Shown: positions 1-46,814 of the stretch, in pieces
How positions within the stretch are numbered: position 1 is the stretch's first letter
Layout of the letters: every line of letters begins with the position of its first letter
Assembly: GCA_030681235.1 (NCBI GenBank)
Contig: JAUXWY010000011.1
Span: 1-46,814, forward strand
DNA: 46,814 bases
Source: Pirellulaceae bacterium
Lineage (GTDB): Bacteria; Planctomycetota; Planctomycetia; Pirellulales; Pirellulaceae
Direction of reading: 5' to 3'
Made by a program: the position numbers and the translations under genes
Notes under the pieces: generated by a model
The model's input: the letters and a program-made list of their open reading frames with translations, nothing else
The model's database searches: none
Told to the model about the DNA's origin: nothing

Positions 1-40
1 CTCCCGGCCGGCTAAAGCCGGTACACCAGCGCTCGCTAAA
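1..40. repeat. Partial copy of the dispersed 100-bp palindromic repeat (right arm)
   Basis: The window opens inside the right arm of the repeat seen in full at 5698-5797 and 17275-17374. It reads CCGGCTAAAGCCGGTACACC and then AGCGCTCGCTAAA. This is the 'TAAAG' sequence variant, shared with the copy at 46604. The left arm lies outside the window, so the full length is unknown. Confidence 0.75.
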
Positions 41-99
41 CAGGATTTGTTCCAACTACCAAACTGTTCTCCTAAATTGCACACCCTTCCCGCACCCAA

Positions 100-145
100 C
101 CCTTCCAACACACAGCCCTTCCAACACACAGCCCTTCCAACCCCC
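100..145. repeat. 16-bp tandem repeat, 2.9 copies
   Basis: The unit CCCTTCCAACACACAG occurs at 100-115 and 116-131, with a third truncated copy at 132-145. It lies immediately upstream of the methyltransferase start at 156, where a Shine-Dalgarno sequence would be expected and none is seen. It may be a spacer-type repeat in the leader; no function is evident. Confidence 0.7.
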
Positions 146-155
146 AGTCTTCTCC

Positions 156-1391
156 ATGACCTCGCCCGAAACCTCCGCTGTCTCTGCTTCGCCATCTCAA
201 GAGAAACAAGTTGTTGTGCGGCCGCCAGGGCGGCAAGCCGTGTTGGCCGGCCATCCGTGGTTGCGTCGCAATTCGATCGCGTCCGTTGGTGCGGAGTTGC
301 AAAGTGGTGATGAAGTCGTCATCCTGGATCGGGAAGGCACGGGTTGTGGTCGCGGACTCTACAATCCGGACAGCCAATTGGCGGTGCGAGTATACAGTCG
401 CCATGCCAATCAAGCTTTGGACCCAGCTTTTTGGCATCAACGCTTGTCGCGAGCCGTCGCCTTGCGACAACAACTGAACTTGCTCCATCCCGACGGAGCC
501 TGCCGCTTGGTATTCAGCGAAGCCGATCAGTTGAGTGGACTGATCGTGGACCAATACGCCGACACATTGGTCCTCTCACTGACAGCCCGTGCCATTTATC
601 AACGCTGGCAAATTTTCGCCGAGTGGTTCCGCGACCATTTTCAAGCCGTCCCCATTCGCCGCATCCTGGTCCGAACCGATGCCAACATTTTGCGTCAAGA
701 AAACATGACGGAGTTCCAAGAAGTGCTTGTCGGCGAATTGCCCACGACACCCATCGAATTCTTGGAGAATGGAATTCGCTTTCAAGTGGATCCCGTCGGC
801 GGTCAAAAGACTGGCTTTTATTTGGATCAGCGCGACAATCGCGCGACTTTGGGACGCTTGGCCACCGGTCAAATGTTGGACATCTGTTGCTATACAGGAG
901 GATTCTCGTTAGCGGCTGCAAAGATGGGGCGAACTACTTCGATCACGGCAGTCGATTCGTCCATGTCGGCTCTCGAACAAGCCGAACGACATGCCGCACT
1001 CAATCAAGTGACCGGAATCGATTTTGTGAAAGCCGACTGCTTCGACTTTTTGGCACACTTGAAGTCGGAAGGCAGAAAGTTCGAGACGATCGTTTTGGAT
1101 CCGCCCAAGTTTGCCGGGCGCCAACAGGACGTCAGTCATGCGCTCCAAGCTTACATGCGATTGAATCGCTTGGCGCTGGACGTCGTGGCCCCCGGAGGAT
1201 TGCTCATGAGTTGCAGCTGCTCGGGCCGGGTTTTGCTGGAAGAGTTTTGGCAAGCCGTGATGTTGGCCGGACGCAAAGCCGGACGGGAACTTCAAGTTCT
1301 CGACCACACCGGTGCCAGTCCCGACCATCCGGTTCTGATGTCTTGCCCGGAAACCCAGTACCTCAAGTGCCTGATCTGCCGCGTGCTGTAA
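156..1391 (+). CDS. Class I SAM-dependent rRNA methyltransferase, RlmI-like
   Basis: Likely a cytoplasmic 23S rRNA cytosine-C5 methyltransferase of the RlmI/YccW type. The 411-residue protein starts with a PUA-like domain (about 18-95), followed by the central EEHEE-type region and a Rossmann methyltransferase domain. Visible motifs are the SAM-binding LDICCYTGGFSLAA (241-254) and VLDPPKF (313-319). A cysteine in SCSCSG (about 353-358) fits the usual position of a catalytic cysteine. Length matches the family (about 390-410). No clear ribosome binding site precedes the ATG; a 16-bp tandem repeat occupies the leader. It converges on the PepSY gene. The exact rRNA target cannot be read from sequence. 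Confidence 0.88.
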   Translation: MTSPETSAVSASPSQEKQVVVRPPGRQAVLAGHPWLRRNSIASVGAELQSGDEVVILDREGTGCGRGLYNPDSQLAVRVYSRHANQALDPAFWHQRLSRAVALRQQLNLLHPDGACRLVFSEADQLSGLIVDQYADTLVLSLTARAIYQRWQIFAEWFRDHFQAVPIRRILVRTDANILRQENMTEFQEVLVGELPTTPIEFLENGIRFQVDPVGGQKTGFYLDQRDNRATLGRLATGQMLDICCYTGGFSLAAAKMGRTTSITAVDSSMSALEQAERHAALNQVTGIDFVKADCFDFLAHLKSEGRKFETIVLDPPKFAGRQQDVSHALQAYMRLNRLALDVVAPGGLLMSCSCSGRVLLEEFWQAVMLAGRKAGRELQVLDHTGASPDHPVLMSCPETQYLKCLICRVL

Positions 1392-1401
1392 TGGCGCTGC
1401 G

Positions 1402-1440
1402 CTACGTGGTGGGTCTACGTGGTGGGTCTACGTGGTGGGC
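1402..1440. repeat. 13-bp tandem repeat (3 copies) between convergent genes
   Basis: Three copies of CTACGTGGTGGGT/C lie at 1402-1414, 1415-1427 and 1428-1440, with a degenerate fourth at 1462-1474. The third copy contains the stop codon of the minus-strand PepSY gene, so the repeat has grown across the end of that gene. Confidence 0.8.
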
Positions 1441-2009
1441 CGAAACTCTTGGCGAGTTTCGCTACGTGGCGGGTCGTTGTCTTGGACGACGCGCCTTCGC
1501 TTGGCTCGCCTTTTTTTCCGTCGGACATGGATGGGCAAGTACCACAGATAGGCCCCCGTCACCCACAATCCGAACAATATCAAACCGCTGGGCAAGAAAA
1601 TGTAGTACTTGCTGAATTCGCCAAGCAGCGAACCGTCATGCAACATCTCGATCCAATCGCTGCGACGCAACGCCGAGTGCAAGACTTCGCCCGTGGTCCA
1701 ATCCAATTGAACTTCCCATCGATTGCGGCACTGGATTTTGATCAAGCTGCGGTCGGGACGCACGTCCATTCGGTCGATATCGGCCCAAGTTGCGACGTTC
1801 GCTTCGGGAACTTTTTTAGTTGCCGACAAGATGGCGTCCCAGTCCAAAGCGGCCGCACCTGGGGCCCCCTTCATCGTAGGTGGTTGCACCCACGGAACTT
1901 CTTTTTTTACTTGCAGCAGAATTCCCGTCACGATCACCAACAGCAGGGGAACCGCCGCCAATACTGCACCCCAGCGATGAAGTTTTCGACTCCAACGGTT
2001 GAGCGACAT
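1428..2009 (-). CDS. PepSY-associated transmembrane protein
   Basis: A membrane protein of about 193 residues. It has an N-terminal basic stretch and TM segment (about 12-33, LHRWGAVLAAVPLLLVIVTG), an extracytoplasmic region with a PepSY-like section (WEVQLDWTTGEVLHS), and a second TM (about 140-160) followed by a strongly basic tail (RRKKRRAKRRR). The LHRW...G and ILFGLWVTGAYLWYLP patterns are typical of the PepSY-TM family, often linked to iron or reductase functions. The ATG at 2009 is preferred because it begins right after the ybaB stop at 2011; an in-frame ATG four codons upstream would overlap ybaB. The stop falls in a 13-bp tandem repeat, so the tail may vary between strains. Confidence 0.7.
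   Translation of the reverse strand: MSLNRWSRKLHRWGAVLAAVPLLLVIVTGILLQVKKEVPWVQPPTMKGAPGAAALDWDAILSATKKVPEANVATWADIDRMDVRPDRSLIKIQCRNRWEVQLDWTTGEVLHSALRRSDWIEMLHDGSLLGEFSKYYIFLPSGLILFGLWVTGAYLWYLPIHVRRKKRRAKRRRVVQDNDPPRSETRQEFRPTT
1441..1467. repeat. Hairpin and dispersed short repeat (copy A)
   Basis: CGAAACTC (1441-1448) and GAGTTTCG (1454-1461) form a perfect 8-bp stem with a 5-nt loop. The overlapping 21 bases 1447-1467, core TTGGCGAGTTTCGCTACG, recur in reverse complement at 17218-17238 with one difference. The hairpin is about 50 nt past the methyltransferase stop but has no T-run, so a terminator role is doubtful. It lies within the last codons of the PepSY gene. Confidence 0.55.
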
Positions 2010-2010
2010 T

Positions 2011-2361
2011 CTACCGTCCAAAAAACTGTTCCATCATCTTGTCCATACCAGGCAACGACAGCCCGCCAGTCATCTCTTCGATCTTTCCGCGATGGAGGGC
2101 TTTGCCTTTGTCCAAGGCATCATTCACAGCTTGAGCGATCAGTGTTTCGATGAAGCCACGGTCCCCTTCGGCGAAGACTTCAGGATCGATGATCACGTTG
2201 CGGATCTCCCCGCTGCCATCGGCCTCGACACGAACCATATCGCCACCCGCCGAGCCTTCGACGATTTGGGCCTTCAGCTCGTCGCGAATGGCTCCGGCCC
2301 GAGCCTGCATCGCGCCCGCTTGTTTCATGAGATTGGCCAAGTCACCAAGTTTTCCAAACAT
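2011..2361 (-). CDS. ybaB: YbaB/EbfC family nucleoid-associated protein
   Basis: A small DNA-binding protein of the YbaB/EbfC family, 116 residues from the ATG at 2361 (MFGKLGDLANLMKQAG). The family forms a dimer that binds DNA and is often encoded beside dnaX and recR. Neither is seen here; the gene lies between an ABC-2 permease and the PepSY gene. The N-terminal Met-rich helix, the central VRVEADGSGEIRNVIIDPEV strands and the C-terminal amphipathic helix are visible. A longer reading from a TTG at 2394 adds 11 atypical residues and overlaps the permease stop, so the ATG at 2361 is preferred. Confidence 0.88.
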   Translation of the reverse strand: MFGKLGDLANLMKQAGAMQARAGAIRDELKAQIVEGSAGGDMVRVEADGSGEIRNVIIDPEVFAEGDRGFIETLIAQAVNDALDKGKALHRGKIEEMTGGLSLPGMDKMMEQFFGR

Positions 2362-2380
2362 GACGTTTCGCTTTCCGAAT

Positions 2381-4057
2381 CTAACCTTCCCCAAAACTAA
2401 CCAACCAACGCCGGTTGAATCTCGCGATCAGTACCCCCATGACAATCGCCAATCCGACGACTGTCACGAGGACATATCCGCCAAAATGCCAGTAATAGCC
2501 CGCCATCTCCGTCGCCATGATCGGCCCCCGACCGGGAATCGTCAATTGGTTCAAGTGATTGTTGACCGCGGGCAACCGGGCCGCCGCCGAAAACGGCGAA
2601 AACAGACTGGCAAATTCCACGACCGCGGGCGTCGTGGACGAAGGCAGGAAGAACCGGAAGAAAAACTCCATCGCCGGCGGCGCAAAATACAACAACAGAA
2701 CCAATGAATAAGTCAACACAATCGCGTGGGAAGTCTTGCGACACACGGACGAACAGAACATTCCCAAAACCGTGGTCGAAACACAAGTCAGCAGAATCAA
2801 GACCACAAACCCGCCGACCGATGGCAAGACCATATAGAACTGCTGGAAGTTCAAAACAATCCCCAACACCAACGGCCAGGCCATCAACAGCGTCAGCACC
2901 GTCGAGACGCGAAAGCCCGCCATCATTTTGCCGAGCACAATGGTCCACGGACTTAAAGTGGTGGTCAATAACAAGTCCAGCGTCTGGCGTTCCCGTTCGC
3001 TGGTGATCGCACCTGCCGAAAATACAGGTCCCAATAAGATGTTGAACAATACAATGTAGCACGGAAAAATAAATGCGTACTCGGTTGCAAAATATAGCGT
3101 CGGCAGCAACAACACGCTGAGGACAAAGCCCACTTGGATCAAGACGCGCATCATCAGAGTTCCTTGGCTCAGGATCTCCGAACGCATTTCTTTGTCGTAA
3201 ACAGGATTGATGTGGTCTTCCATCAAAGTGGAGCGTTTGGCGGGCGCGAACCAGCGATCCGGCCAAGCATTGCGATCGATGTACAGCCCCACGACCTCTT
3301 GCTTTTCGATTTCCTGATCCAGAACTTCTTTGCCTTCGCTCCCGATATCGGGCGGATACAACATCCGATTGGCAACAAAGTGAAACAACCCCAAGCACAA
3401 GGGAATCGCCAAAACCGGCAAGAGACCAAGCACAAACTGCAAGCGAAATGTGGCCAAGTTGCGAAACCCAAACCAAAACGCGGCGGCTAACAACAACAGC
3501 GGCAAGATCACGATGTAGCTGGTGACCAGCGCGGAACTGGTCCGTGAGAAAATACTACTGCAAGTCAAACTAATCATCGAAAACACGAGCAAACAGACCG
3601 TCATGCCGAAGTAACCGCCCATCACTTCCAGTGGCGAGACTCCACCCAACGGCATACAAAGCATCACGATTGGCAACGAAGCCACCATCATCAACAACAA
3701 ATGCGTGACGGATGCCATCCACTTGCCCCAAGTGACCGCGGCCGTCGATAACGGGCTGGCCAAGAGCATCTCGTAGGTCAACCGCTCTTTCTCGCCACAG
3801 ATCGACCCCGCCGCAAAACTGGGAGCCAACAAGGCGGCAATCACGAATTGCCCCAGAAAGAAAAAATCCACCAACTCGCGATTGGCCTGGGATTTCTCAC
3901 TCAAATCCAATCGCGTTTCCATGGGCCAAGCAAAATAGATCACTCCTGCCAACACCATCTGGAAGAGCAATAACATCAAGAACGAACGGTCCGTCCGCAG
4001 GTTGATCATCAATTCACGATGCAGGACCGGATTGTTTCGTACGAACATGGCCACCAC
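2381..4057 (-). CDS. Double-length ABC-2 type transporter permease
   Basis: An integral inner-membrane permease of 558 residues that looks like two ABC-2 permease modules in tandem. Each half carries the same cytoplasmic signature after the second TM: GSICGEKERLTYEMLLASPLS in the first and GAITSERERQTLDLLLTTTLSP in the second. Each half has about six hydrophobic segments, separated by a hydrophilic linker (about 240-300). ABC-2 permeases export or flip lipids, polysaccharides or peptides with a separate ATPase. No ATPase is encoded nearby: the 170 bp upstream hold nothing recognisable and ybaB follows. The partner ATPase must be elsewhere, and the substrate is unknown. The start is uncertain by a few codons (MVAMFVRNN; the second Met is possible). 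Confidence 0.82.
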   Translation of the reverse strand: MVAMFVRNNPVLHRELMINLRTDRSFLMLLLFQMVLAGVIYFAWPMETRLDLSEKSQANRELVDFFFLGQFVIAALLAPSFAAGSICGEKERLTYEMLLASPLSTAAVTWGKWMASVTHLLLMMVASLPIVMLCMPLGGVSPLEVMGGYFGMTVCLLVFSMISLTCSSIFSRTSSALVTSYIVILPLLLLAAAFWFGFRNLATFRLQFVLGLLPVLAIPLCLGLFHFVANRMLYPPDIGSEGKEVLDQEIEKQEVVGLYIDRNAWPDRWFAPAKRSTLMEDHINPVYDKEMRSEILSQGTLMMRVLIQVGFVLSVLLLPTLYFATEYAFIFPCYIVLFNILLGPVFSAGAITSERERQTLDLLLTTTLSPWTIVLGKMMAGFRVSTVLTLLMAWPLVLGIVLNFQQFYMVLPSVGGFVVLILLTCVSTTVLGMFCSSVCRKTSHAIVLTYSLVLLLYFAPPAMEFFFRFFLPSSTTPAVVEFASLFSPFSAAARLPAVNNHLNQLTIPGRGPIMATEMAGYYWHFGGYVLVTVVGLAIVMGVLIARFNRRWLVSFGEG

Positions 4058-4172
4058 GGAGCAAGGCGTTTACCAGGATAAGAACGGTAGCATAGGTCAG
4101 GATAAGACAGGTAACTACACGGTCGTCATGCCCCGAACCGTAGCAACAACGCTTTCGTCTAGACCCGGAGAT

Positions 4173-4209
4173 GTGACCGAGGAGATCCAGGCGGTCGCCC
4201 CTCGGTCAC
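4173..4209 (-). terminator. Stem-loop downstream of the His-rich lipoprotein gene
   Basis: GTGACCGAGG (4173-4182) pairs perfectly with CCTCGGTCAC (4200-4209) across a 17-nt loop, 20 nt after the lipoprotein stop. There is no T-run, so this may be a processing or mRNA-stabilising hairpin and not an intrinsic terminator. Confidence 0.4.
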
Positions 4210-4228
4210 GTTTCAGGCCGCGCGATAC

Positions 4229-4750
4229 TTAGTGGTGATGCGCTTCGATCTTGACTTTCAGTTGGCCTTCCGCCGTTTCCAGGATCAACTCGGTGCCAAT
4301 TTGAGTCGCGGCTAACAGCGCCTTGTCAATGCGCTCGAATGTGCTGGCAACACCTTCAGCGTTGGCGTCGGTCGCTGTCAACTCGAATTCCTTGCGTTGG
4401 TCGCCGCTGGTGGCAACAAAATAGGCTTTCGTGATTTTCTGGCCCTTCAATTCCTTGCGATCGTCCGACAACAAATAAACGATCACCTTGTCTTCGTTGT
4501 CTTTATGGACCCATTCCGCCCAGCCTTTGCCGCCATCGAACTTGATGACGTGCCCACCTTTAGGTCCCATTTCGTGGGCATGATCGTCATCGCCGTGTTC
4601 GTGGCCGTGTTCGTGGCCGTGTTCGTGACTCGAGCCGGTCCCGCTTGTCTTGTTGGCGTCTTTGGGCTTGGTTGTATTGTCACAGCCCGTCAGTCCGGAC
4701 ATCGCAAATAACATGGCCAGCAACAGCCCAACTTGATGAATGTTCTTCAT
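4229..4750 (-). CDS. His-rich lipoprotein, putative metal-binding
   Basis: A 173-residue secreted lipoprotein. The signal peptide ends in the lipobox LTGC with Cys23 as the lipidated residue. It is followed by a low-complexity, histidine-rich stretch (about 42-63) built from three HEHG repeats plus DDDHAHE, and then a compact domain (GGHVIKFDGGKGWAEWVHKDNEDKVIVYLL) that ends in AHHH. The His clusters suggest binding of zinc, copper or nickel; this is inferred from composition only. The HEHG repeats are encoded by three 12-bp direct repeats, so copy number may vary. AGGGA spaced 6 nt from the ATG supports the start. It is divergent from csrA. Confidence 0.7.
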   Translation of the reverse strand: MKNIHQVGLLLAMLFAMSGLTGCDNTTKPKDANKTSGTGSSHEHGHEHGHEHGDDDHAHEMGPKGGHVIKFDGGKGWAEWVHKDNEDKVIVYLLSDDRKELKGQKITKAYFVATSGDQRKEFELTATDANAEGVASTFERIDKALLAATQIGTELILETAEGQLKVKIEAHHH

Positions 4751-5148
4751 TTAATTTCCCTATAGCCGTGAAAAATAGTCAACCCACTTCCCACACAATC
4801 ATAGCCAATCCAAATACCACTTATAAGCACGGAACCCGCCTATGTCACGATTTTGTTGCAATTGCATTGCAAATGAATAACTTACCGGCAAAGTTGGGAA
4901 CTCGGGCGGGTCTTGGAAGACCATTTCGTTGGAACCGGTGATGGCACTGCTAGCATGCCGAGCGAGAAAAGGCTTGAAAATGACGTCAATAGCAGGGTTT
5001 TCGCTCATAATTCGGTGCTGTGCAGCGACTAACTACCGGTTTGGTCTCTGACTTGCATGACAAGGTCTGCGCCTGGAACGGACTGCCAAAAATGAGCAGC
5101 GTAGGAGAACGGGCCGTCGAGAGAGCTTTCCCACAAAGGAGTGTTTCA
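4751..5148. other. 398-bp divergent intergenic region (lipoprotein / csrA)
   Basis: It separates the divergently transcribed lipoprotein gene and csrA. A minus-strand reading of 69 codons (4799-5008) shows no recognisable domain or ribosome binding site. The part nearest csrA (about 5070-5148) holds four GGA trinucleotides. No convincing -35/-10 pair was found by eye. Confidence 0.5.
5075..5141 (+). promoter_or_regulatory. csrA leader with four GGA sites and the ribosome binding site
   Basis: GGA trinucleotides occur at 5075-5077, 5080-5082, 5104-5106 and 5138-5140. The last lies inside the Shine-Dalgarno AAAGGAG (5135-5141), 7 nt before the ATG at 5149. CsrA binds GGA in loops, and in several bacteria it represses its own translation through a site overlapping the Shine-Dalgarno. 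Autoregulation here is an inference; the loops have not been folded. This ribosome binding site fixes the start at 5149 and not at upstream in-frame codons. Confidence 0.5.
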
Positions 5149-5568
5149 ATGTTAGTGCTGACAAGAAAGTTGGAGCAATCGATTCAGATCGGTGACGACA
5201 TCACGATTACGATTTTAGCGGTAAAGGGGAACACGGTTCGGATTGGAATCTCTGCCCCGGACCATGTGAGAGTCGCGCGAAGTGAGCTGAACCAAAAAGG
5301 GGCGAAACGGGCTCCCAAGACTCAAAACGAAACTTCCAAGGTTGCGGATATGGAAGTCATCGAAATACAGAGTCGGCCGGATGCACGAATCACATTCGAC
5401 CGGGTCAGTTCTGCGGCGGACGGTCCCGTCAGTCATCGCCTGACCCCGCCCAAATCGGTGCCACCGTTGCATTCACGTCTGCCGATGTTCACGGATGGCA
5501 ACTACGAAACGCACCACTTGCGAATTCGAATTGATGAACCGATCGGCCGGGATGTCTCGCAGACCTAG
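5149..5568 (+). CDS. csrA: Carbon storage regulator CsrA with a long C-terminal extension
   Basis: A post-transcriptional regulator that binds GGA motifs in mRNA leaders. Residues 1-50 match the CsrA fold: [34 protein letters not shown], with the RNA-binding residues L4 and R6 and the Arg of VARSE (equivalent to E. coli R44) conserved. Typical CsrA is about 60-75 residues, whereas this reading frame runs to 139. The extra ~80 residues contain a polar segment, a Pro-rich stretch ([14 protein letters not shown]) and an Arg-rich strand ([14 protein letters not shown]), and match no domain I know. The tail has no internal stop and ends just before a palindrome (5573). It could be a regulatory extension or a read-through extension acquired at the 3' end. 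Confidence 0.9.
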
Positions 5569-5572
5569 TTGC

Positions 5573-5843
5573 GGAATTCGCTGAGAATTCCGTTGGAGCG
5601 CGGAATGATCTTGGTTTACTTAGGAATTGCCGCGAATTGACGTCCCGATTTGGACGAGTCCGGCTTTGGAAGACCCAAGAACTCGTAACGGTATCGGTTT
5701 AGCAAGCGCTGGTGTACCGGCTTCAGCCGGCGGGCGGTGCGAAAACGCTCTTTTCAGCTACCCGCCGGCTGAAGCCGGTACACCAGCGCTCGCTAAATTG
5801 CCTTTGCAAACTATCCGTTCCAACAGAATTCTCAGCGAATTCC
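5573..5843. repeat. Nested inverted repeat enclosing a palindromic element, between convergent genes
   Basis: A 24-bp arm at 5573-5596 (GGAATTCGCTGAGAATTCCG and 4 more bases) recurs in reverse complement at 5820-5843 with one mismatch. Each arm is itself a hairpin (GGAATTC-GCTGA-GAATTCC). Between them lies the 100-bp palindrome 5698-5797. The region follows the csrA stop by 4 bp and ends 20 bp before the stop of the convergent 5863-6813 gene, so it probably serves as a two-way transcription barrier. Confidence 0.75.
5698..5797. repeat. Dispersed 100-bp palindromic repeat, full copy 1
   Basis: The left arm (5698-5734) starts TTTAGCAAGCGCTGGTGTAC, and the right arm (5761-5797) is its reverse complement at 36 of 37 positions. 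Each arm contains the smaller palindrome CCGGCTTCAGCCGG. The 26-nt loop (5735-5760) contains GCGAAAACGCTCTTTTCAGC. Conserved flanks are GTATCGG on the left and TTGCCTTTG on the right. No coding capacity or target-site duplication is evident. It resembles a REP/MITE-type element. Confidence 0.88.
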
Positions 5844-5862
5844 TGTGATCGGCTGACGACGA

Positions 5863-6813
5863 TCAGGCTGCCGATCGACCGTTGTGACGTAGTCGGATCT
5901 CCTCGGCAGCGATGACGTGCTTCTGGGCGTGGCCACGCAGCGTGTCGTTCACTCTCCGTCGGATGCTGGAGCGAATCGCGCGATGGTAGCCAACGGAAGC
6001 CGTAAAGAGCGTTAACAGATCAATAAACTGGGTATCGTTAAGCAGTTCATGATTCTGTAGATCGATGTAGCTGTCGGAAGCAAAACACATCAATTTGCCG
6101 TCTACCAGACCAATCCAAGTGCCATCGACAAATACATCAAAGTCGGGGCCCAAAGAAATCCAGCGTTGTTGCAAGCGGACATACCACATTCGCTGACCAT
6201 CGAAGTAACTGAAACTGAACATTGACGGATAACGAAACGTGCGATGGTTTTCTTGGATCGTGGTGACGCATTGTGTTTGCGGCAGCATGACCAATAGCGT
6301 CACCAAGCTGCGACGACTGCCGATGCTGTTGTGGATCTCGGCGCTGGTCACTTCCTCGATGGTGCCGCACCAACGCGTGGTTTGCCCAGTATTTTTGAAC
6401 AACTTGAGCACCAATCGCCGAGATTCAACGTCGGTCTCGCTGAGGTTCCAAATTTCGTCGCCGGACAATCGTTCGTCCAAGCGTTCGCTTTGACCTGCAT
6501 TCAAGGTACCCGACGCGCGAATTCCTTGTTTGAGCCACTCGCGGCGTCGTTTTTTGATCGCCTTCAGCGTTCGGCTGACCTCTGTGGGTGATGGTTTCCA
6601 GGCATCGGAACGAACGCCGATCAAGTGCGTCTGGACCCAGCCCTCCTGGCCGGCAAGCTCGGAAATGGTCCCGACCACTTCCATGCCCTTGGTAAAATGC
6701 GAAGAATCGGCGCCTTTGAGACGTTGCAGCAAGTTGATATTGCTGGGATGGAGGCTCGGTACAGCCCACATATCCACGTAGCGGCAGCATTCATTCTGAT
6801 ACGCGTTGGTCAT
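5863..6813 (-). CDS. Hypothetical protein, 316 residues
   Basis: I do not recognise this protein. It has no signal peptide or TM segment. An N-terminal Cys/aromatic region is followed by a basic helical stretch (about 80-100, AIKKRRREWLKQGIR), a beta-rich middle (FRYPSMFSFSYFDGQRMWYVRLQQRWISLGPDFDVF) and a basic C-terminal helix (RAIRSSIRRRVNDTLRGHAQKH). Composition and codon use look like a real gene. It lies 40 bp downstream of the 114-residue CxxC protein on the same strand, so the two may be co-transcribed. It converges on csrA across a palindrome. Confidence 0.6.
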   Translation of the reverse strand: MTNAYQNECCRYVDMWAVPSLHPSNINLLQRLKGADSSHFTKGMEVVGTISELAGQEGWVQTHLIGVRSDAWKPSPTEVSRTLKAIKKRRREWLKQGIRASGTLNAGQSERLDERLSGDEIWNLSETDVESRRLVLKLFKNTGQTTRWCGTIEEVTSAEIHNSIGSRRSLVTLLVMLPQTQCVTTIQENHRTFRYPSMFSFSYFDGQRMWYVRLQQRWISLGPDFDVFVDGTWIGLVDGKLMCFASDSYIDLQNHELLNDTQFIDLLTLFTASVGYHRAIRSSIRRRVNDTLRGHAQKHVIAAEEIRLRHNGRSAA

Positions 6814-6836
6814 GGTCGGAGGTCTCGGGGTTCAAT

Positions 6837-6864
6837 GATTTAGAACCGGAGATTTAGAACCGGA
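6837..6864. repeat. 14-bp tandem duplication over a stop codon
   Basis: GATTTAGAACCGGA occurs twice head to tail (6837-6850 and 6851-6864). The second copy contains the stop codon of the upstream minus-strand gene (6854). Confidence 0.7.
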
Positions 6865-7120
6865 TCGAGCCACAGCAACTACAGCGTTTTGGCCAAAAAA
6901 TCAAGGCCAACCCCAAAGTCAGTAAGACCACCACGACTTTGAAAACCGTCGGGACCTTTATGGCGATATGCTTGTCGTAGCGATAGCATGACTCGCAGAA
7001 CAAGACCATTCGGTCTTTCGTCTCGGGAGACTTTTCAGGCTCCTGCGAAATTTGTGCAGACATGGGCCTTGGATTTCCTGCCTTTCCAGTGTTTGAGACG
7101 CTACTAACGATTTCGCTCAT
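6854..7120 (-). CDS. Small CxxC protein with one C-terminal membrane segment
   Basis: An unrecognised small protein, 88 residues from the ATG at 7120 (MSEIVSSVSN), with AGGCGG 5 nt upstream. A longer reading from 7198 (114 residues) and a shorter one from 7063 are possible. It has a polar N-terminus, a first Cys pair (CESC), one TM helix (VPTVFKVVVVLLTLGLALIFW) and a second Cys cluster (CSCCGS) directly after it. The two pairs could form a zinc ribbon split by the membrane helix, or be redox-active; neither can be told from sequence. The gene is probably co-transcribed with the 316-residue unknown. Confidence 0.5.
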   Translation of the reverse strand: MSEIVSSVSNTGKAGNPRPMSAQISQEPEKSPETKDRMVLFCESCYRYDKHIAIKVPTVFKVVVVLLTLGLALIFWPKRCSCCGSIRF

Positions 7121-7310
7121 AAACCGCCTGCTACAAACGGTTGCCGAACCGTAAGTTCCCGAGTGAATGGTGCGTCTCATGTCCACCAACCACCGCACCC
7201 CAGCGGCTGTCCTTTCAGCGACTGGAGCTTCACTTTTGTAGTCGAAGATATCTTAGCCGCAATCGCGAGACGGTCCAGACAATCTAGGTCGCAAAATGCG
7301 GCAGTTCCCC

Positions 7311-7342
7311 GAAAAAATGCGTAGGCGTGACATTTTCGCCTA
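7311..7342 (-). terminator. Probable intrinsic terminator of the parvulin gene
   Basis: On the minus strand TAGGCG (7342-7337) pairs with CGCCTA (7327-7322) around a 9-nt loop. Four bases later a run of six T (7317-7312) follows. It lies about 70 nt past the parvulin stop at 7411 and before the next minus-strand gene. Confidence 0.55.
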
Positions 7343-7410
7343 AACAATTTGCGGAATCTGGCCGGAAATTGGGCCGAACAGCCGACCCAACGGCCCGCCG
7401 CCGCAGCAAT

Positions 7411-8466
7411 CTACGAACCCGGCCGGCGTTCGATGCTTAAATTGCCACTTTCGTTAGCGAGGATCTTTTCCCAAAGTTGTTGGATCGCCGCCCGTTTCAC
7501 TTGTTCGACCACTTCAGAATAGGTCCGCGAACCGGGCGTTTCCTCCAAAACCGTCAAGAGATGAACCCCGTGCGGCGAGACGATCGGTTGGCTGATCTCA
7601 CCCAGTGGCAACCGAAAGACCGTTTGCGAAACCACTTCCGCCAACGGACCTTCGCGGACGACCCAGCCCAAATCACCGCCTCCGTCGGCCGTGGTACCCT
7701 GCGAAAATTGTGCTGCGGCCTGCGCGAATGTCAGCGAACCGTCAATGATCTGCTGGCGAATTTCAGCCAGTTTTCCTCGAGCCGCCATCTGCAACTTCGA
7801 CTGTTCAGTCACCGCGTTGGGGTCTCTTGAATCGACCGGTGGAACCACGACCACAATATGCGCGACTCGTTTTTTAGTGCCATCAAATTCGGACGGGAAC
7901 TGCTGAAAGAATTTCTGCAACGACTCGTCGGTGACACGTCGATCCAAGTAGTTTTGCCAACTCAGTTCCCATTGGCGAAACTGAAATAAACTCTCGTGGC
8001 TGATGCCGGACGACTTTCGATAGATCTCCAAGCTGGTTCCTAACTCTTGCAACCTTTCGTCCCAAGCCCGCAAATCCGCTTCGACCTTCGCGCGGGGCAC
8101 GGCCATTTGTTCGCGTTCCAAAAAAGCCAAGACCACCAAACGTTCGATCCATTGATCTACGGCCGCCAACACGACGTCGCTCGGAATCTCGGGGGGAGCT
8201 GGCTGCTTGTCGGGGGGAGCTTGATTTAGCCATTGATCCAATGCCTCGCGTTGCCCGGTCGTCGTGGCCCGAATTTGGCTCAACAAGAATCGCACTTCGG
8301 ACATTCCGATCGAGCGACCTTGCACAAAAGCAAGACTCTTGTCGGCTGCGGGTTCTTGTCGGACGGTTGCGGGCTTATCGTCCTGATGGGATCCGGTGCC
8401 CATCACAACCCATAGGAACAGACAAACCCAGTGCCTTCCCACGATCGTCCAACTGCAAAAACTCAT
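7411..8466 (-). CDS. Secreted parvulin-type peptidyl-prolyl isomerase (PpiC/SurA-like)
   Basis: A probable periplasmic foldase that isomerises peptidyl-proline bonds. It has an N-terminal signal sequence (RHWVCLFLWVVMGTGS), a helical SurA-N-like region (about 40-180), and a rotamase domain with the family landmarks: RVAHIVVVVP at the start, FAQAAAQFSQGTTADGGGDLGWV in the middle, and LGEISQPIVSPHGVHLLTV at the end. It is 351 residues from the ATG at 8466; a start at 8496 adds 10 polar residues before the signal peptide and is less likely. It lies 54 bp after the HEAT/STN gene and is probably in one operon with it, closed by a terminator at 7311-7342. Confidence 0.85.
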   Translation of the reverse strand: MSFCSWTIVGRHWVCLFLWVVMGTGSHQDDKPATVRQEPAADKSLAFVQGRSIGMSEVRFLLSQIRATTTGQREALDQWLNQAPPDKQPAPPEIPSDVVLAAVDQWIERLVVLAFLEREQMAVPRAKVEADLRAWDERLQELGTSLEIYRKSSGISHESLFQFRQWELSWQNYLDRRVTDESLQKFFQQFPSEFDGTKKRVAHIVVVVPPVDSRDPNAVTEQSKLQMAARGKLAEIRQQIIDGSLTFAQAAAQFSQGTTADGGGDLGWVVREGPLAEVVSQTVFRLPLGEISQPIVSPHGVHLLTVLEETPGSRTYSEVVEQVKRAAIQQLWEKILANESGNLSIERRPGS

Positions 8467-8520
8467 TCGTTGTCTTCTATTTTTTGGGCATTCCAAAACC
8501 AGTCACCGAACCTCACCGCA

Positions 8521-9912
8521 TCACCGCAGCGGAATGCCGTTCAGGCGAAACGGAACCTCGGTTTCGATCAAGATTCCCGGACTCCGATAGATCAACTGAA
8601 GACCATCCAGGTCCTCGAACCGATCAAATATATAGACAAGCGCCAGGCCCTGATCGCGTCTGCCGCCCGACTCGATTGTCAGGTAGCCGTGCGTTTGCCC
8701 ATCACGATCGCGAATTTCAATTTGGTTTTGATAGATCCAGCCGAAATGAGATTCCAAGCTTTGCTTGGCATCGGAGAATTGAATTCCTAGCTTGAGCAAC
8801 ATCAGATGCTCGTCGTAGCTCACCTCTTCCAATTGCACCTTGATGCCGGACTTTTCAATGAGTTGCTTTTTTTCGAGTGCCGTTTTCAAGTTCTCAAAGC
8901 GAAACGTCTCCTCGCGGCCTGCCACCAACAGATTGAACTTGCCCTGTAGATCAACGGTTTTCGTCTCCCAAGCATCCAAATTGGGCCAAGCGAAGTTAGC
9001 CCGGGCCCCGGATCGTTCGTTGGTCACACCAAATCCCACTTTTTCACCCTCGGCGCCGACCGCTTGTTTGATGGTGGGGTCAGATGGGTTGAGAATTTCG
9101 ACGCCGTCCAATGGCAAATCCAACCGAATCACTCGTAACTTTGGCTCCCATTCCAATTGCAACGAAAACTGCAACTGTGCCGGCAGGGAGCTGGTCAAAT
9201 CCCGAGCGTATTGCAAACGAGTCGGACTGACTCGAAACGCACCATGGTAACTGGCCCAAGTGCGTCGCGAGGCTCGCTCAACGGCAGGAGTCAAAATAAC
9301 GCCCCGGGTTCGATCGTTGTCAAAAGTCAATTCCAATCGATCCATGACCTCGTCCATTGCTGCCCAGTAGGAAACGCCTTCCCAGTCCACGCTGAGACGC
9401 TTCTGATCCGGAATAGCCGCCAGGGTCACGTTGTTGGTTTGTTGGCGAACGCTCTCCAATAACTGGGGCAGATCAAATTCGCCCTTGAGGTTCAACGACA
9501 TGGGTTTGGTGACTTCTTCGGCGGTCATTATCTCCAGTGCGATTCGGACACGCTTCAGTCGCTCTTTCAGCTCGGCGGATTGGCCTTCGAGCTCGGGCGG
9601 TAAGTAATCCAGCACTTTGGTTCCGATGGCCAATAAGTCGCGCTCGGCTTGATCTCGCTGCGCCAGTTCATCGGCATTCAGTTGCCGCAACAACAGGCGG
9701 ACACGGCGTTGCAGTTCGGGATCAATCGTGGCTGGTGGTTCGCCTTCCTCGGGCTCCTGGAGGCACGCGGCAACAACCAAGTTGTTCGAAGTCAATTCAG
9801 CAACCCAACCAACGCCCGCAATCGAACTCAACAGCCAAGCGGCACCGCTCGTTAGCGGTGCGTTATGGGCGAGTCTCTTCATCCAATTGTTGATAGTTTG
9901 AACTGCGGCCAT
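8521..9912 (-). CDS. Secreted protein with HEAT-like and STN-like regions
   Basis: Function unknown; exported. After a long N-terminal region with a hydrophobic stretch (about 20-50), residues 63-125 look like the HEAT-like segment common in planctomycetes (DELAQRDQAERDLLAIGTKVL). Residues 137-200 resemble an STN (secretin/TonB short N-terminal) fold: SLNLKGEFDLPQLLESVRQQT followed by KRLSVDWEGVSYWAAMDEVMDRLELTF. The remaining 260 residues are beta-rich without a known motif. The ATG at 9912 has AGGAG spaced 7 nt upstream, a strong ribosome binding site. It is the first gene of a probable operon with the parvulin, which may help fold it or its partners. Confidence 0.7.
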   Translation of the reverse strand: MAAVQTINNWMKRLAHNAPLTSGAAWLLSSIAGVGWVAELTSNNLVVAACLQEPEEGEPPATIDPELQRRVRLLLRQLNADELAQRDQAERDLLAIGTKVLDYLPPELEGQSAELKERLKRVRIALEIMTAEEVTKPMSLNLKGEFDLPQLLESVRQQTNNVTLAAIPDQKRLSVDWEGVSYWAAMDEVMDRLELTFDNDRTRGVILTPAVERASRRTWASYHGAFRVSPTRLQYARDLTSSLPAQLQFSLQLEWEPKLRVIRLDLPLDGVEILNPSDPTIKQAVGAEGEKVGFGVTNERSGARANFAWPNLDAWETKTVDLQGKFNLLVAGREETFRFENLKTALEKKQLIEKSGIKVQLEEVSYDEHLMLLKLGIQFSDAKQSLESHFGWIYQNQIEIRDRDGQTHGYLTIESGGRRDQGLALVYIFDRFEDLDGLQLIYRSPGILIETEVPFRLNGIPLR

Positions 9913-10112
9913 CCGGTTCTCCTGTCATCGTTTGTTTTTGCGGCGCGAGCAGCCCGCTAGGGCATTCGACACAATCATCATAAACCAATGCTCGTTCCAA
10001 TGCGAATCAACAAGACAGATCCTGAGTGATGCGCACGGGGCTCCTGCAAGCTAGGCTTGCCGACCCAACTGACTGAGGAATCCGGTTTACGCCTGCACTT
10101 GGATCGACGAAA

Positions 10113-11381
10113 ATGGCACGATATTACATGTTTCTGCTGATGTTTTGCTCGTCCTGTGTGGCCAGCACGGTCATCCTCCAACAAATTCGTGGGCCGGGAA
10201 ACCTGGTCACCGGCGATTGGTCAGCCTTGTTGTCGAAATTTTTGGACCGCGGCCAACTCGTGGAAAGGCTTAAATCGTTGCCAGCGGGCGGACTCAACAG
10301 TGGGCTTGAGGATTCGGCAGCGTTAGTCGGCGCCGGTCAGTTGCCGGTTGCCGGTTACGGGCGGGAACTCAAGATCAATCAAGTCGTTCGTCTGCTAGCC
10401 GCTGCGGAGCCGATCGTTGGCCGCGTGCTGGCTTGGGATGACGTCCAGTTAGTGCTTTTGTCGGACCGTGGTGCATTGCGTTACGTTCCCTGGTCGGCTC
10501 AAACCGAATTCCACGAAATAGAAGGCAAATTGCAACCGTTCCCAGCTGCGCAGCTTCAGATGGAACTGCAAAAGGAGTTCGGTCCGGAGTTCTCCGTGCG
10601 GGCGTCGCCTCAATTTGTGGTGGTACAACCCACGAACTGCCAGCGGGATTGGGCTCGCTCGATGCAACAGTTTTTCGGCAACGCGCAAACCTACTGCTCG
10701 GCCCGGCAGATACCCATGCGGCATCCGCAGTTTCCGCTGGTCGCGATCGTGCTGCCCAGTCGACAGGCGATGGTGGCATACGCGGCCAAACAACAGGACC
10801 GAATTGGCAATAACTTTCTGGCCTATTACAGCCTGAGTTCCAACCGCGTCTTGATGTACGATTCCGATCGCAACTCGCAAGATCAGCAGGGTTCGCTGGA
10901 ACTTGCGACGGTGTTCCACGAGGCCTTCCATCAAGTGGCTTTTAATACCGGCTTGCATAAACGGACGGCCGCACCGCCGCTGTGGGTCTCCGAAGGCATG
11001 GCCTCGGCGTTTGAAACACCCGGCATGGCTGACCATCGCCGATCGAAAACCGTCGCGGACCGCGTGAACCCTGATCAGCTCCGACTGTTCCTGGAATATG
11101 CGAAACGTCCCGACTTCACTCGGACGTTGACTCAGCTAATAGACGAGGACACGCTGTTTCAAACGGACGCGACACAAGCCTATGCGGTTTCATGGGCCAT
11201 GACGTTTTACTGGATGGAGCACGCTCCCCACGCCTTTGTGGAGTACTTAAAAACCTGTAACGAACGGGCGGCTTTTGTTGAAGCGGATCCACCACGTCGA
11301 CAACGAGAATTTCAATCGCTGACCAAGTCGTCGACCGATGAATTCGTCACTCGACTCAAAAACTATTTTGAACGCTTGTAA
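10113..11381 (+). CDS. DUF1570-type protein with a gluzincin-like HExxH motif
   Basis: A 422-residue exported protein (signal peptide MARYYMFLLMFCSSCVAST). The C-terminal half contains VFHEAFHQVAFNTG (about 266-279) followed by PPLWVSEGMASAFE. This is the HExxH and the downstream Glu of a zinc metallopeptidase of the gluzincin type, as in the DUF1570 family of planctomycetes. The two His residues and the Glu of WVSEG would bind zinc and the first Glu would be catalytic. The N-terminal half (about 25-200) is unrecognised. It is a single-gene unit between divergent and convergent neighbours. Peptidase activity is plausible but has not been shown for the family as far as I know. Confidence 0.8.
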   Translation: MARYYMFLLMFCSSCVASTVILQQIRGPGNLVTGDWSALLSKFLDRGQLVERLKSLPAGGLNSGLEDSAALVGAGQLPVAGYGRELKINQVVRLLAAAEPIVGRVLAWDDVQLVLLSDRGALRYVPWSAQTEFHEIEGKLQPFPAAQLQMELQKEFGPEFSVRASPQFVVVQPTNCQRDWARSMQQFFGNAQTYCSARQIPMRHPQFPLVAIVLPSRQAMVAYAAKQQDRIGNNFLAYYSLSSNRVLMYDSDRNSQDQQGSLELATVFHEAFHQVAFNTGLHKRTAAPPLWVSEGMASAFETPGMADHRRSKTVADRVNPDQLRLFLEYAKRPDFTRTLTQLIDEDTLFQTDATQAYAVSWAMTFYWMEHAPHAFVEYLKTCNERAAFVEADPPRRQREFQSLTKSSTDEFVTRLKNYFERL

Positions 11382-11415
11382 GGGATTAGCTGGCGGCCGC
11401 CCTATTAATATTCCT

Positions 11416-11489
11416 ATTCGTCGTCTGCTTCTAATCGTTGTACTGTCTTAAGTCTTAAGATCGCAACGAATCAAAGAAGCCGACGAATA
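11416..11489. terminator. Long imperfect hairpin between convergent genes
   Basis: TATTCGTCG, CTTCT and CGTTG (11416-11440) pair in order with CAACG, AGAAG and CGACGAATA (11464-11489), with small bulges. It lies between the DUF1570 gene and the convergent Tat-signal gene and probably acts as a two-way terminator. No long T-run flanks it. Confidence 0.5.
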
Positions 11490-11562
11490 ATACGATGTCG
11501 GGCGCGTATGGTCTTGTGCCGATCGCCGCGATGGGCCGAAGCCGCGAACGGTGGCAGAATTT

Positions 11563-13086
11563 CTACCCAAGCGCCTGTTGGATCCGCTGGATCAGTCCTG
11601 TTGTCCCTTCACCAGCATGACGCATCTTGAACAGCGCCGCAGAAAAGTATCGATCGCGCCACGTTGCTCCAATATTGAAGTAATCTTCTAGCACTGCCGA
11701 ACTGTATTTATAGTCGTGCGAGTCGTCGCCCTTGAGAAAGATCAGCGCTCGAGCTTGTCGGATCAACGGGTAAATCGGATGGCCGTGTTGCAAATAGGCG
11801 TACGTTTGCTGTGCCGCCGCGGAAGCATCTCGACCTAGCTCGGAAAATATCTCCTGGGGCAAGTCCTGCGGGTTCGCTGGATTATCTCCCATAACCAACT
11901 GATCGACCGTCCGTTCGGCCAGAACGCCACGTTGACGAGCCTCGGACAAGAAGTGCGACAGGAACGCCGCATTTTGCAGCAAGACAAATGCCCGAGTAAG
12001 CGGATTGCGAACTTTGCGAAAGATGTAATTCATGGCATTGGTTGTTGTCACCGCATGTAACGGAACGATTCCCGGCTGTCGCATCGTTAGCTCGCTGGCG
12101 AACACGAACATCGCATTATAAATCGACGCGGTTGCCGCGCCGCGTTGCAATTGCCGAAAGACGAGGTCGCTGGCGTCCGTCGCTGTGCCTTGACGCAAAC
12201 ACTCGATCAATTCGACCGTTGCTCCTTCATCGGGAGAACCCGCCATCCAGTCGTCACGCAACTGTCGCGCCAATTGCCAATTGCCACGACCATCTCGGTC
12301 CGGCGCAAGATCGCTCGTCGCGGGATTCGGCTCGCCGACATGATTGAGCAGCGCGTAGCTAAGGCTGCGCAACACGGGTTCGGCATGGTGCCAACCAATG
12401 GTCTCGAGTGTGCGATACGAGTTGGCGAGATAAATCGCTTTATGTCCGATACTGCGGAAGTCTCGGGCAGCGTACTCCGCGAAGAGCTCGAAGATTTCGT
12501 CGGAAGTGTGGACTCGGGCCAATGCGGCCGTCGCGACATCGGCTCGTTCTTCGTCCCAGGCGTCCATCGCCGTTCGAAATTCGGTCAGGCAACCGTTCGG
12601 TGATGGCAGACGAGACTCGTCCACCGCTGCCATGGTCCAATTGCCTTCTTCCACATCGCGAGCCTGTGATCTCTTGAAGCTGTCGACAGCCCACAGCAAC
12701 GGCAGCCATTTCTCGGTCTCTGGCGCGTCGATGCTCGCCAAATGCGCGGAGTTCACGACGAGTACCGCGTGGAACTTGAACCCGACTGCTGGGCGCGGCT
12801 GAACGTTACGAATTCCCGCCAAGAAGAGTGCCGCCAAAAACTGTCGATAACCGATCCGGCCGCTGGCCACATGCTGGGCCATTACGCCGATAATTTGCTC
12901 GTGGGGCGTCTCTTCCAACACCCGAACCCAAGGTTCAATTTCATCGTTGAATCGTACGTCCTTGGTTCGCCACGCTTCGCGGCCGTCAAGAAAGTTGGCG
13001 GGTGATGGAAGCTTGGCCAACAAACCGGCCACCAAACTGCCCGAACTAATGCGGGTCAAGAATTCTCGTCGAGGAACGGTCAGCAT
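11563..13086 (-). CDS. Tat-signal protein of unknown function
   Basis: A 507-residue protein with a twin-arginine signal (VPRREFLTRISSGSLVAGLLA, residues 4-24), so it is probably exported folded. The mature part is almost all alpha-helical with no TM segments and no cofactor motif I recognise. Tat export suggests a folded or cofactor-bearing protein, but no CxxC, heme or molybdopterin motif is seen. It contains two His-rich turns (GWHHAEPVLRSLSYALLNH) and AVLVVNSAHLAS. It lies 110 bp downstream of the pseudo-HtrA gene on the same strand and may belong to that operon. I can name no function. Confidence 0.65.
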   Translation of the reverse strand: MLTVPRREFLTRISSGSLVAGLLAKLPSPANFLDGREAWRTKDVRFNDEIEPWVRVLEETPHEQIIGVMAQHVASGRIGYRQFLAALFLAGIRNVQPRPAVGFKFHAVLVVNSAHLASIDAPETEKWLPLLWAVDSFKRSQARDVEEGNWTMAAVDESRLPSPNGCLTEFRTAMDAWDEERADVATAALARVHTSDEIFELFAEYAARDFRSIGHKAIYLANSYRTLETIGWHHAEPVLRSLSYALLNHVGEPNPATSDLAPDRDGRGNWQLARQLRDDWMAGSPDEGATVELIECLRQGTATDASDLVFRQLQRGAATASIYNAMFVFASELTMRQPGIVPLHAVTTTNAMNYIFRKVRNPLTRAFVLLQNAAFLSHFLSEARQRGVLAERTVDQLVMGDNPANPQDLPQEIFSELGRDASAAAQQTYAYLQHGHPIYPLIRQARALIFLKGDDSHDYKYSSAVLEDYFNIGATWRDRYFSAALFKMRHAGEGTTGLIQRIQQALG

Positions 13087-13196
13087 GATGGTTCTCGCCT
13101 TTTCGCGAACGACTAGGTTTGCTCGCCGCGTTCACCAGTACGTGACTTAGGACCCGCAAAAACCACGCTGGCGAACGAAGCACTTGACCATGGACT

Positions 13197-14402
13197 TTAC
13201 TTGACAGCCGAAGGCCAGCCGGGGATTTCCAGTTGCCGCAGAACCTCAGCCAAGTGTTCGCCTGTAAGTGCATAACTCGCCGTGCGCCCGGCTCGAGCGA
13301 TGTTGACGCCCACGACATCGCCCGACAGGTTGACCAAGGGGCCGCCACACTGTTCGGGAAGCAACGGGGAATCGTGTTGCATGGCCCACGGAAAGGAACC
13401 GCTTCGCTGGCTGTTGATGCTGCCCAACAGGTTCATGGCTTCGTAGCGGGGCGCGTCAACCGACATGTTCCGCGAATTCCCCAACTTCACGGTAAAATCC
13501 AAGACCGAATCACCCCGCTTTGTTTTGACGATCAACTCGTCTCCGGCTCGATACTTGCGAATCAGGCTGACAAACTCGGGAACCTTTTTCACTTCGCGCC
13601 CTTGAATCGACATGATGACGTCGCCGTCGCGCAGCCCAGCTCGGTAGGCGGCATTCTGGACTCTATAAATCGCAATTCCGCCCGGCGCTTCTTCTGGGAC
13701 GACGCCAATTTGCCCACGATTGCGTTCGAGCAGACTGCGAGCTTCGCAACTGCAAACCCCCAACGTCATGATGGGCTCCCGCACACCAACCGAAAGCAGC
13801 AATTGTCCTGGTTGTGGCTCGGCCGCATGAAGATGAATGGGCTGGTAAGTCCCTTCTTCCAGTTTCAACAACGCGAGATCATTCTCCGTATCAATTTTGA
13901 CGATCGTTGCCGATACTGTCTTGTCGCGTCCGAATCGGGCTTTGAGGGGCTGATCTTGTTCCAATTCGCTGGCTTTGGTGATGGCGTATCCGTCACTGGT
14001 CAAGACCGTTCCAACCGAGACCCAATAAGTCGGGTTGATCACTTCAAACGTCGAGGCACGAACTCCGGAAACAATCGGATGCAGTTCGCGGAGCACGGAC
14101 GAATTCTCGCGTTCGTACGTGCCGATTCGGCGTTCGCGGATGGCATTCAACTCTTGTTGGCTTCGACGCCCGCGATTGTCCTGCAAGCGTTGCAAGATTT
14201 CCGGCGTGTCTTGTGCATCGTCAAGCGATGGCTCTGCCGCGGCCAACGCGGGTGATGTTGTTACAACATCCTGGGCCGTTGTGAACGATGGATTGGACCC
14301 ATCAAACGAAACGCACAGCCAGACGAAAATCGCCATCCACGCGCGTCCCCCGACTTGGCGGTTGGAACAAGCCGTGTCTCCAGCATTTGCGACCCACATC
14401 AT
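13197..14402 (-). CDS. Degenerate HtrA-like protein with a PDZ domain inserted in the protease fold
   Basis: An exported 401-residue protein (signal at about 20-36). Residues 100-220 match the first part of a trypsin-like HtrA domain: GTVLTSDGYAITKASEL, where Ser145 replaces the catalytic His, then DTENDLALLKL with Asp175 kept. A PDZ domain follows (about 222-310, YRAGLRDGDVIMSIQGREV). Only then comes the loop that should carry the nucleophile, LLPEQCGGPLVNLSGDVVGVN, with Cys352 in place of Ser. Normal HtrA has the PDZ after the whole protease domain. The protein is most likely an inactive binding partner. The start at 14402 is chosen for AAGGAG at 14412-14417; an ATG at 14444 is also in frame, 1 bp after the HtrA stop. 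Confidence 0.82.
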   Translation of the reverse strand: MMWVANAGDTACSNRQVGGRAWMAIFVWLCVSFDGSNPSFTTAQDVVTTSPALAAAEPSLDDAQDTPEILQRLQDNRGRRSQQELNAIRERRIGTYERENSSVLRELHPIVSGVRASTFEVINPTYWVSVGTVLTSDGYAITKASELEQDQPLKARFGRDKTVSATIVKIDTENDLALLKLEEGTYQPIHLHAAEPQPGQLLLSVGVREPIMTLGVCSCEARSLLERNRGQIGVVPEEAPGGIAIYRVQNAAYRAGLRDGDVIMSIQGREVKKVPEFVSLIRKYRAGDELIVKTKRGDSVLDFTVKLGNSRNMSVDAPRYEAMNLLGSINSQRSGSFPWAMQHDSPLLPEQCGGPLVNLSGDVVGVNIARAGRTASYALTGEHLAEVLRQLEIPGWPSAVK

Positions 14403-14411
14403 CTGTTGATT

Positions 14412-14417
14412 CTCCTT
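14412..14417 (-). promoter_or_regulatory. Ribosome binding site deciding the pseudo-HtrA start
   Basis: AAGGAG on the minus strand, 9 nt before the ATG at 14402. It lies inside the longer reading that begins at 14444 and favours the shorter protein. Confidence 0.55.
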
Positions 14418-14445
14418 CACCACACACCGATCCGTTTCCGCCATC

Positions 14446-15606
14446 TTACTTGGTTTCCAATTGCCCCAAGATGATCTGATACTCTATTCTCTCGGTTCCA
14501 CGTCGGACGACCACTTTAACAGAATCTCCCGCCCGTTTGCTGCCAATTTGTTCGACCAATGACTGGGGGGACGTGATGGCGATTCCATTAAAGGACTCGA
14601 CAATATCGCCAACTCGCAACCCGACTCGGGCGGCAGCCGAGTTCGGTTTGATAATCTTTAGGATCGGTTGCGTATCCTGCGAGTCCATTTCGACACCGAG
14701 GACCGCTGAGCCGACCGAAGGGCCCGTTGGAGCGGATTCCGGCTGCGGCCGGACTCGTGGCGGACGTCGAGCAGCACCCCCCTCTTCCGAATCCGGTGGC
14801 CGAGTTCCCGGCAAATGGCCCCAGGACTCGCCGCTCTTCAAACGATCCCAGTCGCGCAGAAACGACTGGATCGAGACATGGCGATTCTCGGCAATCGATT
14901 CACCAATCGAGGAATGGATGCCGACGACCTGCCCCTCCAACGTAAAGAGCGGTCCCCCCGAATCACCTCCGATGATTGGGCAATCGCTGGTCACGGCTTC
15001 CCGCTCCATTTGAATGATTCGACCGATGCGCACCGGCGGCCGCCGCCCCAAATCGTGCCCCCCCGAATGGCCCAAAGCCACAACCCATTCGCCTCGTCGC
15101 AAACGACTCGCGTCGCCCAATTCGACATGAGGCCAAGGTCCCGCTTCTTTTATTTGCAACATCCCCGCATCCTGATTCAAGTTCTTGCCGAGCGGTTTGG
15201 CCGTTGCCGTTCGACCGTTGGGTAGAAGGATCGTGAACTCGGTGGCCCGCGAGATTATCACGTGGCCAGCCGTCAGAACCAGACCGTCGGGACTCACAAT
15301 CACGCCGCTGCCGAAGCTTTCCCCGTCGGTGATGGCCACGACGGCATCCGTGACATCTTCTACCACTTGTTGCACCGCCGCCTCGCGTTTCCGCCATTCG
15401 TCCAATGAACCAGTTGAACCCGTGGTCAGCGAGGTCGAGGCCTTCGACTGGGCGTCAACCTTGGCAACAACTGAGAGACTGGCTCCCGCCAAGATCAACC
15501 AAACCGCGAATCGAAGCACGCACCCCAGTCGAAACAGCCAAACGGCACGGCTACTGGACCGAACTGTGGCGGAGATGGAGGAGGCTTCAACATCAGACGA
15601 TAACAT
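14446..15606 (-). CDS. HtrA/DegP-like serine protease with one PDZ domain
   Basis: An envelope serine protease of the S1C family, 386 residues. An N-terminal signal or anchor (about 21-48) precedes the protease domain (about 80-250). The triad is intact: His115 (LVLTAGHV), Asp146 (NQDAGMLQI) and Ser216 (GGDSGGPLF). A Pro/Arg-rich linker (268-295) leads to a C-terminal PDZ (about 298-383, ARVGLRVGDIVESFNG). The start at 15606 is fixed by GGAAGGA (15613-15619) 6 nt upstream; an upstream ATG at 15669 has no such site. The next gene, a pseudo-HtrA, begins right after its stop, so the two are almost certainly co-translated. It probably degrades or binds misfolded exported proteins. Confidence 0.9.
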   Translation of the reverse strand: MLSSDVEASSISATVRSSSRAVWLFRLGCVLRFAVWLILAGASLSVVAKVDAQSKASTSLTTGSTGSLDEWRKREAAVQQVVEDVTDAVVAITDGESFGSGVIVSPDGLVLTAGHVIISRATEFTILLPNGRTATAKPLGKNLNQDAGMLQIKEAGPWPHVELGDASRLRRGEWVVALGHSGGHDLGRRPPVRIGRIIQMEREAVTSDCPIIGGDSGGPLFTLEGQVVGIHSSIGESIAENRHVSIQSFLRDWDRLKSGESWGHLPGTRPPDSEEGGAARRPPRVRPQPESAPTGPSVGSAVLGVEMDSQDTQPILKIIKPNSAAARVGLRVGDIVESFNGIAITSPQSLVEQIGSKRAGDSVKVVVRRGTERIEYQIILGQLETK

Positions 15607-15612
15607 TCGATA

Positions 15613-15619
15613 TCCTTCC
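15613..15619 (-). promoter_or_regulatory. Ribosome binding site of the HtrA gene
   Basis: GGAAGGA on the minus strand, 6 nt before the ATG at 15606. It decides the start against the in-frame ATG at 15669. Confidence 0.7.
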
Positions 15620-15895
15620 GGGGGGCGGATCTCTAACCCCAAAGCAAATTCTGAGTTTCGCGCAATCACCCGACCCGCTGGGCTTCTAACCAGGCGGAGA
15701 GTTACCGCACCAACCCACGGTCATTCGCCGAACACCACCTGATTTCGGTAACCAATCGGCGAGCTACCTATTTTATCCGGATTCGGAGGAACTTTCTCGC
15801 AATAATTCAAGAAGAAGTTACAGAAAACTGGTGAAATCGTTGGCGTGCCGTAGGAAAATGCGGCCGATTGTCGAGAAGTTCTATCGAGACAGATC

Positions 15896-16918
15896 CTAAG
15901 CGGCCGAGCGGACGGACTTGCGGCGGTTGGCGTGTCGTTGCGATTCATTTTGCGGGCCAAGCGGATGTGAATGGTGCTCGTTTTCACCGCTCGTGACGTC
16001 CGAGCTCGGGAGTGGAAGCGTTCCGGCGTTCCGGCGGCGAACCAAACTCAAGCTGGTCAGTCGCTCCCAAGCAACTCGCCAAAGCTTCGGGGACAGACAA
16101 CCACGAGCCGCCTCGGACAATCCTGCTCGAACGGCAGTCCAGTAGACGGAACGCCGCGAAGTTGCGGTCGCCAACCCGATAATTCGATTCGACGAACGGC
16201 CACAAGGCCGATAACCCGCCTCAATTTCCGCCGCTATGACTTCGTTGGCCAACAAATCGCCGGCGACCCATTCATGCGACCAGCCGTTTTGTTGGACAAA
16301 AAGTCCCAGCGAAACCTCCACGTAGCCGCTCGGCAGACGTGGTCCGTCGGTGGATGCCCACTGTGCGAGGAGCCGCCGTTGCACCAAGCCTGCCCAGAGA
16401 GTCGGGCCAACGGCATTCAACTGCGGGGACAGGTCCGCCGCCGACCATTCCTCCCCGATCAACTCTTCCAGGCATACCGGATGGAAGCGATCCGTGAGTA
16501 CGACGCTGCTAGCAAGACAGCAACCAGCAGGATTTTCTGGTGCCGAATTCGACACGTCGGTGCTTGCGGTTCGAGCCGCAACGCGCGGGCTGGCCATGCC
16601 TAAGTCACGCTGCTGGACCGACTTCAACGCACCCTCTAAGGCGTCCTGCGTCATTTCGATACCGGGAGCCAACCAATAGATCCAAGTTGACGTAGCGGCG
16701 CCGGCAGCTAAAGCCGCTCTGCTCAGTACAGTGGTGGAGCGACAATCGACGAAAACCGAGCTGATTTCGTCCAGAATACCGTATTGATCCTGGTAGTCGC
16801 CGGCGATGGCAGCCAGGACTTCGACCTGAGATCCAGCGTACCGCAAGACACTGGCCAGCGTCATTTCGAACGCGTCCACTTGATCCATCAAGGGAACGAT
16901 GATTGTCAATCGAGGCAT
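15896..16918 (-). CDS. Glycosyltransferase family 2-like protein, probably degenerate
   Basis: A 340-residue soluble protein that starts like a GT-A glycosyltransferase: LTIIVPLMDQVDAFEMTLASVLRY matches the family 2 opening. The region that should carry the metal-binding DxD reads TWIYWLAPGIEMTQDALEGAL, with A-P-G where DxD is expected, so nucleotide-sugar transfer by the usual mechanism is doubtful. The second half is not recognisable, and the C-terminus is basic and His-rich (HHSHPLGPQNESQRHANRRK). AAGG spaced 8 nt supports the ATG at 16918. It is isolated, with no other glycan gene next to it. Confidence 0.6.
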   Translation of the reverse strand: MPRLTIIVPLMDQVDAFEMTLASVLRYAGSQVEVLAAIAGDYQDQYGILDEISSVFVDCRSTTVLSRAALAAGAATSTWIYWLAPGIEMTQDALEGALKSVQQRDLGMASPRVAARTASTDVSNSAPENPAGCCLASSVVLTDRFHPVCLEELIGEEWSAADLSPQLNAVGPTLWAGLVQRRLLAQWASTDGPRLPSGYVEVSLGLFVQQNGWSHEWVAGDLLANEVIAAEIEAGYRPCGRSSNRIIGLATATSRRSVYWTAVRAGLSEAARGCLSPKLWRVAWERLTSLSLVRRRNAGTLPLPSSDVTSGENEHHSHPLGPQNESQRHANRRKSVRSAA

Positions 16919-17217
16919 TCAATGACCTTCGTTATTGCAGCATTCCATTGCTGCACCTGGTCCTTCGTCGACCTAATGCGGCCTGCGAAGCGACGGACCT
17001 TTTCCCCAGCTCTCCCCGGCGATGAAGAGTGGCGAATATCTTTTCCAAGTCAACTTTCGGCTACTCGGGATGCCAAAGTTGATTCGAATTGGCGAATCCC
17101 GCACCGCCGCTACGACAGGTTCGTCGGCCCGAGTTTCGACAGATATTCTGCAAAACAAGGCTTTAGCAGTCTCAGCCGTGCTAGCAACATGATTCCTCCA
17201 ACCCGCTGCAAGTAAAA

Positions 17218-17238
17218 ACGTAGCGAAATTCGCCAAGA
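17218..17238. repeat. Dispersed short repeat (copy B)
   Basis: It is the reverse complement of the 21 bases at 1447-1467, with a single difference (core CGTAGCGAAATTCGCCAA). It lies 37 bp from the left end of the palindromic repeat at 17275. Confidence 0.6.
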
Positions 17239-17274
17239 CTTTTGACAGTGCACGCATGCCAATAGCGATATCGG

Positions 17275-17374
17275 TTTAGCGAGCGCTGGTGTACCGGCTT
17301 CAGCCGGCGGGCAGCTGAAAAGAGCGTTTTCACACCTCCCGCCGGCTGAAGCCGGTACACCAGCACTCGCTAAA
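17275..17374. repeat. Dispersed 100-bp palindromic repeat, full copy 2 (loop inverted)
   Basis: Arms 17275-17311 and 17338-17374 are inverted repeats at 36 of 37 positions and nearly identical to the copy at 5698. The left flank (ATATCGG) and right flank (TTGCCTTTG) are in the same orientation as that copy. The 26-nt loop (17312-17337, CAGCTGAAAAGAGCGTTTTC...) is its reverse complement. So the centre is flipped relative to the ends. Confidence 0.88.
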
Positions 17375-17436
17375 TTGCCTTTGTACCGACAGATCGAAAT
17401 CCGGAACTTACTTCGGGACAAATCCCTCGGACGAGA

Positions 17437-19257
17437 TTACTTCAACCGTTTGATGATGTGCCAGCCGTATGGGCTGTAGGTCGAGTGGTATTCGGTCATG
17501 CCAATCTGGCCCGGCTCCAACGAGAAACTGACATCGCCAAAAGCACGGACCATTCCCGCGCGGGGATAAACTTGTTCCGTCTCTTCCCGTGGGGTCGTCG
17601 GACTTGGAGTTTCCGCATTAGAGCCAGGAGAGACCACAAGATTCGACATGGCATAGATACCCGGCGACTGATCGTTCGTGAACTCCTGAACAAGCATCGC
17701 AAAATCCTCGCCATCGCGGGCGCGCTCCAGAAGTTTTTGGGCCAGTTCCTGAGACTGTTCCTTGGTACGAGAAATTTCTTTTCCGGGAACAGAACCTTGG
17801 AAGCCCACCAAGATGTGTTGGACCGTCATGAGCTCGGGCCCGACAAACCGCGAACCGTGTGGAATCATCTGCTGCGTACCGGGCTCAAAATCGAGTACTG
17901 CTGACGCGACTTGCACGTCACTGAGTTGATTCTCGCTCTCCGGAAAGTGCATGAACCCTATCGCGACACGACCTTGCAAGGCATCAATTCCGATGTAATC
18001 TCCAAAGAAGACTTCTGATCGGCAATCGAACTCGGGAGTATCCACGGGGAAGTACGAGAATTCTTGGCCGTCCAAACTTCGGGCGAGCGTCAACCGAGTG
18101 CGAGTGCCTGCGGTGGCAGCTCGGTCGTAGTAGACGATGTTTACTGATCCATCCGCCGGGTCCACGGCCAACCAAGTGAAGAACTGATCGCGTCCGTTGT
18201 CGGTTGACGAATCATTGACTTGTCGAGGCGCCGTCCAAGTGGAGCCGCCGTCGGTCGACGAAATCAAGAACACATCTTTATCGCCGTTGCGTTCGTCGAT
18301 CCAGTTCACGTAGATCGTCCCGCGCGAAGGCCCGCGCGAGGCATCCACGATCGTGACCGGCATGCCGTTGTGTCGTGAGATTCCTTCAACGTTCGAAGCC
18401 CAACCGCCGGGCGTTTCGCACAGGACCCGGTCCGTACCAAACGTGATGCCCCCATCGGCCGATTTATCAAACTCCAAGCCTCGCGGCCCGCCCCAGACAA
18501 CGTAGACCGAGCCGTCCGGTCCCACGGCGGGCACCGCACCCTCCAAAGTCCCATCATCATCCACACAATCGCCCGGCGTGTCGGAGATGCGAATCGGCGG
18601 TGCAAACGTTTTGCCGCCGTCCGAGCTGCGCGAAAACATGATATGCGACTTGTCCGCAGAGTCGTCGCTGCCGTAAACATCGAACCGAGTCCAGGACGCA
18701 TACAGGTTGCCAACGTGCGGCGAACGGCGATGGCGATCGAAGACCAACCACGGCTTGTCCTCGAAAGGAGTTTTGGTGTTGAGATGGTCGACGATCATCG
18801 TTCGATCGCTCCAGGTCACGCCGCCGTCGTCACTGGTCGTGAGTCCAATGCCGTTCGCCGCAACGGTCGGGCGGTCCTCCCAGAGGCCCTGAAAGGAAAT
18901 GAATGCGTGGACACATTGCCCATTGGCATTGAACAACACCACATCGTCGCCCTGCGTGCGTTGGTCGACGTTGGGCACCGCCGCCGGGGTCCAAGTCTTG
19001 CCACCATCGTGCGAGACATAGGTCATGTTCGAACCCGAGAGTCCGTCACCGCGAACCAGGCTACCCGCAATCATGTTGTTCACATTGACGGGGTTGATCG
19101 CGATCGAGATCTCGGCCGAAGTTTTCACTTCAGGAGGAGCGATCCGCGTCACGGCTTGTTGGGCCGCCACGACGTTCACGACAACGCTGCTCCAACGCAA
19201 GGCTCCGAAGCAAGGCAACAAAACGCTGCGAAGAAACGGAGCAAGCGGATTGGTCAT
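17437..19257 (-). CDS. Exported BNR/sialidase-like beta-propeller fused to a parvulin rotamase
   Basis: A 606-residue exported protein (N-terminal hydrophobic stretch about 7-35). Residues about 45-470 form a beta-propeller of the BNR/sialidase superfamily with at least five Asp-box motifs: SHDGGKTW, TSDDGGVTW, SSDGGKTF, SADGGITF and SSTDGGSTW. No sialidase Arg triad can be assigned. From residue 479 to the end a parvulin domain follows: VQHILVGF, then ELAQKLLERARDGEDFAMLV, SFSLEPGQIGM and SPYGWHIIKRL. It carries an insert of about 30 polar residues in its middle. I know of no standard family with this pairing. The start overlaps the stop of the upstream membrane protein gene (ATGA), so the two are translationally coupled. 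Confidence 0.82.
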   Translation of the reverse strand: MTNPLAPFLRSVLLPCFGALRWSSVVVNVVAAQQAVTRIAPPEVKTSAEISIAINPVNVNNMIAGSLVRGDGLSGSNMTYVSHDGGKTWTPAAVPNVDQRTQGDDVVLFNANGQCVHAFISFQGLWEDRPTVAANGIGLTTSDDGGVTWSDRTMIVDHLNTKTPFEDKPWLVFDRHRRSPHVGNLYASWTRFDVYGSDDSADKSHIMFSRSSDGGKTFAPPIRISDTPGDCVDDDGTLEGAVPAVGPDGSVYVVWGGPRGLEFDKSADGGITFGTDRVLCETPGGWASNVEGISRHNGMPVTIVDASRGPSRGTIYVNWIDERNGDKDVFLISSTDGGSTWTAPRQVNDSSTDNGRDQFFTWLAVDPADGSVNIVYYDRAATAGTRTRLTLARSLDGQEFSYFPVDTPEFDCRSEVFFGDYIGIDALQGRVAIGFMHFPESENQLSDVQVASAVLDFEPGTQQMIPHGSRFVGPELMTVQHILVGFQGSVPGKEISRTKEQSQELAQKLLERARDGEDFAMLVQEFTNDQSPGIYAMSNLVVSPGSNAETPSPTTPREETEQVYPRAGMVRAFGDVSFSLEPGQIGMTEYHSTYSPYGWHIIKRLK

Positions 19258-19925
19258 GGCGATTTACTTTCATTCACTGTAGGTTCGGGTTCAGCAGTCG
19301 GCTCGGGCTCGACCTCGCGTCCATTTTCACCCAACACGTAGCGCATTGCACCGTTGATCATGGTAGTCAGCAGGACGAGTTCGAACAAGAAACCGGCGGC
19401 GATTTGTACAGTCTCAATCATTGGTGCGCCGTACAACATGCCGACGATCGTGGCTAGAACGAAGGCCAGCGACATCGCCGCGTCGACATTGCCCAGAAGT
19501 ACGGCAGGTAACACAAACAACAGGAATACCATCCGGCGCAGTGGATGCCACACGCCACACTGTTGCAACAGCCACGTGGCGCGACACCACAGATACAAAC
19601 AAAAAAGCAACACCACCACCGTGGCAAACACGACTGCTGGTTGTCCGGCATAATCGTAGTATCGAGACGGGTGAAATTTCCACGCGTTTTGCGCCAACGC
19701 GAAAATGATTCCAATCCAAACCGACAGCGACAACAGGTCGACGATATTGAACCGTGGCCAGCCCCATACCTCAACTAACCGTTGTCGAAGCCGATAATGG
19801 CTCAGGACCCACGGGGCGTACCAAAACCCCAAGAAAGCGCTCGCTGCAAAAGCTTGTCCTAAATGTCCAGTTGCGGGGATCGCGTGCGGCGGCAACAGGA
19901 CGTAACAGAGAAGCAGATAAATCAT
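19254..19925 (-). CDS. Multi-pass membrane protein of unknown function
   Basis: A 223-residue protein with about six hydrophobic helices (for example LLSLSVWIGIIFALAQNAW, VVFATVVVLLFCLYLWC and MVFLLFVLPAVLLGNVDAAMSLAFVLATIVGMLYG). It has a short acidic C-terminal tail rich in Glu-Pro repeats (EVEPEPTAEPEPT). No family signature is recognised. Its stop overlaps the start of the BNR-parvulin gene by four bases, so the two proteins are probably made in fixed ratio and may work together in the envelope. Confidence 0.65.
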   Translation of the reverse strand: MIYLLLCYVLLPPHAIPATGHLGQAFAASAFLGFWYAPWVLSHYRLRQRLVEVWGWPRFNIVDLLSLSVWIGIIFALAQNAWKFHPSRYYDYAGQPAVVFATVVVLLFCLYLWCRATWLLQQCGVWHPLRRMVFLLFVLPAVLLGNVDAAMSLAFVLATIVGMLYGAPMIETVQIAAGFLFELVLLTTMINGAMRYVLGENGREVEPEPTAEPEPTVNESKSP

Positions 19926-20378
19926 GCGCGGCTATTTCACTCTCCCGAGGGCCCAATCCAGACAGTGTTCGAATTCATTCGGTGGGCCTGTGTCCAAGAA
20001 CGAAGTTAGCGGCCATTGCCACATTTGATTCTAGCGTAGGAACAAAGTTCATGTATCGAGACAAAATAGTTGAGGGTATTTTTCCAGGCTTGTGTCGCTC
20101 GAATTTGCCCTATTTGCCCCGAGTGGTTCCCATTGTTCCCTAACCGACCAGGCGCTTGCCCGCAGTCTATCAAACGTCATGCTCCGGTGCAACAAAATCG
20201 TTGACTTCATGAATTCTGCACCTTAATCTCATGGGTTTTGACATCCGAGGGTGCGGCAATACCGGCGGCCCGAGCTGCAGGGTACGGCTGCGCCCTTGGA
20301 TCGAAGAAACGGCAGCTGTGCGGCAGCGGCGGCCCAGGGATGTAGCTCGCGTCAAATTAACCGGACGGTTTGTGTCGA
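19926..20378. other. Divergent intergenic region upstream of gltB
   Basis: About 450 bp between the membrane protein gene and gltB. It has a possible sigma-70 promoter at 20201-20229 and a GC-rich stretch (about 20250-20345) with several short inverted repeats. No coding sequence is supported. No sigma-54 or obvious activator site was recognised by eye, although glutamate synthase is often nitrogen-regulated. Confidence 0.5.
20201..20229 (+). promoter_or_regulatory. Candidate promoter for gltBD
   Basis: TTGACT (20201-20206) and TAATCT (20224-20229) with a 17-bp spacer. The -35 is good and the -10 weak. It lies 150 bp before the gltB start. Confidence 0.3.
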
Positions 20379-23300
20379 ATGAGTGGTCATGTGTATCGGG
20401 GGAAACCAGTTCCAGAGTTTTACGATCCGCAGTGGGAACACGAAAATTGCGGCGTCGGGTTCATCGCTCATATCAAGGGCCAGCGATCGCACGAGATCGT
20501 CAAAGATGCCTTGACGATGTTGCATCGCATGGACCATCGTGGTGGTTGTGGCTGCGAGACCAATACCGGCGATGGGGCTGGGATTTTAACCGCCAAGCCG
20601 CATGAGTTTTATCGAGCCAAGCTGTGGGAAGAACTCCAAGTCGAATTGCCGCCAGCCGACCAATACGGTTGTGGGACGGTTTTCTTTCCGACCCATGATC
20701 CAACTCGCCAGTATTGTTCGCAGGTCTTCGAGCGTTATGCAGAAGAACTGGGTTTGCGAGTCTTGTGTTGGCGGCCGGTTCCTATCTGCCCGGACGCAGC
20801 GGACTTAGGGCTGACGGCGCGAGAGGCCATGCCCACGATCTTCCAGTGTTTTGTGGCCGCGCGTCACGAGACTTTGGAACAGGCTGAATTGGAGCGGCGG
20901 TTGTACACGCTGCGGAAGCGAGCCGCCCATCGGCTCAACGAAGCTGGTGCGGCTCCGGGTAAGAGCTTCTATCTGTGTTCGTTATCAACGAAGGTGGTCG
21001 TCTACACGGGCATGTTAACGACCCGGCAGTTGCCGATTTTCTACTCGGACTTGGTTGATCCGCGGTTTCGCAGTCATTTGGCGATGGTTCATTCGCGGTT
21101 TTCGACGAACACATTGCCCAGTTGGGACCGAGCCCAGCCGTTGCGTTGGATGTGTCATAACGGCGAAATCAATACCGTCCAAGGCAATAAGAACTGGCTG
21201 CGTTCGCGTGAAAGCTTGATGCATTGTTCGCAGTTTGGGGAACGACTGTCGTCGTTGTTCCCGATCGTCGAACCAGACGTCAGCGACTCCGGTGCGTTTG
21301 ATAATGCCCTGGAGTTGCAGATGATGACACAACGATCGCTGCCCGAAGCCGTGATGATGATGATTCCTGAGGCTTGGCAGAATCATACGCAAATGGCCGC
21401 CGCTCGACGCGAGTTTTATGACTTCCATTCACTCATTCAAGAACCGTGGGATGGACCCGCCAGCATCAGCTTTACCGATGGCCGTTATATTGGGGCCGTT
21501 TTGGATCGCAATGGCCTGCGTCCCAGCCGGTACTGGATCACCGCCGACGATCGAGTGATCATGGCCAGCGAAGTCGGCGTGGTCGATGTCTTGCCACGGC
21601 ACGTCGTTCGCAAAGGTCGATTGCAACCAGGAAGAATGTTCTTGGTGGACTTCGAAAAGGGCCTGATCATCGATGATCAACAACTCAAAGCCGAACTTGC
21701 CGCAGGACGACCGTACGGCGAATGGTTAAGAACGCAACGTTTGTGCATCGCTGATTTGGCGGCGGAACACGAATCGATCACCGAGGGCGACGAAACGGGG
21801 GGAGAGCGCCGCGACGCATTACTCGATTCGCCCGTCTATCCGGCGACCGAGTTGACTCAGCGAATGACGGCGGCGGGGTACACTCGCGAGTCGGTCGAAA
21901 TGGTCCTGATCCCACTGATTGAACAACACAAAGATCCGATCGGATCGATGGGCAACGACGCGGCCCTGGCGTGTTTGAGCAACAAGCCCCGTTTGTTGTA
22001 CGATTACTTCCGACAGCTGTTTGCTCAAGTTACCAATCCACCAATCGATTCGATCCGCGAAGAGATCGTCATGTCGTTGGAGGCTCATATTGGTCCGGAG
22101 CACAACTTGTTGGCGGTATCGCCGGAACATGCCCGGCGGCTGCGCGTTCCTCATCCGATTTTGTCCCCGGCAGAATTCGCCGCATTGCGTCAGATTGAAG
22201 TCCGCAGTCAATCGACGGGCGACGGTTCAAGGCCTTGGCGATTGCAGGCGTTGGATGCGACCTACACAACATCCGCCGAGCAAACCGCGAACTTGGTCGC
22301 AGAACGCCCCCAAGCAAATCGCGCCGCAGGCACGGCGTTGGAACGGTGTTTGGATCGATTGTGCCACGAAGCCGAGCATGCGGTGTTGCAAGGCGTGTCG
22401 TTCTTGTTGCTCAGCGATCGAGCTGCGGGACCGCAACGAGTGGCCGTCAGCTCGTTGTTGGCCTTGGGAGCCGTGCATCAGCACTTGATCAAGCGCCAAT
22501 TGCGAAATCGAGTCGGACTGATCGTGGAGAGCGGCGAAGCTCGTGAAGTGCATCACTTTTGCCTGTTGGTCGGCTACGGAGCGGATGCGATTTATCCCTA
22601 CTTGGCTTACCAGGCGTTGTCGGCGGCTTACGAAGTCGGCTCGCTGCCGGTGAAGTCTCCCAGCGGAGTGGTGTCCGCCTTTCGCGACGCGATTGGCAAA
22701 GGCATGCTGAAGGTCATGGCGAAGATGGGCATTTCGACTTTGCCGAGCTACAAGGGCGCTCAGATTTTCGAGGCGTTGGGGTTGAGTCCCGAAGTCATGA
22801 CTCGGGCCTTTACCGGTTCCGCGAGTCGGATTTCCGGAGTGGGCTTTGATGTCTTGGCGACCGAGGCGGCCCTGTGGCACCAATTCGCTTACGGCACTCG
22901 TTCGCCGGCGTCTGCGGGGCGGTTGCCCAATCTGGGCGACTACCATTGGCGCAGCGACGGTGAGCAACACGCGTGGAATCCATTCAATATTGCCGACTTG
23001 CAACAGGCGGCCCAAAGCAATGATCACGAAGCCTATTGGCGGTTTGCCGAACGGGTCAATCAGGAAACCAATCGGGCGTGCCATTTAAGGGGCTTGCTCC
23101 GTATTCGCGCCGAACAGCGCACTTCGATTCCGCTCGAAGAAGTTGAATCGGCGCAAGCGATTGTTCGTCGAATCTGCACGGGTGCGATGAGCTTCGGTTC
23201 GATCTCGGCGGAAGCGCACGAGAGTTTGGCGGTGGCCATGAATCGCATGGGCGGCAAGAGCAACACCGGCGAAGGTGGGGAAGACCCGCGACGCTTCCTG

Positions 23301-25061
23301 CCGTTATCGGGTGGCGATTCACGTCGCTCGGCGATCAAACAAGTGGCCAGCGGTCGATTTGGAGTCACGGCGTATTACTTGACCAATGCCGACGAGTTAC
23401 AGATCAAGATTGCTCAAGGCGCGAAGCCCGGTGAAGGTGGCGAGTTGCCGGGCCACAAGGTCAACACGACCATCGCGGCGACTCGGCACAGCACGCCCGG
23501 CGTCGGCTTGATCAGTCCGCCTCCGCACCATGACATTTATTCGATTGAAGATCTGGCTCAGTTGATCTTCGATCTGAAAAATACGAATCCGGCGGCTCGC
23601 GTCAGCGTGAAGTTGGTATCTGAAGTTGGCGTGGGCACGATCGCGTCGGGCGTGGCCAAAGCCAAGGCCGACAATATCTTGATTGCCGGTGCCGATGGCG
23701 GGACGGGCGCTTCGCCCTTGACGAGCATCAAGTACGCGGGCCTGCCTTGGGAGCTGGGCTTGGCCGAGACGCACCAAGCGCTGGTGGCCAACGGCTTGAG
23801 GAGCCGCATCCGGTTGCAGACGGATGGACAATTAAAGACGGGACGGGACTTGATCATCGCCACGCTGTTGGGAGCCGAAGAGTTTGGCTTTGCGACCGCA
23901 CCGTTGATCGTGCTCGGTTGCTTGATGATGCGCAAGTGTCATTTGAACACCTGTCCGGTGGGGATCGCGACGCAGGATCCGAAGCTCCGCGCGAAGTTTG
24001 CGGGTCAACCCGAACACGTCATCAACTACTTCTTCATGGTCGCCGAAGAAGCTCGAAAATGGATGGCCGAGCTGGGATTCCGCTCGATCGACGAAATGGT
24101 CGGGCGCAGCGACTTGTTGGAGTGGGACTCAAGCATCGATCACTGGAAGGCCAAGTCGCTGGACATGTCGGCCGTCCTGGGGCATGGCAGCGATTTGGAT
24201 TTGAACGTCTGTCACTCGGAAAGCCAACAGCATGATTTGGAAACGGTTTTGGATGTGCGTTTGCAGGAGATGGGCAAAAATGCCATCTTGCAATATCGCA
24301 AGACGCGATTCGAATTGCCGATCCACAATACGGATCGCACGACCGGCGCTTTGCTGTCGCATGAGTTGACGAAACGCTACAACGACTTGGGCATGCCGGA
24401 TGGGACACTACACATCAAGTTCTACGGATCGGCCGGCCAGAGTTTTGGTGCTTGGGTGACTCGGGGCGTGACGTTGGAAGTCGAAGGAGATGCCAACGAC
24501 TACGTGGGCAAAGGCCTGTGTGGTGGACGCTTGATCATCTATCCTCCCACCGAATCGCCTTTGGTGGCCGAGGAGAATATTCTCATCGGCAACGTCGCCT
24601 TGTTTGGCGCCACGAGCGGGATGGCTTTCTTTCGTGGAATTGCTGCAGAACGCTTTGCGGTTCGCAATAGCGGTGCGATAGCGGTCGTGGAAGGCGTTGG
24701 CGATCACGGCTGCGAATACATGACGGGCGGGCGGGTCGTTGTGTTGGGTTCGACCGGTCGCAACTTTGCGGCCGGGATGTCGGGCGGCATGGCCTTTGTT
24801 TACGATCCAACCGACCAACTAATCAAGAACTGCAACTTTGAAACGGTCCAAATCGAAGAGGTTCGTTCGGAAGAGGATATCGCCGAGTTGTGTGAACTGA
24901 TTCGTCGTCATCAAATGTACACGGGTTCGGAAGTGGCTTCGCGAATCTTGGACCAATGGCCGCACGTCTTAGGGGCGTTCCGCCGCGTGATGCCGGTCGA
25001 TTATCTCAAGGCGATGCAACAAGGCATTGCCACCCGCCAACACTTGGAACCTGTCCGGTAG
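20379..25061 (+). CDS. gltB: Glutamate synthase (NADPH) large subunit
   Basis: The large subunit of bacterial glutamate synthase, which makes two glutamates from glutamine and 2-oxoglutarate in the cytoplasm. From the ATG at 20379 it has 1,560 residues, close to the family's usual ~1,500. Cys24 of ENCGVGF is the glutaminase nucleophile and becomes the N-terminus after removal of a 23-residue propeptide. The FMN/synthase domain contains the 3Fe-4S cluster motif (CLMMRKCHLNTCPVG). The C-terminal beta-helix region carries the glycine-rich GGRVVVLGSTGRNFAAGMSGG. A TTG three codons upstream is possible but unlikely. gltD follows 33 bp later. Confidence 0.97.
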   Translation: MSGHVYRGKPVPEFYDPQWEHENCGVGFIAHIKGQRSHEIVKDALTMLHRMDHRGGCGCETNTGDGAGILTAKPHEFYRAKLWEELQVELPPADQYGCGTVFFPTHDPTRQYCSQVFERYAEELGLRVLCWRPVPICPDAADLGLTAREAMPTIFQCFVAARHETLEQAELERRLYTLRKRAAHRLNEAGAAPGKSFYLCSLSTKVVVYTGMLTTRQLPIFYSDLVDPRFRSHLAMVHSRFSTNTLPSWDRAQPLRWMCHNGEINTVQGNKNWLRSRESLMHCSQFGERLSSLFPIVEPDVSDSGAFDNALELQMMTQRSLPEAVMMMIPEAWQNHTQMAAARREFYDFHSLIQEPWDGPASISFTDGRYIGAVLDRNGLRPSRYWITADDRVIMASEVGVVDVLPRHVVRKGRLQPGRMFLVDFEKGLIIDDQQLKAELAAGRPYGEWLRTQRLCIADLAAEHESITEGDETGGERRDALLDSPVYPATELTQRMTAAGYTRESVEMVLIPLIEQHKDPIGSMGNDAALACLSNKPRLLYDYFRQLFAQVTNPPIDSIREEIVMSLEAHIGPEHNLLAVSPEHARRLRVPHPILSPAEFAALRQIEVRSQSTGDGSRPWRLQALDATYTTSAEQTANLVAERPQANRAAGTALERCLDRLCHEAEHAVLQGVSFLLLSDRAAGPQRVAVSSLLALGAVHQHLIKRQLRNRVGLIVESGEAREVHHFCLLVGYGADAIYPYLAYQALSAAYEVGSLPVKSPSGVVSAFRDAIGKGMLKVMAKMGISTLPSYKGAQIFEALGLSPEVMTRAFTGSASRISGVGFDVLATEAALWHQFAYGTRSPASAGRLPNLGDYHWRSDGEQHAWNPFNIADLQQAAQSNDHEAYWRFAERVNQETNRACHLRGLLRIRAEQRTSIPLEEVESAQAIVRRICTGAMSFGSISAEAHESLAVAMNRMGGKSNTGEGGEDPRRFLPLSGGDSRRSAIKQVASGRFGVTAYYLTNADELQIKIAQGAKPGEGGELPGHKVNTTIAATRHSTPGVGLISPPPHHDIYSIEDLAQLIFDLKNTNPAARVSVKLVSEVGVGTIASGVAKAKADNILIAGADGGTGASPLTSIKYAGLPWELGLAETHQALVANGLRSRIRLQTDGQLKTGRDLIIATLLGAEEFGFATAPLIVLGCLMMRKCHLNTCPVGIATQDPKLRAKFAGQPEHVINYFFMVAEEARKWMAELGFRSIDEMVGRSDLLEWDSSIDHWKAKSLDMSAVLGHGSDLDLNVCHSESQQHDLETVLDVRLQEMGKNAILQYRKTRFELPIHNTDRTTGALLSHELTKRYNDLGMPDGTLHIKFYGSAGQSFGAWVTRGVTLEVEGDANDYVGKGLCGGRLIIYPPTESPLVAEENILIGNVALFGATSGMAFFRGIAAERFAVRNSGAIAVVEGVGDHGCEYMTGGRVVVLGSTGRNFAAGMSGGMAFVYDPTDQLIKNCNFETVQIEEVRSEEDIAELCELIRRHQMYTGSEVASRILDQWPHVLGAFRRVMPVDYLKAMQQGIATRQHLEPVR

Positions 25062-25094
25062 TTCGGACAGCCTCGAAACAAAGGATATTAGGGT

Positions 25095-26570
25095 ATGGGA
25101 AAACCTACGGGTTTTATGGAGTTTGCTCGGCAGACGGCGAAGAAACGCGGCCCCCAGCAGCGCGTGCAGGATTTTGCCGAATTCGAAAATCGCTTGGCCT
25201 TGAATGTCCTGCAACAGCAGGGAGCGCGTTGCATGAATTGTGGCATTCCCTTTTGCCACACCGGAGGCATGATTGCCAACATGGCGGCCGGTTGCCCGCT
25301 CAACAATTTGATTCCCGAGTGGAACGACTTGGTCTATCGGGATTCATGGGCGGCGGCCTACGATCGCTTGGACCAAACGAATCCGTTTCCAGAATTTACG
25401 GGACGAGTCTGTCCCGCGCCCTGCGAGGGCTCGTGTTGTTTGGGAGTGAATGAACCGCCGGTTACAATCAAGTCCATCGAATGCGAAATCATCGACCGAG
25501 CGTGGGATGAAGGTTGGGTGACAGCCCAACCGCCGCAGAACTCTACGGGACAAAAAGTGGCGGTCGTGGGTGCCGGTCCAGCAGGATTGGCGTGTGCTCA
25601 AGGGTTGCGGCGTTTGGGTCACGAGGTCACCGTCTTCGAACGCGACGATCGAGTGGGTGGCCTGCTGATGTACGGTATCCCCAACATGAAGTTGGACAAG
25701 CAAATTGTGCAACGGCGTGTGGATCAATTGGCAGCGGAAGGTGTGCGTTTTGTGACCGGCGTGGAAGTTGGCAAGGATGTAACGGCCAATCAATTGCGAG
25801 CCGATTACGACGCCGTGGTTTTGGCGATCGGTTCGACTCGGCCAATGGACCTCAAGATACCGGGCCGAGATTTGCACGGCGTCCATTTTGCCATGGAGTA
25901 TTTGGTTGGGAACACCCAGAGTCTGTTGAATTCACAGTTTGCGGACCAAAAGTTTATTGATCCTCGCGACAAACAAGTGGTGGTGATCGGTGGTGGCGAT
26001 ACCGGCAACGATTGCTTGGGGACATCGGTACGACATGGTTGCCGCAATTTGGTCAACTTGGAAATCGTACCGCAGCCTCCGACCGAACGTGCGGCCAACA
26101 ACCCTTGGCCGCAGTGGCCGCGCATCTTTCGCGTCGACTACGGCCACGAAGAAGCGGCCGCGATTTTCGGCAATGATCCGCGACAATTTGGAGTGCAAAC
26201 ATTGGCATTTTTGGGCAACGAACGCGGACAACTGACCGGGCTGCGAGTCCAACAAGTCGATTGGACACGGCCATCACCGGGCGCTCCGTTTTCCGCAGTG
26301 GAAGGCAGTGAGCGAATTCTGCCCGCAGATCTGGTATTCTTAGCATTGGGATTTGTGGGTCCCGATGCGGCCATCGCCGAGCAATTGGGACTGACACTGG
26401 ATCGTCGTGGCAACATTCAAGCGACTTTGGGAGAATTTGCGACGAATGTTCCTGGGGTGTTTTCGGTGGGCGATTGCCGCCGTGGGCAAAGCTTGGTGGT
26501 TTGGGCCATGCGCGAAGGCCGTGATGCAGCGATGGTTGTTCAGCATTACTTAGCGACTTTGGTGAGTTAG
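25095..26570 (+). CDS. gltD: Glutamate synthase (NADPH) small subunit
   Basis: The beta subunit that passes electrons from NADPH through FAD and iron-sulfur clusters to GltB. It has 491 residues, typical for the family. The N-terminal ferredoxin-like region has the cysteines CMNCGIPFC, CPLNN and VCPAPCEGSC. Then come the FAD-binding VAVVGAGPAGLACAQ (about 152-166), the NADPH-binding VVVIGGGDTGNDC, and the C-terminal GVFSVGDCRRG. It lies 33 bp after gltB in the same operon. Confidence 0.96.
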   Translation: MGKPTGFMEFARQTAKKRGPQQRVQDFAEFENRLALNVLQQQGARCMNCGIPFCHTGGMIANMAAGCPLNNLIPEWNDLVYRDSWAAAYDRLDQTNPFPEFTGRVCPAPCEGSCCLGVNEPPVTIKSIECEIIDRAWDEGWVTAQPPQNSTGQKVAVVGAGPAGLACAQGLRRLGHEVTVFERDDRVGGLLMYGIPNMKLDKQIVQRRVDQLAAEGVRFVTGVEVGKDVTANQLRADYDAVVLAIGSTRPMDLKIPGRDLHGVHFAMEYLVGNTQSLLNSQFADQKFIDPRDKQVVVIGGGDTGNDCLGTSVRHGCRNLVNLEIVPQPPTERAANNPWPQWPRIFRVDYGHEEAAAIFGNDPRQFGVQTLAFLGNERGQLTGLRVQQVDWTRPSPGAPFSAVEGSERILPADLVFLALGFVGPDAAIAEQLGLTLDRRGNIQATLGEFATNVPGVFSVGDCRRGQSLVVWAMREGRDAAMVVQHYLATLVS

Positions 26571-26591
26571 CGGCGTCCGGTTTCGGCTGGA

Positions 26592-26597
26592 TATAAT
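26592..26597 (+). promoter_or_regulatory. Candidate -10 element for the mobB-sufS gene group
   Basis: A perfect TATAAT 47 bp before the mobB start, in the 74-bp gap after gltD. No good -35 is seen at 16-18 bp, so this is weak evidence that mobB and the following genes have their own promoter. Confidence 0.3.
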
Positions 26598-26644
26598 GCG
26601 GGTGTAAGAACGTGTCCTTCAATTCGTAAATCGAGGTCCTATCC

Positions 26645-27163
26645 GTGAAACGAGTTCATGTCATTGGCCGAAAGAACCATGGCAAAACCCGGCTGGTAAC
26701 CGAATTGGTGCAACATTTGACCCAACGCGGCTGGCGAGTGGGCACAATCAAACACACGCATCATCAGCACGAACTGGATTCGCCGGGAAAAGACTCTTGG
26801 CAACATCGGCAAGCCGGATCGGTCCGGGTGGGAGTTCTCTCGCATCAGCTGAGTGCCGTGTTCTTGCCGGTGATCGGTGCGGCGGATTCGGAGGATCGAT
26901 ACCATGAGATTGCTCCGTTGTATGTCGACTGCGATTTGGTGATTGTCGAAGGGAATTTGGCCGCCACCGCTCCCAAGATCGAGGTGTGGCGAGAAGAATT
27001 GGGCACCGACCCGATCTACCAAACAGACCTCGGTGTTGAGGTTGTGGTGACCGAGGCGTCTTTGACATTGACACCGCCCCGATTTACGCTGTTGCCAACG
27101 GCGATCGAATCCTTGGCGGATTGGGTGCTGTTTCGGCTCAAGCTTTCGAACATTGCGAAATAA
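26645..27163 (+). CDS. mobB: Molybdopterin-guanine dinucleotide biosynthesis protein B (MobB)
   Basis: A GTP-binding protein thought to help MobA attach GMP to molybdopterin. It has 172 residues. The P-loop GRKNHGKT lies at residues 8-15, followed by the family's VGTIKHTHH (histidine-rich strand) and SVRVGVLSHQLSAVF. LVIVEGNLAATAPKIEVWR replaces the usual VEGFK motif region. The start codon is GTG, supported by GAGG 9 nt upstream. It is the first of three closely spaced genes. No other molybdenum cofactor gene is in the window. Confidence 0.88.
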   Translation: MKRVHVIGRKNHGKTRLVTELVQHLTQRGWRVGTIKHTHHQHELDSPGKDSWQHRQAGSVRVGVLSHQLSAVFLPVIGAADSEDRYHEIAPLYVDCDLVIVEGNLAATAPKIEVWREELGTDPIYQTDLGVEVVVTEASLTLTPPRFTLLPTAIESLADWVLFRLKLSNIAK

Positions 27164-27166
27164 CGA

Positions 27167-28165
27167 ATGAGCAACTCGGCCAACTCGACCGCAGGCACTT
27201 CAAAATTAGGCGTCGCTGCGCCGCAAACGACGCGTGTGGGTTGGATTGGTACGGGCGTGATGGGACAGAGCATGTGTCGCCATCTGCTGGACGGTGGTTA
27301 TGCGGTGACCGTCTACAATCGTACACCGTCCAAGGCCGAGGCGTTATTGGGTGCTGGTGCGCAGTGGGCAGCGGGACCACGGGCTATCGCGGAACGAAGC
27401 GATATCGTGCTCACGATGGTTGGCTATCCATGTGATGTTCACGAAACGATCCTGGGGGACGAGGGCGTTTTGGCGGGCTTGAAGCCAGGTGGGATCGTGA
27501 TCGACATGACCACCAGCGAACCAGAATTGGCGCGACAGATCGCGGCTCGGGCGACGGGGCAAGGCTGTTCGGCATTGGATGCACCCGTTTCGGGTGGCGA
27601 TGTGGGGGCCAGGTCGGCGGCCCTCTCCATCATGGTGGGTGGTCACGCAGATGTCCTGCAGGCCTCTTTACCGCTTTTGTCGTTGATGGGACGAACGATC
27701 CAGCATCAGGGACCGGCCGGAAGCGGGCAACATACCAAAATGGTGAATCAAATCTTGATCGCGTCGGGAATGGTGGGCATTTGTGAGGCTCTATTGTACG
27801 GCTATCGCGCGGGGTTGGACTTGGAGATTGTCTTGAAAAGCGTTTCGGCTGGCGCGGCGGGCAGTTGGTCGCTATCGAACCTGACGCCCCGCATGTTATC
27901 GGGGGATTTTCGGCCCGGTTTCTTCGTGGAGCATCTGCTCAAGGACCTTGGCATTGCCTTGGCCGAGTCACGGCGCATGGGACTGGTGCTTCCGGGACTG
28001 GCGTTGGCCGAGCAATTGTACTTGGCGACGGCGGCGGCTGGATGGGAAAAAAATGGCACCCAGGCGCTGCTGCTGGCGCTGGCCCGATTGTCAAACGTCG
28101 CGTGGTCAAACGGGCCAGAGCCCAAATCGCCGCGTCACTTCTCGGCCGAGCCTCATCAAAACTAG
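27167..28165 (+). CDS. NAD(P)-dependent beta-hydroxyacid dehydrogenase (3-hydroxyisobutyrate dehydrogenase family)
   Basis: A cytoplasmic oxidoreductase of the HIBADH/tartronate semialdehyde reductase family, 332 residues. The Rossmann motif GWIGTGVMGQSM lies at 25-36, the substrate-binding DAPVSGGDVGA at 138-148, and the catalytic lysine is Lys191 in GSGQHTKMVNQ. The N-terminus is about 20 residues longer than usual and Ser/Thr-rich. It starts 3 bp after the mobB stop and ends 7 bp before sufS. The substrate (3-hydroxyisobutyrate, tartronate semialdehyde, succinic semialdehyde or other) cannot be told. Confidence 0.88.
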   Translation: MSNSANSTAGTSKLGVAAPQTTRVGWIGTGVMGQSMCRHLLDGGYAVTVYNRTPSKAEALLGAGAQWAAGPRAIAERSDIVLTMVGYPCDVHETILGDEGVLAGLKPGGIVIDMTTSEPELARQIAARATGQGCSALDAPVSGGDVGARSAALSIMVGGHADVLQASLPLLSLMGRTIQHQGPAGSGQHTKMVNQILIASGMVGICEALLYGYRAGLDLEIVLKSVSAGAAGSWSLSNLTPRMLSGDFRPGFFVEHLLKDLGIALAESRRMGLVLPGLALAEQLYLATAAAGWEKNGTQALLLALARLSNVAWSNGPEPKSPRHFSAEPHQN

Positions 28166-28172
28166 GTAAACC

Positions 28173-29414
28173 ATGTTGACGGAATCCCAGGCCACGTTTG
28201 ATCCGGACGTCATTCGGCGTGACTTTCCGGTTCTGCAGCAGATGGTCCATCGCAATCGACCGCTGATCTATCTGGATAACGCGGCGTCCACGCAACGTCC
28301 CGCGGCCGTCATTGAGGCGATGAGCGAGTGTTATCGGCAAGACTATTCGAATGTGCATCGGGGAATCCACACGCTGAGCGAACGCATGACGGTTCGTTAC
28401 GAACACGCGCGGCAGCAAGTCCAGCAGTTGTTGGGTACCCGCCATGCTCATGAAATCATCTTTACGAGCGGTTCGACGGCTGCCATCAATCTAGTGGCCC
28501 ACAGCTTTGGTGCTCTTCTACAAGCTGGTGATGAGATCGTGTTGAGTGTGATGGAGCACCACAGCAACATCGTTCCGTGGCAACAATTGGCGGCCAGGCA
28601 GGGACTCGTACTGCGATGGGTGGGACTCCAGGACGACGGTCGGCTGGACTTGGAACAGTTTCAAGCATGCCTGAATTCACGGACTCGATTAGTGGCCATC
28701 ACGATGGTCTCAAACGTGTTGGGCGTGATCAATCCGATCCAACAATTGTGCCGATGGAGCCACGCGGTCGGAGCGGTTGTGTTGGTGGACGCGGCTCAGG
28801 CCGTGCCGCACCTGCCGATCCAAGTGACCGACCTGGAATGTGATTTTCTAGTGTTCAGTGGGCACAAAATGTTGGGTCCAACCGGCATTGGTGTTTTGTT
28901 TGGACGGGAAGAGTTGCTCGATACGATGCCTCCATTCTTGGGCGGCGGCAGCATGATTGAAACTGTGGAACAAACGGGCTTTCAACCCGCAGCCTTGCCA
29001 GCCAAGTTTGAGGCCGGTACGCCGCCGATTGTCGAGGCAGTCGGCTTGAGCGCGGCAGTCGACTATTTGAACAAGCTTGGATTGGAACAAATCGACCGAC
29101 ATGAACGACAATTGGCTAAGCGATGCTTGCAAGGCCTGTCCGCGATTGCCGGCCTGCGGATCTTGGGGCCAACCTCAGGCGACCGAGTAGGAATGGTGTC
29201 CTTCGTCGTGGAAGGCGTCAATTCGCAAGACTTGGCTAGATTTCTAGACTTCCGAGGGTTTGCCACCCGGGCGGGACACCATTGTGCGATGCCTCTGCAC
29301 CAGAGTTTAGGCTTGGCCAACAGCCTAAGAGCCAGCTTTTATTTGTACAACACGCTCGAAGATGTCGATCAGATGCTCGCCGCATTGCCTGAAATACTGG
29401 ATCGACTTCGGTAA
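28173..29414 (+). CDS. sufS: Cysteine desulfurase, SufS type
   Basis: A PLP enzyme that takes sulfur from cysteine for Fe-S cluster assembly. It has 413 residues. Lys232 (SGHKMLGPTG) binds PLP, His130 (MEHHSN) stacks on it, and the active-site Cys371 lies in RAGHHCAMPLH, the group II (SufS/CsdA) pattern. The YLDNAAST opening is typical. No sufBCD, sufU or sufE lies next to it here. AGG spaced 6 nt supports the ATG. It is the last gene of the mobB group. Confidence 0.93.
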   Translation: MLTESQATFDPDVIRRDFPVLQQMVHRNRPLIYLDNAASTQRPAAVIEAMSECYRQDYSNVHRGIHTLSERMTVRYEHARQQVQQLLGTRHAHEIIFTSGSTAAINLVAHSFGALLQAGDEIVLSVMEHHSNIVPWQQLAARQGLVLRWVGLQDDGRLDLEQFQACLNSRTRLVAITMVSNVLGVINPIQQLCRWSHAVGAVVLVDAAQAVPHLPIQVTDLECDFLVFSGHKMLGPTGIGVLFGREELLDTMPPFLGGGSMIETVEQTGFQPAALPAKFEAGTPPIVEAVGLSAAVDYLNKLGLEQIDRHERQLAKRCLQGLSAIAGLRILGPTSGDRVGMVSFVVEGVNSQDLARFLDFRGFATRAGHHCAMPLHQSLGLANSLRASFYLYNTLEDVDQMLAALPEILDRLR

Positions 29415-29462
29415 CGCGATCAACAGCCCGCCAAACAAGCAGAACGCAGCGCAATCAAGAGC

Positions 29463-29543
29463 GGAAGGCACGGGAATCGAACCCGCAACCCCTTACGGGG
29501 CACTTCATTTCCAATGAAGCCGCTAGCCATTCGCTTACCTTCC
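29463..29543 (-). tRNA. tRNA-Ser (anticodon GGA)
   Basis: Read on the minus strand: acceptor GGAAGGT paired with GCCTTCC, an anticodon stem CTTCA/TGAAG with loop TTGGAAA (anticodon GGA), a long variable arm CCCC-GTAA-GGGG typical of class II tRNAs, a T arm GCGGG-TTCGATT-CCCGT, and discriminator G as expected for serine. CCA is not encoded. In this fold position 8 is A where U is nearly universal, and the D arm is short. Confidence 0.9.
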
Positions 29544-29559
29544 AACGGCTGCCCCCATC

Positions 29560-29565
29560 ATAATA
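29560..29565 (-). promoter_or_regulatory. Candidate -10 element of the tRNA-Ser gene
   Basis: TATTAT on the minus strand, 16 bp before the tRNA 5' end. It lies in the loop of a 5-bp hairpin (CCATC/GATGG, 29555-29570). No -35 match is seen. Confidence 0.25.
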
Positions 29566-29587
29566 GATGGCCCTGTCTTCGGGAAGG

Positions 29588-31402
29588 CTAACCCGGATCC
29601 GTCTGATCCGTCTGATCTGACTGATCCGTCTGATCTGACTGATCCGTCTGATCTGACTGATCTGACTGATCTGACTGATCCGTCTGATCTAGCAGGCCTG
29701 CTTCGCGTTTGCGGGCTTCGATGTCTTGGGTTGTCATCAGGTTCTTGATGTTGGCCCGACCGTAGCGGCGGACGCGTTCGTCAATGAACCACTGCATCGG
29801 AAAATCGTCTGGCCATTCCCGCCCGACGTCCCTCAAGTGGGCGCCGAACCTGGTGAAGTCTTGCATCAAGTCTTCGATCAGAGTGCTTTCCCCATCATGA
29901 AGACCCGGATAGGGCTGCAACGCATCGCTCGTGTGTTGGAAGTATCGCCACAGGGCATCAATCGCACCGTCCCGTTTGACCTTCGTAACCGCGCCATTTT
30001 CGTCGGTCACTTCTTCTTCATAGGTTTCCAGAATTCCCTGTCGAACTAGCTCCGTCGCTTCGTACGAAGCTTGACGAGCCAACACACCGGGGACCGTGGA
30101 CTCCATGTCGGTAAAGTCTCGCCAGTAGTTGTAGTTGACGGTATAGCGATAGCTGTCCATCTGACTGACGAGAAATTCTCCATCGGCAAGTTCACGCAAC
30201 AAATTGTCAGCTTTCACTTTGTTTTCCGCCGGAGCTCGAGCCCTCACCTCATCCTCATAGACACGGATATCCAGCTCGATTCGGTTCATCTCGGTCATTT
30301 CTTTGTACTGTCGCTCCTCTTGCGGCATGTTGAGGATCTGTTGATCCAACGGACTGAGGCGGGATATTTTTTCTTGAGTGATTTGTTGCCGGACGCCGGG
30401 CGCCAACTCATCCATTCGCCGAGCGATCGATCGCTGAAACTCTCTTTGACGCTCCAGATCTTCAAGACGAATAACGGTCCCAAAACTCGTGGTGATATCC
30501 CGCTTGCCAAACCCTTGTCGGCCGTTTACCGGATCGCGATCCGTCCAAGCTTCAAAAGCCGTTCGCCACGCTCGGCGGGTGGCTTCGCCCGGGCGGAAAT
30601 CGACTGATAGGTTTTCCGCATATTGACGCAATTGTTGTGGGCCTTTGACCCAATACATCAAATCGCTGGTTCGTTTGGGGACGCCCAGGTTCTCTCGCAT
30701 TTCGTAGGACTTGTCGTACCACCAATACGACAACATCCAAGAATCGAACCCACCCGCCTCTGGACGATCGAACAATTCGGGATTGATAAACTTGCTAACA
30801 AGGGCATCCACATACTCTCGGTCCTTGCGCAGCATCTGGCGAAACTGTCTCTTTTCGTCAGAAACACCGAACTTGATTCCGGTGTGCAAGCCTAGGTTGT
30901 CATAGATTCGGTGATCACGTCGATTGTAGGCGATGCCCTTGGTAAAGAAGTTCAGCCCTTCTTTGACCCAAAAATACCGATCTTGATAGTCATCAAACTC
31001 GCGTGAAATGTTGTACGACAGATTGTGACCTTGGAATTCCCACACCGAGATAAAATTGGGTTGCAAAAGTACCAGAGTGTCGACCGTTCCTGAAACCTTG
31101 TCGAACGCTTTCTTTTCCTGGTACGCGTTGGCTTGATTCCACAACACATTGACCGCGATTCCATGGAGTCCCATCGACGCCAACTTCATCACTTCGCTGG
31201 TTGGATCAATACTGCTCAGACTCGCCTGTGACAAATTGTGTTTGGACCGCAGCTGAGAAATCGTGCCGCCGGTAGCTTCACCGGCTTGATTCGGATTCTT
31301 ATTGATCTGATTGGGTCGAGCCAAAAAGGAAATTGGCACCAACAGAATTGCTGCCAAAATACCGTAGATCGCCTTGCGGTAATGAGAAGGTGCAAAGTTC
31401 AT
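29588..31402 (-). CDS. Membrane-anchored partner of an ABC exporter, with a DQS/DQT repeat tail
   Basis: A 604-residue protein with one N-terminal TM helix (about 11-28) and a large domain likely outside the membrane. Residues about 100-190 have TPR-like helices (LLQPNFISVWEFQGHNLSYN, RRDHRIYDNLG). The rest is polar and alpha-helical with no known motif. The last ~35 residues are tandem DQT/DQS triplets. The start overlaps the permease stop by four bases (ATGA), so it is translationally coupled to an ABC transporter and probably is its accessory or substrate-handling part. I do not recognise the family with certainty; related proteins may occur in other planctomycetes. The repeat tail could be trimmed or glycosylated, which is speculation. 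Confidence 0.7.
   Translation of the reverse strand: MNFAPSHYRKAIYGILAAILLVPISFLARPNQINKNPNQAGEATGGTISQLRSKHNLSQASLSSIDPTSEVMKLASMGLHGIAVNVLWNQANAYQEKKAFDKVSGTVDTLVLLQPNFISVWEFQGHNLSYNISREFDDYQDRYFWVKEGLNFFTKGIAYNRRDHRIYDNLGLHTGIKFGVSDEKRQFRQMLRKDREYVDALVSKFINPELFDRPEAGGFDSWMLSYWWYDKSYEMRENLGVPKRTSDLMYWVKGPQQLRQYAENLSVDFRPGEATRRAWRTAFEAWTDRDPVNGRQGFGKRDITTSFGTVIRLEDLERQREFQRSIARRMDELAPGVRQQITQEKISRLSPLDQQILNMPQEERQYKEMTEMNRIELDIRVYEDEVRARAPAENKVKADNLLRELADGEFLVSQMDSYRYTVNYNYWRDFTDMESTVPGVLARQASYEATELVRQGILETYEEEVTDENGAVTKVKRDGAIDALWRYFQHTSDALQPYPGLHDGESTLIEDLMQDFTRFGAHLRDVGREWPDDFPMQWFIDERVRRYGRANIKNLMTTQDIEARKREAGLLDQTDQSDQSDQSDQTDQSDQTDQSDQTDQTDPG
29596..29685. repeat. 9-bp tandem repeat, 10 units, encoding a DQS/DQT tail
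   Basis: Ten head-to-tail units of GATCCGTCT or GATCTGACT. The minus strand reads them as DQT or DQS within the last 40 codons of the 604-residue protein. The two unit types alternate and then run three alike (29650-29676), the pattern expected of slippage or unequal exchange. Copy number may vary between strains. Confidence 0.9.
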
Positions 31403-33363
31403 GCGGCTGCAATCTCCCTGGTCTTGAAGCAGAAGTAACCGATAACCATCATGCCCGCGGCGAACGTAAACGCCGTCAGCAAATTGATCATCAGCAGATG
31501 ATTGTCAATGGTGTAGCCGTATGCCAAGTAGTTCGCCAAGTTGAAGTTCTCGAATCGAGGCACTGCAAACGACAGACTCTTCAAGCCCGGCAACAACAAT
31601 TGTTTGTCCACAAACGTCAGCATCTGCGTGCCCAATCCCGGCGGCAAGGGATGTTGCAAATTCATTTGCGTGACCAACCGATAGAGGGCTTCCGCAGGGC
31701 CACCACCCCACATGTTGGCCAACCTATCTGTGCTCAAAACCGAATTCGCCACAAACACAATGAAGTTTGCGGAATAGCCGAAGACAACCACGCCCACGGC
31801 ACTTATCAACACGACGGGACCTTTGAGAAACGTGCTCAGCGCAATACTCAGCGCAATGATAGCAAGCATTTGAGCCCAGATCCCCAAGAATCCTCGGATG
31901 TAATTCCAACCGAATGACGTGTCGCCGGCGTGGAAATAGACGCTGGCCCGAGCCACACCCAAATACTGCTTCTGATCGATACAACGCACGATCAGGTCAA
32001 GTTCGCCGTTTGGGGCGAGGTCTTCAAAAAAGTCCAGTTCTTGATTGGTTCGATCCGGTTGCCCGACCGCTCGGATCGTGCCGTTCTTCTGCTTGCGAGA
32101 AATCGTCAAAGTTTGAACCTTGAATTCTTCCGTTTCGAACGGGATTTTGACCGACTTGACTTGAGCCGTGGCGGTATCGGCGACGTCCACAACATTTCGC
32201 AGTTCAATTTCCGCCTCGATTCGGCGGCGTACATCGCCGATGTGGGTGCGAAACACCGCCAAATTCAGGTCCAAATTGACTTGGTCGGCGTTCGAAAACT
32301 TCGCGGCCGTCAACCCAGAAAACCGAAAAGTGGCGGTGCTTTGGGTGCCGCCTTGAATGTACTTGTGATAGTCCCACACTTCCCCCACGTTGACACCCTG
32401 CGTATCGGTTCCTTTTTCGTCGGTTAGCGATAACGCTGCCAAGTCACCACGCGGAGACGAGTAGATCGGCAGCCGAGCCCGAAGGTTTCCCTGCGGCGGG
32501 CCAAAACGAACCATTTTCGGGTGTTGTGTTACAGGATCCGATTCCACAACTTTGACGGAATGGGTGTGTCCGGCCGTTTCATCGGCGACGACGTCAAACG
32601 CTCCATCCGGAAGCTGCACAATTGCCAAACGATGAACGTGATCATTGTTACGAGTCGTGAAGACCGACGATTCAAAAACGGCTCTCGGATCAAAAGGGCG
32701 GCGTCCATCGGGCGTAAATCCATCCACGATCGGCAACCATTTATCAACGGTAATCTCTTCACTCAGTTCGTGCGTGTGATCAATCCCACGAACCATAAAA
32801 ACGTAACTCAACCCGCCCACAATCGCCAAGAGAACTGTCCCAATGACGGCAAACCCAACAAATCGTCCTACGACAATTTCACTTGCTCGAACTGGCTTCG
32901 TGACCACCGTATAGATCGTCTTCGACAGGATGTCGTTTGGCAGGCTGAAGGCACTGACCAAAACCGCAAAAATGGAAACCAAGATCTGGGCCGCGAAGAA
33001 CAGGAAGGCTACATAGCTACGTTCTGGGTTTTTTCCTCCGCCGCCAATGAACCAACCCGCCACGGCCAGCGCCGCGACAAAGATGGCCAAAGTCACCACA
33101 AACAAGCGGAAGTTTTCTTTGATGGCCAACCGGGCGATCGCCCAAACTCGGCGAAATCTCATTCCGACCAAATCCGGAACCGCTTGAAAGACCGTTTGCG
33201 AGACCGCAAAAAATGCCTCGCTGGGACCGTGGCGAAAACTAGAAACGATAAACCCCAGCAGCAGTCCAGATACCGCACAGATGACCGTGACGAAGACAAA
33301 CGTCAACAACGCACCGTCCGTCAACAGCCAATCGGATACCGAGCGAAATTCTTCGACAACCAT
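31399..33363 (-). CDS. ABC transporter permease with a large non-membrane domain
   Basis: A 654-residue integral membrane protein of the ABC-2 kind. TM helices lie at about 13-38, 88-108, 119-145 and 165-190. A soluble domain (about 200-480, beta-rich, including DKWLPIVDGFTPDGRRPFDP and FRFSGLTAAKFSNADQVNLDLNL) follows, and several more TM helices lie after about 490. The soluble domain is much larger than in ordinary ABC-2 permeases and probably lies outside the cytoplasm. It is preceded by the ATPase gene (gap 86 bp) and overlaps the next gene by four bases. Substrate unknown. Confidence 0.82.
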   Translation of the reverse strand: MVVEEFRSVSDWLLTDGALLTFVFVTVICAVSGLLLGFIVSSFRHGPSEAFFAVSQTVFQAVPDLVGMRFRRVWAIARLAIKENFRLFVVTLAIFVAALAVAGWFIGGGGKNPERSYVAFLFFAAQILVSIFAVLVSAFSLPNDILSKTIYTVVTKPVRASEIVVGRFVGFAVIGTVLLAIVGGLSYVFMVRGIDHTHELSEEITVDKWLPIVDGFTPDGRRPFDPRAVFESSVFTTRNNDHVHRLAIVQLPDGAFDVVADETAGHTHSVKVVESDPVTQHPKMVRFGPPQGNLRARLPIYSSPRGDLAALSLTDEKGTDTQGVNVGEVWDYHKYIQGGTQSTATFRFSGLTAAKFSNADQVNLDLNLAVFRTHIGDVRRRIEAEIELRNVVDVADTATAQVKSVKIPFETEEFKVQTLTISRKQKNGTIRAVGQPDRTNQELDFFEDLAPNGELDLIVRCIDQKQYLGVARASVYFHAGDTSFGWNYIRGFLGIWAQMLAIIALSIALSTFLKGPVVLISAVGVVVFGYSANFIVFVANSVLSTDRLANMWGGGPAEALYRLVTQMNLQHPLPPGLGTQMLTFVDKQLLLPGLKSLSFAVPRFENFNLANYLAYGYTIDNHLLMINLLTAFTFAAGMMVIGYFCFKTREIAAA

Positions 33364-33449
33364 TTCGTATCTACCTATCAGATCTTTCTAATGGGTCGCC
33401 CCAGGCCGTGCCTGGTTGCGGTTCCCCAAGGTCCCGGATTGCCGCAGTC

Positions 33450-34415
33450 TTACCGCGTGCCGTTGTCGTCGCCACTGCCAATAATTCCCCGGGCGCCCGG
33501 GCGAGTTTGGCTTTCGCGAATGATGTCCAAGAACAAATTTTCCAACGTGTTTTTCGGACTGGACACATCCAGCATTTTTCCGCCGCTTTGGGCCAGGATC
33601 TCGGAGATCTTGGCCTGAGCATCTTTGGTTAACCCCTCAACCCGAATCTGCTGCTGATTGGTCACTTCCAAAAGTTCATCGACCCGTCCCAATTCTTTCA
33701 GTTCGCCTTGGTACAGAATCGCGATTCGATCACAAACGTCTTGGACGTCGGCCAGCAAGTGACTGCACATCACGACTGTCTTGCCTTGTTCCTTGAGTTC
33801 GATGATCAAGTCCTTCATTTCCCGGGTTCCCAGCGGATCCAGACCGCTCGTGGGTTCGTCCAGCAGGACCAAGTCCGGATCATTGATCAGCGCTTGCGCC
33901 AAGCCAATTCGCCGCGTCATGCCTTTGGAGTACTCTCGTAGCGGGCGTCGCCGGGCCCATTTCAGGCCAACCTTTTCGATAAGTTTGGCCGCACGCTCGC
34001 GCCGCACTTCACTGGGCATGTCAAACAATCGACCGTAAAAATCCAATGTTTCTTCGGCGGTCAAGAAGCGGTACAGGTACGACTCTTCCGGCAGGTACCC
34101 AATTCGCTCGTTCTTTGATACGTCGGTGGTGGGTTTTCCAAAGATCGTGGCGCGACCGCTCGATGGAAACAGCAACCCCAACAATAGCTTGATCGTGGTC
34201 GATTTACCCGAGCCGTTTGGACCCAGCAACCCGAAAACTTCGCCTTTGCGAATTTCCAAATCCAGCCCTTTGAGAGCGCGGACCTTGGATCGTCCCCAAA
34301 AGTCCGAGTAGATTTTGGTCAGGTTTTGCGTTTCAATCACGATGTTCGGGTCGTAATCGACGTTGGTCTGAACCAGCTTGGCGCCCGCAGGAGCCGTAGA
34401 AGTCGCACTTGCCAT
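33450..34415 (-). CDS. ABC transporter ATP-binding protein
   Basis: The cytoplasmic ATPase of an ABC-2 exporter, 321 residues. Walker [10 protein letters not shown] lies at 65-73. The signature reads EYSKGMTRR, which diverges from LSGGQ as usual for this subgroup, and Walker [14 protein letters not shown] and the switch CSHLL are present. The C-terminal part (about 240-321) is a low-similarity extension common in drug or lipid exporters. The ATG at 34415 is chosen: an upstream start at 34469 would run into the terminator at 34453-34487. First gene of a three-gene operon with the permease and the DQS/DQT protein. Confidence 0.93.
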
Positions 34416-34452
34416 TCCGCACGTATCTCCAAATATCTCACAAAACCGACCC

Positions 34453-34487
34453 GAAAAGACGAGGGCCACCCCGTTACCGGGAGGCCC
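34453..34487 (-). terminator. Probable intrinsic terminator of the prolyl oligopeptidase gene
   Basis: On the minus strand GGGCC-CCC pairs with GGG-GGCCC (34487-34463) with one mismatch and a 7-nt loop, followed by TCGTCTTTTC. It starts 60 nt after the stop at 34547. Confidence 0.6.
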
Positions 34488-34546
34488 CCGCAGCTAAACC
34501 ACTATAAAACCGACCCCGCCTGCCAGCAAGCAATGAAGCAGTCTTG

Positions 34547-36682
34547 TTACCGAGCAGAGCCAACGAGCTTCTCACTCAGGAACCGAAACGCCAAGGCTTG
34601 CATGTAGGCGGTTTGGCCGTTGTTGGCCGCTCCTCCGTGCCCACCTTCGATGTTTTCGAAGTACCGAACGGCATGCCCCTGCTGCTCCATGCGGGCGAAC
34701 ATTTTTCGCGCATGTCCCGGGTGGACTCGATCGTCCCTTGTCGATGTCGTGAACAACACTTCGGGATATTTGACGTCCGGCCGAATATTCTGATAGGGAG
34801 AAAACTTCTGAATATACGACCATTGCTTCGGGTCGTCCGGGTTGCCGTATTCGGCCATCCACGACGCCCCGGCCAGCAGTTGATGATAACGCCGCATGTC
34901 CAGCAACGGCACTTGGCAAACCGCCGCTTCGAACAGCTTGGGATACAGGGCGACCATGTTGCCGACCAAAAGCCCGCCGTTGGATCCGCCTTGAATCCCC
35001 AATTTCTCTGGTTTGGTAACTCTGCGGCGTACCAAGTCCTCCGCGACCGCCGCAAAGTCCTCGTAGGCTCGCAGGCGGTTCTCTTTCAAAGCCGCTTGAT
35101 GCCAGCGAGGTCCATATTCGCCACCGCCGCGAATGTTCGCCACCACGTAGACTCCCCCCTGACTTGTCCAAGCTCGGCCGACCACCGGATTGTAGCTCGG
35201 CGTCAACGAGATCTCGAAACCGCCGTAGCCATACAACAGAGTGGGATGTTGGCCGTTCAATTCCAAACCTTGGCGCGACACTTGAAAATAGGGTACTTTC
35301 GTTCCGTCTTGACTGACCGCGAAATGCTGTGTCACCTCCAAGCCGTCCGCGTTGTACATCGCCGGTAGGCTCTTCAAGCGTTCGGGGTCGGCGCCGATTT
35401 CGCCCAGCGCCAGCGTCGTGGGCGTCAGGTAATCATTGACCGTCATGAAGTAGGCATTCGATTCGTCCGAGTCGACCGGGCCTGCGGACACCGTCCCGAT
35501 CGCTGGCGCACCTTGCAAAGGTTGTTTGGACCAACCTTTTTGACCCGGCGTCAACACAAACAGCTTATTTTTAACGTCTTCCAAGACGTTCAGGATCACG
35601 TGGTCCTTGGTTGGGCTAAATCCTGCCAGCGACGAGTTTTCCGTCGGCGTGAACAGAACCGCAAAGTCTGTGCTGCCTTGCATGAAGCGTTCGAAGGGAA
35701 TCGCCAGCAAACTTCCAGCAGCATAGGTCAGACCGCCGACTTGCCAGGGCTCCCGAAGCTCCACATAGAAGAATTCGCGGTGAACGGACTTGTTCGCCGA
35801 GTTGGGTGCGTCGACCTTGACCAGTCCAGCATCGGTCACCAAAAAGAGCTCGTCGTAATAGAAACGAATGGCTCGGCTGACGAAATGCCGTTCGAAGCCG
35901 GGCGAATCATCGAAACTGGCTGATACCGACATGTCTTCGGGTTGGCCTTCGTAGATCACTTCGGCTTGCTCGAGAGGCGTGCCGCGTTTCCAACGCTTTG
36001 CGATCCGAGGGTAGCCCGAAGTGGTCATCGAACCCGGGCCAAAGTCCGTGGCCACGTAAACGTGGTCTTGGTCGATCCAAGTCATGCCACCTTTGGATTC
36101 CGGCAGTTGAAATCCGTCGGCAACAAACTGCCGCGTGGTCATGTCGAACTCGCGAACAATCGAAGCGTCTGCACCTCCACGCGACAACGTGATCAAGCAA
36201 CGTCGATAGTCAGGACGCAGCAGCGACGCGCCTTTCCAAACCCAGTTTTCGTGTTCCTGATCCGCAATTTCATCCAAGTCCAACAAAACTTCCCACTGTG
36301 GTTCCGCCTTGCGATACTGATCCAAGGTGGTGCGGCGCCAAATCCCGCGAACGTTTTTCTTATCGCGCCAAAAGTTGTAGTAGTATTCGCCCCGTTTCGA
36401 CACCATCGGAATTCTGGCGCTGGAATCCAGAATCGCCAACAAATCACTTTGCAAAGCCTGAAACGATGGGTCCGACTCGAAATGGGATTGCGTCAAAGCG
36501 TTTTTTCCGCGAACCCAGTCCAAGGCCGCGTCTCCCGCCACGTCCTCGAGCCAGAGAAACGGATCATCCGAAGCATCGTCTTGAACCGCCGTTGTCGTCA
36601 CCGTCACTTTACCCTTTTCTTCGTTTGGACCGCCGAAGGCGCCAACCCACAAACACCAACATCCCAACCAAAAAATCTGCAC
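34547..36682 (-). CDS. Prolyl oligopeptidase family serine peptidase (S9A), exported
   Basis: A 711-residue peptidase that cleaves short peptides after proline. A signal peptide (about 1-17, MQIFWLGCWCLWVGAFG) suggests export. A seven-bladed propeller region (about 80-440) precedes the alpha/beta-hydrolase domain. The triad is complete: Ser567 in GGSNGG, Asp in TRDDRVHPGHARK (650-651) and His682 in EGGHGG. DPFLWLEDV near the N-terminus is the usual family opening. The start codon is GTG at 36682, with AAAGGAAA 7 nt upstream. It is a single-gene unit closed by a terminator. Confidence 0.93.
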   Translation of the reverse strand: MQIFWLGCWCLWVGAFGGPNEEKGKVTVTTTAVQDDASDDPFLWLEDVAGDAALDWVRGKNALTQSHFESDPSFQALQSDLLAILDSSARIPMVSKRGEYYYNFWRDKKNVRGIWRRTTLDQYRKAEPQWEVLLDLDEIADQEHENWVWKGASLLRPDYRRCLITLSRGGADASIVREFDMTTRQFVADGFQLPESKGGMTWIDQDHVYVATDFGPGSMTTSGYPRIAKRWKRGTPLEQAEVIYEGQPEDMSVSASFDDSPGFERHFVSRAIRFYYDELFLVTDAGLVKVDAPNSANKSVHREFFYVELREPWQVGGLTYAAGSLLAIPFERFMQGSTDFAVLFTPTENSSLAGFSPTKDHVILNVLEDVKNKLFVLTPGQKGWSKQPLQGAPAIGTVSAGPVDSDESNAYFMTVNDYLTPTTLALGEIGADPERLKSLPAMYNADGLEVTQHFAVSQDGTKVPYFQVSRQGLELNGQHPTLLYGYGGFEISLTPSYNPVVGRAWTSQGGVYVVANIRGGGEYGPRWHQAALKENRLRAYEDFAAVAEDLVRRRVTKPEKLGIQGGSNGGLLVGNMVALYPKLFEAAVCQVPLLDMRRYHQLLAGASWMAEYGNPDDPKQWSYIQKFSPYQNIRPDVKYPEVLFTTSTRDDRVHPGHARKMFARMEQQGHAVRYFENIEGGHGGAANNGQTAYMQALAFRFLSEKLVGSAR

Positions 36683-36752
36683 GTGTATTTCCTTTATATT
36701 TCTTTGTGTAATTGCTCACCGATCCGCCGAAGGGCGTGACCCGAATTCTCTT

Positions 36753-37511
36753 TCATTTGGCTAGTCGCAGACGATTCGCTAGTACCGGACCTAGCTCGGG
36801 AATTGCCGTGACTTTTTCGATCGTTGCATCCAAGTTGTATCCCACACGTTGAAATTCGAACCAATCGTCGTCGACAATCAAGTAGCTGGCTCGCTCATCC
36901 CCGTCTCTGGGTTGGCCAACACTGCCGACATTGACCATGAGTTTATGTTCACCCGATCCGAATCCATCCGGCAAGTCGGCGGGCGACAAAAATCGACCGT
37001 CTGGGGTAAAGACGCCCGGAATATGCGTGTGCCCCTGGAAGCAAATGCGGGACACCAGGCAAAACATCCGCTCCAAGCGTCGTCGATTGCCCACGTCTTC
37101 CGGAAAAACATAGTCGGACATGGGACCGACCGGCGAACCGTGGACAAACATCAGTCCATCGCGGTGAACCACTCGAGGAAGTTGATTGAGAAATGCCCAC
37201 CGCGGAGCGCGATGTTCCGGCGCGCTGTTCAAAACCTGTCCCCGAGTCCACTCCATCGACCGCTCGGCCTGCGAGCTGAATCCTTCGGTCGGGAACAACA
37301 CGCCGTTTTCGTGATTGCCCAACACACAAAACTCAAAGCTTTGGCATACGAGGTCCAGACACTCGTTGGGGTTGGGCCCATAGCCCACAACGTCGCCCAA
37401 ACACCAAAACCGAGTCACATTTTTCTCAGAGGCATCATGCAGCACCGCTTCGAGCGCTTCCAAGTTGCCGTGAATGTCACTTAGGATCGCTGTCTTGGAC
37501 ACTTCCGGCAC
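36753..37511 (-). CDS. Calcineurin-like metallophosphoesterase, paralogue 1
   Basis: A cytoplasmic metal-dependent phosphoesterase of the YfcE-like kind, 252 residues. The binuclear metal motifs are all present: SDIHGN (about 11-16), CLGDVVGYGP, LGNHEN, VHGSP and QGHTHIPG. The substrate is unknown; related enzymes hydrolyse phosphodiesters or nucleotides. It is a close paralogue of the next gene upstream (37523), from which it is separated by 11 bp. The start is GTG; a GTG three codons downstream (37502) is equally possible and gives the same spacing to SDIHGN as in the paralogue. Confidence 0.85.
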   Translation of the reverse strand: MPEVSKTAILSDIHGNLEALEAVLHDASEKNVTRFWCLGDVVGYGPNPNECLDLVCQSFEFCVLGNHENGVLFPTEGFSSQAERSMEWTRGQVLNSAPEHRAPRWAFLNQLPRVVHRDGLMFVHGSPVGPMSDYVFPEDVGNRRRLERMFCLVSRICFQGHTHIPGVFTPDGRFLSPADLPDGFGSGEHKLMVNVGSVGQPRDGDERASYLIVDDDWFEFQRVGYNLDATIEKVTAIPELGPVLANRLRLAK

Positions 37512-37522
37512 CTGTTTGCGAA

Positions 37523-38323
37523 CTATCGGCCCGTCAACAACCGATCCCCCAACATATTGTCGAGGTCTTCGATCGCATAAATCTTCTGACGAGTCTTTTG
37601 CACATCATATTCCAAACGCACGTACGTCACCGTGCGATCGTCAGTATCCAAGATCACGTAACAGGATCGTGGATTGCCGTCCCGCGGCTGTCCCACGCTA
37701 CCAACATTGATCATTGCCCGTGAATCGGGCAAGCGAATCGTGTAAGTCCTGGGTCGACCCAATCGCGTGTCATCCGAATCGGTCTGGTCCGCCTCCTCAG
37801 GGGACATGAACGTCCGGTCTTCGAAGAATATTCCGGGTATGTGTGTATGTCCTTGAAAGCAGTATCGCTCAATCCTACCGAATAGAGCGGTCATCTTCCG
37901 GTCGTCGTACGAGTCTTCCGGAAAAACATATTCGTTCGTGGGTTCACGAGGCGAGCCGTGAACAAACAAGTACTCGCCGTCGAGAAATCGCAGGGGGAGG
38001 TCACCCAAGAACCCCCACCGTTGGTCAAAGTCGTCATCCGAACCCGACCCATTTTCGATCTGCGCCCTCGTCCAATAAATCGCCTGCAACGCCAGCGGGT
38101 TGAAGCCGTCCGGATCAAACAACGCGGCTTGATCATGATTCCCCAAAATCGTCCGCTGGCACTTCTTGCGGACCGTATCCAGACAATCGACTGGGTTGGG
38201 GCCATAGCCAATGATGTCCCCCAGACAAAAGATACTCTCGACGCCGCGGGCCGCAATGTCGGCCATGACCACCGTCAACGCCTCGAAATTCCCGTGGATG
38301 TCACTAATGATTGCTCGTTTCAC
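37523..38323 (-). CDS. Calcineurin-like metallophosphoesterase, paralogue 2
   Basis: Same family as its downstream neighbour, with SDIHGN, CLGDIIGYGP, LGNHDQAA, VHGSP and QGHTHIPGIF. It differs by an acidic insert (EEADQTDSDDTRLGRPRTY) after the last metal motif and by a longer C-terminus. It has 266 residues from the GTG at 38323 (VKRAIISDIHGN), which matches the paralogue's start. A longer reading from 38425 would add 34 unrelated residues. The tandem arrangement points to a local duplication followed by divergence. Confidence 0.83.
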   Translation of the reverse strand: MKRAIISDIHGNFEALTVVMADIAARGVESIFCLGDIIGYGPNPVDCLDTVRKKCQRTILGNHDQAALFDPDGFNPLALQAIYWTRAQIENGSGSDDDFDQRWGFLGDLPLRFLDGEYLFVHGSPREPTNEYVFPEDSYDDRKMTALFGRIERYCFQGHTHIPGIFFEDRTFMSPEEADQTDSDDTRLGRPRTYTIRLPDSRAMINVGSVGQPRDGNPRSCYVILDTDDRTVTYVRLEYDVQKTRQKIYAIEDLDNMLGDRLLTGR

Positions 38324-38509
38324 CAGGTCCCATTCCCGTTTGACCAGCCGCAAATCTTCGAATGCCGCAAACTCATACCCGGTCGTTAGTTTACGTTTTG
38401 TACCACTCCTTGCAATCCAAGGCACTCACAATCCATTGAACAATTCCGGTTCGATCGCCACAATCGGTCGCTTCCGATCCCAACCCGGCTCCTGTCCAAT
38501 AAAGAATCC

Positions 38510-39460
38510 ATGGCCTCGCCAAATCCGCTCCTATTGACCATCGATTGCTGCGACCAACACGCGACGGTCGGTCTGGTTTCCGGCAATCGAATTGTCGCAG
38601 TCGCACAAACACCGCCCCAGGTTCGGACCGCCGTCAGTTTGGTTCCGACAATCCATCTGCTCTATCAACAAGCCAGCGAAACGCTGGGCAATACGAAAAC
38701 GATCGCCGTGACCTACGGGCCCGGATCGTTCACCAGCCTCCGCATCGGCCTGACCGTCGCCAAATCGATCGCCTACGCCGGCCATTTGCCGCTGATCGGA
38801 GTCAATTCTCTAGATGTATTGCTTTTGGCGGGACGTGATGCCTGCCGTCGGCAGAACTCGTCGACCGCTACGGGGCCGACCGGAGCACCGCCCCAGGAAT
38901 CGCATTGCTGGGTCGGACGAGCCGCCAAGGCCGCCTATCGCAGCCAGAGCTACCAAAAAGATGTCGAGTTGATTGCCGATGGAGCGGACTCGCTAGACCT
39001 GTTGATGGTCCAGCAACGGTTGACCGAATACAATCGGTTCCGGACCCAAGGAGGCTCGAACCAACTTTCGGATGAATCCCGCTTGAACGATTGGGCCTGT
39101 GGCCAACCCGAACCGTCCTTGACCGTGTTGTCGGAAGACGTTGCCACCGCCAAGCTGTGGCGGACGATTCGCGGCACGCGGCTTGGCGCTACTAAAGGAG
39201 GGCTCGAACGAATTGTGGAAAAGACTGGGAACTCTCGGCAAATCCTCGTCGGAGATTTCCCCTTCGAGAGCCAGGTAGATTCCACCGGAGCCAACACGAT
39301 GGTTTTTCGGGCTCCGCTGCCAACGCCCGCCGAAGCCGTGGCCGCCATGGCGCGACTCGCCTGGGAAACGGTGCTGGTCATTAGCCCGGAATCGCTTGAT
39401 CCGATGCTGGTTCAACCGGTCTACTATCGAGTCAGCGCCGCAGAAGACCAACTCCGCTAA
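38510..39460 (+). CDS. tsaB: tRNA threonylcarbamoyladenosine biosynthesis protein TsaB
   Basis: A non-catalytic partner of TsaD in making t6A on tRNAs that read ANN codons. The ASKHA fold opening LLTIDCCDQHATVGLV lies at the N-terminus, and the diagnostic YGPGSFTSLRIGLTVAKSIAY lies at about 69-88. It has 316 residues, longer than the usual ~230, with a divergent, Gly/Arg-rich C-terminal half. tsaD and tsaE are not in the window. It is divergent from the metallophosphoesterase pair. Confidence 0.85.
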   Translation: MASPNPLLLTIDCCDQHATVGLVSGNRIVAVAQTPPQVRTAVSLVPTIHLLYQQASETLGNTKTIAVTYGPGSFTSLRIGLTVAKSIAYAGHLPLIGVNSLDVLLLAGRDACRRQNSSTATGPTGAPPQESHCWVGRAAKAAYRSQSYQKDVELIADGADSLDLLMVQQRLTEYNRFRTQGGSNQLSDESRLNDWACGQPEPSLTVLSEDVATAKLWRTIRGTRLGATKGGLERIVEKTGNSRQILVGDFPFESQVDSTGANTMVFRAPLPTPAEAVAAMARLAWETVLVISPESLDPMLVQPVYYRVSAAEDQLR

Positions 39461-39495
39461 AGATTTCGCCAGTGCCAGGGCAATTTCGCGATCGC

Positions 39496-39534
39496 GCTGG
39501 TGTACCAGCTTCAGCCTACACCAGTGTTCGCTAA
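39496..39534. repeat. Collapsed copy of the palindromic repeat
   Basis: GCTGGTGTACCAGCTTCAGC is followed at once by CTACACCAGTGTTCGCTAAA. The two outer arms are present, but the loop and inner part of the right arm are gone. The right flank (TTGGCTTTGCA) matches the flanks of the full copies. It lies between tsaB and comF, both on the plus strand. Confidence 0.65.
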
Positions 39535-39653
39535 ATTGGCTTTGCATCTGCCGACCAGAGGCCCGATGGACTCTGTCGGCAGCCCAATCGGCGGTGTAAT
39601 ATTTTAGAACTTGCTGATTCGAACGGGAGCATACGAGTAGGTGGGAGGCGAAG

Positions 39654-40454
39654 ATGTTCGACGGAAAATTTTGGCGACAGGCGCCGACGTTGGCGGTTGC
39701 GGAAATGGCCGACTTGCTTTTTCCGTGCCATTGTCTGCTCTGTGACCAGGCACTCGACCAGCCCTTTCAAATGCCTTTGTATTGCGAGCCTTGCCGGACT
39801 CAAGTCACGACGCCTTTGGAGGGCACCTGTTTTCGTTGCGGCATACGCTTGCCATTTCGTGTCGACGCGGAGCAGGGCGTGCCAATGGTCACACGCATTC
39901 AGACCCTGAAGGGATGTCCGGATTGCCGACGCAAGAAATGGGCCTTTGATCGAAGCATCGCGGTTGCCAGCTATGAAGGTCGGTGGCGGGAGCACGTCTA
40001 TCGCCTCAAACGGACCCATCATAGTGCCGACGCGTTTCAAGCGGGCAAGCTCTTGGGCGAACGATTGCTGGCGTGTGAATGGTGGACCGACTATCAAGTT
40101 CTGGTGCCGTTGCCTCTCCATTGGCGCCGACGATTTACTCGTGGCTTTAATCAAGCCGAAAAGATTGCCGAAGGCATCGCGACGGTCCTGCCCTTACCTA
40201 TTTTCAATCGGGCCCTGGTGGCGGATCGTTATGCGAGCAAACAAGGGACGCTGGCCGCTGCGGCCCGATTGATCAACGTCCAAAACACCATGAAGTTGGG
40301 GCCGGCCGCTGCTGGATTGCGGCAGAAGCAAGTCATCCTGATCGATGATGTTTTGACAACCGGAGCGACCGCCAACGTGGCGGCGCGATTGTGCCGCCAG
40401 GCGGGAGCCAAGCGAGTGGCGGTCGCGGTGGTCGCTCGGGCCGGTCGGTTCTAG
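39654..40454 (+). CDS. ComF family protein (zinc ribbon plus phosphoribosyltransferase domain)
   Basis: A 266-residue protein of the ComF/GntX family, whose members take part in DNA uptake in some bacteria; its role elsewhere is unclear. The N-terminal zinc site has four Cys pairs (PCHCLLC, CEPC, CFRC, CPDC). The C-terminal PRTase domain carries VILIDDVLTTGATAN, the PRPP-binding motif, and RGFNQAEKIAEGIA. GGGAGG 6 nt upstream gives a clear start. It overlaps the convergent TPR lipoprotein gene by four bases. Confidence 0.9.
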   Translation: MFDGKFWRQAPTLAVAEMADLLFPCHCLLCDQALDQPFQMPLYCEPCRTQVTTPLEGTCFRCGIRLPFRVDAEQGVPMVTRIQTLKGCPDCRRKKWAFDRSIAVASYEGRWREHVYRLKRTHHSADAFQAGKLLGERLLACEWWTDYQVLVPLPLHWRRRFTRGFNQAEKIAEGIATVLPLPIFNRALVADRYASKQGTLAAAARLINVQNTMKLGPAAAGLRQKQVILIDDVLTTGATANVAARLCRQAGAKRVAVAVVARAGRF

Positions 40455-41497
40455 CGCAGAAGTTCCCAGCGACCCACTTGATCGCGAGCCAGTGGACGAA
40501 ACTTGGGACGTTCGGTCATGGGGTAAAGGGTTGCCAACGGTGTTTGCTGATCATCCGAACCTTGACCCCAGCCCGGATGTTCGGTGGTTGCGATCCGGGT
40601 CGCCAGAGGATTCCAGTCGAACGGCCCTTCACCGGCGGTTGGAGTTGTCTCGGCCGTGATCTCTTGATGCAGTTGAGCCAACATCACACAGCACTTGGGG
40701 TCTTGATCTCCTCCGGCGTGATACCACTGCTGTAGCGTTTGAATCGCGTCGCGCTTGCGATTCATCTGGTAGAGCGCTTCGGCTTCCAAAACCACGACCC
40801 GCGACGGACGTTGCCCATTGGGATAAATCGCATTAAGCCGCTGGACGATGCTCCACGCTCGGTTTGGGCGACCTTGGCAAAAATAGATCTGGCACAGGAG
40901 CTCGAGCAATTCCTCGCTCGCCGGTTGACGCGATTCGGCTTGATAGGCATCGGCCAAGGCCTCGTCGTACCGTCCTTGTGCATGATGAATCTTCGCGCGA
41001 AGCAACCAGGCCGCCGCCAATTGCCGGTCGGTTCGCAGGACTTGCTCCAATTGCTCCAGCGCCGCGTCGCCGAAGCCCTGCGCGGACAAACTGTGAGCCA
41101 ATCGCAGCCGCAGGTCCACATTGTTTTGGTCGTACTTCAGGCCTTGCCGCAGCGTCGTTGTGGCCGCCGCGTGTTCGCTTTGACCGGTGTATTGATTGGC
41201 CAGTTCCAAGTAATTGCGAATGTCCGACGGCCAGATTCGAATCGCTTCTTGAAAGGATTCGATCGCTTGCGAGGCAGCTCCCCGGCCCGCCCATTCACTG
41301 CCATTGCGCGAGATCTGACGACTGGCGCTGATCCGCTCTTCCCGATTGCCCCACATCAGGTTTTGGCCCACGGTCGATTTCCAAGCGGCCGACGAAAACA
41401 GTGTGGAGCATCCGTTGCTGCTAGCAAGCAGGCCCAGCGATAAAACTAACGCCGCATTCCCTGTCGTTTGCCGGCAGACGACAGCAAGCCAGCGCAT
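40451..41497 (-). CDS. TPR-repeat lipoprotein
   Basis: A 348-residue exported protein. The signal (ALVLSLGLLASSNGCS) has a lipobox-like SNGC, so it is probably a lipoprotein facing the periplasm or outer membrane. From about residue 70 to 265 it has five or six TPR units (AIESFQEAIRIWPSDIRNYLEL, AATTTLRQGLKYDQNNVDLRLRLA, ALEQLEQVLRTDRQLAAAWLL, ALADAYQAESRQPASEELLEL). The C-terminal ~70 residues are disordered and Pro/Thr-rich. TPRs bind other proteins; the partner is unknown. Confidence 0.75.
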   Translation of the reverse strand: MRWLAVVCRQTTGNAALVLSLGLLASSNGCSTLFSSAAWKSTVGQNLMWGNREERISASRQISRNGSEWAGRGAASQAIESFQEAIRIWPSDIRNYLELANQYTGQSEHAAATTTLRQGLKYDQNNVDLRLRLAHSLSAQGFGDAALEQLEQVLRTDRQLAAAWLLRAKIHHAQGRYDEALADAYQAESRQPASEELLELLCQIYFCQGRPNRAWSIVQRLNAIYPNGQRPSRVVVLEAEALYQMNRKRDAIQTLQQWYHAGGDQDPKCCVMLAQLHQEITAETTPTAGEGPFDWNPLATRIATTEHPGWGQGSDDQQTPLATLYPMTERPKFRPLARDQVGRWELLR

Positions 41498-41614
41498 GGG
41501 GGACGTCCCAACCTATGAAGACACAATTGCTCGCCGTCAGAGAACGTGGCCACACAGACACGAACTTGGGCTCGTTGGCGTCTTAGCAGATTCAGCGCGA
41601 GGTGCCCAGATCGG

Positions 41615-42574
41615 TTATTCCGGGAACAGTTGGGTCGAGAGGTAACGTTCGCCAAGGTCGGGAAGAACGACGACGATCATCTTGCCGCGATTTTCTTCTA
41701 GTTTCGCCAGTTGTAGCGCGGCCCACGCGGCAGCTCCACACGACACACCACAGAACAGGCCTTCTTTAGTGGCCAAGTCTCTGGCCGTTTGGACCGCGTC
41801 TTCGTCTTTGACTTGAATCACTTGATCAATGATGTCCAAGTTCAACACGCCGGGAACAAAACCGGCTCCAATTCCTTGGATGGTATGGCGACCCGGTTGA
41901 ATGGGCTGTCCGTTGAGTTTCTGCGTGATGACCGGGCTATTGGCAGGTTCGACCGCGTAGGATTTGAGGCTTGGCTTTCGCTTCTTCAGTACCTCCGAAA
42001 CGCCCGTGATCGTGCCGCCGGTGCCGACCCCAGCGACAAACAAATCAATCTGACCATCGCAGTCCCGCCAAATTTCCTCCGCCGTGGTACGGCGATGAAT
42101 CTCAGGATTGGCGGGATTGTTGAACTGTTGCGGCATGAAATAATTCGGGTTCTGTTCGGCCAATTCCGTTGCCCGGCGGACAGCGCCAGGCATGCCTTCG
42201 GCAGCTGGAGTCAGGACCAATTCCGCGCCCAAGGCTTTGAGCAACCGTCGTCGCTCGACGGTCATGCTTTCTGGCATACAGACTTTGAGTTTGTACCCGC
42301 GCGCGGCACAGACATATGCCAACGCAATACCCGTGTTGCCGCTGGTCGGTTCGATGATCACCGTATCGGACTTGATCAAGCCGTCTCGTTCGGCCGCGTC
42401 GATCATTGCCCGACCGATGCGGTCTTTGACGCTCCACAAGGGGTTCATGTTTTCGACTTTGGCGACGACATCCGCGACACAGCCGGCAGTCACTCGCTGC
42501 AATCGGACCAACGGTGTCGAGCCAATACACTCAGTAATACTTTCACGAATGCCGCTTGCCATAAGAGTTGCCAT
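41615..42574 (-). CDS. cysK: Cysteine synthase A (O-acetylserine sulfhydrylase)
   Basis: A PLP enzyme that makes cysteine from O-acetylserine and sulfide. It has 319 residues. The PLP lysine is Lys50 in [11 protein letters not shown] (usually NPxxSVKDR). The substrate-binding [10 protein letters not shown] and the phosphate-cradle [10 protein letters not shown] are intact, and the C-terminal [10 protein letters not shown] is typical of CysK. AAGG spaced 8 nt supports the start. It stands alone, in the same orientation as the TPR lipoprotein gene downstream and the methyltransferase gene upstream. Confidence 0.95.
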
Positions 42575-42655
42575 GCTTGAACCTTCCCGAAATAACCTGG
42601 TCCGCAGAAAAACACCTGCAAAGCTTGTGCCCTCGGCCCAGCTTATCGTTTTGAG

Positions 42656-44002
42656 CTATTTGTGTCCAGCGATCTGAGAGGCCTCGGACCAATAGGACGC
42701 GCGCTGCGGGTTGTAATGCGGTGCAGGGACCGACAAACGCGGGATTTGATCAGCAGCGGCATACGGGTGGTGGTCGCGGTGGAAGTCGACCAAGGTGCCT
42801 TGGTGTTCCACCAAGACTTGCTCGCAGCGGATACCAACGTCCTGCATCTCCAGTAGCACATCCTGGGCCCGCCAAGCCATCGGAATAATGATCACGTCGA
42901 CCTGATTCTCCAACAAGTAATCACGGAACAGGATGCGTTGCCCCTGGCCCGGCACAAAGGTATCCACTTTGGCCGGATCGGAATCGACAACGATTGGAAA
43001 ACGCTCGGCATCCAAACGATAGCGATTGATGAAGACGGCGGCTTTGCCGGTCCCGCCCCAAATGGCAATCCGTTTTCTCTGGCCGAGCATTTGTTCCAAC
43101 TGGATGGCCAGGACCTCCGAACTGACTTGAGCTTGCATCCGGAAATCCGCGGCCTGATTATCAATTTCAAGCCAAGGATGTTGGCTACCGACCCGGAAGA
43201 TTCCGCTGACGACTTCGCGATTGTAGTTGTGTGTCAACAATTCAATTTCGTGCGATGTCCGCTGGATCATTTTTGTAAACGACGGAGTGGTGAAGTGCGA
43301 ATAATGTTCATAATAAAAGTCCACGACCCGACCGTGTTCGATGGCGCGATCGACGCAAGGGGTTTCGAGATAGATCCGAGTGCGCAGATTGAACCGCGAA
43401 GCATAAAACTGAATGGCCTGGAGGAAGCCCAACGGATTGAGCAGATGTTCGATCACATGGCGACAAATCAGCAGATCGGGCTGATACTGCTCCAGGTGCT
43501 TTTCGGGCAAGAACAACTCGTTGCGGCCTTGAAACAATCCCTCGGTCGAAAATGCTCCGCTTGGATCGAATCCTAGGAACCGGCACCCGCGACGTTTCGC
43601 GGCCATATGCCGCAGCAAGTGTCCTTCGCCGCAGCCAATCTCGATCGCGGTGCCGCCGTCCGGCAAATAACCCGACAACAGATCGGCCGTTTGGATCAAG
43701 TGGTTGGTCCAAATCGCGCCGCGATTGAACATCAGGTTCGGCTTCTCATCGTACGGCACGTTTTCATAACAAAAGTCGCGATTGTAAACATGTCCACAAT
43801 CGGTACAGCGCACAAAAGAGTGTGGCAGTTGCTGCATGGCCTTGGCTTGTTCCTCGCTGCGGGGCCAGGCGATGGTCGCCAGGGGTTGCCGAAACGGATC
43901 GAGAAATGCCACGGCCAATTGATGGCCACATGCCGGGCAGGGGGAAATCTGAGCGACGGAACGATTGGGCGTGTGCATCGAAGAAAACCTATTGTTGTGC
44001 AT
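42656..44002 (-). CDS. Zinc-site SAM-dependent methyltransferase, sugar C-methyltransferase-like
   Basis: A 448-residue protein with the layout of sugar C-methyltransferases (NovU/TylCIII type). Cys22/Cys25 and Cys66/Cys69 form a zinc-binding N-terminal domain. Class I SAM motif AIEIGCGEGHLL lies at 119-130 and RHVIEHLLNP around 180-190. The C-terminal domain has a second Rossmann-like fold with IAIWGGTGKAAVFI and VVDSDPAKVDTFVPG. That C-terminal domain is typical of the family. The start overlaps the stop of the GT41 gene by 14 bases, so the two are co-translated. An alternative ATG lies at 43978. Confidence 0.8.
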   Translation of the reverse strand: MHNNRFSSMHTPNRSVAQISPCPACGHQLAVAFLDPFRQPLATIAWPRSEEQAKAMQQLPHSFVRCTDCGHVYNRDFCYENVPYDEKPNLMFNRGAIWTNHLIQTADLLSGYLPDGGTAIEIGCGEGHLLRHMAAKRRGCRFLGFDPSGAFSTEGLFQGRNELFLPEKHLEQYQPDLLICRHVIEHLLNPLGFLQAIQFYASRFNLRTRIYLETPCVDRAIEHGRVVDFYYEHYSHFTTPSFTKMIQRTSHEIELLTHNYNREVVSGIFRVGSQHPWLEIDNQAADFRMQAQVSSEVLAIQLEQMLGQRKRIAIWGGTGKAAVFINRYRLDAERFPIVVDSDPAKVDTFVPGQGQRILFRDYLLENQVDVIIIPMAWRAQDVLLEMQDVGIRCEQVLVEHQGTLVDFHRDHHPYAAADQIPRLSVPAPHYNPQRASYWSEASQIAGHK

Positions 44003-46379
44003 GATGGACCACTGCGGATTCGATCCAACCTTCCAGTTCGCGAACCGCGTTGATGTTGTCGAACAAGACGGCGGCTCGTTCGCGAATTTCTTGAGACAGG
44101 TGACGGCGATAGTCCGGGTTCATGGCAATCTGCGTGGCTCGCTCGACGTATTGCTCGGGACTATCGGCCACCGCACCGATGACTCCCATCCGTTCGTAGC
44201 AAGCCACCGCCATCCGTGTTCGCATGAAGGGATCGGGACATGTGACCAAGGGAGTTCCCATGGCCAAAGCCTCCAAACAGGTGTTCCCGGAACCGAATCG
44301 ATAGGGATCCAAAGCCACATCGCCCAATCGAAATAGATGCTGGTACTTCATCGCGCTCATGCGATCCATCCACAGAATCCGATCCTGCACATCCGGCAGG
44401 GTCTTGGCAAACCGAGCCAACAGTTTCTGACGCCAAGTCTCCTGCCCCAACTTGATCATCATCACCAAACCGCTGGGGTCGGCCCGCAGGATCGAGCCCA
44501 AGATCGCATCAAATTCGGGGTGGAGCTTGAAAATCGTCTGTGGACACAAATAGAGTCGAATGTTGTTCGGCAGTCCCAATGTGGATTTGTCGATCTGCTC
44601 AGAAAGCAACGCAGGCCGCGCGTAATTCAACAACAGGTTTCGTAGAACCACCAACTTTTCACTGTAGTGCGCTTGGGATGATTCTTGGTCCATGCCCTCG
44701 CTGGACACAAAATAATCGACCGTCGTGATCCCCGTCGTGATCGGGTGTCCCCAAGCAGTAAACTGGATCGGAGCCAAACGATTGTGGGCCATTTGGTACG
44801 TCGTCGGATCCATGCCCAAGTCGGTATAAAAGATCACATCCGGCTGATGGTCGGCCAGTACTTGAGCTGCCGAACTTGGCTCGCCCGGCAAGACCAAAAA
44901 GTGATCACTCGCTTGTTGAAACTTGGCTTGAAAGGCGTCCGCTGTTCCCGGAAACACACAGGTGGTGACCTCGAACCGCCGCCGATCCAATCCTTGTACC
45001 AAACCAATATTGAGCCGACCAATCGTGTGATTGCTAAAGTTCTTCGATACAAATGCCAAACGGATCTTGGAACCCGGATGCTCCAAGCGCCGTAAGTCGG
45101 CCAGTTGCGGATTGACAAAGTTGGCCGCCGGAATCAGTTTGCGATAGAGACTCGACAGCTTGCGGTTGATGTCGACATTGTTGCGGCCGTGATACGACAA
45201 ATAGAAATGCGTGTTCGCAAAGTCGTCCAAGGGCATTGGCAACGACGGCAGGTCGGAAGCCAAACATTCGTCCAGGGCCGTTTCAATCTGCCGCCGCGTT
45301 TCCGCGATCTCCTGCACATCGCGGGCAATTTGCGGGATCATCAAGGCACGGCGAACTCGCGCCAACACATTGTCGGGCTCGCGATGCAGGATCTTGTCCA
45401 ACAGCGGGCGACTTTGTTCCCCTTGGCATAGCAGCGCATGAATCCCCGCCCGCTCGAACATGATATCGGGCTGGTCCCCGAATCGCTCCTCCAAGAGACG
45501 CAAGTTTTCTAGCGACTCTTCGACTTCGCCACTCGCCGCCAACGTCCGTGCCAACTGCAAGCGGAACAAGCGATATCGCGGATTCTTCGCCAACGCGGCC
45601 CGCAGCAACTCGATCGCACGCGGGCGTTGACCTTGCATGGTCGCCAGCATACCGGCAAAGCCCAACGCGTTGGCGTGCTGCGGGTCCAACTCTAGGGCGC
45701 GATTCAACATCTGTTGCGCCTGTTCCAAATCGCCCAAGACGCGGAGACACTCGCCCAAGTTGGCCCAGGCGTCGACCAGGGTCGGTTTCAGCTCGGCCGC
45801 GCGACAGAACGCGATCGCCGCTTCCTCGATCTCTTCTTTCTGCTGGGCCACCATCCCGACCATGTTCCAGACTTCTGGACAAAGAGGGGATAGTTCCTTG
45901 GCATGTTGGATGGTGTCGTACGCCGCCTCAACGTTACCGGCAACCAAGAAAGTTCGCGCGAGGTCCCGCAAAATGGCGACGTCGTCGCCGACGATCTCCG
46001 AGGCCCGATGGAGACAAGTGAGCGCGTCACCCGTCGAATGGCGACTGCAAAGCACTCGGCCCAAGCCATGCCATCCTTCCGAACGGTCCGGCGCCAGTCG
46101 CGTGACCTCCCGGAAACTAGCCTCGGCTTCCTCGTGTCGTCGCAAGTGATCTTGAATCGTGGCCAATAGATTCCAAGCCTGCCACGCCGTCGGCGTTTGT
46201 TGGGTCAACTTCCGAGCAGCCACCAACGCTTGCTCGGTTTGGCCGCTGGACGCCAACTTGACGATTTCGTTCGACGAAGGCGCGCTCGCGCCCGAACCCC
46301 TCGCCCGGCGGGTCTTATCTGCTAGCTTGCGTTGCCGCTTCAGGTTGTCTTGATGTTTTTTTTCGCTGCGGTGGACCAC
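43989..46379 (-). CDS. TPR-containing SPINDLY/O-GlcNAc transferase-like glycosyltransferase (GT41)
   Basis: A 796-residue protein. After a basic N-terminus (KKHQDNLKRQRKLADKTRR), TPR repeats run from about 40 to 370 (for example ALVAARKLTQQTPTAWQAWNLL and AQQMLNRALELDPQHANALGF). The GT41 catalytic region follows (about 430-780): IRLAFVSKNFSNHTIGR, QFTAWGHPITTGITTVDYFVSS, RLYLCPQTIFKLHPEFD and DVALDPYRFGSGNTCLEALAMGTPLVT. Such enzymes attach GlcNAc or fucose to Ser/Thr of proteins. The start is GTG at 46379, with AGGAG 9 nt upstream; a TTG at 46385 is possible. The next gene is a sugar methyltransferase. Confidence 0.88.
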   Translation of the reverse strand: MVHRSEKKHQDNLKRQRKLADKTRRARGSGASAPSSNEIVKLASSGQTEQALVAARKLTQQTPTAWQAWNLLATIQDHLRRHEEAEASFREVTRLAPDRSEGWHGLGRVLCSRHSTGDALTCLHRASEIVGDDVAILRDLARTFLVAGNVEAAYDTIQHAKELSPLCPEVWNMVGMVAQQKEEIEEAAIAFCRAAELKPTLVDAWANLGECLRVLGDLEQAQQMLNRALELDPQHANALGFAGMLATMQGQRPRAIELLRAALAKNPRYRLFRLQLARTLAASGEVEESLENLRLLEERFGDQPDIMFERAGIHALLCQGEQSRPLLDKILHREPDNVLARVRRALMIPQIARDVQEIAETRRQIETALDECLASDLPSLPMPLDDFANTHFYLSYHGRNNVDINRKLSSLYRKLIPAANFVNPQLADLRRLEHPGSKIRLAFVSKNFSNHTIGRLNIGLVQGLDRRRFEVTTCVFPGTADAFQAKFQQASDHFLVLPGEPSSAAQVLADHQPDVIFYTDLGMDPTTYQMAHNRLAPIQFTAWGHPITTGITTVDYFVSSEGMDQESSQAHYSEKLVVLRNLLLNYARPALLSEQIDKSTLGLPNNIRLYLCPQTIFKLHPEFDAILGSILRADPSGLVMMIKLGQETWRQKLLARFAKTLPDVQDRILWMDRMSAMKYQHLFRLGDVALDPYRFGSGNTCLEALAMGTPLVTCPDPFMRTRMAVACYERMGVIGAVADSPEQYVERATQIAMNPDYRRHLSQEIRERAAVLFDNINAVRELEGWIESAVVHHAQQ

Positions 46380-46387
46380 GCCCAAAT

Positions 46388-46393
46388 ACTCCT
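46388..46393 (-). promoter_or_regulatory. Ribosome binding site of the GT41 gene
   Basis: AGGAGT on the minus strand, 8-9 nt before the GTG at 46379 and only 2-3 nt before a TTG at 46385. The spacing favours the GTG. Confidence 0.5.
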
Positions 46394-46814
46394 GGCCGAA
46401 CTAGCGCGTAGCGGTACTCTGGGGGAATCTTCGGCATTCGCCAAATGGAACGATGAATCGAATCAACAAGATGAGGGCTTCTCGCGGCGTGCTAGCAGAA
46501 ATCTCGCTGGATAGGTTCCGGTGTTTTGACCTATAATCCGCTGCGACGGCGACGAACGACTGTCTGGCGAAGCAAGACGACACCAGTGTTCATCGAAAGT
46601 CCGTTTAGCAAGCGTTGGTGTACCGGCTTTAGCCGGCGGGGGAGCGAAAAGAGATTTTTTCAGCGCCCCGCCGGCTAAAGCCGGTACACCAGCGCCGGCT
46701 AAAGCCGGTACACCAGCGCCGGCTAAAGCCGGTACACCAGCGCCGGCTAAACCGATACCACTTCGGGCTCTCGGATTTTGAAAGTCGAAAAATCCGCAAT
46801 GAGTTTCGATGCCT
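46394..46814. other. Gene-free interval at the right end of the window
   Basis: About 420 bp with no supported gene. It holds the rearranged palindromic repeat at 46604-46753 and a TATAAT at 46532-46537 (plus strand) without a -35 partner. A promoter for the GT41 gene should lie here on the minus strand but was not found by eye. Confidence 0.5.
46604..46753. repeat. Dispersed palindromic repeat, rearranged copy with triplicated right arm
   Basis: The left arm is 46604-46640 (TTTAGCAAGCGTTGGTGTAC...), the loop 46641-46666, and the right arm starts at 46667. A 24-bp unit beginning CGCCGGCTAAAGCCGG is repeated head to tail at 46669-46692, 46693-46716 and 46717-46740. The element then ends in GCTAAACCGATACC, the reverse complement of the left flank (GGTATCGGTTTAGC) of the copy at 5698. 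Both outer ends are therefore of left-end type. Confidence 0.8.

Follow-up and report, generated by a model that had tools for sequence, protein, structure and literature searches.

HtrA proteases serve as textbook examples of allostery among identical subunits, and it is therefore hard to tell the sensing subunit from the responding one. According to the portion of PMC5666011 available, the PDZ signal of DegS is relayed through loop L3, and in simulations of HtrA1 the L3 arginine touches loop LD of the next monomer; a PDZ-L3-LD network is also described for Deg1 in the accessible part of PMC3640471. MamO with MamE is the closest functional precedent for the locus reported here: in the excerpted text of PMC4794232, the presence of MamO, and not its triad, is required for MamE-dependent proteolysis. 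An in-silico study, as excerpted, treats an HtrA-like protein of Vibrio whose triad is atypical (PMC3575494). PDZ proteins have been surveyed across microbes, with many copies noted in planctomycetes and, in the portion available, no description of such an insertion (PMC6411480). A pseudoprotease paired with an active relative is thus of a known kind; the domain arrangement itself, that of a PDZ-split pseudo-HtrA family, was not found described in the open-licence papers searched.

The window analyzed here, the whole stretch of 46,814 nucleotides of a Pirellulaceae contig (JAUXWY010000011.1), carries such a gene on its reverse strand (Table 1). The open reading frame (ORF) spans 13197-14444 in full and was called from the ATG at 14402, giving a protein of 401 amino acids; starting instead from the ATG at 14444, further upstream, would lengthen it to 415 amino acids, and the ATG at 14402 is favoured because it fits the start of the orthologue L001. 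Pfam matched Trypsin_2 in two stretches of the protein (best at residues 131-207) and PDZ_2 at residues 230-307, and at E≤1 it returned trypsin, PDZ, one weak match to an S41 N-terminal domain and nothing else. Three NCBIfam HtrA models matched in three stretches apiece, all far under their cut-offs (74.5 bits against TIGR02037, the Do family, with a cut-off of 416.2), and the protein stayed below the cut-off of every NCBIfam model. The flanking ORFs at 11563-13086, 15896-16918 and 8521-9912 (all on the reverse strand) had no Pfam match at E≤0.01. At 17437-19257, also on the reverse strand, a 606-amino-acid ORF joins sialidase-like BNR/Asp-box repeats to a PpiC-type rotamase domain at its C-terminus, an odd fusion.

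Table 1. Features of the pseudo-HtrA gene and of its partner gene (positions in the window; residue numbers of the 401-amino-acid protein).
Feature	Coordinates	Strand	Basis
Pseudo-HtrA gene	13197..14402	-	ORF; Pfam Trypsin_2 and PDZ_2; start equivalent in L001
Likely signal peptide / hydrophobic N-terminus, residues 1-43	14274..14402	-	Hydrophobic stretch in 94/103 unfused members; cleavage site by our own reading
N-part of protease fold, residues 104-222, ending GVCSCEAR with Arg222	13737..14093	-	Profile alignment, E 5e-22
Lys143-Ala144-Ser145, Ser at the His57 site	13968..13976	-	Column counts, 153 homologues
Asp175 (Asp102 site), kept	13878..13880	-	Asp 152/153, one gap
PDZ inserted in loop L3, residues 230-307	13482..13715	-	PF13180, E 4.3e-12
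C-part of protease fold, residues 331-391, QHD.....CGGP and NIARAGR	13230..13412	-	C-half alone E 8.9e-16; column counts
His343, nine residues ahead of the nucleophile site	13374..13376	-	His 136/151
Cys352 at the Ser195 site	13347..13349	-	Cys 134/151
HtrA-like partner gene, directly upstream	14446..15606	-	Trypsin_2 E 7.1e-24 and PDZ_2; partner clade 67/67
Partner catalytic His	15262..15264	-	Alignment; His-Asp-Ser in 143/146 partners
Partner catalytic Asp	15169..15171	-	Alignment
Partner catalytic Ser (GGDSGGP)	14959..14961	-	Alignment
Partner GHSGG...RIG, loop LD if the RxGR strand is the canonical strand	15022..15072	-	16 residues in 143/146
Partner C-terminal PDZ	14470..14703	-	PF13180, E 2.3e-12

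A reading made from the sequence only, without searches, had described this protein as the N-terminal half of a protease, a PDZ domain and then the nucleophile loop EQCGGPL, with Ser145, Asp175 and Cys352 at the triad sites. The loop and the three residues are as claimed, and the order of parts agrees with the profile alignments to canonical HtrAs and to a solved structure. As controls we used 30 canonical HtrAs, each from a different related genome; the genome of the focal gene was among these 30. In hhalign, both halves without the PDZ domain aligned with these controls at a probability of 99.9 (E 3.4e-34, 179 columns), each half also matched the canonical profile singly (N-half, E 5e-22; C-half, E 8.9e-16), and a profile retaining the PDZ domain likewise covered both halves (E 1.9e-28). 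In the one alignment that we read of the best solved structure, the DegP-like 22kg, the structure met profile positions 54-154, 267-321 and then 154-260. This is the usual order of N-half, C-half and PDZ, and the focal order is therefore rearranged. AlphaFold2 run on the focal protein with four close sequences gave a pLDDT of 38, too low to bear on the barrel. At the level of sequence profiles, the focal protein has a trypsin fold of the HtrA type into which a PDZ domain is set.

Homologues were collected from planctomycete genomes. In the first search, all 60 relatives matched at E≤0.001, many of the matches being merely PDZ-length. At the class level, 198 of 198 genomes matched at E≤1e-10, with strong full-length matches (about 1e-40 and better) in part of the 198 and essentially weak matches alone in one family (f21); at the phylum level, 31 of 199 genomes matched at E≤1e-25. 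The resulting set contained 153 full-length homologues in two cohorts, whose counts are phylogenetically non-independent. Cohort 1 held 69 of 72 pseudo-HtrA places (G032:C9 and G047:C113 were omitted and G055:C65 was moved to cohort 2), and cohort 2 held 84 places that were hand-picked to thin close relatives. The genome of the focal gene also encodes a further, diverged pair of this type (L061, at G000:C283), which lies beyond the window. A mobile origin was considered and rejected: plasmids and phages gave no match by tblastn at 1e-5, and none was confirmed in viral contigs.

The interruption recurred throughout the family. Among the 152 members that were classed, the insert held one PDZ domain in 146, two in 3 and four in 1, and in the remaining 2 it measured 115 and 127 residues and PDZ was not detected; the gap between the halves was at least 102 residues in all 152. 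No PDZ domain was detected after the C-half in any of them. Both cohorts were found with a PDZ-containing query or profile, by which uninterrupted relatives could be missed; within that scope, no uninterrupted barrel was seen among the 152, nor any homologue with the full triad in the normal order, which the sequence-only reading had named as evidence against itself. The arrangement is therefore common, and dead HtrAs without the insert may still exist. Given its recurrence at the same place in the family, the PDZ insertion is not a chance event. Two PDZ domains lie at this split-barrel place in L213, L214 and L216 and four in L215, and all four chains are fused to an active domain.

The loss of His and Ser from the triad, also claimed beforehand, extended to every homologue in which the sites were read (152 for His, 151 for Ser). 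The His site held Ser in 146, Thr in 4 and Asp in 2 (one gap), and the Ser site held Cys in 134, Val in 6, Met in 5, Ile in 3, Gln in 2 and Leu in 1 of the 151 read; Asp was kept at its own site in 152 of 153, the exception being a gap. Three further positions were largely constant: Lys143 was near-invariant (151/153), Arg333 was kept in 128 of 151, and position 343 was His in 136 of 151 homologues and Thr in all 30 canonical controls. A tree of 164 sequences placed the pseudo-HtrAs (67), the partners described below (67) and the canonical controls (30) in one group each, with local support of 0.995, 1.0 and 0.738, respectively.

The gene directly upstream had been taken for an active HtrA, and 14446-15606 indeed encodes His-Asp-Ser and a C-terminal PDZ domain; its ORF extends to 15669, with an ATG at 15606. 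When the intact domain was taken for chains with two active-type domains, 143 of 146 partners had the His-Asp-Ser triad. The exceptions were L037, a split domain hit in which His and Asp can be read from the sequence itself, L194, with Glu for Asp, and L198, whose Ser failed to align. In 103 of 153 cases the pseudo-HtrA gene immediately followed a partner gene in the same orientation, and in 43 it was fused behind the partner, leaving 7 orphans (51, 16 and 2 in cohort 1; 52, 27 and 5 in cohort 2). The gap between separate genes had a median of 51 nt and was at most 200 nt in 102 of 103 pairs; there were 18 overlaps, some of them perhaps due to over-long ORF starts. Parsimony counted 11 changes between the fused and separate states on a rough, unsupported tree of 152 sequences, compared with a mean of 37.6 and a minimum of 29 after labels were shuffled on that tree; fusion or fission therefore recurred.

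The association also held when it was approached from the partner. Under a cut of E≤2.1e-33, which we set just above the other HtrA-like matches, 69 partner-type matches were found in 60 genomes; the lower edge of this count is soft because the matches from the next one (1.1e-32) onward include canonical HtrAs. For 68 of the 69, a pseudo-HtrA lay no more than 3 kb away; the remaining match was in the genome of the orphan L082. By genome (n = 60, cut-offs set by us), 47 had both genes, 13 had neither and none had one only (Fisher p 2e-13, relatedness ignored). If the partner matches at E 2.5e-37 and 2.1e-33, the weakest two, are left out, genome G058 turns discordant. Families f3 and f5 each included one genome with both genes and one with neither, in f5 by way of G058. 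We found no third operon member: apart from antisense ORFs over the partner, which recurred in 62 and 14 loci, no other protein family came near this frequency within 5.5 kb. An ORF that we read from its sequence as metallo-hydrolase-like occurred in 23 loci, mostly on the opposite strand.

A hydrophobic N-terminal stretch was present in 96 of 103 partners, 94 of 103 unfused pseudo-HtrAs and 34 of 43 fused chains, compared with 5 of 103 partners and 13 of 103 pseudo-HtrAs in mid-protein control windows. These N-termini fit export of both proteins. In 19 of 43 fused chains no PDZ domain was detected behind the active domain, compared with 2 of 103 separate partners, so that the inserted PDZ is the sole one detected in those chains. 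Three chains (L094, L096 and L196) carry three protease domains in a single polypeptide, one degenerate, one with an intact triad and one split by a PDZ domain, a layout that a drawing of a covalent trimer would show; they sit in one clade of nine fused chains and so may have one origin. PDZ insertion, triad loss and the link to an intact-triad HtrA all recur across the 153 homologues, the check that the earlier reading had proposed; the fusions and the L3 position of the insert are additions to that reading. As judged from gene order, fusion and co-occurrence, these data demonstrate a genetic bond of the pseudo-HtrA with one intact-triad HtrA family, and the pseudo-HtrA and the HtrA-like protease very probably act as partners.

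We then compared the signalling loops of the two proteins. In the canonical controls, an Arg lies seven residues past the strand Gly (30/30) and a Gln lies at -10 of the nucleophile (30/30). The profile alignment set GVCSCEAR of the focal protein on the canonical Gly-to-Arg stretch without a gap, and in the column of Arg222, 121 of the 131 rows without a gap had Arg (a further 22 were gapped). By our own mapping through literature numbering, the stretch would be loop L3 and Arg222 would correspond to DegP Arg187; the PDZ domain starts just past this residue. The Gln at -10 (Gln342) was present in 119 of 151 pseudo-HtrAs and in 29 of 146 partners. Loop LD of the pseudo-HtrA was short, with 9 residues in 133 of 153 versus 12 in 30 of 30 controls. 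DegP Thr176, the third member of the cluster known from the literature, was by our reading not evidently conserved in the pseudo-HtrA.

In the partner, the Gly-to-Ser stretch was mostly 37 residues long (114/146) versus 41-46 in the 30 controls, whatever the placing of the loops within it. If RxGR is taken as the canonical strand, a motif placing, LD has 16 residues (143/146) and the L3 stretch has 21 (114/146). MAFFT gave an LD of 12 residues in 127 of 129 partners, the profile-profile alignment of partners with controls (E 4.8e-38) gave a third placing of the LD stretch. Of 129 partners, 84 were matched by the motif pattern used on the controls. An invariant Arg-x-Gly-Arg lies close by in the partners, so an L3 Arg may still be present in them. 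These comparisons demonstrate an altered signalling region in the predicted partner. A complementary division of loops, with L3 in one protein and LD in the other, would follow from the motif placing; it was withdrawn as a firm result because the partner side, unlike the clear pseudo-HtrA side, depends on the alignment.

A regulator, adaptor or substrate-presenting subunit would be the best reading of the role of the pseudo-HtrA. More specifically, at a little under even confidence, we propose that the focal gene encodes a subunit that senses without cutting, in an exported HtrA system of two parts, and that this subunit trans-activates its partner. The two proteins would assemble into a mixed oligomer, the simplest being a trimer like that of other HtrAs, and the inserted PDZ domain would bind the C-terminal ends of substrate or stress peptides. 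Because this domain sits in L3, peptide binding would move L3 directly in our proposal; the L3 Arg would then order the LD loop and the oxyanion hole of the adjoining active subunit, and sensing and cutting would be divided between subunits. The specific L3-to-LD relay is a tentative suggestion, at best about as plausible as the sensing role. Still more tentatively, the HtrA sensor and catalytic centre may have been split over two proteins, a dead subunit with a PDZ-wired L3 switching its partner via LD. The identical-subunit relay of DegS and HtrA1 would in this way have become a dedicated hetero-subunit interface, sometimes frozen in one chain of two or three protease domains. Several observations count against the proposal. 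Seven of 153 homologues have no adjacent partner, and separate partners keep a PDZ domain of their own (101/103) and so may sense for themselves. The near-invariant Lys143, His343 and Cys352 are also unexplained by a pure signalling role.

After the relay we rank four other readings in the order in which they are taken here. The pseudo-HtrA could be an adaptor or holdase: it would bind the partner and use its PDZ domain and barrel surface to present or hold substrates, without any L3-to-LD allostery. It would have the same genetic bond to the partner, and the members with two PDZ copies (3 of 152) or four (1 of 152) would suit substrate avidity; however, the position of the insert, exactly in L3 after the retained Arg, is left unexplained, and we regard this reading as unlikely. 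An inhibitory subunit, a dead protein that locks the partner off and frees it once the PDZ domain binds a signal, would recall DegS, whose PDZ domain is described as an inhibitory lock in the part of PMC5666011 available, and a stoichiometric dead copy shutting off a protease would also keep the two genes linked. The fusion to an active domain in 43 of 153 cases would nevertheless require release without dissociation, and the present data give no sign of the direction of regulation; this reading appears improbable.

Lys143, Asp175, His343 and Cys352 might instead form a new active or metal-binding centre, and they are well retained (Lys in 151/153, Asp in 152/153, His343 in 136/151 and Cys in 134/151). 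The excerpted report on MamO, itself a pseudo-HtrA, describes metal binding (PMC4794232). Against such a repurposed site, 17 of 151 homologues have Val, Met, Ile, Gln or Leu instead of Cys, and 15 of 151 have Thr, Tyr or Ile at position 343, so neither residue is indispensable, and we consider the reading quite improbable. The same 17 of 151 replacements disfavour a catalytic Cys centre. We also rejected a disulfide between Cys352 and the partner Cys seven residues before the Ser: no pairing was seen in separate pairs, in which the pseudo-HtrA has its Cys also where the partner has Ala, Ser, Val, Gly, Asn or Thr (the search pattern reads fused chains wrongly and overlooked the Cys site of 17 out of 153). 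Finally, a structural scaffold unrelated to proteolysis would have a parallel in PflC of the Campylobacter flagellar motor, a triad-less HtrA relative serving as a lattice in the available part of PMC12222027. With 146 of 153 members linked or fused to an HtrA-like partner, this reading is very improbable indeed.

The family adds to the pseudoproteases a group from many planctomycete genera with a PDZ domain within a trypsin-type barrel. A natural pair of a triad-lost and a triad-kept protein would let the PDZ-L3-LD relay be probed one direction at a time.

A PDZ domain inside the protease unit, as in the pseudo-HtrA, is also found in S41 C-terminal processing proteases and RseP-type site-2 proteases; these differ from the pseudo-HtrA in being active and in having unrelated folds. 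The focal pair resembles MamO and MamE, as excerpted, in that a triad-lost HtrA relative works with an active HtrA, the partner at our locus being an intact-triad protease by sequence. Unlike the focal protein, MamO has a TauE-like transporter domain and keeps His and Asp with Thr for Ser, and the accessible text does not mention a PDZ insertion (PMC4794232); the NCBIfam MamO model scored 30 bits on the focal protein against a cut-off of 800. PflC of Campylobacter jejuni is likewise an HtrA relative without the triad, but its order is protease-PDZ-PDZ and its role in the flagellar motor is structural (available part of PMC12222027). Arabidopsis Deg5 and Deg8 are, in the portion of PMC3640471 available, two HtrAs of unequal PDZ content (none in Deg5) with synergy on D1. 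There, activity of Deg5 has so far been undetected; both proteins keep the catalytic-triad residues, in contrast to our pair, and an inserted PDZ domain is not described in that portion. With DegP, DegS, DegQ and HtrA1, the pseudo-HtrA shares a trypsin-like fold by profile, loops LD and L3 and a PDZ domain of the bacterial type, and the L3 Arg and the Gln at -10 of canonical HtrAs are largely kept. The canonical proteins have their triad and carry the PDZ domain after the protease, whereas in the pseudo-HtrA the triad is lost and the PDZ domain lies in L3.
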